Positions 1 to 64,000 of a DNA stretch of 64,000 nt are shown piece after piece (positions within the stretch are counted from its first letter, which is position 1; the number at the start of each line of letters is the position of its first letter). A program made the translations under genes and the position numbers. Origin of the DNA: Helcobacillus massiliensis (GTDB lineage Bacteria; Actinomycetota; Actinomycetes; Actinomycetales; Dermabacteraceae); the NCBI RefSeq assembly GCF_014191425.1, contig NZ_JACHWP010000001.1, positions 372,001 through 436,000 on the forward strand, read 5' to 3'. Under the pieces are notes generated by a model that saw nothing but the letters and a program-made list of their open reading frames with translations, was not told the origin of the DNA and ran no database searches.

Positions 1-10
1 CCCTACCGAT

Positions 11-1054
11 TCAGAGGTCCCAGGGGTTGTTCTTCCGCAGCGCGTCGTCCAGCCGGCGGAACGACGCCAGCCGCGCCGGTCCCGCCGGTCCCGCGGCGCC
101 CTGCTCCACCAGAGCGTCCATCGCGCAGTCGGGGGCGTCCTCGGCATGGGTGCAGCCGCGCGGACAGTTCTCCTCCAGGGCCGCGAGGTCAGCGAACGCA
201 CCCAGCAGCTCCTCGGGGGTGACGTGGCCGAGGCCGAACGAGCGCACACCGGGGGTGTCGATCACCCACCCGCCGCCGGGAAGCTGCAGCGCCAGCGCGG
301 AAGAGGAGGTGTGGCGGCCGCGGCCGGTGACGTCGTTGACGTGGCCGGTGGCGCGGTCCGTGCCGGGCACCAGCGCGTTGATGAGGGTGGATTTGCCGAC
401 CCCCGAATGCCCGATCAGCACGCTGGTCTCCCCGCCGAGGCGCTGCCGGAGCTCATCCAGGCCGGCGATGGACCCGTCGGCCTCCCGGTGGGTGACCACG
501 TACTCCACCCCGAGCGGGGCGTAGGTGGTGAGGAAGTCCGACGGGTCCTTCAGATCTGACTTGGTCAGGCACAGCAGGGGCCTGATGCCGGCGACGTAGG
601 CGGCGACCAGGCAGCGGTCGATCATGCCGCCGCGGGGCTCCGGATCAGCCAGCGCCGTCACGATCACCATCTGGGTCGCGTTGGCGACCAGGGGACGTTC
701 GGTGGAGTCGTCATCGTCAGCGGACCGGCGGAGGAAGGAGCTGCGCTCGTCGATGCGCACGATGCGCGCGAGGGTGTCGGTGCGGCCGGACGTATCGCCG
801 GTCATGCCGACGACGTCACCGGGAACGATGGGGGAGCGGCCAAGGGCGCGAGCGCGCACAGCGGTGACCGAACGCTCGGCGTCCGTGCCGGCATCGATGA
901 CGGTCCGCCAGCGGCCGCGGTCCACCGCGACGACGCGGCCCGTGACGGCGTCGGAGAAGTCGGGGCGGTCCTTCGTGCGGGGCCGGGACCCGCGGCGCGA
1001 TGGACGGATGCGCACATCCGATTCGTCGTACGAGCCTCGAGGGCGACGACTCAC
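11..1054 (-). CDS. rsgA: Ribosome small subunit-dependent GTPase A
   Basis: RsgA is a circularly permuted GTPase that acts late in 30S subunit assembly. The permuted order is visible: G4-like LTKSD comes first, then the P-loop GHSGVGKST, then DTPGVRSFGL. A C-terminal Cys/His zinc cluster follows (CPRGCTHAEDAPDC). I chose the GTG start at 1054, giving 347 aa: GGAGG lies 6 nt upstream and the GTG overlaps the aroA stop as GTGA. An ATG 15 codons further upstream lies inside aroA and is less likely. It is the distal gene of an aroA-rsgA unit. The family assignment is firm. Confidence 0.95.
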   Translation of the reverse strand: MSRRPRGSYDESDVRIRPSRRGSRPRTKDRPDFSDAVTGRVVAVDRGRWRTVIDAGTDAERSVTAVRARALGRSPIVPGDVVGMTGDTSGRTDTLARIVRIDERSSFLRRSADDDDSTERPLVANATQMVIVTALADPEPRGGMIDRCLVAAYVAGIRPLLCLTKSDLKDPSDFLTTYAPLGVEYVVTHREADGSIAGLDELRQRLGGETSVLIGHSGVGKSTLINALVPGTDRATGHVNDVTGRGRHTSSSALALQLPGGGWVIDTPGVRSFGLGHVTPEELLGAFADLAALEENCPRGCTHAEDAPDCAMDALVEQGAAGPAGPARLASFRRLDDALRKNNPWDL

Positions 1055-2436
1055 CAGGTGCCTCCGGACCGCGCTTCCGCGTGCAGCATGGACAGCCACA
1101 TGCCCACGAAGTCCGGCAGGGTCTTCTGCGTGGTCGCCACGTTCACAACGCGCACGTCCGGCACCTTCAGACCGATGATCGCGGCGGCGGTCGCCATGCG
1201 GTGGTCCTCATAGGTCTCCATCACGCAGCCGGTCAGCGGCTTCGGCGTGATCTCCAGGGAGCCTTCGTGCTCCACGACGTCGGCGCCGAGGCGACGCAGT
1301 TCAGTGGCGAGAGCGGCCACTCGATCGGTTTCGTGACCGCGCAGATGCTTGATGCCCCGCAGGTGCGAGGGGGAGTCGGCGAGGACGGCGAGGGCGGCGA
1401 TCGTCGGCGTCAGCTCGCCGACGGAGGACAGGTCGATGTCGATGCCGCGGATGTGTCCGGTGCCGCTGAACTCGACATCGCTGCCGATGCGCTCCACCTC
1501 GGCGCCCATCATCGGCAGAATGCGGGTGAAGTCCTGGCCGGGCTGGGTGGTGTGCTCCGGCCAGTTCGCGACCGAGACGCAGCCGCCCGTGGCGACGGCG
1601 GCGGCGATGAACGGTCCCGCGTTCGACAGGTCCGGTTCGATGGTGATGTCGCCGATCTCGAATTCGCCCGGCTCCACGGTCCATTCGTGGCGGCCGTCCA
1701 CCACCCGATGCTCGGCCGTGATGCCTGCGGCCTGCAGCAGCGCCACGGTCATATCGATGTGGGGGATCGACGGCAGCGAGTCGCCCACCTGACGCACGGT
1801 CAGCGGCGCCTCGCCGCGGACACCGGCGAGCAGCAGCCCGGAGACGAACTGGCTGGAGCCGCTGGAGTCGATCTCCACCACACCGCCGCGCAGGCTGCCG
1901 GTGCCGTTGACGGTGAACGGCAGGGAGGCCGACGGGTCCTCCCGGTCGATCCGCACGCCCTGCTGTTCGAGACCGTCGAGCAGCGGCGCCATGGGCCGGG
2001 CGCCAGCGGTGTCATCGCCGATGAAGCGCACCGGGCCGGAATGCAGAGCAGCGACGGCCGGAACGAACCGCATCACGGTGCCGGCGAGGCCGCAGTGGAT
2101 GACCAGGGGGTCGTCGGTCAGCAGGTCCTCACTGCTGTCCCGGGCGGCACGTCGGCCGTGGCCGCGGCGTTCGGTGGTCGCGCCCTGCTCGTTGAACGAG
2201 ATCGGCGTGACGATCAGAGTCTCGCCGTCGGCTTCGAACGAGGCGCCGAGTTCGGTGAGCGCGTCGATCATCAGGCGGGAGTCGCGTGAGGCCAGAGCAC
2301 CGGTGAGGCGCGTCGGGCTGCTGGCGAGGGCGGCGAGCACCAGCCAGCGGTTGGTCAGCGACTTCGAACCGGGGATGGTCACATGAGCATCCACGGGCCC
2401 TTCAGCGACAGGGGCGGACCACTGAACGTGCTGCAC
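1051..2436 (-). CDS. aroA: 3-phosphoshikimate 1-carboxyvinyltransferase (EPSP synthase)
   Basis: This is the sixth step of the shikimate pathway, joining phosphoenolpyruvate to shikimate 3-phosphate. Seen: the N-terminal substrate loop GSKSLTNRW, the conserved KHLRGHETDR segment and the C-terminal ETYEDHRMA motif. The frame is open much further upstream, but the family begins near VQHVQWSAPV. I therefore take the GTG at 2436 (461 aa), with a purine-rich TAAGGA upstream. The longer N-terminus would run antisense into the DoxX-like gene and is Ser/Arg-rich noise. It is translationally coupled to rsgA downstream. Confidence 0.94.
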   Translation of the reverse strand: MQHVQWSAPVAEGPVDAHVTIPGSKSLTNRWLVLAALASSPTRLTGALASRDSRLMIDALTELGASFEADGETLIVTPISFNEQGATTERRGHGRRAARDSSEDLLTDDPLVIHCGLAGTVMRFVPAVAALHSGPVRFIGDDTAGARPMAPLLDGLEQQGVRIDREDPSASLPFTVNGTGSLRGGVVEIDSSGSSQFVSGLLLAGVRGEAPLTVRQVGDSLPSIPHIDMTVALLQAAGITAEHRVVDGRHEWTVEPGEFEIGDITIEPDLSNAGPFIAAAVATGGCVSVANWPEHTTQPGQDFTRILPMMGAEVERIGSDVEFSGTGHIRGIDIDLSSVGELTPTIAALAVLADSPSHLRGIKHLRGHETDRVAALATELRRLGADVVEHEGSLEITPKPLTGCVMETYEDHRMATAAAIIGLKVPDVRVVNVATTQKTLPDFVGMWLSMLHAEARSGGTW

Positions 2437-2476
2437 TGTGAATCGGGAGTCCTTAGTGAGGGAAGAGGAGAGGGCC

Positions 2477-3037
2477 TCAGGCCTTCTTGATCTTCTTGGC
2501 GAGCTTCTTGTCGAGCTTCTTCGCGGACTTCGAGCGCTCAGCCGCCTTCTGCGCCTTCTCCAGGTCCTTGCGCTTGTTCTCGGCGATCTTCTGGCCGCGC
2601 TCGATGGCGTGGTCCACGCGCCACGCGAGGCCCGGCTTGCCGTCGGTGTCGACGACGGCGAGCAGGACGCCGCCGAGCAGACCGAGATCGCCGGCGATGC
2701 GGCCGAGCTCCTCGAGGCGCTCCTTGCCTTCGAGCTCCCAGATGCGGCGGCGACCGCCGAGCGCAATGGTGGAGGAGAGCAGGAGAGCGCCGGCGGAGAA
2801 CCGCGGCGCGCGGTTCAGGGCGAAGGCGACACCCGCAGCGGCTGCAACGCCGCCGAACACGCGCACGAGGGTCTGGGCGTCGGTCGGAATGCCGGCGCTG
2901 GTGACGTAGGAGTCGAGCTCGGGGAGTTCAACGGGCAGGCCGTCGACGACGCGCTGGGGACGCGCCACGGTGCGCGCCCCGTCGACGATGAAGGGGGCTG
3001 CGAGCAGCGGGCGAGCGATGCGGCGGACAACAGACAT
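2477..3037 (-). CDS. DoxX family membrane protein
   Basis: A 186-aa protein whose N-terminal half has the DoxX look: RRIARPLLAAPFIVDG, then hydrophobic segments near residues 58-75 and 80-95 and a third near 118-130. The last 50 residues are a highly charged Lys/Ala tail. DoxX relatives are small four-helix membrane proteins, some linked to thiol stress. The gene lies divergent to sigR, which would fit a redox role, but that is inference. The start ATG has GAGG 5 nt upstream. No catalytic motif was seen. Confidence 0.75.
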   Translation of the reverse strand: MSVVRRIARPLLAAPFIVDGARTVARPQRVVDGLPVELPELDSYVTSAGIPTDAQTLVRVFGGVAAAAGVAFALNRAPRFSAGALLLSSTIALGGRRRIWELEGKERLEELGRIAGDLGLLGGVLLAVVDTDGKPGLAWRVDHAIERGQKIAENKRKDLEKAQKAAERSKSAKKLDKKLAKKIKKA

Positions 3038-3078
3038 GGTTACCTCACGGTTTTCTCTCTATGACAGAAGTCGCTGAT

Positions 3079-3084
3079 AGCCTA
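3079..3084 (-). promoter_or_regulatory. -10 box TAGGCT for the DoxX-like gene
   Basis: TAGGCT on the minus strand fits the actinobacterial housekeeping TANNNT consensus and sits about 40 nt before the ATG. No good -35 hexamer was found at 16-18 nt. Predicted by eye only. Confidence 0.4.
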
Positions 3085-3130
3085 ACGCACATGACCCCGA
3101 ACACTGTCGCAAAACCGGCCCCTGAACACC

Positions 3131-3751
3131 ATGTCTGACCAGCCGGATCATGCGACCACGGGCTCCGCGGAGCCCCTGAGCGACGACGAGTTCGAAGCCG
3201 AAGCCCTCACCCATCTGGACTCCCTCTACGGCGGCGCACTGAAGCTCGCCCGCCACCAGCAGGACGCGGAGGACCTCGTCCAGGAGACCTACGCGAAGGC
3301 GTATCGTGCCCGCGACTCCTTCCGGTCGGGAACGAACATGCGTGCCTGGCTGTTCCGGATCATGCACAACGCGTTCATCTCCGGTTACCGCAAACAGCAG
3401 CGCCGCCCGCAGGAGTCCGCCGGTGACGGCGTGGAGGACTGGCAGCTGCACCGCGCCGAGTCCCACACGAGCACCGGCCTGCGCAGCGCGGAGACCGAAG
3501 CGCTGGAGGCGCTTCCCGACTCGGATATCAAGGAAGCGCTGAACAATCTGCGCGAGGACTACCGCGAGGCGGTGTATCTGGCGGATGTCGAAGGGTTCTC
3601 CTACAAGGAGATCGCCGAGATCATGGAGACGCCGATCGGCACCGTCATGTCCCGGCTCCACCGCGGCCGCGCGCAGCTGCGCGACCAGCTCGAGCAGTAC
3701 GCCCGCAGCCGTGGCTACCTGCGCGATGAACCGGGGGAGGAGGAGGCATGA
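3131..3751 (+). CDS. sigR: ECF sigma factor, SigR/SigH-type (thiol-oxidative stress)
   Basis: A 206-aa sigma-70 family factor. Region 2 is clear ([13 protein letters not shown], then [17 protein letters not shown]), as is region 4 ([25 protein letters not shown], followed by [14 protein letters not shown]); this signature is typical of SigR of Streptomyces and SigH of Mycobacterium, which control thioredoxin and disulfide-stress genes. The next gene encodes a ZAS-type anti-sigma factor overlapping by ATGA, as in sigR-rsrA. No Shine-Dalgarno is seen before the ATG and no SigR-type promoter was found in the 93-nt gap to the divergent gene. Confidence 0.9.
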
Positions 3752-4182
3752 GCGGAGCCACCTCTGGTCGATGGAATGAATCCGATCCGCGCGGCGTTGT
3801 CCCCGACGACCAGCCGATGCCAGCCCGGCCTGTGCCAGCAGAGAGGAGCGCGCCCATGCGGAATGCGGACGACCCGGCGAACGGTCTGAGCGGTCCCGGG
3901 GCGCACATGAACGGTCCTGCGGAGCGCATGGACGATCCCGCGGCGCGGCTGCGGGCGCGGGTGGACCAGGCGCTCGCCGCGGGCCTGACCCCCAGTGAGA
4001 TCGCCGAGCTGGAGTCCCACCTGGGTGACTGCATCAACTGTGCACGCGAAGTGGAGCGCGCCCGCCGCCTGCAGGCGCGGTTGCGCGCATCCTGCCGTGA
4101 GGAGCCGGCCCCGCGAGAACTGCGCGAGAGGATCCGCGTCACCTACCGCGAAGTGCGCATCACCTACCGGCGCCAGGGCTGA
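3748..4182 (+). CDS. rsrA: RsrA-like zinc-associated anti-sigma factor, first Cys ligand missing
   Basis: RsrA binds SigR in the reduced state and releases it on oxidation. The core HLGDCINC (His91, Cys95, Cys98) is the HxxxCxxC zinc motif, and Cys116 follows. In RsrA and RshA a further cysteine lies about 26 residues before the His; here that position is Ala ([11 protein letters not shown]). Start: the ATG overlapping the sigR stop gives 144 aa. An in-frame ATG at 3856, with AGGAG 7 nt upstream, gives 108 aa, closer to the family's size; the first 36 residues are low-complexity. Neither start restores the cysteine. Confidence 0.82.
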
Positions 4183-4207
4183 GAGCGCCGCGTCGCAGCA
4201 GCGAAAC

Positions 4208-4245
4208 GAAGGAGCGCCCGGACTGATCGTCCTGGGCGCTCCTTC
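4208..4245. terminator. Bidirectional hairpin terminator between rsrA and bL37
   Basis: Perfect 12-bp stem GAAGGAGCGCCC/GGGCGCTCCTTC, with a second inner GGAC/GTCC stem. It lies between convergent genes and can serve both strands. No long T-tract is present on either side. Confidence 0.75.
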
Positions 4246-4265
4246 AGCACTGGAACCGGAACGGT

Positions 4266-4340
4266 TCAGCAGTTGGGGCGACGGCCATGGTTGGCGCTGC
4301 TCTTACGACGCGCCTTGCGCTTGCGTCCACGCTTGCTCAT
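4266..4340 (-). CDS. Large-subunit ribosomal protein bL37 (24 aa)
   Basis: A 24-residue basic peptide starting MSKRGRKRKARRKSS and ending GRRPNC. It resembles the bL37 peptide seen in mycobacterial ribosome structures (begins with a KRGRKKR-like run, ends NHGKRPN). The Shine-Dalgarno is strong: AAAGGAG 6 nt before the ATG. It is far below usual gene-finder cut-offs. bL37 sits in the large subunit near the peptidyl-transferase region, according to structural work in mycobacteria. The assignment rests on recalled similarity to a very short protein, so it is likely rather than certain. Confidence 0.8.
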   Translation of the reverse strand: MSKRGRKRKARRKSSANHGRRPNC

Positions 4341-4416
4341 CACGCACTCCTTTCGTGCTGTCATCACGGGAAGCTGCCCGAAGGCAACCCCGCTATTGTG
4401 CCACAGTCCAGCGCCG

Positions 4417-5049
4417 TCAGCGCGGTTCGAGGAACTGTGAGAAGTCCGAATGCAGCACGAGCCAGGCGATCAGGCCGTACCCGGTCTGCGTGGGGATGTC
4501 CCGTTCGGAGCGGGCCACATCACCCATGTACTGCTCGTGGTGCATCAGCGCTGCGACCGGGTCCACGTAGGGGATCCGTCGGCGCGCGCACACATCGTTG
4601 AACGCCCCGGAGAGCTCGAAGACCTTCTCGGTCTTCGCCCGATCGGCCGACGGCGCCGGGCCCACCACGAACGTGGGGAACTTGTAGCGCTCCAACCCGT
4701 CGAGAACGGTCGCGAGGTTGAGGCGCGACCGCGCCAGCGACAGCCCGGAGTCCACATCGGCGCTGCCAAGGGACAGGACCACACGGTGATCGGTGGGGTA
4801 CTCCTCGTCCCGCTCGATGAGGCGCTCCAGATCCTCCTGCCAGCGCACCGCCAGCTGCGCCGTGGTCTCCCGCGGCATGGCGGCGGTGAACACGTCCACC
4901 CGTGCCTGGCCGTCGTTGTGGCGGGCGACTGCGCGTCCGAGCCATCCGAGGGCCTTGGCGTCGCCGGCACCGGCGAGCAGCTCATCGCCGAGAGCGACGA
5001 GCCGAACCCGTCGGGCCGGGTCCTGCTGGTCTTCGGAGAATGAGTTCAC
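4417..5049 (-). CDS. SGNH/GDSL-fold protein with degenerate catalytic site
   Basis: Block order and spacing match the SGNH hydrolases encoded near kgd in related actinobacteria: VALGDELLAG (block I), VVLSLGSADVD, then the final TGYGLIAWLVLH. The family's nucleophile serine (GDS) is Glu23 here (GDE). The DxxHP dyad of the last block reads SERDIPTQ, so the catalytic His is absent too. Lipase/esterase activity by the usual mechanism is therefore unlikely. Start: GTG at 5049 with GGAGG 7 nt upstream, 210 aa; a TTG two codons earlier is less likely. The frame is intact, so the protein is probably made. Confidence 0.8.
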   Translation of the reverse strand: MNSFSEDQQDPARRVRLVALGDELLAGAGDAKALGWLGRAVARHNDGQARVDVFTAAMPRETTAQLAVRWQEDLERLIERDEEYPTDHRVVLSLGSADVDSGLSLARSRLNLATVLDGLERYKFPTFVVGPAPSADRAKTEKVFELSGAFNDVCARRRIPYVDPVAALMHHEQYMGDVARSERDIPTQTGYGLIAWLVLHSDFSQFLEPR

Positions 5050-5112
5050 GAGCAAGCCTCCAGGTGGGATCGATGGGGGTGGGAGATCGACGGACCTCCC
5101 AACCCTAACCGG

Positions 5113-8100
5113 TCATCGTGCGAACGCGCTGTCCATCAGGCGCTCGAACTCCGCAACGTGCCGCTTCATGGTGCCGGCCGCGGGCGATGCGGACGCCGGG
5201 CGCGCCGCCACAGTCAGCGGAACGCGCACATGCTCAGCGAAGTTCATGGCGATGTACTGCCACGCACCCTGGTTTGACGGCTCCTCCTGCACCCAGCGGA
5301 CGTCGGCGCCGTCGTACACGGACAGCGCCTCGCGGATCTCCTGGGTCGGCAGCGGGTACAGCTCTTCGATGCGGACGATGGCGACGTCATCGGCCCCGCG
5401 CTTCTCCCGCTGCGCCACGAGGTCCCAGTAGACCTTGCCGGAGCACACCAGCACCTGCTTGATGGCCGACGGGTCCTTCGTTCCCTCGGTGATCACCGGA
5501 CGGAACGAGCCGGAGGTGAAGTCCTCCACGGACGAGGTCGCAAGCTTGTTGCGCAGCATCGACTTCGGGGTGAAGACGATCAGCGGGCGGCGGCGCTCCC
5601 GCTTCGCCTGGCGGCGCAGAAGGTGGAAGTAGCTCGCCGGAGTGGACGGCATCGCCACCCGCATGTTGTTCTCCGCGCACAGCTGGAGGAAGCGCTCGGG
5701 GCGGCCGGAGGAGTGGTCCGGTCCCTGGCCCTCGTAGCCGTGCGGCAGCAGCATGACCAGCGAGGACCGCTGCCCCCACTTCTGCTCAGCGGAGGAGATG
5801 AACTCGTCGATGATGGTCTGCGCGCCGTTGACGAAGTCACCGAACTGCGCCTCCCACAGGACCAGCGACTCGGGGCTCTCCACGCTGTAGCCGTACTCGA
5901 AGCCGAGGGCGGCGAACTCGGAGAGGGAGGAGTCGTACACGTTGAACCGCGCCTGGCCCTCGCCGAGGTGCAGCAGCGGCGTGTAGGTGTCCTGGTCCTC
6001 ACGATCGATCAGCACACCGTGGCGCTGAGTGAAGGTGCCGCGGCGGGAGTCCTGGCCGGCGAGGCGAACGCGGGTGCCCTCCATGAGCAGGGTGCCGAAC
6101 GCCAGGATCTCGCCGAAGCCCCAGTCGATGTCGCCCTCGCGGGACATCTCCTGCCGCTTCTCGGTCAGGGACTTCAGCTTCGGGTGGATCTCGAAGGTGT
6201 CCGGGTAGTCGACGTGCGCGGTGCCGATGGTCTTGAGCACGGAGGCGTCGACCGCGGTCTCGGCTTCGACCTCGCCGTAGTCGGGTTCGTCGCCCTGCTG
6301 CGACATGGGCTTCTCCAGGCCCTTGATCGCACCGTCCTTCTTCGCGTCCTTGCCAGCTTCACGGGCACCGGCGAACGCCTGGTCGAGGTGCTGCTTGAAG
6401 TTGTCCACCACATGCTGCAGCTCGTCCTCGGAGAGGTCGCCGCGCTCCAGCAGGGTCTCGGTGAACAGCTTGCGGACGCTCGGCTTCTTCTCGATGAGGT
6501 CGTACATCAGCGGCTGGGTCATCGAGGGGTCGTCTCCCTCGTTGTGGCCCCGGCGACGGTAGCAGACCATGTCGATGACCACGTCGCGGTGGAACTTCTG
6601 GCGGTACTGGAACGCCAGCTCGGCGGCGCGGATGCACGCCTCCGGGTCGTCGCCGTTGACGTGGAAGATCGGCAGCTGCGTGCCCTTGGCGATGTCAGTG
6701 GAGTAGAACGACGACCGCGAGGAATCGGGCAGCGTGGTGAAGCCGATCTGGTTGTTGATGATGACGTGGATCGTGCCGCCCGTACGGTAGCCGCGCAGCT
6801 CCGAAAGGTTGAGGGTCTCGGGCACCACGCCCTGACCGGCGAACGCCGCATCACCGTGGATGAGGATCGGCAGCACCGGGAATTCGCTGCCGCCGAGCTC
6901 CAGGCGGTCCTGCTTCGCACGCACCACGCCCTCGAGCACGGGGTTGACCGCTTCGAGGTGGCTGGGGTTCGCAGCGAGGTACACCTTCGTGGTGTCGCCG
7001 TCGAGCGAGGTGTAGGAGCCCTCGGTGCCGAGGTGGTACTTCACGTCACCGGAGCCGACGCCCTGAGCGGTGCCCTCGAACTCCTGGAAGATCTGCGAGT
7101 GGCTCTTGCCGGCGATGTTCGCCAGCACGTTGAGGCGCCCGCGGTGCGGCATGCCGATGCAGACCTCCTTGACGCCGTCGCGCGCGGCGTCGGTCAGAAT
7201 CGAGTTCAGCAGCGGGATCATCGCTTCGCCGCCCTCGAGGGAGAAGCGCTTCTGGCCCACGAACTTGGTCTGCAGGAACGTCTCGAACGCTTCGGCTGCG
7301 TTGAGGCGGTCCATGATGTGGGTGAGCTGGTCCTTCGTGAAGGGGCGGCGCTTGTTCTCCACCTGCTCCTGCACCCAGTTGCGCTCCTCCGGGTCGGTGA
7401 GGTGCATGTACTCCACGCCCATGGTGCGGCAGTACGCATCGCGCAGCACGCCGAGGATTTCGCGCAGGGTCATGCTGTCTCGGCCGCCGAGGCCGCGCGT
7501 GGGGAACGTGCGGTCAAGGTCCCACAGGGTGAGGCCGTACGTCTCCACGTCCAGGTCCGGATGGCGGCGCTGGCGGTACTGCAGCGGGTCGATATCCGCC
7601 ATCAGATGGCCGCGGGTGCGGTACGCGTGGATCAGGTCCATCACGTGCGCGAACTTCTCCTGCGGGGAGTCCTGCATCGGGTTGTCCGCCACCCACCGCA
7701 CGGGCTCGTAGGGGACGCCGACGGACTCGAACACGCGGTCGTAGAAGCCGTCGAGGCCGAGCAGCTTGTCCGCCATCACCTTGAGGAACTCGCCCGAGGC
7801 GGCGCCCTGAATGATGCGGTGGTCGTACGTGGAGGTCAGGGTCATGACCTTGGAGACCGCAAGCTGCGCGAGGGTCTCCTGGCTGGCGCCCTGGAACTGC
7901 GCAGGGTAGTTCATCGCGCCGACGCCGACGATCGTGCCCTGGCCCTTCATGAGGCGGGGGATCGAGTGGACGGTGCCGATGCCACCGGGGTTGGTCAGCG
8001 ACACCGTGGTGCCGGTGAAGTCCGCCATGGTCAGCTTGTTGGCGCGGGCACGGCGCACGATGTCCTCGTACGCCTGCCAGAAGCCGTGGAAGTCGTACTT

Positions 8101-8874
8101 CTGCGCCGCCTTGACGTTGGGGACCACGAGACCGCGGGACCCGTCGGGCCGCGGCATGTCGATCGCGAGACCGAAGTTGATGTCCTCGCGCTTGAGCAGG
8201 ACCGGCTTGCCGTCCTGCTCATCGAAGCCGTTGTTCATGTCGGTGATCTCGGTGATCGCCTCGATCATGGCGAAGCCGATGAGGTGTGTGAAGGAGACCT
8301 TGCCGGCGCGGCGACGCTTGAGGTGGTTGTTGATGACGATGCGGTTGTCGAACAGCAGCTTCACCGGGACATCGCGCACCGAGGTCGCGGTGGGCACGGT
8401 CAGCGACTCGTCCATGTTGCGCACCACGGCGGCGGCGGGGCCGCGCAGCTTCACCGGGGTCGGCTCATTGGTCGCCTGCGCGGGCGCGGCGGAGGAATCG
8501 TCCTTCTTCGCGGGGCGGTCTGAGGTGGTTGAGACCCCGGCCTTCTTCTCCGCGGCATCGACCTTCTTCGCAGCCGAGGACTTCGCGGCGGGTGCGGCAT
8601 TCGTCGGCGCGGCCTTCTTCGGCGCAGCCTTCGTGGACTCGGCCTGCTTCGACTCGGCCTTGGCGGCGGGGTTCGATGCCGCCGGGGCGGGGGACTCGTC
8701 CGCGCCCTTCTCAGCGGTGCCGGAGGACTCCCGGGAGCGGAAGAACTCCGCCCAGGACGAATCCACACTCGAGGGGTCCTCTCGGAACTGTGCGTGCAGC
8801 TCGTCGACCAGCCACTGGTTCGGGCCGAACTCGGCCTCAGCAGTGTCGTTCGTGCTGTGTGTCTGCTCTGACAC
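5113..8874 (-). CDS. kgd: Multifunctional 2-oxoglutarate dehydrogenase E1/E2 (Kgd/OdhA type)
   Basis: TCA-cycle enzyme combining an E2-like acyltransferase with a thiamine-diphosphate E1 in one chain, as in Corynebacterium OdhA and Mycobacterium Kgd. Order: a short N-terminal segment FGPNQWLVDEL; a 90-residue Ala/Lys/Ser-rich linker; an acyltransferase core with the active-site DHRIIQGAASGEF; the E1 domain with IGMPHRGRLNVLAN and the ThDP-binding GDAAFAGQGVVPETLN...NNQIGF; and a C-terminal transketolase-like domain (LPHGYEGQGPDHSS). Length 1253 aa from the GTG at 8874, where homologues begin; the frame is open 23 more codons upstream. No lipoyl domain is present, as expected. Confidence 0.95.
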   Translation of the reverse strand: MSEQTHSTNDTAEAEFGPNQWLVDELHAQFREDPSSVDSSWAEFFRSRESSGTAEKGADESPAPAASNPAAKAESKQAESTKAAPKKAAPTNAAPAAKSSAAKKVDAAEKKAGVSTTSDRPAKKDDSSAAPAQATNEPTPVKLRGPAAAVVRNMDESLTVPTATSVRDVPVKLLFDNRIVINNHLKRRRAGKVSFTHLIGFAMIEAITEITDMNNGFDEQDGKPVLLKREDINFGLAIDMPRPDGSRGLVVPNVKAAQKYDFHGFWQAYEDIVRRARANKLTMADFTGTTVSLTNPGGIGTVHSIPRLMKGQGTIVGVGAMNYPAQFQGASQETLAQLAVSKVMTLTSTYDHRIIQGAASGEFLKVMADKLLGLDGFYDRVFESVGVPYEPVRWVADNPMQDSPQEKFAHVMDLIHAYRTRGHLMADIDPLQYRQRRHPDLDVETYGLTLWDLDRTFPTRGLGGRDSMTLREILGVLRDAYCRTMGVEYMHLTDPEERNWVQEQVENKRRPFTKDQLTHIMDRLNAAEAFETFLQTKFVGQKRFSLEGGEAMIPLLNSILTDAARDGVKEVCIGMPHRGRLNVLANIAGKSHSQIFQEFEGTAQGVGSGDVKYHLGTEGSYTSLDGDTTKVYLAANPSHLEAVNPVLEGVVRAKQDRLELGGSEFPVLPILIHGDAAFAGQGVVPETLNLSELRGYRTGGTIHVIINNQIGFTTLPDSSRSSFYSTDIAKGTQLPIFHVNGDDPEACIRAAELAFQYRQKFHRDVVIDMVCYRRRGHNEGDDPSMTQPLMYDLIEKKPSVRKLFTETLLERGDLSEDELQHVVDNFKQHLDQAFAGAREAGKDAKKDGAIKGLEKPMSQQGDEPDYGEVEAETAVDASVLKTIGTAHVDYPDTFEIHPKLKSLTEKRQEMSREGDIDWGFGEILAFGTLLMEGTRVRLAGQDSRRGTFTQRHGVLIDREDQDTYTPLLHLGEGQARFNVYDSSLSEFAALGFEYGYSVESPESLVLWEAQFGDFVNGAQTIIDEFISSAEQKWGQRSSLVMLLPHGYEGQGPDHSSGRPERFLQLCAENNMRVAMPSTPASYFHLLRRQAKRERRRPLIVFTPKSMLRNKLATSSVEDFTSGSFRPVITEGTKDPSAIKQVLVCSGKVYWDLVAQREKRGADDVAIVRIEELYPLPTQEIREALSVYDGADVRWVQEEPSNQGAWQYIAMNFAEHVRVPLTVAARPASASPAAGTMKRHVAEFERLMDSAFAR

Positions 8875-8917
8875 TCTGGGATCGCCAACTTTCGCTTCCG
8901 GACGATTGATCGGATCC

Positions 8918-8923
8918 AGCCTA
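8918..8923 (-). promoter_or_regulatory. -10 box TAGGCT for kgd
   Basis: TAGGCT lies about 44 nt before the chosen GTG of kgd. Its position between the two possible starts supports the shorter protein. No convincing -35 was seen. Confidence 0.45.
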
Positions 8924-9034
8924 GCGGAATTCGGGGCACTCACCCCACCGCGGACAGCGGCTTTTACCAGGTCCTGACCGCTGAGCCGGACACAGTGGCG
9001 ATTCCTGCCCCAGGCGCCGCTCGAATGAGCAGGA

Positions 9035-10104
9035 TCAGAGGGCGGCGGGATCCGTCGGCAGCGTCACCCGAATGGTGGAGGAGGGCGCCCGCGCAGCCCG
9101 CCGCGGGTCATCGATGACCTCGATCCTGCCGCCGTGCAGCGTCACCGCCCATCGCGCGATCGCCAGCCCCAGCCCGGTGCCGCCGGAGCCGTCCAGAGCC
9201 GCCTCTCCGCGCTCGAACCTTCCGAACACGCTCGCGCGGTGCTCCTCGGCGATGCCGGGACCCTCATCGCGCACTTCGATGCACACGCCGTCGACCCCCG
9301 GCCCGAAGGCGCCCTCGGAGAGGAACGCGATCACGGAGATGCCGCCGCCGGCGGGGGAGTGGCGGGAGGCGTTGTCCAGGAGATTGGAGAACACCTGCCG
9401 GATGCGCTCCGGGTCAGCGGCGATGCTCAGGTCCGCCGGCTGCACATCCACCGACCAGTGCACATCGCGCCCCTGGACCCGGGCCGCCAGCCTCGCCGTG
9501 TCCGTGACCTCATGCAGCAGCGGTGTGAGCTCGATCTGCTCTGTCTGCAGATCCGTCACCCCGGCCTCCAGCCGGGAGAGATCCAGCAGGTGGTCCACGA
9601 GGCGGGACAAGCGCTCCGTGGCCTGCAGCGTCACCTCGAGGTTCTCCGGTGTCACCGGGGTCACCCCGTCGGCCAGGTTCTCCAGCTGGCCGCGCAGTGC
9701 GGCGACGGGGGTGCGCAGCTCGTGGGAGACGTTCGCGACCAGCTCGCGGCGCATCCGGTCGGTCTGCTCCAGATCCGCGGACATGGTGTTGAACGCGTCG
9801 GCCAGCTGCCCGACCTCATCGCGGGAGCGAGTGGTGACGCGGCGCTCGTAGTCCCCCTGCGCCATGGCGCGCGCCGCCGCCGTCATCTCCCGCAGCGGTG
9901 AGGTCATGCCGCGGGCGAGGACTTGGGTGACCGCAAGGGCGGCCAGGACCGTCAGCGGGATCATGATGATCGCGTTCAGGCCCGTCTTCGACCCCACCCA
10001 CGCGATCGCGGCGGCGACCAGCACGGAGACGCCCACGAGGACGCCGAGCTTCATCTTGAACGACTGGAACCCCTGCAGCGGGGTGGGCAGCTGGTCGGAG
10101 CGGC

Positions 10105-10108
<4 letters not shown>
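9035..10108 (-). CDS. Sensor histidine kinase with minimal extracytoplasmic loop
   Basis: A 357-aa kinase starting at a GTG that overlaps the response-regulator stop (GTGA). Two membrane helices (about residues 21-39 and 45-64) are joined by only a few residues. Then come HAMP (SPLREMTAAARAMAQGDY), HisKA with NVSHELRTP (His129), the N-box NLLDNASRHSP, and G-boxes DEGPGIAEEH and GGTGLGLAIARW. With almost no external domain it probably senses the membrane or an internal signal; the signal is not evident. It pairs with the upstream regulator. The reading frame extends upstream inside that gene, but that part is noise. Confidence 0.9.
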
Positions 10109-10827
<719 letters not shown>

Positions 10828-10834
10828 GCCCACA

Positions 10835-10840
10835 AATGTA
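10835..10840 (-). promoter_or_regulatory. -10 box TACATT, possible leaderless start of the response regulator
   Basis: TACATT sits 7 nt before the ATG, leaving no room for a ribosome-binding site. This spacing is typical of leaderless actinobacterial transcripts. Confidence 0.4.
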
Positions 10841-10949
10841 GGCCGCGGCCCGAACACCCAGCTGTGAGGGGAGAGGTCGACGGATGCCGACCACCTGTGG
10901 GGCCGGAGCCCGTCGGCGAATCCCACAGAGCAGACGGCGGCGACGACCC

Positions 10950-10955
10950 TATACT
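10950..10955 (+). promoter_or_regulatory. -10 box TATACT for the CNNM/CorC pair
   Basis: TATACT is the best -10 in the divergent region and lies about 80 nt before the ATG at 11034. No good -35 is seen. Confidence 0.45.
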
Positions 10956-11033
10956 CGATGCCACGATGAACGACATATGCGACCCGAATCCTCTCCCGTC
11001 GTCCAGACCGGCCCTGAGCGGTGATCAGGGCCG

Positions 11034-12377
11034 ATGATGACCTGGCTCCTGCTGCTTGCCGGTGTCCTGCTGACGCTCGGCACCGCCCTGTTCGTGGCGG
11101 CCGAGTTCTCCCTGGTGGCCCTGGACAAGCACACCGTGGAGAAGGCCGCTGCCGACGGCGACTCCGGCGCGAAGGGTGTTCTGTCCGCACTCACTCATCT
11201 CTCCACGAACCTCTCCGGCGCTCAGGTGGGCATCACCATCACCACGCTTCTGTTCGGCTTCGCCGTGCAGCAGCCGCTGACCGACCTCATCACCCCCGGC
11301 CTCGACGCCGTCGGCGTCCCCGAGGGGCTGAGGGTCACCATCGGCGTGGCGCTAGCGATGATGATCAGCTACGCGTTCTCCATGGTGGTGGGGGAGCTGA
11401 TCCCGAAGAACCTCGCGATCGCCGTGCCCTACCAGACCGCCCGCGTGGTCGCACCGCTGCAGCACGCGTTCACCGTTGCACTGCGGCCCGTCATCATCAT
11501 GTTCAACGCGACCGCGAACTTCTTCCTGCGGCTGATGAACATCGAACCGCAGGAGGAGCTCAGCAGCGGCCGCTCACCCGCCGAGCTCGACTCCCTCGTG
11601 CGCCACTCCGCCCGTGCAGGCACCCTGGACCGCGCCACCGCGGTGCTGCTGTCCCGCACCCTGCAGCTGCGCGAACGCGAAGCCGCCGACGTCATGACCC
11701 ACCGCGGCAAGATGCTGTCGATCGACGTCAGCGCCACCGCCGAGGACGTCCTCGCGCTCACTCGGGAAACCGGACACTCCCGCTTCCCCGTCATCGAGGA
11801 CAGCGAGGACGATGTGGTCGGCATCATCCAGGTGCGTCAGGCCGTCACCGTGCCGCGCGAGCAGCGCCGCACCACGACGGTCCGGGAGCTGATGAGCGAA
11901 GCGCTGCGCATTCCGGACACCGTGCCGCTGGACTCCCTGATGGTGGACCTGCGCGAAGCGGGTGCCCAGCTCGCCGTCGTGATCGACGAGTACGGCGGCA
12001 CCGCCGGCATCGTCACCCTCGAGGACGTGATCGAAGAGATCGTCGGCGAGGTCAGCGACGAGCACGACGATGACGAGCCCGAGCGCTTCGTGGAGAACAT
12101 CGACCACTGGCAGGTGTCCGGTCTGATGCGCCCTGACGAGATCCGCCGCGAAATGGGCATCCTCATCGAGGAGTCCACCGAGGTGGACACCGTGGGCGGC
12201 ATCGTCATGATGCACCTCGGGCGCATCCCGGCTGTGGGCGACACCGTGACGGTCGGCGGCGTTCGGTACGACGTCCTCGCGATGGACGGCCGCCGCATCG
12301 ACTCGCTGCGGCTGACCGTGCTCGACCCCGGGGTGCTCGCACACCGCGACCGCGATGCTGAGGAGGAGGCCGAATGA
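11034..12377 (+). CDS. CNNM/CorC-family transporter protein, first of tandem pair
   Basis: A 447-aa protein of the HlyC/CorC (CNNM) group. The N-terminal DUF21 membrane domain holds about four hydrophobic segments, starting LLLLAGVLLTLGTALFVAAEFSL. A CBS pair follows (roughly residues 215-335, with VIDEYGGTAGIVTLEDVIEEIVGEV), then a C-terminal CorC_HlyC domain. Relatives take part in Mg2+/Co2+ handling; hemolysin is a historic label. The stop overlaps the start of the next paralogue (ATGA). No lineage-specific oddity was seen. Confidence 0.88.
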   Translation: MMTWLLLLAGVLLTLGTALFVAAEFSLVALDKHTVEKAAADGDSGAKGVLSALTHLSTNLSGAQVGITITTLLFGFAVQQPLTDLITPGLDAVGVPEGLRVTIGVALAMMISYAFSMVVGELIPKNLAIAVPYQTARVVAPLQHAFTVALRPVIIMFNATANFFLRLMNIEPQEELSSGRSPAELDSLVRHSARAGTLDRATAVLLSRTLQLREREAADVMTHRGKMLSIDVSATAEDVLALTRETGHSRFPVIEDSEDDVVGIIQVRQAVTVPREQRRTTTVRELMSEALRIPDTVPLDSLMVDLREAGAQLAVVIDEYGGTAGIVTLEDVIEEIVGEVSDEHDDDEPERFVENIDHWQVSGLMRPDEIRREMGILIEESTEVDTVGGIVMMHLGRIPAVGDTVTVGGVRYDVLAMDGRRIDSLRLTVLDPGVLAHRDRDAEEEAE

Positions 12378-13438
12378 GCTCGACAGTCTCCCTCATCGTG
12401 GGCCTGGCGATGCTGCTGGGCAACGCGTTCTTCGTGGCTGCCGAGTTCGCGGTGATGAGCGCCCGGCGCAGCCAGCTCGAACCGCTGATGCAGGACGGCC
12501 GGCGCGGTGCCCGCACCGCCTTGTGGGCGATCGAGCACGTCTCGATCATGCTCGCCACCGCCCAGTTCGGCGTCACCATCTGCTCCGTCACCCTCGGTGC
12601 GGTGGCGGAGCCGGCGATCGCCCACCTGCTGGAGCCGATGTTCGTGCGCTTCGGAGTGGCGGACGGGCTCGTCCACCCGATCTCGTTCGCCATCGCGCTG
12701 CTCATCGCCTCCTACCTGCATGTGGTGTTCGGCGAGATGATCCCGAAGAACATGTCGATCTCCCTGCCGGTGGGGTCGGTGCTGCTGCTCGCCTGGCCGC
12801 TGCGCGTGTTCTCCCTGCTGTTCGCTCCGGTGATCTGGGTGCTGAACACGGTGGCGAACATGGTGCTGCGCGTTTTCGGGGTGGAGCCGCGTGATGAAGT
12901 GGAGAGCGAGTTCACCGCCGATGAGATCGCTGCGATCGTGGACGAGTCCAGGCGCGAGGGCCTGCTCGTGGACGACCAGGGCCTTCTGGCCGGAGCGATC
13001 AACTTCTCCGACCACACAGCGCGTGAAGTCATGGTGCCGATGGAAGAGGTCGTCACCGTCCCCTACGGCGTCACCCACGCCGAGTTCGAGGACATCGTCG
13101 CCGAGACCGGGTTCAGCCGGATCGGTGTGCGCAACGACGCGGGTGACCTGGTGGGGTACCTCCATCTCAAGGACGTGATCCTGCCGCCGGATGCGAGCGA
13201 CGCCGATTACCGCAGGGTGATCTCGCCGGGCCGGGTGCGGGCGGTGGTGTCCGTTGCGGATGACGACGAGATCGAAGAGGCGCTGCGGGCCATGCAGTAC
13301 AACGGCGCGCATCTCGCCCGTGTGGACTCCGCCGGTGCCCGCAGCGTGGGCGCCGTGTTCCTGGAGGATGTGCTGGAGGAGCTCGTGGGTGAGGTCAAGG
13401 ACGTCATGCAGAAGCACGGCGGTGCGGCCAACGGCTGA
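12374..13438 (+). CDS. CNNM/CorC-family transporter protein, second of tandem pair
   Basis: A 354-aa paralogue of the upstream gene. DUF21 domain with NAFFVAAEFAVMSARRSQLEP and GEMIPKNMSI, then a CBS pair (MVPMEEVVTVPYG and VGAVFLEDVLEELVGEV). It lacks the C-terminal CorC_HlyC domain and stops soon after the second CBS motif, which explains the shorter length. Paired genes of this type are common in actinobacteria. The two proteins may form a heteromer, but that is inference. Confidence 0.87.
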   Translation: MSSTVSLIVGLAMLLGNAFFVAAEFAVMSARRSQLEPLMQDGRRGARTALWAIEHVSIMLATAQFGVTICSVTLGAVAEPAIAHLLEPMFVRFGVADGLVHPISFAIALLIASYLHVVFGEMIPKNMSISLPVGSVLLLAWPLRVFSLLFAPVIWVLNTVANMVLRVFGVEPRDEVESEFTADEIAAIVDESRREGLLVDDQGLLAGAINFSDHTAREVMVPMEEVVTVPYGVTHAEFEDIVAETGFSRIGVRNDAGDLVGYLHLKDVILPPDASDADYRRVISPGRVRAVVSVADDDEIEEALRAMQYNGAHLARVDSAGARSVGAVFLEDVLEELVGEVKDVMQKHGGAANG

Positions 13439-13768
13439 TCGGCATGGCCGTCACCTGCTGACCGGGAGGGCGGTCGACGGAAGCCGACGACGGTTCGATG
13501 GGGAGTCGTCCCCGAATCCGACCCGAAATTCCTGTGATGCGGTCAACAGTGATTGTTTCGGAACGGGCACGAAAACAGTGTTCTGATCTTCGGAGTTTCC
13601 CGTCCTGCACAGGCCTCGGCAAAGACTTGGCAATGAAGGGCCTGGAGGGTGCCTGAGGAGTCTGGGAGCTTCCTACGATTGAACGCGGCTTGAACGGAAG
13701 GCGCCGGGGTGATGGATTCACGGACCGGCGTTGGACCCCCGCAGACGATCGGAAGGAAGGGTGTCGAC
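13439..13768 (+). other. 330-nt non-coding leader region upstream of the M23 peptidase
   Basis: No gene is seen. The region holds a -10 candidate TACGAT at 13674-13679, about 90 nt before the M23 start, and a small inverted repeat TTTCG/CGAAA near 13556-13577. Its length suggests a regulated 5' UTR for a cell-wall hydrolase. I looked for the conserved parts of a ydaO-type c-di-AMP riboswitch and could not assemble them. Confidence 0.4.
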
Positions 13769-14656
13769 ATGGGAAAGCGTCGCGCTGATGGCCCGGCACA
13801 GATCCGGCCGCTGCAGCCCGCCCCGCGCGGTCTGCACCGGGGCACCCGCACTGCCTCGGTCGCCGTCGCCAAGGCGAGCGCACTGAGCACCTTCGCGGTC
13901 GCCACCATCGCCCTTCCCCTGGCGACCTCCTCCACCGGCGCGTTCGGCATCGCCGGGTCGAACGCCAGCACGCCCGAGCAGGCGCCGGCCGGAGCTGCAC
14001 CCGGTGCTGCACAGGCCGCCCCTGCAGTCGGCGCTCCTGCTGCCCCGGCTGCTCCCGCTCCGCAGGCGATCCCGGCCGTCAGTGCCGGAGCTGTGGAGGA
14101 CACCGCCGTTCTGGAGACCGGCGCGGCCGATTTCTCCGTGGACGAACCGCCGACTGAGGCTGAGGTTGCGGCAGCCAGCGCTCCGCAGGCCGCGGGCGGT
14201 CAGACCGCCACCGGCAAGCGCGCCGGCGCTCCTGCCGAGGTCGAGAAGGTCTCCCAGGGCAAGCGCGCCGCCTACGTCGATCCCTCCGGCGGTGCCGCGA
14301 TCAGCTCCGGCTACGGCTACCGCACTCACCCGACCCTCGGCTACACCAAGTTCCACGACGGCGTCGACTATGCGCAGGCCTGCGGCGATGTCGCCCGCTC
14401 CGCCGCCGACGGCACGGTCTCCAAGGTGGGCTACCACCGCGCCTCCGGCAACCTCGTCGAGGTGACCCACGCCGACGGCACCGTCACCCAGTACTTCCAC
14501 CTCCAGTCCCAGAGCGTGGTTCAGGGCCAGAGCGTCGTGCAGGGCCAGGAAGTCGGCAAGGTCGGCACCACCGGCCGCTCCACCGGTTGCCACCTGCACT
14601 TCGGCGCCAAGACTCCGAGCGGTGAGTCGACGAACCCGCTGAACCTTCTGCGATGA
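13769..14656 (+). CDS. Exported M23-family metallopeptidase (cell-wall endopeptidase)
   Basis: A 295-aa protein. After a basic N-terminus comes a long hydrophobic stretch (residues about 30-60, ALSTFAVATIALPLAT), read as a signal or anchor, then an Ala/Pro-rich linker. The C-terminal LytM/M23 domain has zinc ligands in KFHDGVDYA and GCHLHFGA and the catalytic-type YFHLQS. The repeat QSVVQGQSVVQGQ is a short local duplication. Such enzymes cleave peptidoglycan cross-bridges. Start: ATG at 13769 after GGAAGGAAGG. The stop overlaps tsaD. Confidence 0.88.
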   Translation: MGKRRADGPAQIRPLQPAPRGLHRGTRTASVAVAKASALSTFAVATIALPLATSSTGAFGIAGSNASTPEQAPAGAAPGAAQAAPAVGAPAAPAAPAPQAIPAVSAGAVEDTAVLETGAADFSVDEPPTEAEVAAASAPQAAGGQTATGKRAGAPAEVEKVSQGKRAAYVDPSGGAAISSGYGYRTHPTLGYTKFHDGVDYAQACGDVARSAADGTVSKVGYHRASGNLVEVTHADGTVTQYFHLQSQSVVQGQSVVQGQEVGKVGTTGRSTGCHLHFGAKTPSGESTNPLNLLR

Positions 14657-15702
14657 CCTCACCCATCGTCCTCGGCGTCGAGTCCTCCTGTGACGAGACC
14701 GGATTCGGTCTCGTCTCCAACGGTCGCCTGCTCGGCCAGGGCATCGCCTCCAGTGCCCAGCAGCACGCCGAGTTCGGAGGTGTGGTTCCGGAGATCGCTG
14801 CTCGCGCCCATCTGGACGCGGTGGTCCCGACCTTGGAGAACTCCCTGGCCGCGTCGGACGTGGAGCTCGAGGACATCACCCACGTCGCTGTCACGAGCGG
14901 CCCCGGCCTCGCCACCGCCGTCCACGTGGGCCTCGCGGCCGCAAAGGCGATCGCGTGGGCTCTGGACAAGCCGCTGTACGGCGTCCACCACCTCGCCGGC
15001 CACGCCGCAGCCGACCTGCTCGACCACGGCCCCCTGCCCGACAAGGGCATCGTCCTCATCGTCTCCGGTGGGCACACCTCGCTGCTCGAGGTCCACGACC
15101 TCGTGGAGGACGACATCGTCCACCTGGGGGACACCCTCGATGACGCGGCCGGTGAAGCATTCGACAAAGTCGCGCGTCTGCTCGGCCTGGGCTACCCGGG
15201 CGGGCCGGTCATCTCCGCTGCGGCGGTGGACGGGAACCCGTCGGCCTTCCGCTTCCCGCGCGCGATGCTGCGCCCCGGCGATGATCCCTACGCGTTCTCC
15301 TTCTCCGGGCTGAAGACCGCGGTGGCGCGGACAGTTGAGAAGCTGGAGCGCGATGGCGACCCGGTTCCCGTCGCGGACATCGCCGCATCGTTCGAGCAGG
15401 CGGTCGTGGATGTGCTCGTCGCCAAGGCACTGCGCGCCTGCCGCGACAAGGGCATGCAGACCCTCACGATCGTCGGGGGAGTGGCAGCGAACAAGCGCCT
15501 GCGCACCCACGCGCAGGAGGCGTGCGATGCCGCCGGGATTCAGCTGCGCGTCCCGTCGATCGATCTGTGCACCGACAACGGGGCGATGATCGCCGCTGTC
15601 GGCGACATGCTCGTGCGCGCCGGCAAGGAGCCGTCGGGACTCGCGATCAGCGCGGACCCGTCGGCGGTTCTCGAGAGGGCGCAGCTGCCCAGCGCTGGGT
15701 GA
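14653..15702 (+). CDS. tsaD: tRNA N6-adenosine threonylcarbamoyltransferase
   Basis: TsaD transfers the threonylcarbamoyl group to A37 of ANN-decoding tRNAs. Full length (349 aa): the N-terminal GVESSCDETG, the metal-binding HHLAGHAAA, the nucleotide-binding VSGGHTSLLEV, and C-terminal VGGVAANKRLR and CTDNGAMIA. The ATG overlaps the stop of the M23 gene by ATGA. Its partner TsaC is encoded at about 38.2 kb; tsaB and tsaE are not in this window. High confidence. Confidence 0.96.
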   Translation: MTSPIVLGVESSCDETGFGLVSNGRLLGQGIASSAQQHAEFGGVVPEIAARAHLDAVVPTLENSLAASDVELEDITHVAVTSGPGLATAVHVGLAAAKAIAWALDKPLYGVHHLAGHAAADLLDHGPLPDKGIVLIVSGGHTSLLEVHDLVEDDIVHLGDTLDDAAGEAFDKVARLLGLGYPGGPVISAAAVDGNPSAFRFPRAMLRPGDDPYAFSFSGLKTAVARTVEKLERDGDPVPVADIAASFEQAVVDVLVAKALRACRDKGMQTLTIVGGVAANKRLRTHAQEACDAAGIQLRVPSIDLCTDNGAMIAAVGDMLVRAGKEPSGLAISADPSAVLERAQLPSAG

Positions 15703-15762
15703 GCTTCCCCTCACCCGTCTCTCGTCTTCGTTTGAGAGGGCGCCCAGCGGCCCGGGCGTTGC

Positions 15763-15768
15763 TAGACT
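15763..15768 (+). promoter_or_regulatory. -10 box TAGACT for tRNA-Arg
   Basis: TAGACT ends 10 nt before the mature tRNA 5' end. A TTGAGA at 15732 is too far upstream (25-nt spacer) to be its -35. Confidence 0.45.
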
Positions 15769-15778
15769 GGACCGCGTT

Positions 15779-15851
15779 GCCCGCGTAGCTCAGTGGATAG
15801 AGCGTCTGCCTCCGGAGCAGAAGGTCGTAGGTTCGAATCCTGTCGCGGGCA
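15779..15851 (+). tRNA. tRNA-Arg (anticodon CCG)
   Basis: A complete 73-nt cloverleaf. The acceptor GCCCGCG pairs with CGCGGGC, the discriminator is A, and CCA is not encoded. The anticodon stem TCTGC/GCAGA encloses loop CTCCGGA with CCG at 15812-15814. The T arm carries GGTTCGAATCC. It serves as the integration site of the island downstream: its 3' half is repeated exactly at 25497-25530. Confidence 0.95.
15817..15850 (+). repeat. attL: 34-bp tRNA-Arg 3' half, direct repeat copy 1
   Basis: The segment from the 3' strand of the anticodon stem to the end of the acceptor stem is identical, base for base, to 25497-25530. A crossover at the anticodon stem is typical of tyrosine integrases that use tRNA genes. 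Confidence 0.88.
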
Positions 15852-15856
15852 CAAGA

Positions 15857-15898
15857 AAGGGCCCCTGGTCAGCGGAAACGCAGACCAGGGGCCTTCTT
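15857..15898 (+). terminator. Terminator hairpin after tRNA-Arg
   Basis: Stem GGCCCCTGGTC/GACCAGGGGCC with a 12-nt loop, followed by TTCTT. A second, similarly placed but different hairpin follows the right att copy at 25539. This one therefore probably arrived with the island. Confidence 0.75.
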
Positions 15899-15991
15899 CA
15901 TGCCTGGCTAGAGTGGACATGTACGCACTGAGGTACGCAATACGCAACGCGCCGGCGCTTGGATGTGGGTTGCCCAAGGGATGATGGACCC

Positions 15992-16142
15992 ATGCGCATC
16001 GACGATTTCTTCCAGGAGTCGCCCGATACCGGGAACCCCTGGGACACACAAGAGACCGAGCTCAACGCCGAGCTGCTGACCCAACTGGCACAGGGCACGG
16101 CCCCTGACCCCAAGCCTCTCGAGACAGCCCTGTCCCTCACCC
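15992..16142 (+). pseudogene. 5' fragment of an unrecognised gene at the island's left end
   Basis: An open frame from ATG 15992 encodes about 50 ordinary-looking residues (MRIDDFFQESPDTGNPWD..., Glu/Leu-rich). At about 16142 it runs out of frame into the remnant of a DUF1206 gene, after which the translation becomes Arg/Gly noise. It looks like the start of a lost gene fused by deletion to another gene's end. No family recognised. Confidence 0.45.
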
Positions 16143-16511
16143 GTGGGGCGCGTGCTGATCGCCGTGGCGGGGCTGGCAGTGATCGGCATCGGCGTCTACC
16201 ACATCGTCAAGGGCGTCACCCGCAAGTTCGAGGAGGACCTGCAGGCCACCGGCGGCGGCAACGTGGGCAGGGCCGTCGTGGTCACCGGGGTGGCCGGGTA
16301 CGTGGCCAAGGGCCTGGCGCTGGTCGGCGTGGGCGTGCTGTTCGGCTGGGCCGCTATCGGCGCCGATCCGGAGAAGGCCACCGGCATGGACGGAGCCATC
16401 AAGCAGATGGCGACCCTGCCGGCCGGCACCGTGCTGCTGGTCGTGGTGGGCGTGGGCCTGATCCTGTACGGGATCTACTCGATCCTGCGCTCGCGCTACG
16501 CGTCCATGTGA
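16143..16511 (+). pseudogene. C-terminal fragment of a DUF1206 membrane protein
   Basis: 122 residues matching the end of DUF1206 proteins: VYHIVKGVTRKFEEDLQ, then VGRAVVVTGVAGYVAKGLAL, DPEKATGMDGAIKQM and the terminal YGIYSILRSRYASM. The family usually has three such repeats in about 270 residues with six helices. Here only the last repeat and half of the second remain. Upstream DNA belongs to another frame, so the 5' part was deleted. It overlaps the ROK gene's 3' end convergently by 16 nt. Confidence 0.7.
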
Positions 16512-17677
16512 GACCGGGCCGCGCGCTCGATCCAGCGCCCGGGGGCGGAGAGCACCGGCTGCAGGGCCGCGCGAGCGGCCCCGCGCAGGGCAGGGTCCTC
16601 GAGGTCGTCGGAGCGCTCGAGGGTGATCGGGCCCGCCTCGGCCGCCAGAGCATGACGATCCACGGTCTCCCGCACCACGGGCGAGATCTCCTCCGCGATG
16701 GGAGCGAGGTACCCGGACAGCACCACCGTGGACACGTCCAGCACGTTCATCGCATTGGCCACCGCGAGGCCGAGTGAGCGGCCGATGGTCCCGATGACCT
16801 CGGCCCGGTCCCCGCTGCGGGCCAGGGCGTCGATGAGATCGTCGATCAGCACGTCGTCCCCGAGGCCGGCGCGCTCGCGCAGCGAGTGGTACGAGATGTA
16901 GGCCTCCAGGCAGCCTCGGCGCCCACAGAGGCACCGGTCACCTCCCGGCTGGACCACCGTGTGGCCGAACTCGCCGGCCCAGCCGTGCACGCCGTCGAGC
17001 AGCTCCCCGTCGATCACGACGGCCCCGCCCACACCGGTGTAGCCACGGATGTAGATGAACGACTCCCCGGGGCGCTGGTCCAGCTCGGTGAGCACGGAGA
17101 GGCGGTTGTCGTTCTGCGCCCGGACGGACAGATCGGCGAGAGCCGGGTGCTCCCGCAGCAGGCTCACGAACGGCACCCGGTCCCAGCCCAGGTTGGGGGC
17201 CGACAGTACGTGATCGCCGTCCGGAGCGATGCGGCCCGGGATCGCAGCGACCACGCCCGCGATCGGCAGATGCCCCACCTCGCCGCGCGCCTGGTCCATC
17301 AGCCGCGCGCAGCAGGAGATCGCGTCCTCGGTGGTGGCGGAGGTCACGCTCACGTACTCCGTGCGGCGGGACAGAGTGCGACCGGCGAGGTCGACGGCCA
17401 GGCAGACCACGTGATCCGCCGCCACCTCGATGCCGATCGCAGCCAGGGTGTCCATGGCCGGGAGCAGCGGGACCATGGGGCGCCCGGCCCCCGATCTGAC
17501 CGGTGCGTCCTCCTGGATCAGGTGCGCGCCGATCAGCTCCTCGACGAGCTTGGAGACCGTGGGCTTGGTTAGGCGGGTCTGCTTGGCCAGTGCCGCGCGG
17601 GACAGGGGGGAGGGGGAGGAGACGACCGCTCGCAGGATCGTCGAGAGGTTGTGCTCGCGCAGGTGCGTGGACTGCAT
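16496..17677 (-). CDS. xylR: ROK-family transcriptional repressor, XylR-like
   Basis: A 393-aa ROK repressor. An N-terminal winged helix (SRAALAKQTRLTKPTVSKLVEELIG, about residues 26-50) precedes an actin-like ROK domain with sugar-site residues near HGWAGEFGH and the zinc motif CLCGRRGCLEAY. It is divergent from xylA with a 115-nt gap that contains a palindromic site, the classic xylR-xylA arrangement. It should bind xylose or a derivative and relieve repression of xylA; that effector is inferred from context. Confidence 0.88.
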   Translation of the reverse strand: MQSTHLREHNLSTILRAVVSSPSPLSRAALAKQTRLTKPTVSKLVEELIGAHLIQEDAPVRSGAGRPMVPLLPAMDTLAAIGIEVAADHVVCLAVDLAGRTLSRRTEYVSVTSATTEDAISCCARLMDQARGEVGHLPIAGVVAAIPGRIAPDGDHVLSAPNLGWDRVPFVSLLREHPALADLSVRAQNDNRLSVLTELDQRPGESFIYIRGYTGVGGAVVIDGELLDGVHGWAGEFGHTVVQPGGDRCLCGRRGCLEAYISYHSLRERAGLGDDVLIDDLIDALARSGDRAEVIGTIGRSLGLAVANAMNVLDVSTVVLSGYLAPIAEEISPVVRETVDRHALAAEAGPITLERSDDLEDPALRGAARAALQPVLSAPGRWIERAARSHMDA

Positions 17678-17726
17678 CTCTTCCCCCAGAGTCCGTTGCC
17701 GCTCGTGCTCCCCAGGATTCCATGTC

Positions 17727-17732
17727 TATAGT
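17727..17732 (+). promoter_or_regulatory. -10 box TATAGT for xylA
   Basis: TATAGT lies 60 nt before xylA and overlaps the palindromic site at 17730-17750. TTGCCG upstream is spaced too far (25 nt) to be a clear -35. Confidence 0.45.
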
Positions 17733-17750
17733 AAGTAACGCAAACTAACT
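17730..17750. promoter_or_regulatory. Candidate XylR operator
   Basis: Imperfect palindrome AGTAAGTAAC-G-CAAACTAACT; both half-sites read AGTwAGTww. It resembles the AGTTAGTTT half-sites of Bacillus XylR operators. It overlaps the -10 box, so binding would block xylA transcription. Confidence 0.55.
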
Positions 17751-17792
17751 AAGGGGTGGCGAGGCCGCCCCGGAGCAGCGGAGGACCCGACG

Positions 17793-18986
17793 ATGACAGC
17801 CCCGATCCCCACCCGTGACGACAAGTTCTCCTTCGGCCTGTGGACCACGGGCTGGGAGGCGCGCGACCAGTTCGGCCTGGCGACCCGCCCGCCGCTGCAG
17901 CTGTCCGCCCACATCCGCAGGCTCGCCGAGATGGGCGCCTGGGGCTTCACCTTCCACGACAACGACGTGGTGCCCTTCGACGCCACCCCTCAGGAGCGTC
18001 AGCAGATCATCGATGAGCTCACGAAGGTCACCGAGGAGACCGGCCTGGTGATCGAGATGATCACCACCGACACCTTCGCCCACCCGGTGTTCAAGGATGG
18101 CGCCTTCACCTCCAACGACCGCTCCGTGCGCCGCTTCGGCCTGCGCAAGGTGCTGGCGAACGTCGACCTCGCCGCCGAGCTCGGCGCCACCACCTTCGTG
18201 ATGTGGGGCGGCCGCGAGGGATCGGAGTACGACGGCTCCAAGGACCTGCTCGCCGCTCACCAGCGCTACGCCGAGGGCATCGACACCGTTGCCGGGTACA
18301 TCAAGGACAAGGGCTACGACCTGCGCATCGGTCTGGAGCCCAAGCCCAACGAGCCCCGCGGCAACATCTTCCTGCCCACCGTGGGCCACGCCCTGGCCTT
18401 CATCGAGAAGCTGGAGCACGGCGAAATCGTGGGCATCAACCCCGAGACCGGCCACGAGCAGATGGCCACCCTGAACTACACCCACGGCCTCGCGCAGGCG
18501 CTGTGGGCCGACAAGCTCTTCCACATCGACCTCAACGGCCAGCACGGGCCCATGTACGACCAGGACCTCGTGTTCGGTCACGGCGATCTCATCAGTGCCT
18601 TCTTCACCGTCGACCTGCTCGAGAACGGCTTCCCGTCCAAGCCCGGCGCCTACGAAGGCGCTCGCCACTTCGACTTCAAGCCCTCCCGCACCGAGCACGA
18701 GAAGGGCCAGTACGACTCCGCGTACGCCAACATGGAGATGTACCTGATGCTCAAGGAGCGGGCCGTGGCCTTCCGCCAGGACCCCGAGGTGCAGGAGGCG
18801 CTGGCGTACTCGGGCATCGAGGAGCTGGCCCAGCCCACCCTCGGCGAGGGCGAGTCCGTGGAGGACCTGCTCGCGGACCGCTCGACCTACGAGGACTTCG
18901 ACGTGGACGCGGCCGGTGCGCGCAACTACGGCTTCGTGCGGCTCAACCAGCTGGCCATGCAGCACCTGCTCGGCTTCCGGGCCTGA
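17793..18986 (+). CDS. xylA: Xylose isomerase
   Basis: Converts D-xylose to D-xylulose. A 397-aa enzyme of the class I (actinobacterial) length. Visible signatures: [10 protein letters not shown] with the active-site His, [13 protein letters not shown], the metal-binding [16 protein letters not shown], and [22 protein letters not shown] with further metal ligands. All key residues appear intact. It is divergent from the ROK repressor. The usual partner xylB is 2.9 kb downstream, beyond two genes of different composition. Confidence 0.96.
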
Positions 18987-19074
18987 AGCATCCAAGAGAC
19001 CGAATTGCCTGTGGATTTTTTAACCGGACACTCCGCACGCGACACCAAACGAATCAATGCAAAGGCGCACCCCG

Positions 19075-20280
19075 ATGATCGAGCCGAACCTGCTCAACAG
19101 CTCTGTATGGGGCCATCTGATCCGCGAAGGCAAATACGATTACATCCCACTCAACGTTGCTGAACTTCAGTTCCCGACCGCGGCGCCAATATGCGAGGAA
19201 CTGACCCGCCTCGCACAGACCGGAGCGTACGGATACACAGAGCCCTTCGAGGATTTCCCACGCCTCGTGCACGACTGGTGTTTACGCCGTCACGGGTGGG
19301 AAGTAAATATGGATCTGGTGGTGATGGTGCCGCGCGTAGTACATCTCCTCGCTCTCATAGCCCGTGAGTACTTCCCGGCGCCGCCAATTGTCGTTACGAT
19401 GTCCCCTCAATACTCTCCCACGCTCGAAGTCCTAAAGCGCAATGGCTGCGCAATCCGTACATCTCGCCTCGTTGAAGAGGGTAACGTATGGTCCGTAGAC
19501 CTAGCAAACCTGGAATCCGTTATATTTGGTGCGGACATGCTTTTACTTTGCTCGCCGCACAATCCGACAGGAACCGTCTGGCCTCGCCATGAACTTGAGC
19601 AAATAGCAAGAATGTGCGAAGCCGCCGGGGTCATGGTCGTCTCTGACGAGGTGCATTCTGACTCCGTGCGGCATGGCACCCATACGCCCTTTGCGCTGGT
19701 CGCGGGGGAGGGGCAGGAATGGATCAGTTGCATCGCTCCAGGAAAAGCATTCAATCTCGCAGGACTCGAGACGAGCGCAATTGTCTGTTCGCGAACTGAA
19801 ACTTCACAATGGTTGCGCGGATCGCTTAGGCGGGCGGGATTCCATAATGCTAATATTTTTGGTCTACGCGCGACGCAAATAGCATGGAGTCAATGTGATG
19901 AGTGGCTGGATCGCACACAGTTAGAGCTTCAAGCATCATTTGATCTCGCGTGGAAAGTATTACGACAGGAACTGCCCGGCCTGCGACCGGTTCCGGCGGG
20001 CGGAACATTCCTATTGTGGATAGACGCGCGTAGCGTTGGCAATGAGGATACACTACGGAAATGGTTCGTTCGAGACGCCAAGGTTATTCCAGGTTTCGGT
20101 TCCGACTTTGGAGAAGAGTACTCTGGATGGTTACGTTTGAACCTCGGTATTCCCCGCGACCGACTTCAAGAGGTGCTACGCAGGCTTGTTAGTACGGCAC
20201 CTATCACAGCGCGGTCCAAGATGAATGCTCCCAGCTGCCCAGCATCTTGCGATTCGCGCGGATCAGCGCACACGGATTAA
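19075..20280 (+). CDS. MalY/PatB-type PLP-dependent aminotransferase / C-S lyase
   Basis: A 401-aa fold-type I PLP enzyme. Signatures: GAYGYTEPFEDFPRLVHDW, LCSPHNPTG, VVSDEVHSD and the PLP lysine in APGKAFNLAGL, all diagnostic of the MalY/PatB group, many of which are cystathionine beta-lyases. Start: ATG 19075 with AAAGG upstream; an ATG 6 codons earlier has no RBS. Codon use differs sharply from the neighbours (ATA, TTA, AGA, CTA codons; AT-rich stretches), marking recent transfer. Probably co-transcribed with the NhaC-type antiporter. Substrate unknown. Confidence 0.82.
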   Translation: MIEPNLLNSSVWGHLIREGKYDYIPLNVAELQFPTAAPICEELTRLAQTGAYGYTEPFEDFPRLVHDWCLRRHGWEVNMDLVVMVPRVVHLLALIAREYFPAPPIVVTMSPQYSPTLEVLKRNGCAIRTSRLVEEGNVWSVDLANLESVIFGADMLLLCSPHNPTGTVWPRHELEQIARMCEAAGVMVVSDEVHSDSVRHGTHTPFALVAGEGQEWISCIAPGKAFNLAGLETSAIVCSRTETSQWLRGSLRRAGFHNANIFGLRATQIAWSQCDEWLDRTQLELQASFDLAWKVLRQELPGLRPVPAGGTFLLWIDARSVGNEDTLRKWFVRDAKVIPGFGSDFGEEYSGWLRLNLGIPRDRLQEVLRRLVSTAPITARSKMNAPSCPASCDSRGSAHTD

Positions 20281-20322
20281 TTCAAAGCGCTCAGAGACGC
20301 GCTTCCGCGAGAGAGGAACCCA

Positions 20323-21858
20323 ATGAACAACGTCGATCAACTGGGTGAAGAGCCGGCCCCCGAGACTCAACACATCAATCCCGATGAGCATGGGCGCAGG
20401 AAGCCAACGCTGTTGGTCGCTCTCATTCCCATATTCGCAATGATGATATTCCTCGGCGTTGGCTACATTGCCTTTGGTCTCAATGCCGAGCCTATGATCA
20501 TCCTTTCAGCGGCTGTTGCAGCGGTGGTCGCCAAGTTCCTCGGCTGGACCTGGAACGATATGGTTGAATCGATCGCGGTTAAAATGAAAAAGACGTGGCC
20601 TGCGATCCTCATTCTGATCTGCGTAGGCCTTCTAATTGGTGCCTGGATGGCTGGCGGCACAATCCCAATGATGATCTACTGGGGATTGAGGATCATTAGC
20701 CCCCAATTTATCGGTCTGACAGCTCTTTTGGTGACATCAATAGTCGCATTGGCGACCGGAACGTCCTGGGGGGCTGCCGGGACGGTAGGAGTCGCTTTCA
20801 TGGGCGTTGCGATCGGCATGGATGCGAATCTTGCCTCAGTTGCAGGTGCTGTTGTGGCCGGTGCGTATTTCGGAGATAAGATGTCGCCGCTTTCGGACAC
20901 TACGAACCTGGCGTCGATGATTACGCGTGTCAACCTCTATGAGCACATTGCTAACCTGCTATGGACGACACTTCCAGCATATATTATCTCCGCCCTGGCG
21001 TTTCTCTTTGTGGGGCTGAACAATGAAGGGAGTGGCGAAATTTCATCGGAGAGCATAGACGGCATGCTCACCTCCCTCTCCTCAGGGTTTGATTTCAATC
21101 TACTGGTCGTTTTGCCGGTGATAGTTGTCTTTGCGGGTTCACTTCTCCGCATGCCGACTATTCCTGTTATGTTGTCCGCCGCCGCTCTCGCGATGATCAA
21201 CGCGGTGGTGTTTCAGGGAATCTCATTGCAGAACACCGTGGGTGCGATCGTCAACGGCTTCAACCTAGAGATGATTGAACGGGCGGGGTTTGATGCTGTG
21301 TCGGGCGGGGAGGATCTCGCGACGCTTCTGAATCGTGGAGGGATGAATTCCATGATGGGCACGCTGCTCATTGCGTTTTGTGCTATCGCCTTCGCGGGTA
21401 TCATCGATCTGACCGGTTCGCTGCAGGTGATGGTCGAGAAGCTGTTGGCAGGCGTCAAGAATATTTTCGGACTGGCAGGAGCGACGATCGTCACTTGCTT
21501 GACGACAATCGGGGTGACTTGCAACGGGCAGATTTCAATTATTCTGCCCGGTGAGATTTTCCGTCCCGAATACATCAAGCGAGGAGTTCACCCGAAGGTG
21601 CTGGGGAGAACGATTGAGGACGCCGCAAGCGTGATCGAACCTATCCTCCCCTGGACTGCGGCGGGGGCTTACATGGCGGGCACCTTAGGCGTCGCAACCC
21701 TCGATTATCTGCCGTGGGCGGTTCAGAACTGGGCGGGGGTCCTAGTTGCAATTGTTCTGGCTGCGACGGGAATGGGTATCACGAGGCTAACTGCAGAGAC
21801 GAGCGCTGAGGAGGGTGGCGTCGAGAATGCGGGCGGTCCCTCTGCCACTATGGCATGA
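20323..21858 (+). CDS. NhaC-family Na+/H+ antiporter
   Basis: A 511-aa polytopic protein with about eleven to thirteen hydrophobic segments. NhaC signatures: ATGTSWGAAGTVGVAFMG, VAGAYFGDKMSPLSDTTNLAS and the late LTTIGVTCNGQISIILPGE. NhaC relatives exchange Na+ for H+, some coupled to organic acids (MleN: malate/lactate). A hydrophilic 26-residue N-tail precedes the first helix. RBS GAGAGGAA. Composition matches the upstream aminotransferase and not xylA/xylB, so the pair entered together. The transported organic substrate, if any, cannot be told from sequence. Confidence 0.86.
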   Translation: MNNVDQLGEEPAPETQHINPDEHGRRKPTLLVALIPIFAMMIFLGVGYIAFGLNAEPMIILSAAVAAVVAKFLGWTWNDMVESIAVKMKKTWPAILILICVGLLIGAWMAGGTIPMMIYWGLRIISPQFIGLTALLVTSIVALATGTSWGAAGTVGVAFMGVAIGMDANLASVAGAVVAGAYFGDKMSPLSDTTNLASMITRVNLYEHIANLLWTTLPAYIISALAFLFVGLNNEGSGEISSESIDGMLTSLSSGFDFNLLVVLPVIVVFAGSLLRMPTIPVMLSAAALAMINAVVFQGISLQNTVGAIVNGFNLEMIERAGFDAVSGGEDLATLLNRGGMNSMMGTLLIAFCAIAFAGIIDLTGSLQVMVEKLLAGVKNIFGLAGATIVTCLTTIGVTCNGQISIILPGEIFRPEYIKRGVHPKVLGRTIEDAASVIEPILPWTAAGAYMAGTLGVATLDYLPWAVQNWAGVLVAIVLAATGMGITRLTAETSAEEGGVENAGGPSATMA

Positions 21859-21875
21859 AACACAAGATTGAAGCG

Positions 21876-21893
21876 CCAGCTCAGCGGAGCTGG
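21876..21893 (+). terminator. Small hairpin after the NhaC gene
   Basis: CCAGCTC-AGCG-GAGCTGG, a 7-bp stem without a T-tract, 17 nt after the stop and 24 nt before xylB. It could be a weak terminator or a junction relic. Confidence 0.35.
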
Positions 21894-21916
21894 GGAATGT
21901 AGGGAAGGAAAGTACT

Positions 21917-23299
21917 ATGCCCTTCGTGTTAGGCATCGACTCCTCCACCCAGTCCACCAAGGCCCTGCTGGTCGACGCCGAGACGGGCGAGGTGCAGGAC
22001 GAGCGCCGCGCCGCCCACCCCGAGGGCACCGAGGTCGATCCCCGTGCCTGGCTGGACGCGGTGGACGAGGCGGCCGGTCCCCTCCTGGAGCGGGCCGAGG
22101 CCCTCGCCGTGGGCGGCCAGCAGCACGGCATGGTGCTGCTGGACGAGCACGGCGGCGTGGTGCGCGACGCCCTGCTGTGGAACGACACCCGCTCCGCACC
22201 GCAGGCGCAGGCACTGATCGAGGAGATGGGCGGGCCCGAGCAGTGCGTCGGTGAGATCGGCAGCCTGATGGTGGCCTCCTTCACCGCCTCCAAGCTGCGG
22301 TGGGTGCGGGACAACGAGCCCGACAGCGCAGCGCGCGCCCGCTCCGTGATGCTCCCGCACGACTACGTCTCCCGTCACCTGGCCGGGGGAGGGGACGCCT
22401 TCACCGACCGCGGCGATGCCTCCGGCACCGGCTACTACTCCACACGCGCCGAGGCCTGGGTGCCTGAGCTGGCCGAGCGCGCCCTGGGCCACGCCCTGGA
22501 GCTGCCCCGCCTCCCGTCGACGCCGCAGGAGGTCATGGCGCGCACCCCGGGAGGCGCCGCGATCGCGGCCGGCACCGGCGACAACATGGGCGCGGCCCTC
22601 GGGCTGTCGCTCGGCCCGGGGGACGTCTCCGTCTCAATCGGCACCTCCGGTGTGTGCGCCATGGTCACGGACGTCCGGCCCGACGACGCCTCAGGCACCG
22701 TCACCGGCTTCGCCGACGCCACCGGGCGCTTCCTGCCGATGACCACCACCATCAACGCCTCCCGGATCCTCGAGGCCGGCCGTGCCCTGCTGGGCGTGGA
22801 CCACGAGGAGCTCTCCCGGCTCGCGCTCGCCTCAGAGCCCGGGGCGGGCGGGGTGACCCTGCTGCCCTACTTCGACGGGGAGCGCACCCCCAACCGCCCC
22901 ACCGCGCGGGCCACCCTCACGGGAATGAGCGCCTCCACCACCCGTGAGGACGTGGCGCGCGCCTACGTGGAAGGCCTGCTGTGCTCCCTGGCCGACGGCA
23001 TCGCGGCCCTGGAGGACGTCACCGGCACCGCTGCGGCCCGGATCGTGCTGATCGGCGGCGGGGCCCGCAGCCGCGCCGTGCAGGAACTGGCCCCGGCCGT
23101 GTTCGGCCGCGAGGTCGAGATCGCCCCGAGCGGCGAGTACGTCGCACTCGGAGCAGCCCGCCAGGCCGCCTGGGCGCTCGCCAGCACCGACGAGCCGCCG
23201 CACTGGGAGATCACCGGCAGCCGCACCGTCGGCGCGGAGGCGACACCGCAGGTGCTGGCGGCCTACCGTGAGCTCAAAGAGCGCACCGAGGGCTGGTGA
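21917..23299 (+). CDS. xylB: Xylulokinase
   Basis: Phosphorylates D-xylulose for the pentose phosphate pathway. A 460-aa FGGY-family kinase: N-terminal GIDSSTQSTKALLVD phosphate-binding loop, GGQQHGMVLLD, WNDTRS, substrate-side DRGDASGTGYYS, the second phosphate motif SIGTSGVCAMV and the adenosine motif LIGGGARSRAVQ. High GC like xylA. It completes the catabolic pair with xylA but is separated by the foreign two-gene segment. RBS GGGAAGGAAAG. An RBS-like GAAGGAG at about 23383, just before the IS, hints that a further xyl gene once followed. Confidence 0.94.
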   Translation: MPFVLGIDSSTQSTKALLVDAETGEVQDERRAAHPEGTEVDPRAWLDAVDEAAGPLLERAEALAVGGQQHGMVLLDEHGGVVRDALLWNDTRSAPQAQALIEEMGGPEQCVGEIGSLMVASFTASKLRWVRDNEPDSAARARSVMLPHDYVSRHLAGGGDAFTDRGDASGTGYYSTRAEAWVPELAERALGHALELPRLPSTPQEVMARTPGGAAIAAGTGDNMGAALGLSLGPGDVSVSIGTSGVCAMVTDVRPDDASGTVTGFADATGRFLPMTTTINASRILEAGRALLGVDHEELSRLALASEPGAGGVTLLPYFDGERTPNRPTARATLTGMSASTTREDVARAYVEGLLCSLADGIAALEDVTGTAAARIVLIGGGARSRAVQELAPAVFGREVEIAPSGEYVALGAARQAAWALASTDEPPHWEITGSRTVGAEATPQVLAAYRELKERTEGW

Positions 23300-23412
23300 G
23301 CCCGGGAGTGCCCGGACCTGTTCGCGGACGCACCACCGGCGCGTCGCACCGGCCGGCCACCCCTGACCCCGCACGCCTGACCGAAGGAGCATCCGACCTG
23401 ACTTGGACCTCT

Positions 23413-24949
23413 TTAGTGTGTCACTCGCTGAAGGACGTGTCGGGCGTCGTCGGTGAGTTCGGGCTTGGCTGTGATCTGCTGTCCGGCGAGGCTGATGGTG
23501 ACGTCTTGGAGTGGGCGTAGTGTGCGGATGATCTTGCGGATGCTGAACCCGGTCTTGTGCTGCAGGTAGCGGGCGATCGCCAGGGCAGTGAACACGATGG
23601 TGAGGTGGGCTTCGATCGCGTCGCGTTGCCGGTGAAATATGGGCCTGGCCTGCAGGTCTGTCTTACTCATCCGGAAGGACTGCTCGACGTGCCAGAGGTC
23701 GTGATAGCTCGAGAGCACCTCTGCCGGCGGCATGACCTGGGCGGGGATGTTGGTGACGTAGCCCTTCAATCCGACCAGGCGCCGAGCTCGCTCGAGAGAG
23801 GCTTCGTCGAGGGTGCGACCGGCCGCAGTGGTCTTCACGAACCGGGTCGACTTCACCGCCGCGTCCCCGTCGATCACGGCCCGGGCCCGGTTCTCCTGCG
23901 CAGTGAGTGTGTGTCCGTCCCGGACTGCGCGTTTGCGGGAGTAAGCCCAGACGGCCCGCCAGTGCCCGGGATGCTGCTCGGGGTCCCAGACCGGCTCCCG
24001 CCGGTTCTTCTTCCGCTCGGTCCTGGTGTTGCCGTGGCGCGGGGTGATCGTGTCGATCAACTGCCCATCGGTGAACGCAATGCCCATTCCAGTGGAAGTG
24101 ATTGGCCAGGTCACCCGGCGCTTTCACCTGTCTTGAGCTGACGATGAACTTCAGCTCCGCCTCGTCCAGCGCCGTCAGATTGGCGGTGGAGAGCATCCCG
24201 GCATCAGCGACCCCAACCATGTCGGCAAGGTTGTGGCGGGTCTGGAACTGCTTGATGATCGGCACGATCGTGCGGGTCTCGGCATGGTTCCCCTCGAAGC
24301 AGCCGATCTCCAGCGGGAACCCGCCCCGGTCCACGAGCAGGCCGACCACGATCTGCGGATCGACGCGGCGTTCCTTGGAGTAGCCGACCTTCCGCAGCTC
24401 GTCCTCGTGCTCCGCCTCAAAGTAGAGCGTGGTGACGTCGTAGAGGACCAGCGAGATGTCACCGCTGGTGGCAGCGTGTTCGAAGCACTTCGTGGCAATG
24501 TGGTCGCGGTACTCGCGCTCGGCGACGCGTGCCAGGCAGCGCTTCATCGTCGAGCGGTGCACCGGGTCCATCCCAACCTCGGTCAGCACGCGAGCGGAGT
24601 CGCTCATCGAGGTCGGCTCGGTCAGTCTCGCGGCGACGAGCTGGAAGAACGCCTCGTTCTTGATGACGTCGAACCCCAGCGCCGTCCATGCCACCTGGAG
24701 CGTCTCCACCAGCTGGCGGGAGCGTTTCGAGTAGACCACCGCTGACTGCGGATCCCGCGGAAGACCCAGGTCAAGGGCCTCCTGGGCCGCGTTGATCTTG
24801 TCCCGGCCCGCACTCATCAGCGCGGCAAGCTCGGGCTCGGTATGGGCGGAGCCGAGGTGCTCGAGCACTACATCCCGGCGGTTCTTCCGCTCGGCGATCT
24901 GCACCGCAGTCGCACCCGACGCCGTCTTCGTCTTCCGCAGAAACACCAT
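23413..24949 (-). pseudogene. IS1634-family (IS4-like) transposase, frameshifted
   Basis: The N-terminal 290 residues (MVFLRKTKTASGATAVQ..., DVTTLYFEAEHEDELRKVGYSK, GVADAGMLSTANL) and the C-terminal 220 (SYHDLWHVEQSFRMSKTDLQARPIFHR, TIVFTALAIARYLQ) are collinear with one DDE transposase but lie in different frames. They meet near 24084: HFHWNG in one frame, IAFTDGQLIDT in the other. Removing one G from the GGG there restores a continuous chain of about 510 aa. DDE residues lie in both parts. It could be a real mutation, a sequencing error or, less likely, programmed frameshifting. Confidence 0.8.
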
Positions 24950-24965
24950 GCCGTTAGTGTGTCAC
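23413..24965 (-). mobile_element. IS1634-type insertion sequence
   Basis: Holds only the transposase. TTAGTGTGTCAC occurs as a direct repeat at both edges (23413-23424 and 24954-24965); on the left it includes the transposase stop codon. I could not identify matched terminal inverted repeats, so the exact ends are uncertain. It lies just downstream of xylB and may have cut off a following gene. Confidence 0.6.
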
Positions 24966-25017
24966 CCACGACCTCCGGCACGGCCCTGACCAGGAGGAAC
25001 ATCGACAGAATCAGCGT

Positions 25018-25227
25018 TCATCTCCCAGAGAGGTCCAACTCGGGTGACCGGCGCGAGTGAACCTTCGTCGCGAGCACCCCGCAGACCGGACAGCCCGGCG
25101 TGACGGTCGAGGTGATCACCACCCGCCGGTCCCCGTCGGGCAGGTCGGTGGCGTCGATGACGCGGTAGTTGGGCAGGTTGAAGATCGTGCTCGCAGCATC
25201 GCGCTGCGAACCAGTATTCTCGTGCAC
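25018..25227 (-). pseudogene. N-terminal fragment of an ISL3-family transposase
   Basis: About 55 residues match the start of ISL3 transposases: TIFNLPNYRVIDATDLPDG, VVITSTVTPGC, then the zinc-ribbon CPVCGVLATKVHSRR. After HSRR the match ends and a stop follows within 10 codons, so more than 80% of the gene is missing. A 9-bp inverted repeat GGCTCGTGG/CCACGAGCC lies upstream (25229-25290). A relic within the island. Confidence 0.7.
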
Positions 25228-25350
25228 AGGCTCGTGGTCCTCTGGGATGTGGATGTCTTGACAACACCCATCACAGCAGGGCCACGAGCCGTTCTACGCC
25301 AGCGACACGACGCTCCCCATCACCACGAACCGGGAAGAGCCCCTTAACGA

Positions 25351-25500
25351 TCAGCTGGAAGCGCGAGGCGTAGCGCTGATCCTCAGCTCCTCTGCCGTGG
25401 CGGCGTAAGCACGCTCGATGTAGGCCTCCAACTCGGCCTCGCAAACTCTCCACTGGTTCCGCCCGCCGACACGGATGGCCCGCAGCTCACCTGAACGCAG
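25351..25500 (-). pseudogene. Truncated excisionase-type helix-turn-helix gene at attR
   Basis: The frame gives LRSGELRAIRVGGRNQWRV, then EAELEAYIERAYAATAEEL, the C-terminal half of the small MerR-like HTH of excisionases (HTH_17). The normal N-terminal part (VAEaLgVSrrTVYR type) is absent; the sequence switches at 25500 into the reversed tRNA copy. The gene therefore ends exactly at the att junction. Upstream translation (RDRIRTYDL) is only the tRNA read backwards. Confidence 0.65.
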
Positions 25501-25530
25501 AAGGTCGTAGGTTCGAATCCTGTCGCGGGC
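25497..25530 (+). repeat. attR: 34-bp tRNA-Arg 3' half, direct repeat copy 2
   Basis: Identical to 15817-15850. No 5' tRNA half precedes it, so it is not a tRNA gene. It marks the right end of the island and is the probable original 3' end of the host tRNA gene. Confidence 0.88.
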
Positions 25531-25538
25531 GCTACGAG

Positions 25539-25577
25539 AAGGCCCCTCACCAGCAATCAGTGGTGAGGGGCCTTTCG
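25539..25577 (+). terminator. Terminator hairpin after attR
   Basis: Stem AAGGCCCCTCACCA/TGGTGAGGGGCCTT, 14 bp perfect, 8-nt loop, followed by TCGTTG. Probably the native terminator of the tRNA-Arg gene, displaced by the island. Confidence 0.75.
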
Positions 25578-25606
25578 TTGTGCTTCCGTCTGTCGCGGGA
25601 GTCAGA

Positions 25607-26160
25607 TCAGCAGTGGTTGGTGTCGCCGGTCGCAGCGGTGATTCCGGGCGAGGTGTCCCCCACGTAAGAGACATCCAGCCCCGGTGAAACACCGAAGGTG
25701 AAGGACCTGCACCCGGTGTTGGGGTTCACGCGCTGCCCTTGGCGGTGGCACCGGGAGCGTTGAAGGCCGGAATCCCAGGCCCGGACTTCGTGCTGGACGC
25801 TGACTGCTGGACGGTGCAGGTGACGCGAACGTCGGTCACGACTGCATCAGCCGGAAGGTTGTTCGCGCCGACGGAATTCACTCTGAGCGTCAATTCATGA
25901 GGGTCCCCAGTTGTGCCTGGTGCGTCAGCCGGCATCCGATCAAACGCCGCGGTGCAGTTCGACCCTGCGACCGGGTTCGGGCAGCGGTAGGCTGCGTAGA
26001 CCGGTGCCGCGGCGGACACAACGGCGGCCGGCACAGACCAGGCCACGCCCCTCGCGAGGTTTCGGAGTGAGGGGCTGACGGGCTTCTCTGACGTGGAGGT
26101 CTCACTCGTCTGTTCGATGGGGAGTGCCTTCGCGCTGCATTGGGGATACTCGCACCGCAC
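25607..26160 (-). pseudogene. Secreted protein gene, frameshifted, function unknown
   Basis: The first frame gives about 144 residues with an N-region SLRNLARGVAW, a hydrophobic core and a cleavage-like AAPVYA, then a Cys-containing mature part, and stops at 25726. A second frame continues at once with QRVNPNTGCRSFTFGVSPG and ends GDTNHC at 25607; it looks equally coding. Adding one base to the GGG at the junction (about 25735) joins them. The start is doubtful: GTG at 26160 lacks an RBS, while AAGG followed by ATCGAACAG suggests a lost ATG. No family recognised. It lies just outside the island. Confidence 0.5.
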
Positions 26161-26199
26161 CAGTGTGTGACCAAACGGTGATTATTGGTCGCAGCGTGG

Positions 26200-28470
26200 T
26201 CAGGAGTCCGAACGTCCCGTCCTCGTCCGCAGCGAACGGGACAGATCCACGAGGAACGAGCGGACATCCTCCGGGCTCTCCAGGCGGAACTGCGCCGCCG
26301 TATCGCCCTCACCCACCTTGATGGTGATGTCGTCGTCCTCGGCGCGGGCGAACACGGACTCGTCGGTCACATCGTCGCCGATGTACAGCCACGCATCGGC
26401 GGCGCACGCCCGCGCGAGGGTCTCCACCGCTTCCCCCTTCGTGGCGGGGATGACGGAGAACTCCACCACGGCCTTGCCCGGGGTGACCCGAACATCCGGC
26501 AGAGTGCGCGCGTACTCCAGCGCGGCCTCCGTCGCGTTCACACCACCGCGCCCGCGGGCGTTGCGGGTGTGCAGCACCGCGGCCGACGGCTTGACCTCCA
26601 CCTCGGTGCCGGGGAACTTCAGCGCGATCTTCTCCAGCGTCCGCCTGATCGACTGCAGCAGAGCGGTGCGCTGCGGGTTCATCGACAGCGACGCACCGTC
26701 CAGCACGCTCGCGTCCATATCGCGGGGCAGCGCCCCCACTTCAGCACCGTGGGAGCCGACCAGCACCACCGAGCTCGGCATGTGGGTGCGGCTGTCCAGG
26801 TCCTCCAGGGTGCGCCCGGACACCAGGGCCACGTTCACCCCGTCGATGTCGGCGAAGCCGCGCAGCGCCGCCAGCGAGTCCGGCAGCGCCTGCGCATCAT
26901 CGCGGTGCGCGACGATCGGGGCGAGGACGCCGTCGAAGTCGGAGGCGATGAGCACCCGTGGGATCGACATGAACCGCTCAACGCTCTCATCCAGCTCCTC
27001 CAGCGGGGGAGCAGTCTCCCCGCTGAGGCGCACCTCCGGAATGTGGGGGCTCGAGTTGCGCTCCCCGCCCTCGCTCAGCACCGACAGGAAGTCATCGGCC
27101 CAGTCCTGCACAGTGTTGTTCTCCACCTGCCGGCGCAGCGACTCCATGGCGGCGCGCTGCTCATCGGGGGACATGGCGAGGGCGTGCAGGATCGCGGTCT
27201 TCAGCTCATCGATGTCATGCGGGTTCACCAGCGTGGCGGCGCGCAGCTCATCCGCGGCGCCGGTGAACTCCGACAGCACCAGCACGCCCTGGCAGTCCAC
27301 CCGGGAGGAGATGTACTCCTTCGCGACCAGGTTCATGCCGTCGCGCAGGCTCGTCACCAGCAGGACGTCCGCCGCCATGTACAGGGCGGTCATCTCCTCC
27401 CGGTTGAAGGAGCGGTGCATGTAGGTGATGGCGGGCCGGCCCAGCGGCGCGAAGTCGCCGTTCAGGCGGCCGACCGTCAGCTCCACTTCGTCACGCAGCT
27501 GCCGGTAGGCATCCACGCGTTCGCGGGACGGGGTCGCGACCTGCAGCATCGTCACCAGGTGCGGATCCACCGCGCCTTCGGCCAGCAGCTCGCCGTAGGC
27601 CTTCAGGCGGTGTCGAATGCCCTTCGTGTAGTCCAGGCGGTCCACGCCCAGCACGATCCTCTTCGGATTGCCGAGCTCCGCGCGGATCTCCTCCGCGCGC
27701 TTGAGCACCGCCGGGTCCTTCGTGAGGCGGTCGTACACGGAGGTGTCGATCGAGATCGGGAACGCGCGCGCCACCACGGTGCGGTCCGGCTCCACGCCGA
27801 TCCCCGGCACGTGGATCTCGTGCTCAGCGGAGCGGTAGCCCAGCAGCTGCCGCACGCAGGTCATGAAGTTGATGGAGTCGCGCTCCCGCTGGAAGCCCAC
27901 GAGATCCGCGCCCAGCAGGCCCCGCAGCACCAGGTTGCGCTTGGGCAGCTGTGCGAACAGTTCGAACGGCGGGAACGGAATGTGGTTGAAGAACCCGATC
28001 TTCAGGTCGGGTCGCTGCGCGCGGATCATCTCCGGCACCAGCTGCAGCTGGTAGTCGTGCACCCACACGGTGCCGCCGCGCACCGCAACGGACGCGGCCG
28101 CCGCCGCAAACTTCCGATTCACATCGACGTACGCGTCCCACCAGGTGCGGTGGAAGTTCGGGTCCGCGATCACGTCATGGTACAGCGGCCACAGGGTGCC
28201 GTTGGAGAAGCCCTCGTAGTACTTCTCCACCTCGCTGTTGGTGAGGAACACCGGGAAGAGGCTCATCCCGTCGGCCTCGAACGGCTCGATCGCCTCATCC
28301 GTGAGGCCCGGCCAGCCCACCCAGGCGGCGGAGTCCACATCCTCCATCACCGACTTCATCGCGGTGACCAGACCACCCGGGGACGTCACCCACGAACGGG
28401 TGCCGTCACTGGCCACGTGCTGGTCAACAGGGAGTCGGTTGGCGACGACGACGAGCTCATGCTTGTGCAT
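26200..28470 (-). CDS. otsAB: Fused trehalose-6-phosphate synthase / phosphatase
   Basis: 756 aa with both trehalose enzymes. Residues 1-470: GT20 synthase with the N-terminal ANRLPVD, SPGGLV, WVHDYQLQLVPEM, LGVDRLDYTKGI and DGMNLVAKEY. Residues about 505-750: HAD-type phosphatase with DFDGVLAPIV, SGRTLEDL and GDDVTDESVF. It makes trehalose from UDP- (or GDP-) glucose and glucose-6-phosphate without releasing the phosphate ester. Fusions are usual in eukaryotes and scattered in bacteria; most actinobacteria encode otsA and otsB separately. The start has AGGAGG 7 nt upstream. Divergent from lysA. Confidence 0.93.
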   Translation of the reverse strand: MHKHELVVVANRLPVDQHVASDGTRSWVTSPGGLVTAMKSVMEDVDSAAWVGWPGLTDEAIEPFEADGMSLFPVFLTNSEVEKYYEGFSNGTLWPLYHDVIADPNFHRTWWDAYVDVNRKFAAAAASVAVRGGTVWVHDYQLQLVPEMIRAQRPDLKIGFFNHIPFPPFELFAQLPKRNLVLRGLLGADLVGFQRERDSINFMTCVRQLLGYRSAEHEIHVPGIGVEPDRTVVARAFPISIDTSVYDRLTKDPAVLKRAEEIRAELGNPKRIVLGVDRLDYTKGIRHRLKAYGELLAEGAVDPHLVTMLQVATPSRERVDAYRQLRDEVELTVGRLNGDFAPLGRPAITYMHRSFNREEMTALYMAADVLLVTSLRDGMNLVAKEYISSRVDCQGVLVLSEFTGAADELRAATLVNPHDIDELKTAILHALAMSPDEQRAAMESLRRQVENNTVQDWADDFLSVLSEGGERNSSPHIPEVRLSGETAPPLEELDESVERFMSIPRVLIASDFDGVLAPIVAHRDDAQALPDSLAALRGFADIDGVNVALVSGRTLEDLDSRTHMPSSVVLVGSHGAEVGALPRDMDASVLDGASLSMNPQRTALLQSIRRTLEKIALKFPGTEVEVKPSAAVLHTRNARGRGGVNATEAALEYARTLPDVRVTPGKAVVEFSVIPATKGEAVETLARACAADAWLYIGDDVTDESVFARAEDDDITIKVGEGDTAAQFRLESPEDVRSFLVDLSRSLRTRTGRSDS

Positions 28471-28621
28471 GTGGTGAACCTCCTACAGCCTTCGCTGTGA
28501 GCGTACCAATGGCCCCAGACGACGGGCTGAACCAGGCCGGGCCCGCCCCGTCGGCCACCGGCCCGCCACGACCACGGAGCCGCAGTGTGGACACCCATCT
28601 CACGGCCAGGCGCCCGCTCCC

Positions 28622-28627
28622 TACGAT
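28622..28627 (+). promoter_or_regulatory. -10 box TACGAT for the lysA operon
   Basis: TACGAT lies 48 nt before the lysA ATG, giving a leader of about 40 nt. No clear -35. Confidence 0.4.
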
Positions 28628-28675
28628 GGAGCGACATCGATCCGGACGGAGCGGTGCCGACCACAAAGGAGACCC

Positions 28676-30088
28676 ATGCGCGCACACGAAGCCGGAGCCC
28701 TGCACGGCAATGACGCAGCCCCCACCTGGCTGCCCTACCCGGCTGATGTCAACGCCCTCATCCCGGGCCTGTTCTCCCAGCAGACCCGCCGCGGCGACGA
28801 CGGCGCTCTGGAGATCGGCGGCGTGAGCGCCCACGCCATCCTCCAGCAGGTCGGCTCACCCGCCTTCGTCATCGACGAAGAGGACTTCCGTGCTCGCGCC
28901 CGCGCCTTCAAGGATGCGTTCGAAACCGCCTTCGCACCCCTGAACGGCGCCCATGTCAGCTACGCCGCGAAGGCGTTCATCGCCACCCGTATCGCCCGCT
29001 GGATGGCGGAGGACGGCCTCGGCCTCGACGTCTGCACCGGCGGCGAAATGGCTGTCGGACTGCGCGGCGGCATGCCCGCCGACCGCATGACCCTCCACGG
29101 CAACAACAAGTCCGACGCCGAGATCGAACGCGCGCTCACCGAAGGCGTCGGCCGCATCGTCATCGACTCCCTCGAGGAGATCGACCGCGTCGCCGACATC
29201 GCCGAGCGCCTCGGCACCACCGCCCACGTCCTGCTGCGCGTCACCAGCGGCGTGGAGGCCCACACCCACGAGTTCATCGCCACCGCCCACGAGGACCAGA
29301 AGTTCGGCATCTCCATCACCACCGGAGACGCCCTCACCGCCGCTGAGGACGTCCTCAAGCGCCCCAGTCTCCACCTCGACGGGCTCCACTCCCACATCGG
29401 CTCGCAGATCTTCGACACCCACGGCTTCGAGGTCGCCGCCCGACGGGTCCTCGCGCTCGTCAAGCGCATCCAGGAGACCACCGGCCGCACCTGCGAGCAC
29501 CTCGTGCTCGGCGGCGGCTTCGGCGTCATGTACAACACCCAGCACACCCCCTCCACCCCGACGGCGCTCGCGGACTCCCTCGCCGAGATCATCCGCATCG
29601 AATGCACCGACCTCGACCTCCCGTTTCCGGTGCTCGGCTTCGAACCCGGCCGCGCCATCGCCGGCCCCTCGACGCAGACGCTGTACACCGTCGGCACCAC
29701 GAAGATGGTGGAGCTCGGCCCCGCCCAGCGGCGCCTCTACGTCTCGGTCGACGGCGGCATGAGCGACAACATCCGCACCGCCCTGTACGACGCCGACTAC
29801 TCCTGCCTGCTCGCCTCCCGCACCTCTGATGCGGAACCGGCCGTGGTCAGGGTGGTCGGCAAGCACTGCGAAAGCGGCGATATCGTCGTCAAGGACGAGT
29901 ACCTGCCCGCCGATGTGCACCGCGGCGACATCATCACCGTCCCCGTCACCGGCGCCTACTGCTACTCGCTCGCCTCGAACTACAACCACGTTCCCCGACC
30001 CGTTGTCGTCAGTGTGGCCGATGGCGAGGTCAGCCCCATGATCCGGCGCGAGACCGAAGACGACCTCCTGGCCCGCGACCTCGGCTGA
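28676..30088 (+). CDS. lysA: Diaminopimelate decarboxylase
   Basis: The last step of lysine synthesis, from meso-diaminopimelate. A 470-aa fold-type III PLP enzyme: PLP lysine in SYAAKAFIA, LHSHIGSQIFD, the GGGFGV glycine loop, EPGRAIAG, and CESGDIV with the active-site Cys of the dimer partner. RBS AAGGAG. It heads a lysA-hom-thrC-thrB cluster typical of actinobacteria. Confidence 0.95.
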   Translation: MRAHEAGALHGNDAAPTWLPYPADVNALIPGLFSQQTRRGDDGALEIGGVSAHAILQQVGSPAFVIDEEDFRARARAFKDAFETAFAPLNGAHVSYAAKAFIATRIARWMAEDGLGLDVCTGGEMAVGLRGGMPADRMTLHGNNKSDAEIERALTEGVGRIVIDSLEEIDRVADIAERLGTTAHVLLRVTSGVEAHTHEFIATAHEDQKFGISITTGDALTAAEDVLKRPSLHLDGLHSHIGSQIFDTHGFEVAARRVLALVKRIQETTGRTCEHLVLGGGFGVMYNTQHTPSTPTALADSLAEIIRIECTDLDLPFPVLGFEPGRAIAGPSTQTLYTVGTTKMVELGPAQRRLYVSVDGGMSDNIRTALYDADYSCLLASRTSDAEPAVVRVVGKHCESGDIVVKDEYLPADVHRGDIITVPVTGAYCYSLASNYNHVPRPVVVSVADGEVSPMIRRETEDDLLARDLG

Positions 30089-30116
30089 CACCCCAACCCA
30101 AGGAGACGAAGACCCC

Positions 30117-31445
30117 ATGACCCAGAACGCATCCGCACCCCAGCCGCTCAAGATCGCCGTGCTCGGCGCCGGCACCGTCGGCACCGACGTGATCCGCCTC
30201 CTCGGCCAGCACCCCAAGGACTTCGCGCACCGCGCCGGCGCACCGCTGGAGATCATCGGCATCGGTGTGCGCGACTCCTCGAAGGACCGCGGCCCCCACG
30301 TGGACCGCTCCCTCATCCGCGACGACCTCGAAGCCCTCGTCGAAGAGGCCGACATCGTGGTCGAGGTGATGGGCGGCCAGGAGCCCGCCCGCTCCCTGAT
30401 CCTGCACGCCCTCGAGAACGGCGCCAGCGTCATCACCGCGAACAAGGCGCTGCTGGCGACCGACGGCCCCGCCCTGTACGAAGCTGCCGACCGCCACGGC
30501 GTGGACATCTCCTTCGAAGCCGCCGTCGCCGGAGCCATCCCGCTGATCCGGCCCCTGCGCGACTCCCTTGCGGGGGACCGCATCGAGCGCGTCCTCGGCA
30601 TCGTCAACGGCACCACCAACTACATCCTCGATGCCATGACCCGCACCGGGCAGAGCTTCGACGACGCCCTCGCCGACGCTCAGCGCCTCGGCTACGCCGA
30701 AGCGGACCCGACCGCCGATGTGGAGGGACAGGACGCCGCCGCGAAGGCATCGATCCTCGCCTCCCTCGCCTTCCACTCCCGTGTCCACCTGGACGATGTC
30801 TTCCTCGAAGGCATCACCCGCATCTCCTCCGATGACGTCGCCGCCGCTGAGCGCCTGGGCCGCGTCATCAAACTGCTGAGCGTCGTGGAGCGAGTCACCG
30901 GCGAGGACGGATCCGAGGCGATTTCGGCGCGCGTCTACCCGGTGATGCTGCCGAACGCGCACCCGCTGGCATCCGTCGGCGAAGCGTTCAACGCCGTCTT
31001 CGTGGAAGCGGAGGCCGCCGGCGAGCTGATGTTCTACGGACAGGGCGCCGGCGGCGCCCCGACCGCGTCGGCCGTCCTCGGCGACCTCGTCTCCGTGGCC
31101 CGCAACCGCGTCTTCGGAGGCAAGGAGCCCGACGAGTCCTTCTACGCCAAGCTGCCGACCGCAGGCCTGGACGCTCTCTCCAACCCGTTCTACCTGGCGC
31201 TCACCGTGGTGGACCGCCCCGGTGTGCTCGCCGACGTCGCCGGGATCCTCAGCGAGAACGGCATCTCGATCAGCACCATCCACCAGGAGGGGGCGACCGA
31301 CCCGGAGGGCAGCGACGCGAGCGCCCACATCGGCATCGTCACCCACACGGCGGGGGAGAAGGACATGCAGACCGCGCTGGAGCAGCTGCGCAGCCGGGAC
31401 ACCGTCACGAGCGTGGACTCGCTCGTCCGCGTTGAAGGAGAATGA
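30117..31445 (+). CDS. hom: Homoserine dehydrogenase
   Basis: Reduces aspartate semialdehyde to homoserine, the branch point to threonine and methionine. 442 aa: N-terminal Rossmann motif [11 protein letters not shown], the catalytic core [17 protein letters not shown] and NGTTNYILD, and a C-terminal ACT domain ([23 protein letters not shown]) that gives threonine feedback in relatives. RBS AAGGAGACG. The stop overlaps the next start region by 4 nt, so it is coupled to thrC. Confidence 0.95.
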
Positions 31446-32530
31446 CCATGGCTCACCAGTGGCGCGGAGTGCTCCGCGAATACCTCGACCACCTGCCGTT
31501 CAGTGAGGACGACGCCCTTCTCACACTCGGCGAAGGCGGCACTCCGCTTGTGCACGCGCCCACCCTCAGCGAGCAGCTCGGCGCCGAGGTCCACATCAAG
31601 GTGGAGGGCATGAACCCCACCGGGTCGTTCAAGGACCGCGGCATGGTCTCGGCGATGACGAAGGCCGTCAACGACGGTGCGAAGGTCGTGGTGTGCGCCT
31701 CGACCGGGAACACGTCGGCCTCCGCCGCGGCGTACGCCACCCGCGCCGGCATCGGCTGCGCCGTCCTGCTGCCGGAGGGGAAGATCGCCGCCGGCAAGAT
31801 GGCGCAGGCCGTGATGCACGGGGCGCGCCTGATCGCTGTGCAGGGCAACTTCGACGACTGCCTGGAGATCGCCCGCAAACTCGATGCGGCGTTCCCGGTG
31901 GAGCTGGTCAACTCCGTCAACCCGTACCGCCTGCAGGGGCAGAAGACCGGAGCGTTCGAAATCGTCGACGCCCTCGGGAAGGCGCCGGACATCCATGTCC
32001 TGCCGGTCGGCAACGCCGGCAACATCTCCGCCTACTGGATGGGATACACGGAGTACCGCGACAAGGGCATCAGCGGCTCCGTGCCGCAGATGTGGGGCTT
32101 CCAGGCCGCCGGCGCCGCACCGTTCGTGGCCGGCCGCCCCATCACCGACCCGGAGACCGTGGCGACCGCGATCCGAATCGGCGCTCCCGCCTCCTGGTCC
32201 CTCGCTGCGGATGCCCGCGACTCCTCCGGCGGCCTCATCTCCGCCGTCAGCGACGAGGAGATCCTCGAAGCGCAGTCCCTGCTCGCTTCCGAAGTCGGCA
32301 TCTTCGTGGAGCCCGCCTCCGCCGCCGGTGTGGCCGGCCTGCTGAAGATCAAGCGGGAGGGCCGCACCGCCACTGGGCAGGAGCGCTCCATCCCGAAGGA
32401 CTCGGTGATCACCGTGACCGTCACCGGCAACGGCCTGAAGGATACGGAGACCGCGCTGAAGAACAAGGACCTCACCCCGGTCACTGTTCCCGTGGACATC
32501 AACGCGGCGGCGAAGGCGATGGGACTGTGA
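31442..32530 (+). CDS. thrC: Threonine synthase
   Basis: Converts O-phosphohomoserine to threonine. 362 aa, the short class seen in actinobacteria. PLP lysine in [41 protein letters not shown] for phosphate binding, and [11 protein letters not shown]. It starts in the hom stop region and ends overlapping thrB (GTGA). A tight hom-thrC-thrB operon. Confidence 0.95.
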
Positions 32531-33456
32531 GGATCGCCCACGAGCGCGTTCGCGCCCAGGTGCCCGCCACCAGCGCCAACCTTGGTCCCGGGTTCGACAG
32601 CTTCGGCCTCGCCCTGGAGCTGCGCGACGAGTACGAGCTGGAGGTCACCACCGGGGAAGTGGAGATCACCGTGGAGGGCGAAGGCGCGGATGACGTCCCC
32701 CGCGGCGATGCGCACCTGGTCGTGCAGTCGCTGCGCGCCGCTCTCGATCACATCGGCGCTGCGCAGGTGGGGATCCGCCTGCACTGCACGAACCGCATCC
32801 CCCACGGTCGCGGGCTCGGCTCGAGCGCTGCCGCGGTCGTCGGCGGGATCGTGCTGGCACGGGCACTGCTGGCGGACCCGTCGGCCCTGGACGAGCAGGA
32901 GATGCTGCAGCTCGCCACTGACCTCGAGGGGCACCCCGACAACGCCGCCCCCGCGCTGCTGGGCGGCGTCACCCTCTCCTATCTGCAGGGCGGGCGCGCG
33001 CACGCCGAACGCCTGCGGGTGGGGACGGGGGCCGACGGGTCCAGCATCCTCGACCCGGTCATCATCTCCCCTGCCGCTCCGGTCGCGACGTCGACGGCGC
33101 GGTCGCTGCTGCCCGAGGAGGTGCCGTTCGCTGATGCTGCGTTCAACCTGTCGCGCGCCGCGCTGTTCGTGCACGCGATCGCGGAGGATCCCTCGCTGCT
33201 GCTGACCGCAACGCAGGACCGCCTGCATCAGGAGCGTCGACAGGAGGCGATGCCGCAGAGTGTGGCGCTGGTGCAGATGCTGCGCCAGGAGGGTGTACCC
33301 GCCGTGATCTCGGGAGCGGGGCCGACGGTGCTCATCCCCGCCGGCGCACCGCGGCACCTGGTGCGCCTCGTTCGGGACATGGTGGACGACCCCGCCCAGT
33401 GGCGGATCGCGCGCATCGGCCTGTCAGGCGGCGGTGCACGCACTGTGCTACTCTGA
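32527..33456 (+). CDS. thrB: Homoserine kinase
   Basis: A GHMP kinase that phosphorylates homoserine. 309 aa from the GTG overlapping the thrC stop. Seen: [18 protein letters not shown], the ATP-binding [31 protein letters not shown] and the C-terminal [10 protein letters not shown]. The frame is open far upstream but that part is thrC read out of frame. Last gene of the threonine operon. Confidence 0.95.
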
Positions 33457-33681
33457 GGGCGCGCTCGGGATCTCTCCCGGCGGGCCATCCCTTGTCATAG
33501 GTCTGAACGCCCGCGAGTTTCAGCGCACTGCACCACGAACCATGTCTACTCGGTGGTGAATCCTCAGAGGAATCCCCTGTGCCGCTGTCTGTCTGCGCGC
33601 TTCTGTTCGATCAGAGTGTGCACGCCCGCGCTCTCCTCACCGCCGAGAACCACGGGAATCGAACCTAAGGAAGGACCCCGG

Positions 33682-35709
33682 GTGACTGAGAACAACGCCC
33701 AGGCCGCCGCAAGCGACCTGCAGGCCAAGAAGCTCCCCGAGCTGCAGGCCATCGCCACCTCCATGGGCATCAAGAGCGTCCGCAAGTACCGCAAGGGCGA
33801 GCTCATCGCAGCGATTCAGTCCGGCGGCGCCGCATCGAGCGCCCCCGCATCGCGCCCCCAGGCCTCGGACTCCGGCGCCCCCGACTCCAGCGAACGCGCT
33901 GAGCAGGACCAGGAGCCGTTCACCGCTCCGCAGAAGCCGGCCGAGAATGCCGAGAACAGCCGTTCCGCGAAGCGCGGCTCCGACAAGCGCTCCTCCGATG
34001 AGGGCACCGGCACCGACCGCGCGGGCGACGACCGCCCCCGCCGCGTGGAGGACATCCAGCTGCCCGAATCGCCGCGCACCGGCCGTGACAGCGCGTCAGC
34101 GGACGGCCGAGACTCCCACGAGGACCGCCGTGATGACGACCAGCAGGGCTCCCGCGGCCGTCGCGGGCGCGACCGTGACCGCAGCGACCGCGACGGTGAT
34201 GATCGCGACGATCGCCGCAGCCGCCGTGATAGCGGCGGCCGCTCCGACCGCGACGGCAATCGCCGCGACCAGGGCGACGGCTCCCGGGACGACCGGGACA
34301 GCCGCGGGCAGGGCCGTGATGACGATCGCCGCCACCAGGACGACGAGGACGGCAAGGGCCGCGGCCGCAACCGCCAGCGCTCCCGCTCCCGGGACCGTCG
34401 GCGCCGCGGGCGCGACGGCGACCAGCAGCAGGGCGGCGGCAACGGCGGCCAGGACGAGCAGGTGAACGAGGACGACGTCCTCGTGGCCGTCGCCGGCATC
34501 CTCGACATCCGCGACAACTACGCCTTCGTCCGCACCACCGGCTACCTGCCGGGGGAGAGCGACGTCTACGTGTCCATGAACCAGGTCCGCAAGTACGGCC
34601 TGCGCAAGGGCGACGCCATCGCCGGCCAGGTCAAGGCCCCTCAGGACGGCGACGACAACAACCAGAAGAACCAGGGCGGCGGTCGCAACCAGGGCCGCGG
34701 CGGTCGTGGCGGCCGCGGTGGGCGCAACATGAAGAACGCCCACTCGAAGTTCGCCGCGCTCGTCACGGTGGACGCCGTCAACGGCATGCCGCCCGAGCAC
34801 GCCCGCAACCGCAAGGACTTCGGCAAGCTCACCCCGCTCTACCCGGACAGCCGTCTGCACCTGGCGACCACCGCCGGCAACTTCACCACGCGCATCATCG
34901 ACCTGGTCTCACCGATCGGCAAGGGCCAGCGCGGCCTGATCGTGGCGCCGCCGAAGACCGGCAAGACCATCATCCTGCAGAAGATCGCGGACGCCATCAC
35001 CACGAACAACCCCGAGGTCCACCTCATGGTGGTGCTCGTGGACGAGCGCCCCGAAGAGGTCACCGACATGCAGCGCACCGTCAAGGGTGAGGTCATCGCC
35101 TCCACCTTCGACCGTCCTGCCGATGACCACACCACCGTCGCGGAGCTCGCCATTGAGCGAGCGAAGCGCCTGGTGGAGCTCGGCCGCGACGTGGTGGTCC
35201 TGCTGGACTCCATCACCCGTCTGGGCCGTGCCTACAACCTGGCCGCCCCGGCCTCGGGCCGCATCCTCTCCGGTGGTGTGGACTCCTCGGCGCTGTACCC
35301 GCCGAAGAAGTTCTTCGGTGCCGCCCGCAACGTGGAGAACGGCGGCTCGCTGACGATCCTCGCGACCGCTCTGGTGGACACCGGCTCGAAGATGGATGAA
35401 GTGATCTTCGAGGAGTTCAAGGGCACCGGCAACTGGGAGCTGAAGCTGGAGCGCAAGCTCGCCGAGCGCCGCATCTTCCCGGCTGTGGACGTCAACGCCT
35501 CGGGCACCCGCCGCGAGGAGGCGCTCATGCAGAACGAGGAGCTCGCGGTGATGTGGAAGCTGCGCCGCGTGCTGGCGCAGCTCGAGCAGCAGCAGGCGCT
35601 CGAGCTTCTGCTGGAGCGGATGAAGAAGACCCAGTCGAACACCGAGTTCCTGATGACGGTCGCGAAGTCCACGCCGAGCGTGCCCCGCGGCTCCGCCAAC
35701 GGGGAGTGA
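33682..35709 (+). CDS. rho: Transcription termination factor Rho
   Basis: A hexameric RNA-dependent ATPase that ends transcription. 675 aa from GTG 33682 (AAGGAAGGA upstream), against about 420 in E. coli. Rho-N domain (KKLPELQAIATSMGIKSVRKYRKGELI), then an insertion from about residue 55 to 265 of Arg/Asp/Gly repeats typical of high-GC actinobacteria, then the RNA-binding CSD (AGILDIRDNYAFVRTTGYL), Walker A PPKTGKT, Walker B VVLLDSITRLGRAYN, and Q/R-loop segments. The insertion is probably an extra RNA-binding, disordered region. The 225-nt leader may serve autoregulation. Confidence 0.95.
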   Translation: MTENNAQAAASDLQAKKLPELQAIATSMGIKSVRKYRKGELIAAIQSGGAASSAPASRPQASDSGAPDSSERAEQDQEPFTAPQKPAENAENSRSAKRGSDKRSSDEGTGTDRAGDDRPRRVEDIQLPESPRTGRDSASADGRDSHEDRRDDDQQGSRGRRGRDRDRSDRDGDDRDDRRSRRDSGGRSDRDGNRRDQGDGSRDDRDSRGQGRDDDRRHQDDEDGKGRGRNRQRSRSRDRRRRGRDGDQQQGGGNGGQDEQVNEDDVLVAVAGILDIRDNYAFVRTTGYLPGESDVYVSMNQVRKYGLRKGDAIAGQVKAPQDGDDNNQKNQGGGRNQGRGGRGGRGGRNMKNAHSKFAALVTVDAVNGMPPEHARNRKDFGKLTPLYPDSRLHLATTAGNFTTRIIDLVSPIGKGQRGLIVAPPKTGKTIILQKIADAITTNNPEVHLMVVLVDERPEEVTDMQRTVKGEVIASTFDRPADDHTTVAELAIERAKRLVELGRDVVVLLDSITRLGRAYNLAAPASGRILSGGVDSSALYPPKKFFGAARNVENGGSLTILATALVDTGSKMDEVIFEEFKGTGNWELKLERKLAERRIFPAVDVNASGTRREEALMQNEELAVMWKLRRVLAQLEQQQALELLLERMKKTQSNTEFLMTVAKSTPSVPRGSANGE

Positions 35710-35716
35710 GCTTCAC

Positions 35717-35765
35717 ACCGCGTCACCGGTGTAACGAGTCTGACAGGCCCGCCCGGTGACGCGGT
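35717..35765 (+). terminator. Long inverted repeat after rho, no T-tract
   Basis: ACCGCGTCACCGG and CCGGTGACGCGGT form a perfect 13-bp stem around a 23-nt loop. There is no T-run, so it may slow RNA decay or act with Rho. Confidence 0.55.
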
Positions 35766-35856
35766 CCGCCCCGCCGTGGGACAATGAACGACGGTTCTGG
35801 TTCACGAGCCGCCCCTGCGACTCGACCCAGCGACCCCTGACCTAAGGAGACACCCC

Positions 35857-36072
35857 ATGCAGAAGGACATCCATCCTGATTACGTGGTGACCGAGGTGAC
35901 CTGCACCTGCGGCAACACCTTCACCACCCGCAGCACGAAGACCGACGGCACCATCAAGGCCGAGGTGTGCTCGGCATGCCACCCGTTCTACACCGGCAAG
36001 CAGAAGATTCTGGACACCGGTGGCCGCGTGGCACGCTTCGAAGCCCGTTACGGCAAGAAGGCTGCCAAGTAG
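35857..36072 (+). CDS. rpmE: 50S ribosomal protein bL31 (zinc-binding form)
   Basis: 71 aa, with a near-perfect family start [16 protein letters not shown]. Four cysteines (CTCGNTF, then [10 protein letters not shown]) make the zinc-ribbon C+ form, which is replaced by a Cys-free paralogue under zinc limitation in many actinobacteria. RBS AAGGAGA. Transcribed apart from rho, with its own terminator. Confidence 0.97.
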
Positions 36073-36083
36073 CTTGTTCGATG

Positions 36084-36126
36084 CGGCGCCGATCCCCCTG
36101 ACAGCAGAGGGGATCGGCGCCGTTTC
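36084..36126 (+). terminator. Rho-independent terminator after rpmE
   Basis: Perfect 14-bp stem CGGCGCCGATCCCC/GGGGATCGGCGCCG with an 11-nt loop, followed by TTTCT. The strongest terminator in the window. Confidence 0.9.
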
Positions 36127-36167
36127 TCATCCCACCCGCCTTCGTCCCGTGCCACCCAGGAGCCGCA

Positions 36168-37268
36168 GTGTTCGACGCCGTCCCCGCCCTCATCGACGAA
36201 TTCCATGACCTCGAGCAGCGCATGGCGGACCCCGCGCTGCACACGGACCCGTCGGCCGCGAAGAAGGTGGGGCGCCGCTACGCCGAACTGACCCCGATCG
36301 TCACCGCCTACCGCGACTGGCGCAGCGCCACCGACGACCTCGAGACCGCCCGCGAGCTCGCCGCCGAAGACCCCTCCTTCGCCGCGGAGGCCGACGGGAT
36401 CCAGAAGCGCCTGCCGGAGCTCACCAGCCGCCTGGAGGACCTGCTCGCCCCGCGCGACCCCGATGACGCCCGCGATGTCATCCTCGAGGTGAAAGCCGGC
36501 GCAGGCGGCGAAGAGTCCGCCCTGTTCGCCGCTGAACTGGTCCGCATGTACGAGCACTTCGCAACCCGCCGCGGCTGGGTCAGCGAGATCATCACCGAAA
36601 CCTCCTCCGATCTCGGCGGCATCAAGGACCTGGCGATGTCCATCCGCACGAAGGGCTCCGTCAGCCCCGCCGACGGGGTCTGGGCGCACCTGAAGTACGA
36701 AGGCGGGGTGCACCGGGTCCAGCGCGTTCCGGTCACGGAGTCGCAGGGCCGCATCCACACCTCCGCGGTGGGCGTGCTCGTGGTGCCCGAAGCGGACGCG
36801 GCCGATGAGGACGAGATGCTGGCCGAGGAGATGGCGCCGGCGAATCTGCGGATCGATGTGTACCGCTCCTCCGGTCCCGGCGGCCAGTCCGTCAACACCA
36901 CCGATTCTGCTGTGCGCATCACGCACCTGCCCACTGGGCTGGTGGTGTCCTGCCAGAACGAGAAGAGCCAGCTGCAGAACAAGGAGCAGGCCCTGCGCAT
37001 CCTCCGCTCCCGCCTGCTCGACCAGGTGCACGCCGAGCAGGAGGCGGAGGCGTCCGAGACGCGCCGCAGCCAGGTGCGCACCGTGGACCGCTCCGAGCGG
37101 ATCCGCACCTACAACTTCCCGGAGAACCGCGTGGCCGATCACCGCACTGGGTACAAGGCGAACAACCTCGACCAGGTGCTCTCCGGTGATCTCGATGCCG
37201 TCGTCGATTCGCTGATGGCCGCGGACCGCGAGGCGATGATCGCCGCGGCTGGGTCGGGCGATGGCTGA
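36168..37268 (+). CDS. prfA: Peptide chain release factor 1
   Basis: Reads UAA/UAG and triggers peptide release. 366 aa: the PCRF domain, the GGQ loop in [18 protein letters not shown] with the glutamine that PrmC methylates, and the C-terminal [19 protein letters not shown] start with GGAG 5 nt upstream. The next gene, prmC, encodes its modifying enzyme and overlaps by 8 nt. Confidence 0.96.
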
Positions 37269-38235
37269 GGTGCGTCTGCGCGTCGGCGCAGCCATCCGCG
37301 CCACCCGCGCGCGTCTGGAAGCAGCCGGCATCGAATCGGCGGATGCCGAAGCGCGCGCCCTCGTCTCCCACGCAGCCGGCTCCGAGCGCTCCCTTGTCCT
37401 CCTCGACGACCTGCCGGTCGGCTTCGATGCCGAGCTCGAGCGCCTCACCACCCGCCGCTGCACCCGCGCACCCCTCCAGCTGGTGCTCGGCCGCGCACCG
37501 TTCCGCCGGCTCAGCCTCGAGATGCGGACCGGTGTGTTCATTCCGCGGCCCGAGACCGAACTCATCATCGACCTCGTCCTCGCCTTCCGCGGCGACGGCG
37601 AGCGCGTCGAGCGCGCCGTGGACCTCTGCACGGGGTCGGGGGCGCTGGCCGCGTCGCTCGTGGACGAACTGCCGCGCACCAGCGTGTGGGGCATCGACAT
37701 CAGTGAGGACGCCGTCGGCCTCGCCCGCGCGAACGTGGCGGCAGCCGCCCGCGGGAATACCCCAGCCGCTGCCGGCGCGACCGTCCCAGCCGCCGCTCGC
37801 GCTGCCGCCGCATCGGGTGGGGGAGGGGCCGACGGGTCCCGCCAGTGGCACATCCGCCGCGGATCCGTGACGGATCCGCAGCTGCTGGAGACCGGCAGAG
37901 CCCTCGGCGATGTCGGCACTGCCGATGTGGTGGTGTCCAATCCGCCGTACATTCCGCCCGGGGCGGTCCCGCGCGATCCGGAGGTCGTGGAGCACGATCC
38001 GCATGCCGCGCTGTTCGGCGGGGGAGAAGACGGCCTGGAGATCCCGCGGGCCGTCGCCCAGGCGGCCTCGGCGCTGCTGCGAGGCGGGGGACTGTTCGTG
38101 ATGGAGCACGCCGATGTGCAGGGCGAGAGCGCCCGACGGATGCTCGAGGAGGTCGGCGGCTTCACCGCGATCCGCACCGTTTCCGACCTGACAGGGCGCG
38201 ATCGCTTCCTCACCGCGCGGCGCGCCGAGAAATGA
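37261..38235 (+). CDS. prmC: Release-factor glutamine methyltransferase
   Basis: Methylates the GGQ glutamine of release factors using SAM. 324 aa. Helical N-domain, then [15 protein letters not shown], the SAM motif [15 protein letters not shown] and the catalytic [11 protein letters not shown] Pro/Ala/Gly-rich loop of about 30 residues (near 165-195) interrupts the fold between strands and lengthens it over the usual 280 aa. Starts within prfA. Confidence 0.93.
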
Positions 38236-38247
38236 GAGGATACCGCC

Positions 38248-39051
38248 GTGAGCGTTTATGACATCCGGGACGAGGGCTCCCGAGACGAAGCCGTCGAAGC
38301 CGCAACCGCCGCCGTGCGCGCGGGTGAGCTCGTGGTCCTTCCCACCGACACCGTGTACGGACTGGGCGCCGATGCGTTCAACCACGACGCCGTGCAGGCG
38401 CTCCTGGACGCCAAGGGCCGCGGCCGGGAGTACCCGCCGCCGGTTCTCATCGCCGACCAGAACGTGCTGCACGCCCTCGGCGTGGACATTCCCGCCGTTG
38501 TGGAGGACCTCGCCGATGCGTTCTGGCCCGGTGCTCTCACCGTGATCGTCCGAGCCCAGCCGTCCCTGATGTGGGACCTCGGCGAATCCCGCGGCACGGT
38601 GGCCCTGCGCATGCCCGATGACGAGGCCGCGCTCGCCCTGCTGAAGCGCACCGGCCCGCTGGCCGTGTCCAGCGCCAACAAGCACGGACGCGACGCCTCC
38701 ACCTCGGTGACCGCTGCAGCCGCTCAGCTCGGCGAGTCCGTCAGCATCTACCTCGACGGCGGCCGCTCCGCCGGCGGCGAGTCCTCCACGATCATCGACG
38801 CAACGGTGGAACCGCCGGAGATCCTCCGCCACGGCGCCATTGCGAAGGACACCATCATCGAGAAGCTCGGTGACATCTTCGCGTCCCCGGAACCCGTCGG
38901 CCCCGACGCCGACGACGCTGAGCCCGCCGCTGCAGAACCCAGTGACGCTGAGGCTGCCGACCAGCTCTCGCCGGCCGCTGACCCAGCAGAGCAGCCCGGT
39001 GATGACGCTCAGCCGACGGCACCGGACTCCGGAGACCGCGCAGACACGTGA
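38248..39051 (+). CDS. tsaC: Threonylcarbamoyl-AMP synthase with acidic C-terminal tail
   Basis: YrdC/Sua5-type enzyme making threonylcarbamoyl-AMP for tRNA t6A. Core residues 1-205: VLPTDTVYGLGADAFN, KGRGREYPPPVLIADQ (the KRSW-like pocket), FWPGALTVIV, VALRMPDDEAALALL and SSANKHGRDAS. Residues 213-267 are a Glu/Asp/Pro/Ala-rich tail, likely disordered; no full Sua5 domain is present. GTG start. It works with tsaD at 14.6 kb. Confidence 0.92.
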   Translation: MSVYDIRDEGSRDEAVEAATAAVRAGELVVLPTDTVYGLGADAFNHDAVQALLDAKGRGREYPPPVLIADQNVLHALGVDIPAVVEDLADAFWPGALTVIVRAQPSLMWDLGESRGTVALRMPDDEAALALLKRTGPLAVSSANKHGRDASTSVTAAAAQLGESVSIYLDGGRSAGGESSTIIDATVEPPEILRHGAIAKDTIIEKLGDIFASPEPVGPDADDAEPAAAEPSDAEAADQLSPAADPAEQPGDDAQPTAPDSGDRADT

Positions 39052-40172
39052 GGGTCTACCTCTTCCTCCTGCTCGTCTCGGCGGCCGTCACCTTCCTGGC
39101 GACCCCCGCAGCGCGACTGGTGGCACGCCGCTTCGGTGCGATGACGGCCGTCAGACAGAGGGACGTCCACAAGGACCCCACCCCCCGGCTCGGCGGCGTC
39201 GCCATGTTCGCGGGCGTCGCCGTCGCCATGCTCATCGCCTCCCGCACGAAGTTCCTCGCACCACTGTTCGCCGAGTCGTTCCAGGCGTGGGCGATCCTGA
39301 TCGCCGCCGGCATGATCTGCCTGCTCGGCGCCCTGGACGACAAATGGGACCTCGACTGGGTCACGAAGCTCGCCGGTCAGGCCCTCATCGCGTTCTTCCT
39401 CGCCTGGCAGGGCGTGCAGCTCGCCAGCCTCCCCATCGGCGGCGTCACTCTCCTCAGCCCGCGCTCCGCGCTGATCCTCACAGCGGTGGTCATCATCGGC
39501 TGCATGAACGCCGTCAACTTCGTGGACGGCCTCGACGGCCTCGCCAGCGGCGTCATGGCGATCGGCGGTGGCGCGTTCTTCCTCTACGCCTACATCCTCA
39601 CCCGCGACTCCTCCTCCACCGACTTCTCCTCCCTCGCCGCCCTCATCGCCGCGGTGATGATCGGCGCCTGCCTCGGATTCCTCCCGCACAACTTCTCCAA
39701 AGCACGGATATTCATGGGGGACTCCGGCGCGCTGCTGCTCGGCCTGCTGCTGTCCGCCGCGACCATCGCCGTCACCGGCCAGGTGGATCCGGCGCAGCTG
39801 TCCACCGTGGACGTGTTCGGCCAGTTCCTGCCGATCCTGCTGCCGATCGGGGTGATGATCGTGCCGCTGCTGGACATGGTCCTGGCCGTCATCCGCCGAG
39901 TCGGCAGCGGCAAGTCGCCGTTCCACGCGGACCGCATGCACCTGCACCACCGGCTCCTTGAGATCGGTCACAGCAAGGTGGGGGCAGTGCTGATCATGTA
40001 CCTGTGGACCGTCGTGGTGTGTGCCATCCTGCTGGCACCCGTCTTCTTCACCCGCACCATCGCCGTCAGCGTCGCCGTGATCGGCCTGCTCGCCGCGATC
40101 GTGCTCACCGCCGATCCCCTCTCCCGCATCCAAGCGCTGCGCGCCAGGAAAGGACAGCATGAACGCCGCTGA
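39048..40172 (+). CDS. wecA: Undecaprenyl-phosphate N-acetylhexosaminyl-1-phosphate transferase (WecA/TagO-like)
   Basis: An integral membrane enzyme that starts lipid-linked glycan synthesis, for teichoic acid, arabinogalactan-like or other wall polymers. 374 aa with about ten helices. Signatures: RDVHKDPTPRLGG, GALDDKWDLDW (Asp pair), NFVDGLDGLASGV, FMGDSGALLLG and DRMHLHHRLLEIGHS. GTG start overlapping the tsaC stop. Its place just before the ATP synthase genes is common in actinobacteria. The final polymer is not known from this window. Confidence 0.92.
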   Translation: MRVYLFLLLVSAAVTFLATPAARLVARRFGAMTAVRQRDVHKDPTPRLGGVAMFAGVAVAMLIASRTKFLAPLFAESFQAWAILIAAGMICLLGALDDKWDLDWVTKLAGQALIAFFLAWQGVQLASLPIGGVTLLSPRSALILTAVVIIGCMNAVNFVDGLDGLASGVMAIGGGAFFLYAYILTRDSSSTDFSSLAALIAAVMIGACLGFLPHNFSKARIFMGDSGALLLGLLLSAATIAVTGQVDPAQLSTVDVFGQFLPILLPIGVMIVPLLDMVLAVIRRVGSGKSPFHADRMHLHHRLLEIGHSKVGAVLIMYLWTVVVCAILLAPVFFTRTIAVSVAVIGLLAAIVLTADPLSRIQALRARKGQHERR

Positions 40173-40596
40173 GCAGAACCCGTCGGCCCCGCCCCGGCTG
40201 GGGGAGACCAACATCGCACTCACCCGCGCCGCTGCGATCGGCATCGCGGTCGGTGTGGTGCTGGACCTCCTCGTCATCGGCATCGCCGCCGTCGGATTCG
40301 ACCGGGCCGAGCTGTGGGGAGCCGTCCTCGGCACCGTACTCGCCCTCGTGGTGACGGTGCCGACCCTGCTGACGGCGCGCTTCGCCACCCACCGCGGCTT
40401 CGGCGCCCTCGCCTCCGCGGTGCTCGGCTCATGGCTGGTGAAGATGATCGTGCTGATCGCCGTTCTGCTGCTGGTGCGGGGCAGTGCGTCGGTGTCGATG
40501 CCGTGGATCGGAATCGCGCTGCTCGCCGGGGCGGTCGTCGCGACCGCGGTGGAGATCAGTCTTATGATGCGCCACACACCGCGACTGAACGTCTGA
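40159..40596 (+). CDS. AtpI-like small membrane protein
   Basis: 145 aa with four predicted helices (near residues 22-45, 52-70, 83-105, 112-132). It sits between wecA and atpB, the usual place of an AtpI/hypothetical protein in actinobacterial atp loci. AtpI assists c-ring assembly in other bacteria. Sequence identity is not clear enough for a firm name. Overlaps the wecA end by 14 nt. Confidence 0.7.
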   Translation: MNAAEQNPSAPPRLGETNIALTRAAAIGIAVGVVLDLLVIGIAAVGFDRAELWGAVLGTVLALVVTVPTLLTARFATHRGFGALASAVLGSWLVKMIVLIAVLLLVRGSASVSMPWIGIALLAGAVVATAVEISLMMRHTPRLNV

Positions 40597-40627
40597 TCTG
40601 AGACGCGGCGTCGCCGACGGGCTCTGG

Positions 40628-40633
40628 TATGCT
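40628..40633 (+). promoter_or_regulatory. Extended -10 TGGTATGCT for the atp operon
   Basis: TATGCT preceded by TGG lies about 120 nt before atpB and would give a long leader. No -35 hexamer was recognised. Confidence 0.45.
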
Positions 40634-40755
40634 CATCCGAGTGCAATCGGCGCGTCGACCGCGCGCCAGGACCGACCTCAGGCCGCACGAATCAACATCG
40701 ACGTTGACGTATTGCCCAGGCAATCTCGGCCCGCAACACATGGGAGTTAGAGCTG

Positions 40756-41565
40756 TTGACCGCTGACGTTTCCTCGCCCGAACTCGCCGCTTCAGGCGAT
40801 GAGCTCTACCACACCCCCACCCTCGGAGAGTTCTTCCCGGACGCGATCCTCTTCGCCGGCACCCCCTTCGAGTTCAACCGCGTCCAGCTGGTCCGCCTGA
40901 TCATCCTCGTGGTGGTCCTGGTCGGCACCTACCTCATCGCCTCCCGCGCGAAGCTCGTCCCGGGCCGCATCCAGTCGATCTTCGAGCTCATCATCGAGTT
41001 CGTGAACACCCAGATCATCGACTCCGTCATGGGCTCCGAGCGCGGCCGGCAGTTCTCCCCGATGCTCATCACCATGTTCGTGATGATCTTCGCGATGAAC
41101 CTCGGCGGCGTCATCCCCGGCATGAACCTCGCCGGCACCTCCGTGATCGGCCTGCCGCTCATGCTGGCCCTGTGGACCTTCGTCACCTACATCATCTTCG
41201 GCGTCAAGAAGCACGGCCTCGGCGGCTACCTCAAGCACGAGACGATGCCCCCGGGCGTCCCGAAGCCCATCTACCTGCTGCTCATCCCGATCGAGTTCCT
41301 GCAGGTTGCGATCATCCGCTGGGCGTCGCTGACCATCCGACTCCTCGCCAACATGGTCGCCGGCCACATGATGCTGGTCGTCTTCATCTCCCTGACCCAG
41401 GGCCTGCTGCTCAGCGGCACCTGGCTGATGGCCGTGTCGCCGCTGTCCGGCGCACTCGCCATCGGAATCTACGGCTTCGAGATCTTCGTTGCCGCCCTCC
41501 AGGCGTTCGTGTTCACCATCCTGTCGGCCGTGTACATCAACATGGCCACCAGCGACGAGCACTGA
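40756..41565 (+). CDS. atpB: ATP synthase F0 subunit a
   Basis: The proton-channel subunit beside the c-ring. 269 aa with six or so helices. The essential arginine lies in RWASLTIRLLANMVAGHMML; the C-terminal GALAIGIYGFEIFVAALQAFVFTIL is typical. TTG start preceded by GGGAG. First of eight atp genes in the standard order B-E-F-H-A-G-D-C. Confidence 0.96.
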   Translation: MTADVSSPELAASGDELYHTPTLGEFFPDAILFAGTPFEFNRVQLVRLIILVVVLVGTYLIASRAKLVPGRIQSIFELIIEFVNTQIIDSVMGSERGRQFSPMLITMFVMIFAMNLGGVIPGMNLAGTSVIGLPLMLALWTFVTYIIFGVKKHGLGGYLKHETMPPGVPKPIYLLLIPIEFLQVAIIRWASLTIRLLANMVAGHMMLVVFISLTQGLLLSGTWLMAVSPLSGALAIGIYGFEIFVAALQAFVFTILSAVYINMATSDEH

Positions 41566-41589
41566 TCGATCACCTCTTCTTCCCGATAA

Positions 41590-42428
<839 letters not shown>

Positions 42429-42441
42429 CAAGAAGGTGACC

Positions 42442-43257
42442 ATGCGAGGAACATCCGCCGCATCGCTCGCCGATGTGCTCTCCCGGACTGAGGACGTCGT
42501 TGCACGCTCCTCCCAGTCCATGGAGGAGCTCGCCTCCGAGCTCTTCCAGATCGCCGCAGCAGTCGACACCAGCAACCAGCTGGTCCGCCTGCTCAGCGAT
42601 CCGGGCCGCGACCCCGAACTGAAGAGCACCGCGGTGCGCACCCTGATCCAGGGCAAGGCGTCCGACGAAGCCCTCGAGCTCACCGAGGAGGTTGTGCGCC
42701 GCCCCTGGTCGGAGCAGAACCACATCCTCGACGCGCTCGAGGCAGCAGGCGCATCCGCCCTGCTGTCCCAGGCCGAGAAGGCCGGCCGGCTCGAGACGGT
42801 GGAGGAGGAGCTGTTCCAGTTCTCCCGCCTCATCGACTCCGAGCCCGAGCTGACCGCTGCCTTCGATGAGCATCGTGACGATGCGGGCGCACGCCGCTCC
42901 ATCGCCCGTCGCCTCCTCGAGGGCCGAGTCGACCCGGTGACCGTCGCTCTGGCCGTGCAGGCCGTCGGCGCAGACGCTGAGATGAAGGCATCCCGACGGG
43001 TTCTGCACTTCGCAGAGTTCGCCGCTGACAGGCGGCGCCGTCTCCTCGCGGTGGTCACCAGCGCGACCGAGCTCTCCGACAGGCAGCAGTCGCGCCTCTC
43101 CGAGATCCTGGCCGCCAAGTTCGGCCAGAGCGTCCAGATGAACTTCGAGGTCTCGCCGGATGTCATCGGCGGGATGCGAGTCCAGGTCGGGGACGACCTG
43201 TACGACGCAACGGTCCTCTCGCGCCTCACCGAGGCGCGGTCGAGGCTCTCGGCGTGA
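42442..43257 (+). CDS. atpH: ATP synthase F1 subunit delta
   Basis: 271 aa, longer than the about 180 of E. coli but usual for actinobacteria. It connects stalk b to the alpha3beta3 head. The C-terminal part NFEVSPDVIGGMRVQVGDDLYDATV is the family signature. I use the ATG at 42442 with AGAAGG 5 nt upstream; a GTG two codons earlier is in frame. Confidence 0.94.
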   Translation: MRGTSAASLADVLSRTEDVVARSSQSMEELASELFQIAAAVDTSNQLVRLLSDPGRDPELKSTAVRTLIQGKASDEALELTEEVVRRPWSEQNHILDALEAAGASALLSQAEKAGRLETVEEELFQFSRLIDSEPELTAAFDEHRDDAGARRSIARRLLEGRVDPVTVALAVQAVGADAEMKASRRVLHFAEFAADRRRRLLAVVTSATELSDRQQSRLSEILAAKFGQSVQMNFEVSPDVIGGMRVQVGDDLYDATVLSRLTEARSRLSA

Positions 43258-43323
43258 CACCCCAAGCAACGAACACAAGCGTCCCGGTCCTGCCGGGTAG
43301 AGAAAAGGAAGCGGAGCAGCGCG

Positions 43324-44955
<1,632 letters not shown>

Positions 44956-44996
44956 CATCGGGTCACGTTCGATTTCGATAGTCACGAGGGAGTTTC

Positions 44997-45917
44997 ATGG
45001 GAGCCCAGCAAAGGGAGTACAAGAAGAGGATCTCGTCCGCCACGGGCATGAAGAAGATCTTCCAGGCTCAGGAGATGATCGCCGCGGCGCGCATCTCCAA
45101 GGCCCACGCCCGTGTGCTCGCGACCACTCCGTATGCGGACGCCATCACCGACGCGATCGCATCGGTGGTCCAGCACACGAAGGACGCGGAGCATCCGTTC
45201 CTGGTGCACGACCGCACGAGCAGCAACCGGGTCGGCGTCCTGCTGATCACGGCTGACCGCGGCATGGCGGGCTCGTACTCGCCGTCCGCCATCCGCGAAG
45301 CGGAGATGCTCGGCAACAAGCTGCGCAAGGCGGGCAAGGAACCGGTCATGTACGTCGTCGGCCGCAAGGGCGAGTCGTACTACCGCTTCCGCAACCGTCC
45401 GCCGCACAAGGCATGGACCGGCATCCGCGAGGAGGAGATGGCTGAGGTCGGCCTCACCATCGCCCGCGAGCTGCGCGATGCCCTGCTCAGCGAGGTTCCG
45501 TCGGAGCACCTGGACGAGCTGTACGTGGTGGGGCACAAGTTCCACAACCGCTTCCGCCAGGAGCCGCGGATCGCTCGTCTCGTGCCGCTCAGCCTGCACG
45601 GCGACGACCAGGCCGCGCAGAACAGCAGCGAGACGTTCCCGCTGTACGAGTACAGCCCGGATCCGGAGTCGGTGTTCGCCGAGCTCGTTCCGCGCTACGT
45701 GGAGTCGCGCATCATCAACATCCTCCTGCAGTCCATCGCGTCCGAGCACGCGAGCCGGCAGAAGGCGATGAAGACCGCGACGGACAACGCCGAGACCCAG
45801 ATCCAGAAGTTCACGCGTCTTGCCAACTCGGCCCGGCAGGCGGAGATCACCCAGGAGATCACGGAGATCGTCGGCGGTGCCGACGCCCTGAGCTCCTCCG
45901 GCCGAAAAGAACGCTGA
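44997..45917 (+). CDS. atpG: ATP synthase F1 subunit gamma
   Basis: The central rotor shaft, 306 aa. N-terminal helix MGAQQREYKKRISSATGMKK, the ADRGMAGSYSPS region, and the C-terminal ITQEITEIVGGADAL. ATG start after GAGGGAG. Confidence 0.96.
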   Translation: MGAQQREYKKRISSATGMKKIFQAQEMIAAARISKAHARVLATTPYADAITDAIASVVQHTKDAEHPFLVHDRTSSNRVGVLLITADRGMAGSYSPSAIREAEMLGNKLRKAGKEPVMYVVGRKGESYYRFRNRPPHKAWTGIREEEMAEVGLTIARELRDALLSEVPSEHLDELYVVGHKFHNRFRQEPRIARLVPLSLHGDDQAAQNSSETFPLYEYSPDPESVFAELVPRYVESRIINILLQSIASEHASRQKAMKTATDNAETQIQKFTRLANSARQAEITQEITEIVGGADALSSSGRKER

Positions 45918-47404
<1,487 letters not shown>

Positions 47405-47405
<1 letters not shown>

Positions 47406-47680
47406 TGTCAGCGTCGATGCTCAGCGTCACGTTCGTCACCGCCCACCAGACGGTCTGGGAGGGCGAGGCGAGCTACGTGCGCGTCCCCGCCGCCGACGGA
47501 TCCATGGGCCTGCTGCCCAACATGGCGCCCGTCCTGGCCGCTCTGCAGCCGGGCATCGTCGAGATCACCCGGGCCGACGGCTCGCAGTTCGCGATGCAGG
47601 TGACCGGTGGGTTCGTGTCCGTGGATCACTCGACCGTCAAGGTCGTGGTGGACGAGGCCAATGAGCTGACGGCTGCCTGA
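47405..47680 (+). CDS. atpC: ATP synthase F1 subunit epsilon
   Basis: 91 aa: only the N-terminal beta-sandwich (VTFVTAHQTVWEGEASYVRVPAADGSMGLLP). The C-terminal two-helix inhibitory domain of the about 135-residue E. coli protein is absent, a short form frequent in actinobacteria. The ATG overlaps the atpD stop. End of the atp operon. Confidence 0.95.
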
Positions 47681-47704
47681 CCAGCGTTCACCACGCCTGA
47701 ACCG

Positions 47705-48124
47705 ATGAGCGCCCCGTTCCTTCTTCTCGAAGCGTGCGGGGCGCTCATCGCTGTTCTGGGGCTCGTCATGCTGGTGCGCGCCATCGTCGTGACGCGTTCG
47801 CGCGGCGGGGTGGAATGCTCTGTGCTGCGGCCCGAGCCGCGGCGCGGCGCCTGTTGGAGGGATGGGACGCTCCGGTTCGCCACCGATGAGCTGCGCTGGC
47901 ACCGCACGATCGGCTTCCTGCTGACGGCGGGGCTGGTGATCCGGCGCGATGACATCGAGGATGTCGCCAGGGAGCAGGCCGACGGGTCCGACAGCTGGGT
48001 GCGGGTCGAGATCGCGCGCACCGGAACGGCACCCGCGGTGCAGATGCAGATGCCTCCGGCGGCGTCCTACGCGCTCGGCGCCTGGATTGAGTCAGCGCCG
48101 GCCCGCGGCGACTTCGTGCACTGA
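47705..48124 (+). CDS. DUF2550 membrane-anchored protein
   Basis: 139 aa, one N-terminal helix (LLLEACGALIAVLGLVMLVRAIVV), then a compact soluble domain with CSVLRPEPRRGACWRDGTLRF and LRWHRTIGF. Position directly after atpC is the hallmark of this actinobacterial family of unknown function. Probably read through from the atp operon (24-nt gap). Confidence 0.82.
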   Translation: MSAPFLLLEACGALIAVLGLVMLVRAIVVTRSRGGVECSVLRPEPRRGACWRDGTLRFATDELRWHRTIGFLLTAGLVIRRDDIEDVAREQADGSDSWVRVEIARTGTAPAVQMQMPPAASYALGAWIESAPARGDFVH

Positions 48125-48179
48125 CGAGCTGGTTCCGTCCAGGCCCCGTGCCGCAGTCGGTGGACGCTGTGGGAGCGGA

Positions 48180-49343
48180 TCAGATCCACTGGCCGGCGCG
48201 CATCACACGCTCCGGCCGCAGGTCCCCGTCCGTGAGGACGACATCGGCCCGCAGACCGGTGCTGAGCGCACCCCGATCGGACAGTCCGAGCACCCGTGCG
48301 GGTGTGGAGCTGGCGGCGCGGACGGCCTGACCGAGGTCCACGCCGGCGTCGCGCACGGCGAAGCGGACTATGTCGAGCAGATGTGCGGTGCCTCCGGCGA
48401 TCGAGCCGCCGTGGGTGAGGCGGGCCGTGCCGTCGGCGACGGTGACGTCAAGGGAGCCGAGACGGTAGGAGCCGTCAGTCATGCCGGTGGCGGCCATTGC
48501 GTCGGTGATCAGCAGGACCATGTCCTCACCGGCGAGGTCGAACACGAAGCGCACGGTGTCGGCGGAGGTGTGGACCCCGTCGGCGATGAGCTCCACCACC
48601 ATGTCCCCGCGGGCCGACGCGTCCAGGCAGGCGAACGCGGGGCCGGCGTCACGGTGGTGAATGGGGCGCATCCCGTTGAACAGGTGCGTCGCCGTGGGGA
48701 TCGCACCGGCCTGCAGGCTGAACGCGATGGCCTCGAGCATCTGGTACGCGGAGCAGTCGGTGTGGCCGTAGCTCGGCAGGGCGCCCGCCTCGATCAGCGC
48801 CTCGCTCATGGGGTCCACCTGGGGGTCCTCGGGGGCGAGGGTCATGGTGACGATGGTGCCGTCACCGGCGTCCAGCAGCTCCTTCAGAGCGACGACGGAG
48901 CCCGGCCGGATCAGCTCTGGGTCGTGGGCGCCGCGGCGGGCCTGGGAGATGTGCGGCCCCTCCAGGTGAATGCCGGCGAGTTCGCCGCCTCGGACCAGGG
49001 GAGCGAGGGTGCCGATGCGCTCCAGGAGGGTGGCGTGCGCGGCGGTGACGAGGGAGGCCACCAGTGTGGTGGTGCCGTGGCGGGCGTGTTCGGCGATGGC
49101 GGTGCGGGCGTCGTCGGCGTCCATGGCGTCGGGGAATCCGATGCCGCCTCCGCCGTGGTTGTGGATGTCGATCAGGCCGGGCAGGATCAGGCCGCTGTGG
49201 ATGATCTCCTCGGCGCCCGCGGGAACGTAGGGGGCTCCCTCGGCCGGGCCGGCGTAGTGGATGGTGCCGCCGTCGATGATGACGCGGGCGTCCTCCAGCA
49301 GGCGGCCGTCCACGACCGCGCGGCCGATGATGATGGTGGCCAT
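48180..49343 (-). CDS. nagA: N-acetylglucosamine-6-phosphate deacetylase
   Basis: Removes acetate from GlcNAc-6-P in amino-sugar or wall recycling. 387 aa, amidohydrolase superfamily: GLIDIHNHGGGGIGF, HLEGPHIS, GHTDCSAYQ, ATHLFNGMRPIHHRDAG, ADGVHTSADT and LITDAMAATGM carrying the catalytic Asp. Its ATG overlaps the nucS stop by one base. No nagB or transporter nearby. Confidence 0.94.
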   Translation of the reverse strand: MATIIIGRAVVDGRLLEDARVIIDGGTIHYAGPAEGAPYVPAGAEEIIHSGLILPGLIDIHNHGGGGIGFPDAMDADDARTAIAEHARHGTTTLVASLVTAAHATLLERIGTLAPLVRGGELAGIHLEGPHISQARRGAHDPELIRPGSVVALKELLDAGDGTIVTMTLAPEDPQVDPMSEALIEAGALPSYGHTDCSAYQMLEAIAFSLQAGAIPTATHLFNGMRPIHHRDAGPAFACLDASARGDMVVELIADGVHTSADTVRFVFDLAGEDMVLLITDAMAATGMTDGSYRLGSLDVTVADGTARLTHGGSIAGGTAHLLDIVRFAVRDAGVDLGQAVRAASSTPARVLGLSDRGALSTGLRADVVLTDGDLRPERVMRAGQWI

Positions 49344-50053
49344 CAGAACAGTCTCGCTTCCTTGTCGTCGATACCCCGCAGTTCGTCGTAGTCGAGCGTG
49401 ACGCAGTCGAAGCCGCGGTCACCGGCGAGGGTCTTCGCCTGCGGCTTGATCACCTGCGCGGCGAAAACGCCGCGCACGGGCGCCAGCAGCGGGTCCCGAT
49501 TCAGCAGGTCCACGTAGCGGGTGAGCTGTTCGACGCCGTCGATCTCGCCGCGGCGCTTGATCTCGATGGCCACGCAGCCGCCCTCGGGGTCGCGAGCGAG
49601 GATGTCGACCGGGCCGATGGCAGTGGGGTATTCGCGGCGCACCAAGGACCAGCCGTCGCCGAGGGCGTCCATGTTGTCCGCCAGCAGGGCCTGCAGGTGC
49701 GCTTCGACGCCGTCCTTGATCAGCCCGGGGTCGACGCCGAGCTCGTGGCTGGTGTCCGAGAGGATCTCGTGGACCTGCACGCGCAGGGTGTCACCGGTCT
49801 TGCCGTGGGTGACGGTCCATTCCTCCACCCAGTCGCCGTCCTCGGCGTCCTGGGCGCGCCCGTCGTCCTCGGGCAGCGCGACCCGCAGGGTGCACGGCGG
49901 GGCCATCCAGTTCAGCGGCTTGTAGCTGCCGCCGTCGGAATGGACGAGCACGCTGCCGTCGGCCTTCACGATGAGCAGGCGCGGGGCGCGGGGGAGGTGG
50001 GCCGTGAGTCGGCCGGTGTAGTCAACTGAGCATTCTGCAACCACTAATCGCAC
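49343..50053 (-). CDS. nucS: Endonuclease NucS (EndoMS)
   Basis: A mismatch-specific endonuclease that provides non-canonical mismatch repair in actinobacteria lacking MutS/MutL. 236 aa. N-terminal DNA-binding domain [22 protein letters not shown]-terminal RecB-like nuclease with [23 protein letters not shown] (Asp, Glu, Lys of the active site). A GTG start, 6 nt after a TAGGCT box and without a Shine-Dalgarno, suggests a leaderless mRNA. The usual C-terminal clamp-binding LF pair is present (KEARLF). Confidence 0.94.
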
Positions 50054-50059
50054 CCGCTC

Positions 50060-50065
50060 AGCCTA
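50060..50065 (-). promoter_or_regulatory. -10 box TAGGCT, leaderless promoter of nucS-nagA
   Basis: TAGGCT, 6 nt, then the GTG start. Transcription would begin at or beside the start codon. Confidence 0.55.
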
Positions 50066-50239
50066 CGTGAGAGCGCGCCGGGGAGCCCAACGTCGCCGTC
50101 CCCGTCGCGCGGCGGGGAGTGATCCCCGATTCGGCTGTGGGCGCAGATCTCGAAGCGTGCGGGGTTTTCGTGCAAGACTCTTTCCACGGCCCGGGGCCTC
50201 GACGACGCCCGCGGCTGGACCGACTATGTGGGAGAAGAG

Positions 50240-51319
50240 ATGACTCAGCACCTGACGCGCCGTTCGATTCTGTCGTTCGGTGCCCTTGCCGCGGCCGGTG
50301 GCGGCCTCGCCGCCTGCTCGTCCTCGACGAAGAAGGCGGCCCCGAGCCCGTCGGTGAGCCCCACGCCCACCACCCCGCCCTCCGCCCTCGACGAAGCGGA
50401 GCTCGCCGATCTGCTCACCGAGCTCAACAAGGCGCTCACCACCGCAGACGAGAAGAAGGATCCGAAGCTGCTGTCGCCCATCGTGGCCGGCAGTGCACTG
50501 GCTGAGCGCACCGCCAGCTACGAGATCATGAAGAAGGTGGGCGAGGAGACCCTCAAGGCTGATCCGGACCGCGCACCGAAGCTGAGCCGCCCTGATGACG
50601 CCGTGAAGATCGGCATCGCGACCGACGCGCAGGGCGGGGCCCGCTACGCCCTGGCCGTCGCCGACGCTGAGAACGGCGAGGGCCTGCCGTTCTTCGTCGG
50701 CTTCGAGCAGCAGGAGGACGCCTCCGACTCCTCCCGCTTCGTCTCCTGGGGCTGGGCGCGTCAGCTGGCGAACGTGAAGATGCCGACGGTGGCCCCGATC
50801 CCCACGGGGTCCGAAGCCGTGGCCGTGGACGACGCTGAACTGCTGATGTCGCCGAAGGACGCCATCGCCCTGTACTGCCGTGTGCTCACCGACGGGCACG
50901 ACAACGCGGACAAGGACGATGTGGTGGCCACCGACCCGTTCCTCGAGGAGAACCACGCGGAGATCCAGACCGAGCGCAAACAGATCAACGAAGGCGTGGA
51001 CTGGGACCAGATCGCACAGGTGCGGGAGGAGTACACCCCGAACGAGCAGGAGTACCTCGGGATCCGCACGGTGGACGGCGGCGCGATCGTCATGACCACC
51101 CTGACCTCGAACCGGCGGCTCAGCGTCAGCTCCGGTCAGGTGGAGTACGGCGCGGACACGGTGCTGGCGAAGCTGGTGGGCCGCCACACGTTCACCAAGG
51201 AGCTCGTGCGCACCTACGGCTCCACCATCGCTCTGCACATTCCGGCGAAGGACCAGACCGGCGAGAAGATCCAGCCGATCGCCGGCTATAAGGTACTGCT
51301 GAAGGCCAGCGGCAGCTGA
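50240..51319 (+). CDS. Lipoprotein of unknown function
   Basis: 359 aa. A Tat-like RRSILSFG followed by a lipobox GGLAAC (Cys26 or so) and a Ser/Pro/Thr linker mark an exported lipoprotein. The mature part has two similar-size alpha/beta regions; no catalytic motif or known family was recognised. ATG 50240 with GGGAGAAG upstream; a GTG 4 codons earlier is possible. Followed 66 nt later by the thioredoxin-fold gene. Confidence 0.75.
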   Translation: MTQHLTRRSILSFGALAAAGGGLAACSSSTKKAAPSPSVSPTPTTPPSALDEAELADLLTELNKALTTADEKKDPKLLSPIVAGSALAERTASYEIMKKVGEETLKADPDRAPKLSRPDDAVKIGIATDAQGGARYALAVADAENGEGLPFFVGFEQQEDASDSSRFVSWGWARQLANVKMPTVAPIPTGSEAVAVDDAELLMSPKDAIALYCRVLTDGHDNADKDDVVATDPFLEENHAEIQTERKQINEGVDWDQIAQVREEYTPNEQEYLGIRTVDGGAIVMTTLTSNRRLSVSSGQVEYGADTVLAKLVGRHTFTKELVRTYGSTIALHIPAKDQTGEKIQPIAGYKVLLKASGS

Positions 51320-51385
51320 CCGGTGCTCCGCGCGGACGCGGCACGCCCGACCGACACGAACCCCAGACAAGGAGAACCCTCCACG

Positions 51386-52264
51386 ATGACCGACGCCTAT
51401 GGTGTGATGGACTTCAGCTCGCTGAAGAAGGAGAACAGCGCCGCCGGCACCTCCCAGCCGCTGGCCGACGAGGTCTCCGTCAGCGAACAGGACCTGCAGG
51501 GCCTGATCGACTCCTCGCAGCAGCAGCTGACTCTCCTGCTCGTCACCAGCGCTCGGGTCCAGGGCGGGGCCTCGTTCGTCGATGCGGTGCGCGCCGCTGT
51601 GGGGCGCCATGCGGGAACGATCCGCCTGGCGCTCGTGGATGCGGATCAGCAGCCGCGCGTCGCGGCTGCGCTGCGCGTGCAGTCCCTGCCCGCTGCCATG
51701 CTGATGATGAAGGGCCAGATCCAGCCCCTGTTCGAGGGCGCGGTCGCGGACGACCAGCTGCAGTCCGTGATGGAGCAGCTGGCTCAGCTCGCGGCGCAGG
51801 AGGGCATGTCGGTGGGGGAGGCCCCGTCGGATGCCCCCGCTGCCGCTCAGCTGCCCCCGGAGCTGGAGCACGCCACCACCCTGCTGCAGAACGGCGACCT
51901 CGCCGGAGCGCAGAAGGCGTTCGAGGACTATCTGGAGACCCACCCCGGTGATCCGGAGGCGAAGCGCGGCGCCGCGACCACCCGCCTGATGGAGCGCACC
52001 CGCGAGGTGGACCTGCAGGAGGGCCGCCGTGCAGCCGCCGACGCGCCTGAGGACCTCGATGCCCAGCTCCTGGGGGCGGACCTCGACCTGCTCGGCGGGC
52101 ACGTGGACGATGCGTTCGGCCGCATCCTCGACCGCTATGCAGCCGCCGACGCGGAGACCCGCGACCGCCTGCGCGAGCGCCTGCTCGACCTGTTCGACGT
52201 CGTCGGTGCGGACGATGAGCGTGTGGGCGCTGCTCGTCGCCGCCTCGCCCGCCTGATGTTCTGA
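51386..52264 (+). CDS. Thioredoxin-fold / TPR protein, CnoX (YbbN)-like, no CxxC
   Basis: 292 aa. Residues about 40-140 follow the thioredoxin fold (LTLLLVTSARV, IRLALVDADQQPRVAAALRVQSLPAAMLM with the cis-Pro), but the usual CxxC after the first strand is replaced by ARVQGG. The C-terminal half has TPR-like helices (LEHATTLLQNGDLAGAQKAFEDYLETHPGDPEAKRG). E. coli CnoX is a holdase for GroEL/DnaK. RBS AAGGAG. Stress role is inferred from family. Confidence 0.8.
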   Translation: MTDAYGVMDFSSLKKENSAAGTSQPLADEVSVSEQDLQGLIDSSQQQLTLLLVTSARVQGGASFVDAVRAAVGRHAGTIRLALVDADQQPRVAAALRVQSLPAAMLMMKGQIQPLFEGAVADDQLQSVMEQLAQLAAQEGMSVGEAPSDAPAAAQLPPELEHATTLLQNGDLAGAQKAFEDYLETHPGDPEAKRGAATTRLMERTREVDLQEGRRAAADAPEDLDAQLLGADLDLLGGHVDDAFGRILDRYAAADAETRDRLRERLLDLFDVVGADDERVGAARRRLARLMF

Positions 52265-52331
52265 CCCACTGTTCCAAGCCGTCACCGCTGACGGCGCCGA
52301 CGCGCCGGCCACACCCCGCGAAAGGACCCGC

Positions 52332-53504
52332 ATGAGCACTCCGGACCCCCAGCAGCAGCCCTGGGACAGGCCCCGCACCGGCCGGCGCCGCCAGGAGGCG
52401 CCCGCTCAGCAGGCCCCCTCCCAGCAGGCCGCGCCCCAGCAGGACCCGTCCGCGCCCGCCCGGAGAACTGCGGCCCCGGACCGCACAGCGCAGGGCCGCC
52501 CGTTCGAACCGGTCGAGCGGGCGCTCAGCGCTGCGGAGCAGAACCGCGCCGACGACGTCATCGAACGGATCTCCGCCACCTTCCGCTCCCGCGTGGTGGG
52601 CCAGGAGCGTCTGCGGCTCGCACTCGTCGCCTCCCTGGCCGCCGGCGGTCACATCCTGCTGGAGTCCGTCCCGGGCCTGGCGAAGACCACCGCTGCGCAG
52701 GCGCTCGCCACCGCGATCGGCGGCAGCTTCGCCCGCATCCAGTGCACCCCGGACCTGATGCCGAACGACATCCTCGGCACCCAGATCTACAACTACGGCA
52801 CCGGCGAGTTCACCACCCAGCTCGGACCCGTGCACGCGAACATCGTGCTGCTCGATGAGATCAACCGGTCCAGCGCGAAGACCCAGTCGGCGATGCTGGA
52901 GGCGATGCAGGAGCGGCAGACCTCCATCGGCGGTGAACTGTTCCGCCTCCCGGACCCGTTCATGGTGCTCGCCACCCAGAACCCGATCGAGGAGGAGGGC
53001 ACCTATGTCCTCCCCGAGGCGCAGATGGACCGATTCCTGCTCAAGGAGATCCTCACCTACCCCAGCCCGCGCGACGAGCACGCGATCCTGGACCGCTCCA
53101 CCTCCGGTGAGCTGACCGCCCCGCGGGCCGCGGCTCCGACCGTCAGCCTCGAGGACATCCGCTTCCTGCAGTCCGCAGTGGACCGGGTCTACGTGGATCC
53201 GGCGATCAAGCGGTACATCATCGACCTCATCTTCACCACGCGCGGCACCGGGCCCCGCCCGATCGAGAACCTGACGCAGTCGGTGCGCGTGGGCGCATCT
53301 CCGCGCGGGTCCCTCGCTCTGATGCGGGTGGGGCAGGCGCATGCGCTGCTGCACGGCCGCGACTTCGTCACCCCGGAGGACGTGCGCGCCCTCGCCCACT
53401 CGGTGCTGCGTCACCGCCTCGTGCTGACCTTCGATGCCATCGCGGCCGGCATGAGCACCGAATCCATCATCGACGCGGTGTTCGCCGCCGTCCCGCAGCC
53501 GTAG
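52332..53504 (+). CDS. MoxR-family AAA+ ATPase
   Basis: 390 aa. A Gln/Pro-rich N-terminal 55 residues, then the MoxR core: Walker A ESVPGLAKTTAAQA (Ala in place of the usual Gly, as in this family), Walker B IVLLDEINRSSAKTQSAMLEAM, LATQNPIEEEGTYVLPEAQ, and the sensor-2 RVGASPRGSLAL. MoxR ATPases work with vWA proteins as chaperones for metal or complex insertion. It leads a six-gene cluster with DUF58 and vWA genes. Confidence 0.93.
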   Translation: MSTPDPQQQPWDRPRTGRRRQEAPAQQAPSQQAAPQQDPSAPARRTAAPDRTAQGRPFEPVERALSAAEQNRADDVIERISATFRSRVVGQERLRLALVASLAAGGHILLESVPGLAKTTAAQALATAIGGSFARIQCTPDLMPNDILGTQIYNYGTGEFTTQLGPVHANIVLLDEINRSSAKTQSAMLEAMQERQTSIGGELFRLPDPFMVLATQNPIEEEGTYVLPEAQMDRFLLKEILTYPSPRDEHAILDRSTSGELTAPRAAAPTVSLEDIRFLQSAVDRVYVDPAIKRYIIDLIFTTRGTGPRPIENLTQSVRVGASPRGSLALMRVGQAHALLHGRDFVTPEDVRALAHSVLRHRLVLTFDAIAAGMSTESIIDAVFAAVPQP

Positions 53505-53526
53505 CACCGACGGAGTCCGATCGCCG

Positions 53527-54423
53527 ATGTCGCAGTCGCTGCTCACCCGAGTGCAGGCCCGCGTGGACCTGCACACCTCCCGCAAGGTCCGCGGCCTGAT
53601 CACCGGCCGCGGCACCTCCCTGTTCACGGGCCACGGTGAGGACTTCGACGACCTCAAGGCGTACCAGCCCGGCGACCGCATCTCCGACATCGACTGGAAG
53701 GCGACCGCCCGCTCCGGTGAACCGCTGATCCGCCGATTCACCGAACAGCGGATCCGGCACATCGCGATCATTGCGGACACCTCCCGGTCGATGTCCGCCA
53801 CTGCCGCCGACGGCACCGACAAGCTCGAGGCGATGCTGCTCGCGGCGGGCCTGGTGTGCTTCGCCGCCCGACAGCACGCCGACCAGGTGGGACTGGTGGC
53901 CGGCACCGCGGACGCCCCGGAGACCCTGCCGATGCGGTCCTCGGACGCCCACCTGGAGCTGCTGCTGCGCACCGTTCAGCGCGCCACCACGGCCCAGGCG
54001 GGGGAGGGGGACGACCGGTGGCTGCTGGAGCGGGCGCACCGCTGGATCCGTCGGCCGTCCCTGCTGCTGTTCATCACCGACGAGGCGCGCCCATCCCCGG
54101 ACCTGGAGGCGGACATGCGGCTGCTGGCGCGGCGCCACGACCTGCTCGTGCTGCGCATCCGCGACGCCGACCCGCTGCAGCCGGACCGACTGACCCACAG
54201 CGTGGAGGACAGCGACGCCGACCACGACCTGCTGGACTACACCCGACGGGACCCGGCGGTGCGGCGAGCTGTGCAGCGCTACCGGGAGGCCCGCGAACAG
54301 CAGGTCACCGCGATGCTGGACGGTCTGCACATCGCCCACGCCCTCACCGACGGCGCCGACAGCGTGGTCGATGACATGATCCGACTGCTGCGCGCACCGA
54401 GGAGGCCGCATGGACGGCGTTGA
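53527..54423 (+). CDS. DUF58 domain protein
   Basis: 298 aa. Signature YQPGDRISDIDWKATARSGEPLIRRFTEQR (split here: PGDRISDIDWKATAR and EPLIRRFTE), followed by a vWA-like IADTSRSMSA. DUF58 proteins accompany MoxR ATPases in many genomes; the exact role is unknown. Overlaps the next gene by 14 nt. Confidence 0.88.
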   Translation: MSQSLLTRVQARVDLHTSRKVRGLITGRGTSLFTGHGEDFDDLKAYQPGDRISDIDWKATARSGEPLIRRFTEQRIRHIAIIADTSRSMSATAADGTDKLEAMLLAAGLVCFAARQHADQVGLVAGTADAPETLPMRSSDAHLELLLRTVQRATTAQAGEGDDRWLLERAHRWIRRPSLLLFITDEARPSPDLEADMRLLARRHDLLVLRIRDADPLQPDRLTHSVEDSDADHDLLDYTRRDPAVRRAVQRYREAREQQVTAMLDGLHIAHALTDGADSVVDDMIRLLRAPRRPHGRR

Positions 54424-54871
54424 GATCATCGAACCGCCGCAGTACTCCGTGGCCTGGCCGATCCTGGCGCTGCTATGCCTGCTGGCGATCATCGGCACCC
54501 TGCTGGCGATCCGTCTCGTGACCAGGTGGGCGGCGGAGCGGGCGGCGTGGGCGAAGCGACCCACGGAGTCCGACACCGTGAAGGCTGAGTTCCTCCGGGT
54601 GCTCGCTGACCTGCGCCGCCGGTTCGACGCCGGCGAGATCGGCACCCGCGAGGCCCACCAGGAGCTGGTCGCGCTGCTGCGCCTGTTCGTCCGCCGCACC
54701 TCCGGCATCGCGATCGACACCGAGCACCTGGATGCGGTGCGCCGCGACCCCGAGCTCGGCCGCATGGGCGAGCTGATCGGCCGGCTGTACGAGCCGAGCT
54801 TCTCCCTGGCGTCGAGTGCGCAGATGGACGAGTCGCTGCAGGAGGCGCGAGAGGTGATCCGCGCATGGTGA
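54410..54871 (+). CDS. Small membrane protein of the MoxR-vWA cluster (DUF4381-like)
   Basis: 153 aa. One helix (AWPILALLCLLAIIGTLLAIRLV, near 13-36) and a cytoplasmic helical domain (LRRRFDAGEIGTREAHQELVALLRLFVRR). Position between DUF58 and vWA genes matches DUF4381 proteins; similarity is only by pattern. Overlaps both neighbours. Confidence 0.65.
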   Translation: MDGVEIIEPPQYSVAWPILALLCLLAIIGTLLAIRLVTRWAAERAAWAKRPTESDTVKAEFLRVLADLRRRFDAGEIGTREAHQELVALLRLFVRRTSGIAIDTEHLDAVRRDPELGRMGELIGRLYEPSFSLASSAQMDESLQEAREVIRAW

Positions 54872-55890
54872 TGGTGCTGTGGTGGGTCACTCTCATCATC
54901 CTCGGCGTCGGTCTGATCGCGGCGCTGATCGCGCTGCGGTTCCGCCGCGCCCACGCGAAGCGTCCCACGATCCGGGTGGCGAACTCCGCGTATGTGGACT
55001 CCCTCCCCGCGGTGAAGCGTTCGCGGCGGATCGCGCTGATGCTGGCCGCCACCTCCGTCCTGCTCGCGGCGACACTGGTGCTGACCAGCGCCCTGCTGTC
55101 GGGGCGCCTGGCGACCGAACGGGTGGAGCAGCCGTCCACGCAGAGCCGCGACATCGTGCTGTGCCTGGACGTGTCGGGGTCGATGTCGGCCGTGGATGCG
55201 GACCTGCTGATGACGTTCAACGAAATCGTGCAGCGGTTCGACGGCGAACGCGTCGGTCTCACGGTGTTCAACAGCCGCGCCGTCACCGTGTTCCCCCTGA
55301 CCCATGACTACCTGATGAGCCGTCGCCAGCTGGAGGCGGGCGCGCAGCTGATCGGCGGACAGTCCAGCACCACCGCCGAGGGCGATGCGAAGGCCACCGA
55401 GAACGACCGAGACGCCCTGCTCGAGCAGCTGCGCGCCACATCCCAGTCCACCGGCGCGGGATCCTCGTTGATCGGCGACGGCCTCGTCTCCTGCTCCCAG
55501 CAGTTCGACCGGTCCGATGAGTCCCGCTCCCGCTTCATCATCTTCGCGACTGACAACCAGCTGGCCGGCACTCCGCTGTACCAGCTGCCGGAGGCGATGG
55601 AGGCGGCGAAGCGCCGCGGCGCCACCGTGTACACCCTTGCACCGGACAGTGTGATCGGCGGCGCCGAACTGGAGGAGCTGCGCACCGAGACCGAGCGCAC
55701 GGGCGGGCGAATGTGGACCACCGGCAGCGCGCAGAGCGTGGACACGATCGTGGCGGAGATCCAGAAGTCCCAGGCCGCGAAGACCGGGGGAGCGAAGCGC
55801 TCCTACTACACGGACCATCCCGCACCGTTCTGGCTCGCCAGCCTCCTGGCGATGGTGGGTGTGGTGGCCGTGGGCTGGAGGCAGCGATGA
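54865..55890 (+). CDS. vWA-domain membrane protein (BatA-like)
   Basis: 341 aa. Two N-terminal helices, a vWA domain with intact MIDAS: DVSGSMSA, the Ser/Thr loop GAGSSLIGDGL and FATDNQ. A final helix (FWLASLLAMVGVVAVGW) anchors the C-terminus. The domain should face outside. Partner of MoxR. The stop overlaps the next vWA gene. Confidence 0.87.
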   Translation: MVMVLWWVTLIILGVGLIAALIALRFRRAHAKRPTIRVANSAYVDSLPAVKRSRRIALMLAATSVLLAATLVLTSALLSGRLATERVEQPSTQSRDIVLCLDVSGSMSAVDADLLMTFNEIVQRFDGERVGLTVFNSRAVTVFPLTHDYLMSRRQLEAGAQLIGGQSSTTAEGDAKATENDRDALLEQLRATSQSTGAGSSLIGDGLVSCSQQFDRSDESRSRFIIFATDNQLAGTPLYQLPEAMEAAKRRGATVYTLAPDSVIGGAELEELRTETERTGGRMWTTGSAQSVDTIVAEIQKSQAAKTGGAKRSYYTDHPAPFWLASLLAMVGVVAVGWRQR

Positions 55891-56876
55891 ACCTCCAGTT
55901 CCTGCCGATCATTCCGCCCCTGGCGCTGATGACGCTGCTCCTGCCGCTGCTCGTGGTCTGCGTCGTCATGCTGGTCCGCCGGCCGCGCCTGCGTCTGGCG
56001 TGGGCGCGCCGCCTGCTGATGGTGCTGCTGCTCCTGGTGATCGCGCTGAGGCCGTTCAGCCCGAGCGATGTGATCGCCACCGAACGGAAGAACGCGAACG
56101 TCATCTTCGTGGTGGACCAGACCGGGTCGATGAACGCGGAGGACTACAACGGCTCGAAGCGGCGCGTTGAGGGCATGCGGGCCGATGCCGCGCAGATCAC
56201 CGACCGCTTCGCCGGGGCGCGCTTCGCCATCATCTCCTTCGACTCCGCCGCTTCCCGTCAGCTGCCGCTGACCACCGACTCCACCGCGGTGCAGGCATGG
56301 TTCGACACCATGCGGCCCGAACCGCCGGGCTTCTCCAGCGGCTCCAACATCGACCGCGCCCAGGCGTCCCTGGACACCATGGTGCGGCGCACCGCGGAGG
56401 ACGACCCGGAGTCGCAGATCATCGTCATCGTGATGAGCGACGGGGAGAACACCGACGGGAAGCAGTCCGTCCCGTTCTCCTCCGGCGACATGATCGACGC
56501 CGGCGCGGTCCTCGGCTACGGCACCACCGCCGGCGGCACCATGCGGGTGCACGGCGGGAAGGACGATGGTGAGGTCGTCACCGACTCCAGCGGTCAGCCC
56601 GGCCGCTCCCGCCTCGACGAAGGCGTGCTGAAGGAGGCCGCCGCGCAGCTCGGGGTGCCGTACATCCATCGCACCGAGCCCGGGCAGAGCCTCGAGGACG
56701 CGGCGAGCGGCGTCGAGCTCAGAACCATCGACAGCACACAGGCGAGCCCGCTGGACTCCGGACAGGACTGGTATTGGATCCCCGCGATCGCGCTCGGCGC
56801 TCTGGCGGTGTGGGAGCTGGCGGCGATGGTGCGGCGCCTGCCCCGGTCGCGCCGCCGCCGGGAGGAGGACGCATGA
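55887..56876 (+). CDS. vWA-domain membrane protein (BatB-like)
   Basis: 329 aa. Two N-terminal helices, vWA domain with DQTGSMNA (Thr for the first Ser, still MIDAS-compatible), SSGSNIDRA and IVMSDGENTDG; final helix WIPAIALGALAVWELAAMV. ATG 55887 overlaps the previous stop. A second vWA protein adjacent to the first is the Bat-type arrangement. Confidence 0.86.
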   Translation: MNLQFLPIIPPLALMTLLLPLLVVCVVMLVRRPRLRLAWARRLLMVLLLLVIALRPFSPSDVIATERKNANVIFVVDQTGSMNAEDYNGSKRRVEGMRADAAQITDRFAGARFAIISFDSAASRQLPLTTDSTAVQAWFDTMRPEPPGFSSGSNIDRAQASLDTMVRRTAEDDPESQIIVIVMSDGENTDGKQSVPFSSGDMIDAGAVLGYGTTAGGTMRVHGGKDDGEVVTDSSGQPGRSRLDEGVLKEAAAQLGVPYIHRTEPGQSLEDAASGVELRTIDSTQASPLDSGQDWYWIPAIALGALAVWELAAMVRRLPRSRRRREEDA

Positions 56877-57772
56877 GTACGACCGCACGAGGACGTCGCC
56901 GCACCCGCCGCGACCAGCGCTCCTACGGCACCGACCCCGCGAAGGTGTCGATGGCCAGGAGGATCTGCCTGGCGATCGCGGCGCTGCCGCTGATCCTCCT
57001 GCTGCTGCTGGGCGTGCGCGTCGCCACCATGCCGATGGTGCAGGCGTCCGCTCTCGCCAGCTACCGCGCCGGGGACTACAGCGGAACCGTCTCCGCCCTG
57101 ACCGGAGTGAAGGTCGGCAACGTCTTCGAACCGTACCTGCCGCACCTCACCGAGGGCACCGCCCTGCTGAAGGACAAGAAGTACGCCGAAGCGGAAGCGG
57201 AGCTGACGGAGTCCCTCCGGCTGTGGTCCACAGCGAAGGACCTCAACGCGCCGCCGCACGCCCAGTGCAAGATCCGCAACAACCTCGCCATCGCGATCGC
57301 GGAGAAGTCCCGCACGATGGATGCGTCGGCCGCGCAGAAGGAGCTTGAGCGCGCCCAGGAGGTGCTCGCCCCCTGCGGGCCCCAGTCGGATCAGCGCAAG
57401 GACAACGAGGACCAGGAGTCCACTGATTCCACCTCGCGCGGCATCGAGGGGGAGAAGCAGCGCCGCTCCCACGAGCAGAACAAGGGCGACCAGACCGACC
57501 CGGGCGACCCGGAGAAGGACCCCGGTGACGGCGGCGACCAGCAGGAACCCACCGATGAACCGGCTGACGGGAACCAGCCGCCGAACGACGACCCCACGAA
57601 GAACCCGAACGGCGACGGCTCCGGTGACCCGGCCGACGACCCGACCCCGTCGAACCCGGACCAGGACCGGGAGGACGAGCTGAACAACCGCAACAAGGGC
57701 ACGACCACCGGCGACCAGGCACCCCCACCGGACGGCGGCTCCGGAGACGAAGGACCAGACAAACCGTGGTGA
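56873..57772 (+). CDS. Membrane-anchored protein with Asp/Pro-rich tail (BatC-like position)
   Basis: 299 aa. A basic N-terminus (GRRRTRRDQRS), one helix (AIAALPLILLLLLGVRVA), then TPR-like helices (YRAGDYSGTVSALTGV, KKYAEAEAELTESLRLW) and a 130-residue disordered Asp/Glu/Pro/Asn/Gly-rich tail. Location and TPR content match BatC/BatE-type partners of the MoxR-vWA system. Overlaps iscS. Confidence 0.7.
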   Translation: MSTTARGRRRTRRDQRSYGTDPAKVSMARRICLAIAALPLILLLLLGVRVATMPMVQASALASYRAGDYSGTVSALTGVKVGNVFEPYLPHLTEGTALLKDKKYAEAEAELTESLRLWSTAKDLNAPPHAQCKIRNNLAIAIAEKSRTMDASAAQKELERAQEVLAPCGPQSDQRKDNEDQESTDSTSRGIEGEKQRRSHEQNKGDQTDPGDPEKDPGDGGDQQEPTDEPADGNQPPNDDPTKNPNGDGSGDPADDPTPSNPDQDREDELNNRNKGTTTGDQAPPPDGGSGDEGPDKPW

Positions 57773-58911
57773 ACAATCGCACCTATCTCGACCATTCCGC
57801 CACCACCGCCCTGCGGCCGGCCGCCCGCGACGCCCTCGTCGACGCCGCCGGTGCGCTCGGCAACCCCACCAGCGTGCACACGTCCGGTCGGCGCGTCCGC
57901 GGCATCCTCGACGACGCCCTGCAGGAGATCGCGCAGCAGCTCGGTGTGCCGCGCAGCTGGCTGATCATGACCAGCGGCGGCACCGAAGCCGATAACCTCG
58001 CGCTGCGCGGCGCCGCCCACCTCGGTCCCGTCTTCGGCCTCGCCACCGACCACCCGGCGGTGGTGCAGACCGTCCAGGCGCTCAACGGCCGCCTTCTGCC
58101 CGTGCACCGCGACGGCACCATGGATCTCACGGCGCTTGAGACCGCGCTCGACCAGGCGCGGTCCGACGGAGCCCCCGCCTCCCTCGTCTCCGCCGCCCTG
58201 GTCAACAACGAGACCGGTGTGGTGCAGGACCTCAGCGCGATCGCCGGCCTCGCCCACCGGTACGGCGCCGCCGTCCACACCGACGCGGTGCAGGCAACGG
58301 GGCATGTGCAGCTGCCCGACTTCGACACGGTCGACCTGATGAGCCTGTCCGGGCACAAGATCGGCGCGCCCGTCGGCGTCGGGGTGCTCGTGGCGCAGCC
58401 CGATGTGAAGCTGGCGGCCGTCGGCACCGGCGGCGGTCAGCAGCGCGGCATCCGCTCCGGCACCCTGGACGCCGCGCACGCCGCCTCCTTCGCCGCCGCG
58501 CTGCGCGAGACCCTCGCTGATGCCGCTGCGGAGCAGGCGCGCCTGGGAAGCCTCGCGGAGCGGCTGCGCGCCGGCATCCGCGCCATCGACGCCGATGCCG
58601 TGTTCACCGCGGAGGATTCGCCGCACGCCCCGCACATCGTGCACGTCCAGTTCCCCGGCGCTGTGCAGGATGCTGTCCTGTTCGTCCTCGACCAGGCCGG
58701 GGTGGACTGCTCCGCCGGTTCCGCCTGCTCCTCCGGCGTCACGCAGGCGTCCCACGTGCTGGAGGCGATGGGCTTCGAGGAGTCGCTGATGCGCGGCGCC
58801 ATCCGCTTCTCGTTCGGCTGGACCTCCAGCGAGCAGGATGTGGACGCGGTGCTGCAGGCGCTGCCCGATGCGCTCGAGCGGGGCCGCGCCATGGGGCGGC
58901 TGTTCGCCTGA
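57766..58911 (+). CDS. iscS: Cysteine desulfurase
   Basis: PLP enzyme releasing persulfide sulfur from cysteine. 381 aa: N-terminal YLDHSATTALRPAA, TSGGTEADNLA, HTDAVQATGHV, the PLP lysine in LSLSGHKIGAPVGVG (LMSLSGHK) and the active-site Cys loop AGSACSSGVTQASHVL. A GTG-GTG start overlaps the previous gene. mnmA lies 103 nt downstream, as in mycobacterial iscS-trmU. Confidence 0.94.
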   Translation: MVNNRTYLDHSATTALRPAARDALVDAAGALGNPTSVHTSGRRVRGILDDALQEIAQQLGVPRSWLIMTSGGTEADNLALRGAAHLGPVFGLATDHPAVVQTVQALNGRLLPVHRDGTMDLTALETALDQARSDGAPASLVSAALVNNETGVVQDLSAIAGLAHRYGAAVHTDAVQATGHVQLPDFDTVDLMSLSGHKIGAPVGVGVLVAQPDVKLAAVGTGGGQQRGIRSGTLDAAHAASFAAALRETLADAAAEQARLGSLAERLRAGIRAIDADAVFTAEDSPHAPHIVHVQFPGAVQDAVLFVLDQAGVDCSAGSACSSGVTQASHVLEAMGFEESLMRGAIRFSFGWTSSEQDVDAVLQALPDALERGRAMGRLFA

Positions 58912-59014
58912 GGCAGTCAGCTCACGTTCGCTTTCGCGCAGGGCGGCGCGAAACCTAGACTCGTGCGCGGCCCGTGCGCACCCGCGGGCGGCAGCGACAC
59001 CCGGGAGGCAGTGC

Positions 59015-60094
59015 ATGAAGGTCCTGGCAGCGATGAGCGGCGGCGTCGACTCAGCAGTCGCCGCGGCGCTCGCGAAGGAAGCCGGCCACGATGTGGTCGG
59101 TGTGCACATGGCGCTGTCCAAGAACCGCGACCAGACCCGCTCCGGGTCACGCGGCTGCTGCACGGTCGAGGACGCCTCCGATGCCCGCCGCGCCGCCGAC
59201 CACATCGGCATCCCCTACTACGTGTGGGACCTCTCCGACGACTTCCACGACCTCGTGGTCAAGGACTTCCTCGCCGAATACGCCGCCGGCCGCACCCCCA
59301 ACCCGTGCGTGCGCTGCAACGAGCGGATCAAGTTCGAAGCGCTCATGGACCGCGCCCGCCTCCTCGGCTTCGACGCCGTCTGCACCGGCCACTACGCCGT
59401 CATCGGCACCGACGGCCCGGACGGCGCGCCCTCCCTTCACCGCAGCGCCAATGACGCCAAGGACCAGTCCTACGTCCTCGCCGTCATGGGCCCGGAGGGG
59501 CTGAAGCGCGCCATGTTCCCCCTCGGCCGCTTCGCCGACAAGGCCGAGGTGCGCGCCGAAGCGGACCGCCGCGGCCTCGGCGTGGGCCACAAGCCCGATT
59601 CCTACGACATCTGCTTCATCGCCGACGGCGACACCCGCGGCTTCCTCCAACGCTCCCTCGGGGAGGCCCCCGGCGAGATCGTCACCCCGGAGGGTGAGGT
59701 CCTCGGCGAGCACCGCGGCACCCACAACTTCACCATCGGGCAGCGCAAGGGCATCGGCCTGCAGCAGCCCGCCCAGGACGGCCGCCCCCGCTACGTGCTG
59801 GATGTGAAGCCGGACACCCGCCAGGTGGTGGTCGGCGCGGCTGAACTGCTGTCCACCCGCACCCTCGAAGCCGCCGATCTGATCCCCTTCGAGGACCTGG
59901 AGGTCGGCCGACGGGTGCAGGCGCAGATCCGCGCCCACGGCGCCGCCACCGGCGCCGTCGTCACCGCTGTGGACTCCGAGCGCATCACGGTCGACCTCGA
60001 TGAGCCGATCCGCGGCGTCGCACCCGGCCAGACCCTCGTGCTGTACGACGGCGACCGGGTCCTCGCCTCCGCCACCCTCGACCGGCGCGCATGA
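59015..60094 (+). CDS. mnmA: tRNA-specific 2-thiouridylase
   Basis: Adds sulfur at U34 of Lys, Glu and Gln tRNAs. 359 aa: the PP-loop AAMSGGVDSAVAAAL, the catalytic Cys pair in NPCVRCNERIKF and SYDICFIADGD, and GQRKGIGL. ATG 59015 with GGGAGG 6 nt upstream; the frame is open earlier but inside iscS. Sulfur probably comes from the adjacent desulfurase. Confidence 0.96.
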   Translation: MKVLAAMSGGVDSAVAAALAKEAGHDVVGVHMALSKNRDQTRSGSRGCCTVEDASDARRAADHIGIPYYVWDLSDDFHDLVVKDFLAEYAAGRTPNPCVRCNERIKFEALMDRARLLGFDAVCTGHYAVIGTDGPDGAPSLHRSANDAKDQSYVLAVMGPEGLKRAMFPLGRFADKAEVRAEADRRGLGVGHKPDSYDICFIADGDTRGFLQRSLGEAPGEIVTPEGEVLGEHRGTHNFTIGQRKGIGLQQPAQDGRPRYVLDVKPDTRQVVVGAAELLSTRTLEAADLIPFEDLEVGRRVQAQIRAHGAATGAVVTAVDSERITVDLDEPIRGVAPGQTLVLYDGDRVLASATLDRRA

Positions 60095-61224
60095 GCCCGA
60101 CCCCATCGGACATGAGCAGCGCACCACTGGCGCGACTGGTCACCGACTCCACGCTCCGACTGCCGGCCACGAGCCTCACCGCGGGGGAGTCCGCCGTCAT
60201 CGCCGATGCGCTGATGCACCGCCTGGAGCGGTCCCGCTCGCTTCTCGGCAGCGGTGTGGACGAGCAGATCCCGTCGGCCCCCGCGCTGGCGCACAGCGCC
60301 GCCGCCGACACCGCCACCGGCGCGGCCTCCTCCGCCCTGATCGACACCCCGCTCGCCGCCGCTCTCGCCAGCCTCGATCTCACCGGTGATCTCGCCCCGT
60401 ACGGCTGGCGGGTCGGAGTGGGCGACGGCCTCGCCCTCCACGCCGCCCGCGACCACGCGAACCGCCTGCTGGACGCCGCCCGCATCGCTCTGTTCGGCTT
60501 CGACGGACCCCTCACCATCCAGCGGCCCGGACCCGTGGCGCTCGCGGCCGCCGTGTTCACCGCCTCGGGGGAGCGGGCGCTCGCCGACCCGGGCCTGCTG
60601 CGCGACCTTCCGCACCTGCTGGCCGGCGGACTCGCGCGCGAGACGGCGCAGGTCCGTGAACGGGTGCCGGGCGCAGCCCTGGACATCACGCTCGACGAGC
60701 GGGGCCTGCGCGCTGTTCAGCAGGGCCGGATCCGCACCGCCTCCGGGTACCGGTTCCACCCGCCCGTCGGCCGGGACGCCATCACCCGCCACCTGGCCAC
60801 CGTGCTCACCAGCAGCGCTGATCCGAGCACTGCGCAGCCTCGCATCCTCATCGACGCCCACACCGACCTGGTGGATGCGGCGCGCTCGGCGGGCGCCGAA
60901 CGCATCGGCCTGGACCCGCTCTCAGGGCAGGCGCGGCGGCCGGGGAGGCTGTGGGAGCTGCTCGCCGATGCCCGCGACCGCGGCGTCGGGCTGACGTTCG
61001 TCCTCGCGCCCGGGCGGGAGGAGAAGGCACTGTCCCATGTGCTCAGCTGCTGGCGGGAGCTCGGGTTCGCGCCGCGCGAGGCGCGCGGGTTCGACTTCCT
61101 GCTCAGCCGCGGCTCGGCGCGCCGGCGGGAGCAGTCGCTGACCGCGGACCAGGCGCTGAGCCTGCCGGAGATCGAGCAGGGCATGCGGATGATGCTGCGG
61201 TGGGGCGAGCGCCTGGAGGCCTGA
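60091..61224 (+). CDS. MetE-like (vitamin-B12-independent methionine synthase-related) protein
   Basis: 377 aa. It occupies the position between mnmA and ligA held by the MetE-related protein Rv3015c in mycobacteria. The barrel-like pattern is recognisable (YGWRVGVGDG, LTIQRPGPVALAAAVF, LDITLDERGLRAV, ILIDAH, ERIGLDPLSG), but the zinc-binding His-x-Cys and C-terminal Cys of real MetE are absent; the only Cys is in LSCWREL. Methionine synthase activity is doubtful. ATGA overlap with mnmA. Confidence 0.65.
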   Translation: MSPTPSDMSSAPLARLVTDSTLRLPATSLTAGESAVIADALMHRLERSRSLLGSGVDEQIPSAPALAHSAAADTATGAASSALIDTPLAAALASLDLTGDLAPYGWRVGVGDGLALHAARDHANRLLDAARIALFGFDGPLTIQRPGPVALAAAVFTASGERALADPGLLRDLPHLLAGGLARETAQVRERVPGAALDITLDERGLRAVQQGRIRTASGYRFHPPVGRDAITRHLATVLTSSADPSTAQPRILIDAHTDLVDAARSAGAERIGLDPLSGQARRPGRLWELLADARDRGVGLTFVLAPGREEKALSHVLSCWRELGFAPREARGFDFLLSRGSARRREQSLTADQALSLPEIEQGMRMMLRWGERLEA

Positions 61225-61227
61225 GGC

Positions 61228-61881
61228 TCAGGCGCGCACGAGCACCGCGACGAGGAAGCCGTCCTCCCCGGTGAACGGCGCCAGCTGCCAGGAGGAGAAC
61301 GCCTGCTGAAGGCGCATCCCGGCGCGTTCGGCATCGGCGATGAAGTCCTCGGCGGACCATCCGCGGTGGGTCTGGAAACCCGCCACGAAGCGCGACGTGC
61401 TCGACAGGTGAGCGCGGATCGCCACCAGCGCGGGCCTGCGCTCCGCGGCTGCGAGGAACGTCATCACATTGCCGGCGGAGACGATGACATCGGCCATGAG
61501 GCGGGACCCGTCAGCGGCGCGCAGGTCGAGCTCGGCGAGGTTGCCCACCCGCCAGTCGGCCCCCGGATGGTCCGTCCTGGCCGCCGCGATGAGGGTTTCA
61601 TCGAGGTCCACACCGATGACGCGGTGCCCGGCGTCGAAGAGATAGCCCCCGGTGCGGCCGGTGCCGCAGCCCGCGTCGATGACGAACGAGCCCCGCTCGA
61701 GCATCGCATCGATCATGCGCGCCTCCCCGTGGATGTCCTGCCCCTGCGCCGCGAGGCGCCGCCACCGCTGGACGTAGTCCGCGGCATGATTGGGGTTGGT
61801 GTGCACTGCGCGCAGCCAGATGTTCTCGGCCGGGCCGGGCGGCTGCGCACCGGTGCGTGGGAAGACGGGGATCGAGGTCAT
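61228..61881 (-). CDS. Class I SAM-dependent methyltransferase
   Basis: 217 aa. SAM motif I FVIDAGCGTGRTGG, motif II IGVDLDETLI, and IVSAGNVMTFLA (motif IV region). N-terminal helix NPNHAADYVQRWRRLAAQG resembles small-molecule methyltransferases. Substrate unknown. ATG 61881 lies 6 nt after TACGCT with no RBS, so it is probably leaderless. Convergent with the MetE-like gene (3 nt between stops). Confidence 0.82.
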   Translation of the reverse strand: MTSIPVFPRTGAQPPGPAENIWLRAVHTNPNHAADYVQRWRRLAAQGQDIHGEARMIDAMLERGSFVIDAGCGTGRTGGYLFDAGHRVIGVDLDETLIAAARTDHPGADWRVGNLAELDLRAADGSRLMADVIVSAGNVMTFLAAAERRPALVAIRAHLSSTSRFVAGFQTHRGWSAEDFIADAERAGMRLQQAFSSWQLAPFTGEDGFLVAVLVRA

Positions 61882-61887
61882 GGACTC

Positions 61888-61893
61888 AGCGTA
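61888..61893 (-). promoter_or_regulatory. -10 box TACGCT, leaderless promoter of the methyltransferase gene
   Basis: TACGCT, 6 nt, then ATG: the same geometry as nucS. Confidence 0.5.
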
Positions 61894-61922
61894 CGCGCGA
61901 GTGAGGTGACAGACTGGGGACC

Positions 61923-64000
<2,078 letters not shown>

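Follow-up and report, generated by a model that had tools for sequence, protein, structure and literature searches.

A MalY/PatB-family lyase and NhaC-family transporter gene pair of foreign composition between xylA and xylB of Helcobacillus massiliensis

Gene content of the xylose locus

The DNA analysed here, a 64-kb stretch of the Helcobacillus massiliensis genome referred to as the window, contains a xylose locus in which two genes lie between those encoding xylose isomerase and xylulokinase. The following features were assigned, with alignments referring to G014, the genome of the nearest relative at this locus:

16496..17677, minus strand: xylR, ROK-family repressor, divergent from xylA (Pfam ROK, 143 bits)
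17793..18986, plus strand: xylA, xylose isomerase (TIGR02631, 614 bits)
18987..19074, plus strand: left junction of the foreign tract, with its leader (G014 alignment)
19075..20280, plus strand (alternative start 19057): MalY/PatB-family PLP lyase, GC 55%
20323..21858, plus strand: nhaC, NhaC-family secondary transporter of 511 amino acids (TIGR00931, 527 bits), GC 55%
21859..21916, plus strand: spacer between nhaC and xylB, containing a 7-bp hairpin and the ribosome-binding region of xylB
21917..21934, plus strand: xylB codons 1-6, apparently within the imported tract (G014 alignment and a TTA codon)
21917..23299, plus strand: xylB, xylulokinase (TIGR01312, 414 bits)

The gene identities and coordinates given in an earlier note on this DNA are borne out, with one refinement: the lyase more likely starts at 19075 (401 amino acids) than at 19057, because its homologue in another relative, G027, begins at the matching place. 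The position and orientation of xylR are the same in approximately 20 relatives of which the xyl loci were read, and a T-run terminator was looked for in the nhaC-xylB spacer (21859..21916) and not found. Directly 3' of xylB lies an insertion sequence (IS) element (23396-25045) with imperfect inverted ends of approximately 17 nt, the DDE_Tnp_1 transposase of which is split by a frameshift into two minus-strand open reading frames (23663-24949 and 23413-24114).

Composition and codon use

Along the window the GC content drops from approximately 67-74% to 54% across the lyase gene and nhaC, and the low-GC tract spans from about 18987, just past the xylA stop codon, to about 21933, slightly inside xylB. 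The GC3 values of xylA, lyase, nhaC, and xylB are 0.955, 0.559, 0.635, and 0.933, respectively. Relative to the native genes of the window, the codon adaptation index (CAI) is 0.227 and 0.270 for the two intervening genes, versus a native median of 0.72 and a value of 0.465 for the next-lowest gene, and both genes therefore look as foreign as the earlier note had proposed. The same note had named ATA, TTA, CTA, and AGA as characteristic codons, which holds for the first three, present 11, 6, and 12 times in the 910 codons of the pair and only 2, 3, and 8 times among 14,563 codons from the window's native genes, but not for AGA, of which the pair contains 2 copies without clear enrichment.

The xylA-xylB slot among relatives

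The family sample, presumably of Dermabacteraceae (Brachybacterium-like), comprised 47 genomes, including the source genome (G000), and yielded 27 loci with both xylA and xylB. In 24 of these the slot between the two genes is empty, with spacers ranging from a few bases to approximately 650 bp, which agrees with the claim that these high-GC genes are normally adjacent; one locus (G014) contains a dehydrogenase gene in the slot, and two, the window and G027, contain the lyase-nhaC pair. Atypical codon use is thus combined with a pair-free site in close relatives, by which vertical inheritance in this lineage is rejected. The arrival of two foreign genes in a native operon of xylA and xylB with divergent xylR, as put forward before, is sustained by the foreign codon use, the lack of the pair in nearly all relatives, and the different gene in the slot of G014.

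The insertion in G027 is the same, and its lyase and nhaC genes have GC3 values of 0.85 and 0.88, which are close to native. The pairs of the window and G027 are sisters in both the NhaC and the lyase tree (support 99/99 and 100/100). The four-gene order in near-uniform composition, which in the earlier note counted against an insertion, therefore does exist in one relative, but it is not widespread. The G027 lineage is rejected as a source of the entire operon, as the nucleotide sequence of the window's xylB is 97.6% identical to that of G014 versus 83.5% to that of G027.

In G014, the 3' fragment of xylA is 97.7% identical at the nucleotide level to that of the window, and the slot holds a zinc dehydrogenase gene, perhaps of the sorbitol/xylitol type judging from its sequence, in place of lyase-nhaC. 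The G014 operon is decaying (L101:4380-5916), in that it lacks xylR and the 5' portion of xylA, while xylB is intact and the dehydrogenase gene lies between the xylA remnant and xylB; this arrangement suggests that a polyol, e.g., xylitol, has taken the place of xylose. With the slot being empty, pair-filled, or dehydrogenase-filled across relatives, this locus offers a clear case of operon remodelling, probably via spacer exchange.

Most relatives have a near-perfect hairpin of approximately 19-28 pairs between xylA and xylB (L073-L089; e.g., L087:6242-6303, L081:6253-6318, and L074:6671-6736). These hairpins share their position and differ in sequence, are well above shuffled spacers, and are rare elsewhere in these loci. 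Long hairpins of this type are absent from the spacers of G000 and G027, and none of that length was found in the 64-kb window.

Junctions and route of arrival

Homology to G014 stops at the xylA stop codon and restarts at codon 7 of xylB, codons 1-6 being different. The only TTA codon of xylB is codon 5, and the chance of encountering TTA within six native codons is approximately 0.001. The right junction thus seems to lie inside xylB, within codons 1-6, a placement that rests on approximately 18 bases. A junction at this position implies that the donor probably already carried nhaC next to xylB, so that the imported tract would have brought its own xylB start from a donor with nhaC upstream of xylB.

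Recombinase, integrase, and transposase genes and repeats were searched for at 18987 and 21916 and none were found, the nearest IS element being the one 3' of xylB. A transposon, phage, or integron cassette was rejected on the basis of these junctions, which are without recombinase, terminal repeats, or target duplication. Moreover, phage records gave distant NhaC matches only (at most 33% among the matches listed), and the spacers of relatives contained no cassette remnants, with matches confined to xylA and xylB ends and the xylB leader. Approximately 400 genomes of the order and a phylum sample were searched for a close donor and none was found, the best lyase being that of G027 (64%), and a collection of genome contigs gave only lyases of 29-33% identity. 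The codon use of the window's pair is closest to that of the pair in G573 (GC 53%), a genome of the second family described below, as a suggestive hint of origin only.

The route that fits these junctions best would be horizontal acquisition of a pre-existing lyase-NhaC module from a donor of approximately 55% GC, probably from a xyl operon with nhaC upstream of xylB, whereby recombination with this other xylose operon would have swapped the xylA-xylB spacer. Being flanked by xylA and xylB and having the orientation of xylA, the pair is expected to be co-transcribed with these genes under control of XylR.

The lyase-nhaC pair in other genomes

The earlier note had proposed a search for the pair in other genomes, and it is indeed encountered repeatedly. 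In a second family of 213 genomes (f3, presumably the Actinomycetaceae), 30 genomes have a related NhaC, and approximately 26 of these have a lyase gene adjoining or near it, usually just upstream of nhaC. Eight of these 26 loci lie in or beside xylAB (G369, G537, G542, G549, G481, G482, G520, and G573), in genomes belonging to the genera g74, g116, g123, and g8. Gene order in this family differs from that in the window, being xylA-xylB-lyase-nhaC, with an overlap of 8 bp between xylB and lyase in G369 and with three ABC-transporter-like genes (judged by eye from sequence) between xylB and lyase in G573, while in G481 nhaC alone is in the xyl operon and a divergent lyase gene is on the opposite strand. 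Other f3 pairs are located downstream of a YheO-type PAS regulator, and the G466 pair has an M20 peptidase-family hydrolase upstream.

Annotated MalY/PatB-NhaC pairs are likewise adjacent on plasmids of E. coli, Citrobacter, Klebsiella, Serratia, Vibrio, and Paenibacillus, with 45-56% (NhaC) and 31-33% (lyase) identity to those of the window. These pairs differ from the window's in lying outside xyl operons: the Paenibacillus plasmid has the order PAS regulator-MalY-NhaC-RidA, the E. coli pair is flanked by IS elements, the Citrobacter pair adjoins malEFG, and the Klebsiella, Vibrio, and Serratia plasmids have the order LacI regulator-nhaC-malY. Judged from these sequences, lyase-nhaC is a standing two-gene unit and not an ad hoc cassette. 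The notion of an unrelated cassette that landed in a xyl operon by chance is not supported, given the same order in G027 and the presence of the pair within xylAB operons of several genera of the second family.

Several of the loci have features of their own. A second mosaic is seen in G520 (L191:5269-9444), where lyase and nhaC with GC3 values of 0.31-0.34 lie behind xylAB with 0.57-0.60. In genus g116 (L187:6178-7386 and L186:3773-5014), a divergent MalY/PatB-like gene adjoins nhaC, the two copies forming their own clade. In G553 (L182:7089-8383) the lyase gene is split in two frames next to an intact nhaC, whereas the copy in its near relative G528 is unbroken.

Predicted function of the pair

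The catalytic set of the lyase is intact, comprising K224 (PLP-binding), N163 (NPTG), D191 (SDE), R354 (C-terminal carboxylate-binding), Y54, and Y113, and profile matches were obtained with B. subtilis PatB (6qp3, E 1.5e-101) and MalY (1d2f, E 9e-74). TIGR04350 (C_S_lyase_PatB) is by far the best of all models, but its score of 275 bits is below the cutoff of 340; a substrate other than a sulfur compound is therefore possible, and the protein is filed here as a putative lyase of the MalY/PatB family rather than a proven PatB C-S lyase. PatB/MalY cysteine-S-conjugate beta-lyases, such as those of B. subtilis and S. hominis (PatB) and E. coli (MalY), share with it the PLP fold family and the catalytic Lys, Asp, Asn, Tyr, and Arg (PMC7385124); besides the TIGR04350 score, the window's lyase differs in its divergent N-terminus (VAELQF, not WVADMDF) and its transporter partner.

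The transporter scores 527 bits with TIGR00931, above the cutoff of 370, and 301 bits with the ArcD-type antiporter model NF052307, below the cutoff of 650; a sequence search for a related solved structure found none. MetT and ArcD belong to the NhaC superfamily as well and have predicted or curated roles in amino-acid transport, MetT being a predicted methionine transporter (PMC2940859, PMC3228920), although the window's transporter has its best score with NhaC. The y3555-y3550 island of Y. pestis resembles the pair in being an acquired low-GC operon that encodes a PLP enzyme and NhaC, and in addition RidA, and differs in that its PLP enzyme is aromatic-aminotransferase-like by description and xylose genes are lacking (PMC7221256). 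According to that study, RidA removes 2-aminoacrylate that such PLP enzymes can release (PMC7221256).

On the indirect support of the intact PatB catalytic set and the RidA or M20-peptidase neighbours elsewhere, the best functional reading is import and beta-elimination of a beta-substituted alanine, predicted to be co-expressed with the xylose genes. The compound imported by NhaC would be an alanine that bears a leaving group at its beta-carbon, examples being cysteine S-conjugates and cystathionine-like amino acids. Beta-elimination by the PLP lyase would then yield 2-aminoacrylate, and from it pyruvate and ammonia, and would set free the leaving group, a thiol if the enzyme is a true C-S lyase. 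The uptake-and-cleavage module of the earlier note remains plausible in this form. Taken as a whole, i.e., transfer of the module into the xyl operon by a spacer swap, co-transcription, and import followed by beta-elimination of a beta-substituted alanine, this is the account that we favor, with moderate confidence.

Linkage with xylose genes

The xyl-linked state requires 6 changes on both the NhaC and the lyase tree, with at least 4 (NhaC) and at least 3 (lyase) of these changes forced by well-supported branches, which implies either several origins of the link or its repeated retention and loss. Actinobacteria of several genera thus have a transporter-lyase pair recurrently wired into their xylose operons, with two different gene orders, and the link is probably meaningful. 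A literature search for a PatB-NhaC-xylose link found no paper. Six of the 26 pair-bearing f3 genomes are without detected xylA, and the identity between xyl-linked and YheO-linked transporters reaches 86%, so that the substrate does not have to contain xylose. The link may reflect either a permissive site or shared food sources on which both sets of genes are expressed together. The identity of the substrate would tell what these bacteria scavenge during growth on xylose.

The permissive site taken by itself constitutes the main competing explanation, according to which xyl operons, without any functional tie to xylose, are only well-expressed landing sites for a catabolic module that is mobile or readily recruited. 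This possibility, which we consider rather unlikely, is in line with the majority of pair loci being not xyl-linked (those with a YheO-type or no regulator, those of the LacI type, and the IS-flanked pair of the E. coli plasmid), with the close likeness of the pair proteins between linked and unlinked loci, and with the unrelated dehydrogenase in the G014 slot. It is at odds with the frequency of linkage: the pair and xylA lie within approximately 10 kb of each other in 8 of the 20 f3 genomes that have both, for which the naive chance is approximately 3e-12 with kinship ignored, or approximately 1e-6 when counted as four of ten lineages, ten being an assumed number and kinship again ignored. 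Moreover, xylA is found in 20/26 f3 genomes with the pair versus 65/187 without it (Fisher 5e-5, kinship ignored).

Alternative functional readings

A role in Na+ or pH homeostasis, in which NhaC would be a genuine Na+/H+ antiporter that aids xylose uptake or osmotolerance and the lyase would be incidental, appears improbable. NhaC is the best curated model and scores above its cutoff, and the Y. pestis island of PLP enzyme, NhaC, and RidA is salt-induced (PMC7221256), but the pairing with a PLP lyase extends across phyla, the model for arginine/ornithine antiporters likewise gives 301 bits, and relatives of NhaC are predicted to carry amino acids.

Import of a xylose-amino-acid conjugate (e.g., of the O-xylosyl-serine type) by NhaC, from which the lyase would free xylose for XylA and XylB together with pyruvate and ammonia, would represent a new glycosyl-amino-acid lyase pathway. 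The recurrent embedding of the pair in xylAB operons and the sugar-type (LacI) regulators that adjoin it in enterobacteria and Vibrio would suit such a substrate. We nevertheless regard it as very improbable, considering the pair-bearing genomes without detected xylA, the similarity of the transporters to those of YheO-linked loci (up to 86% identity), and a literature search in which a xylosyl-serine lyase was not found.

MalY represses MalT. A comparable moonlighting role of the lyase on the xylose regulator, with the transporter being incidental, is the least probable reading, since membership of the MalY family and the Citrobacter pair next to malEFG are outweighed by the conserved catalytic set, the transporter as the conserved partner, and the many pairs that occur without a sugar regulator.
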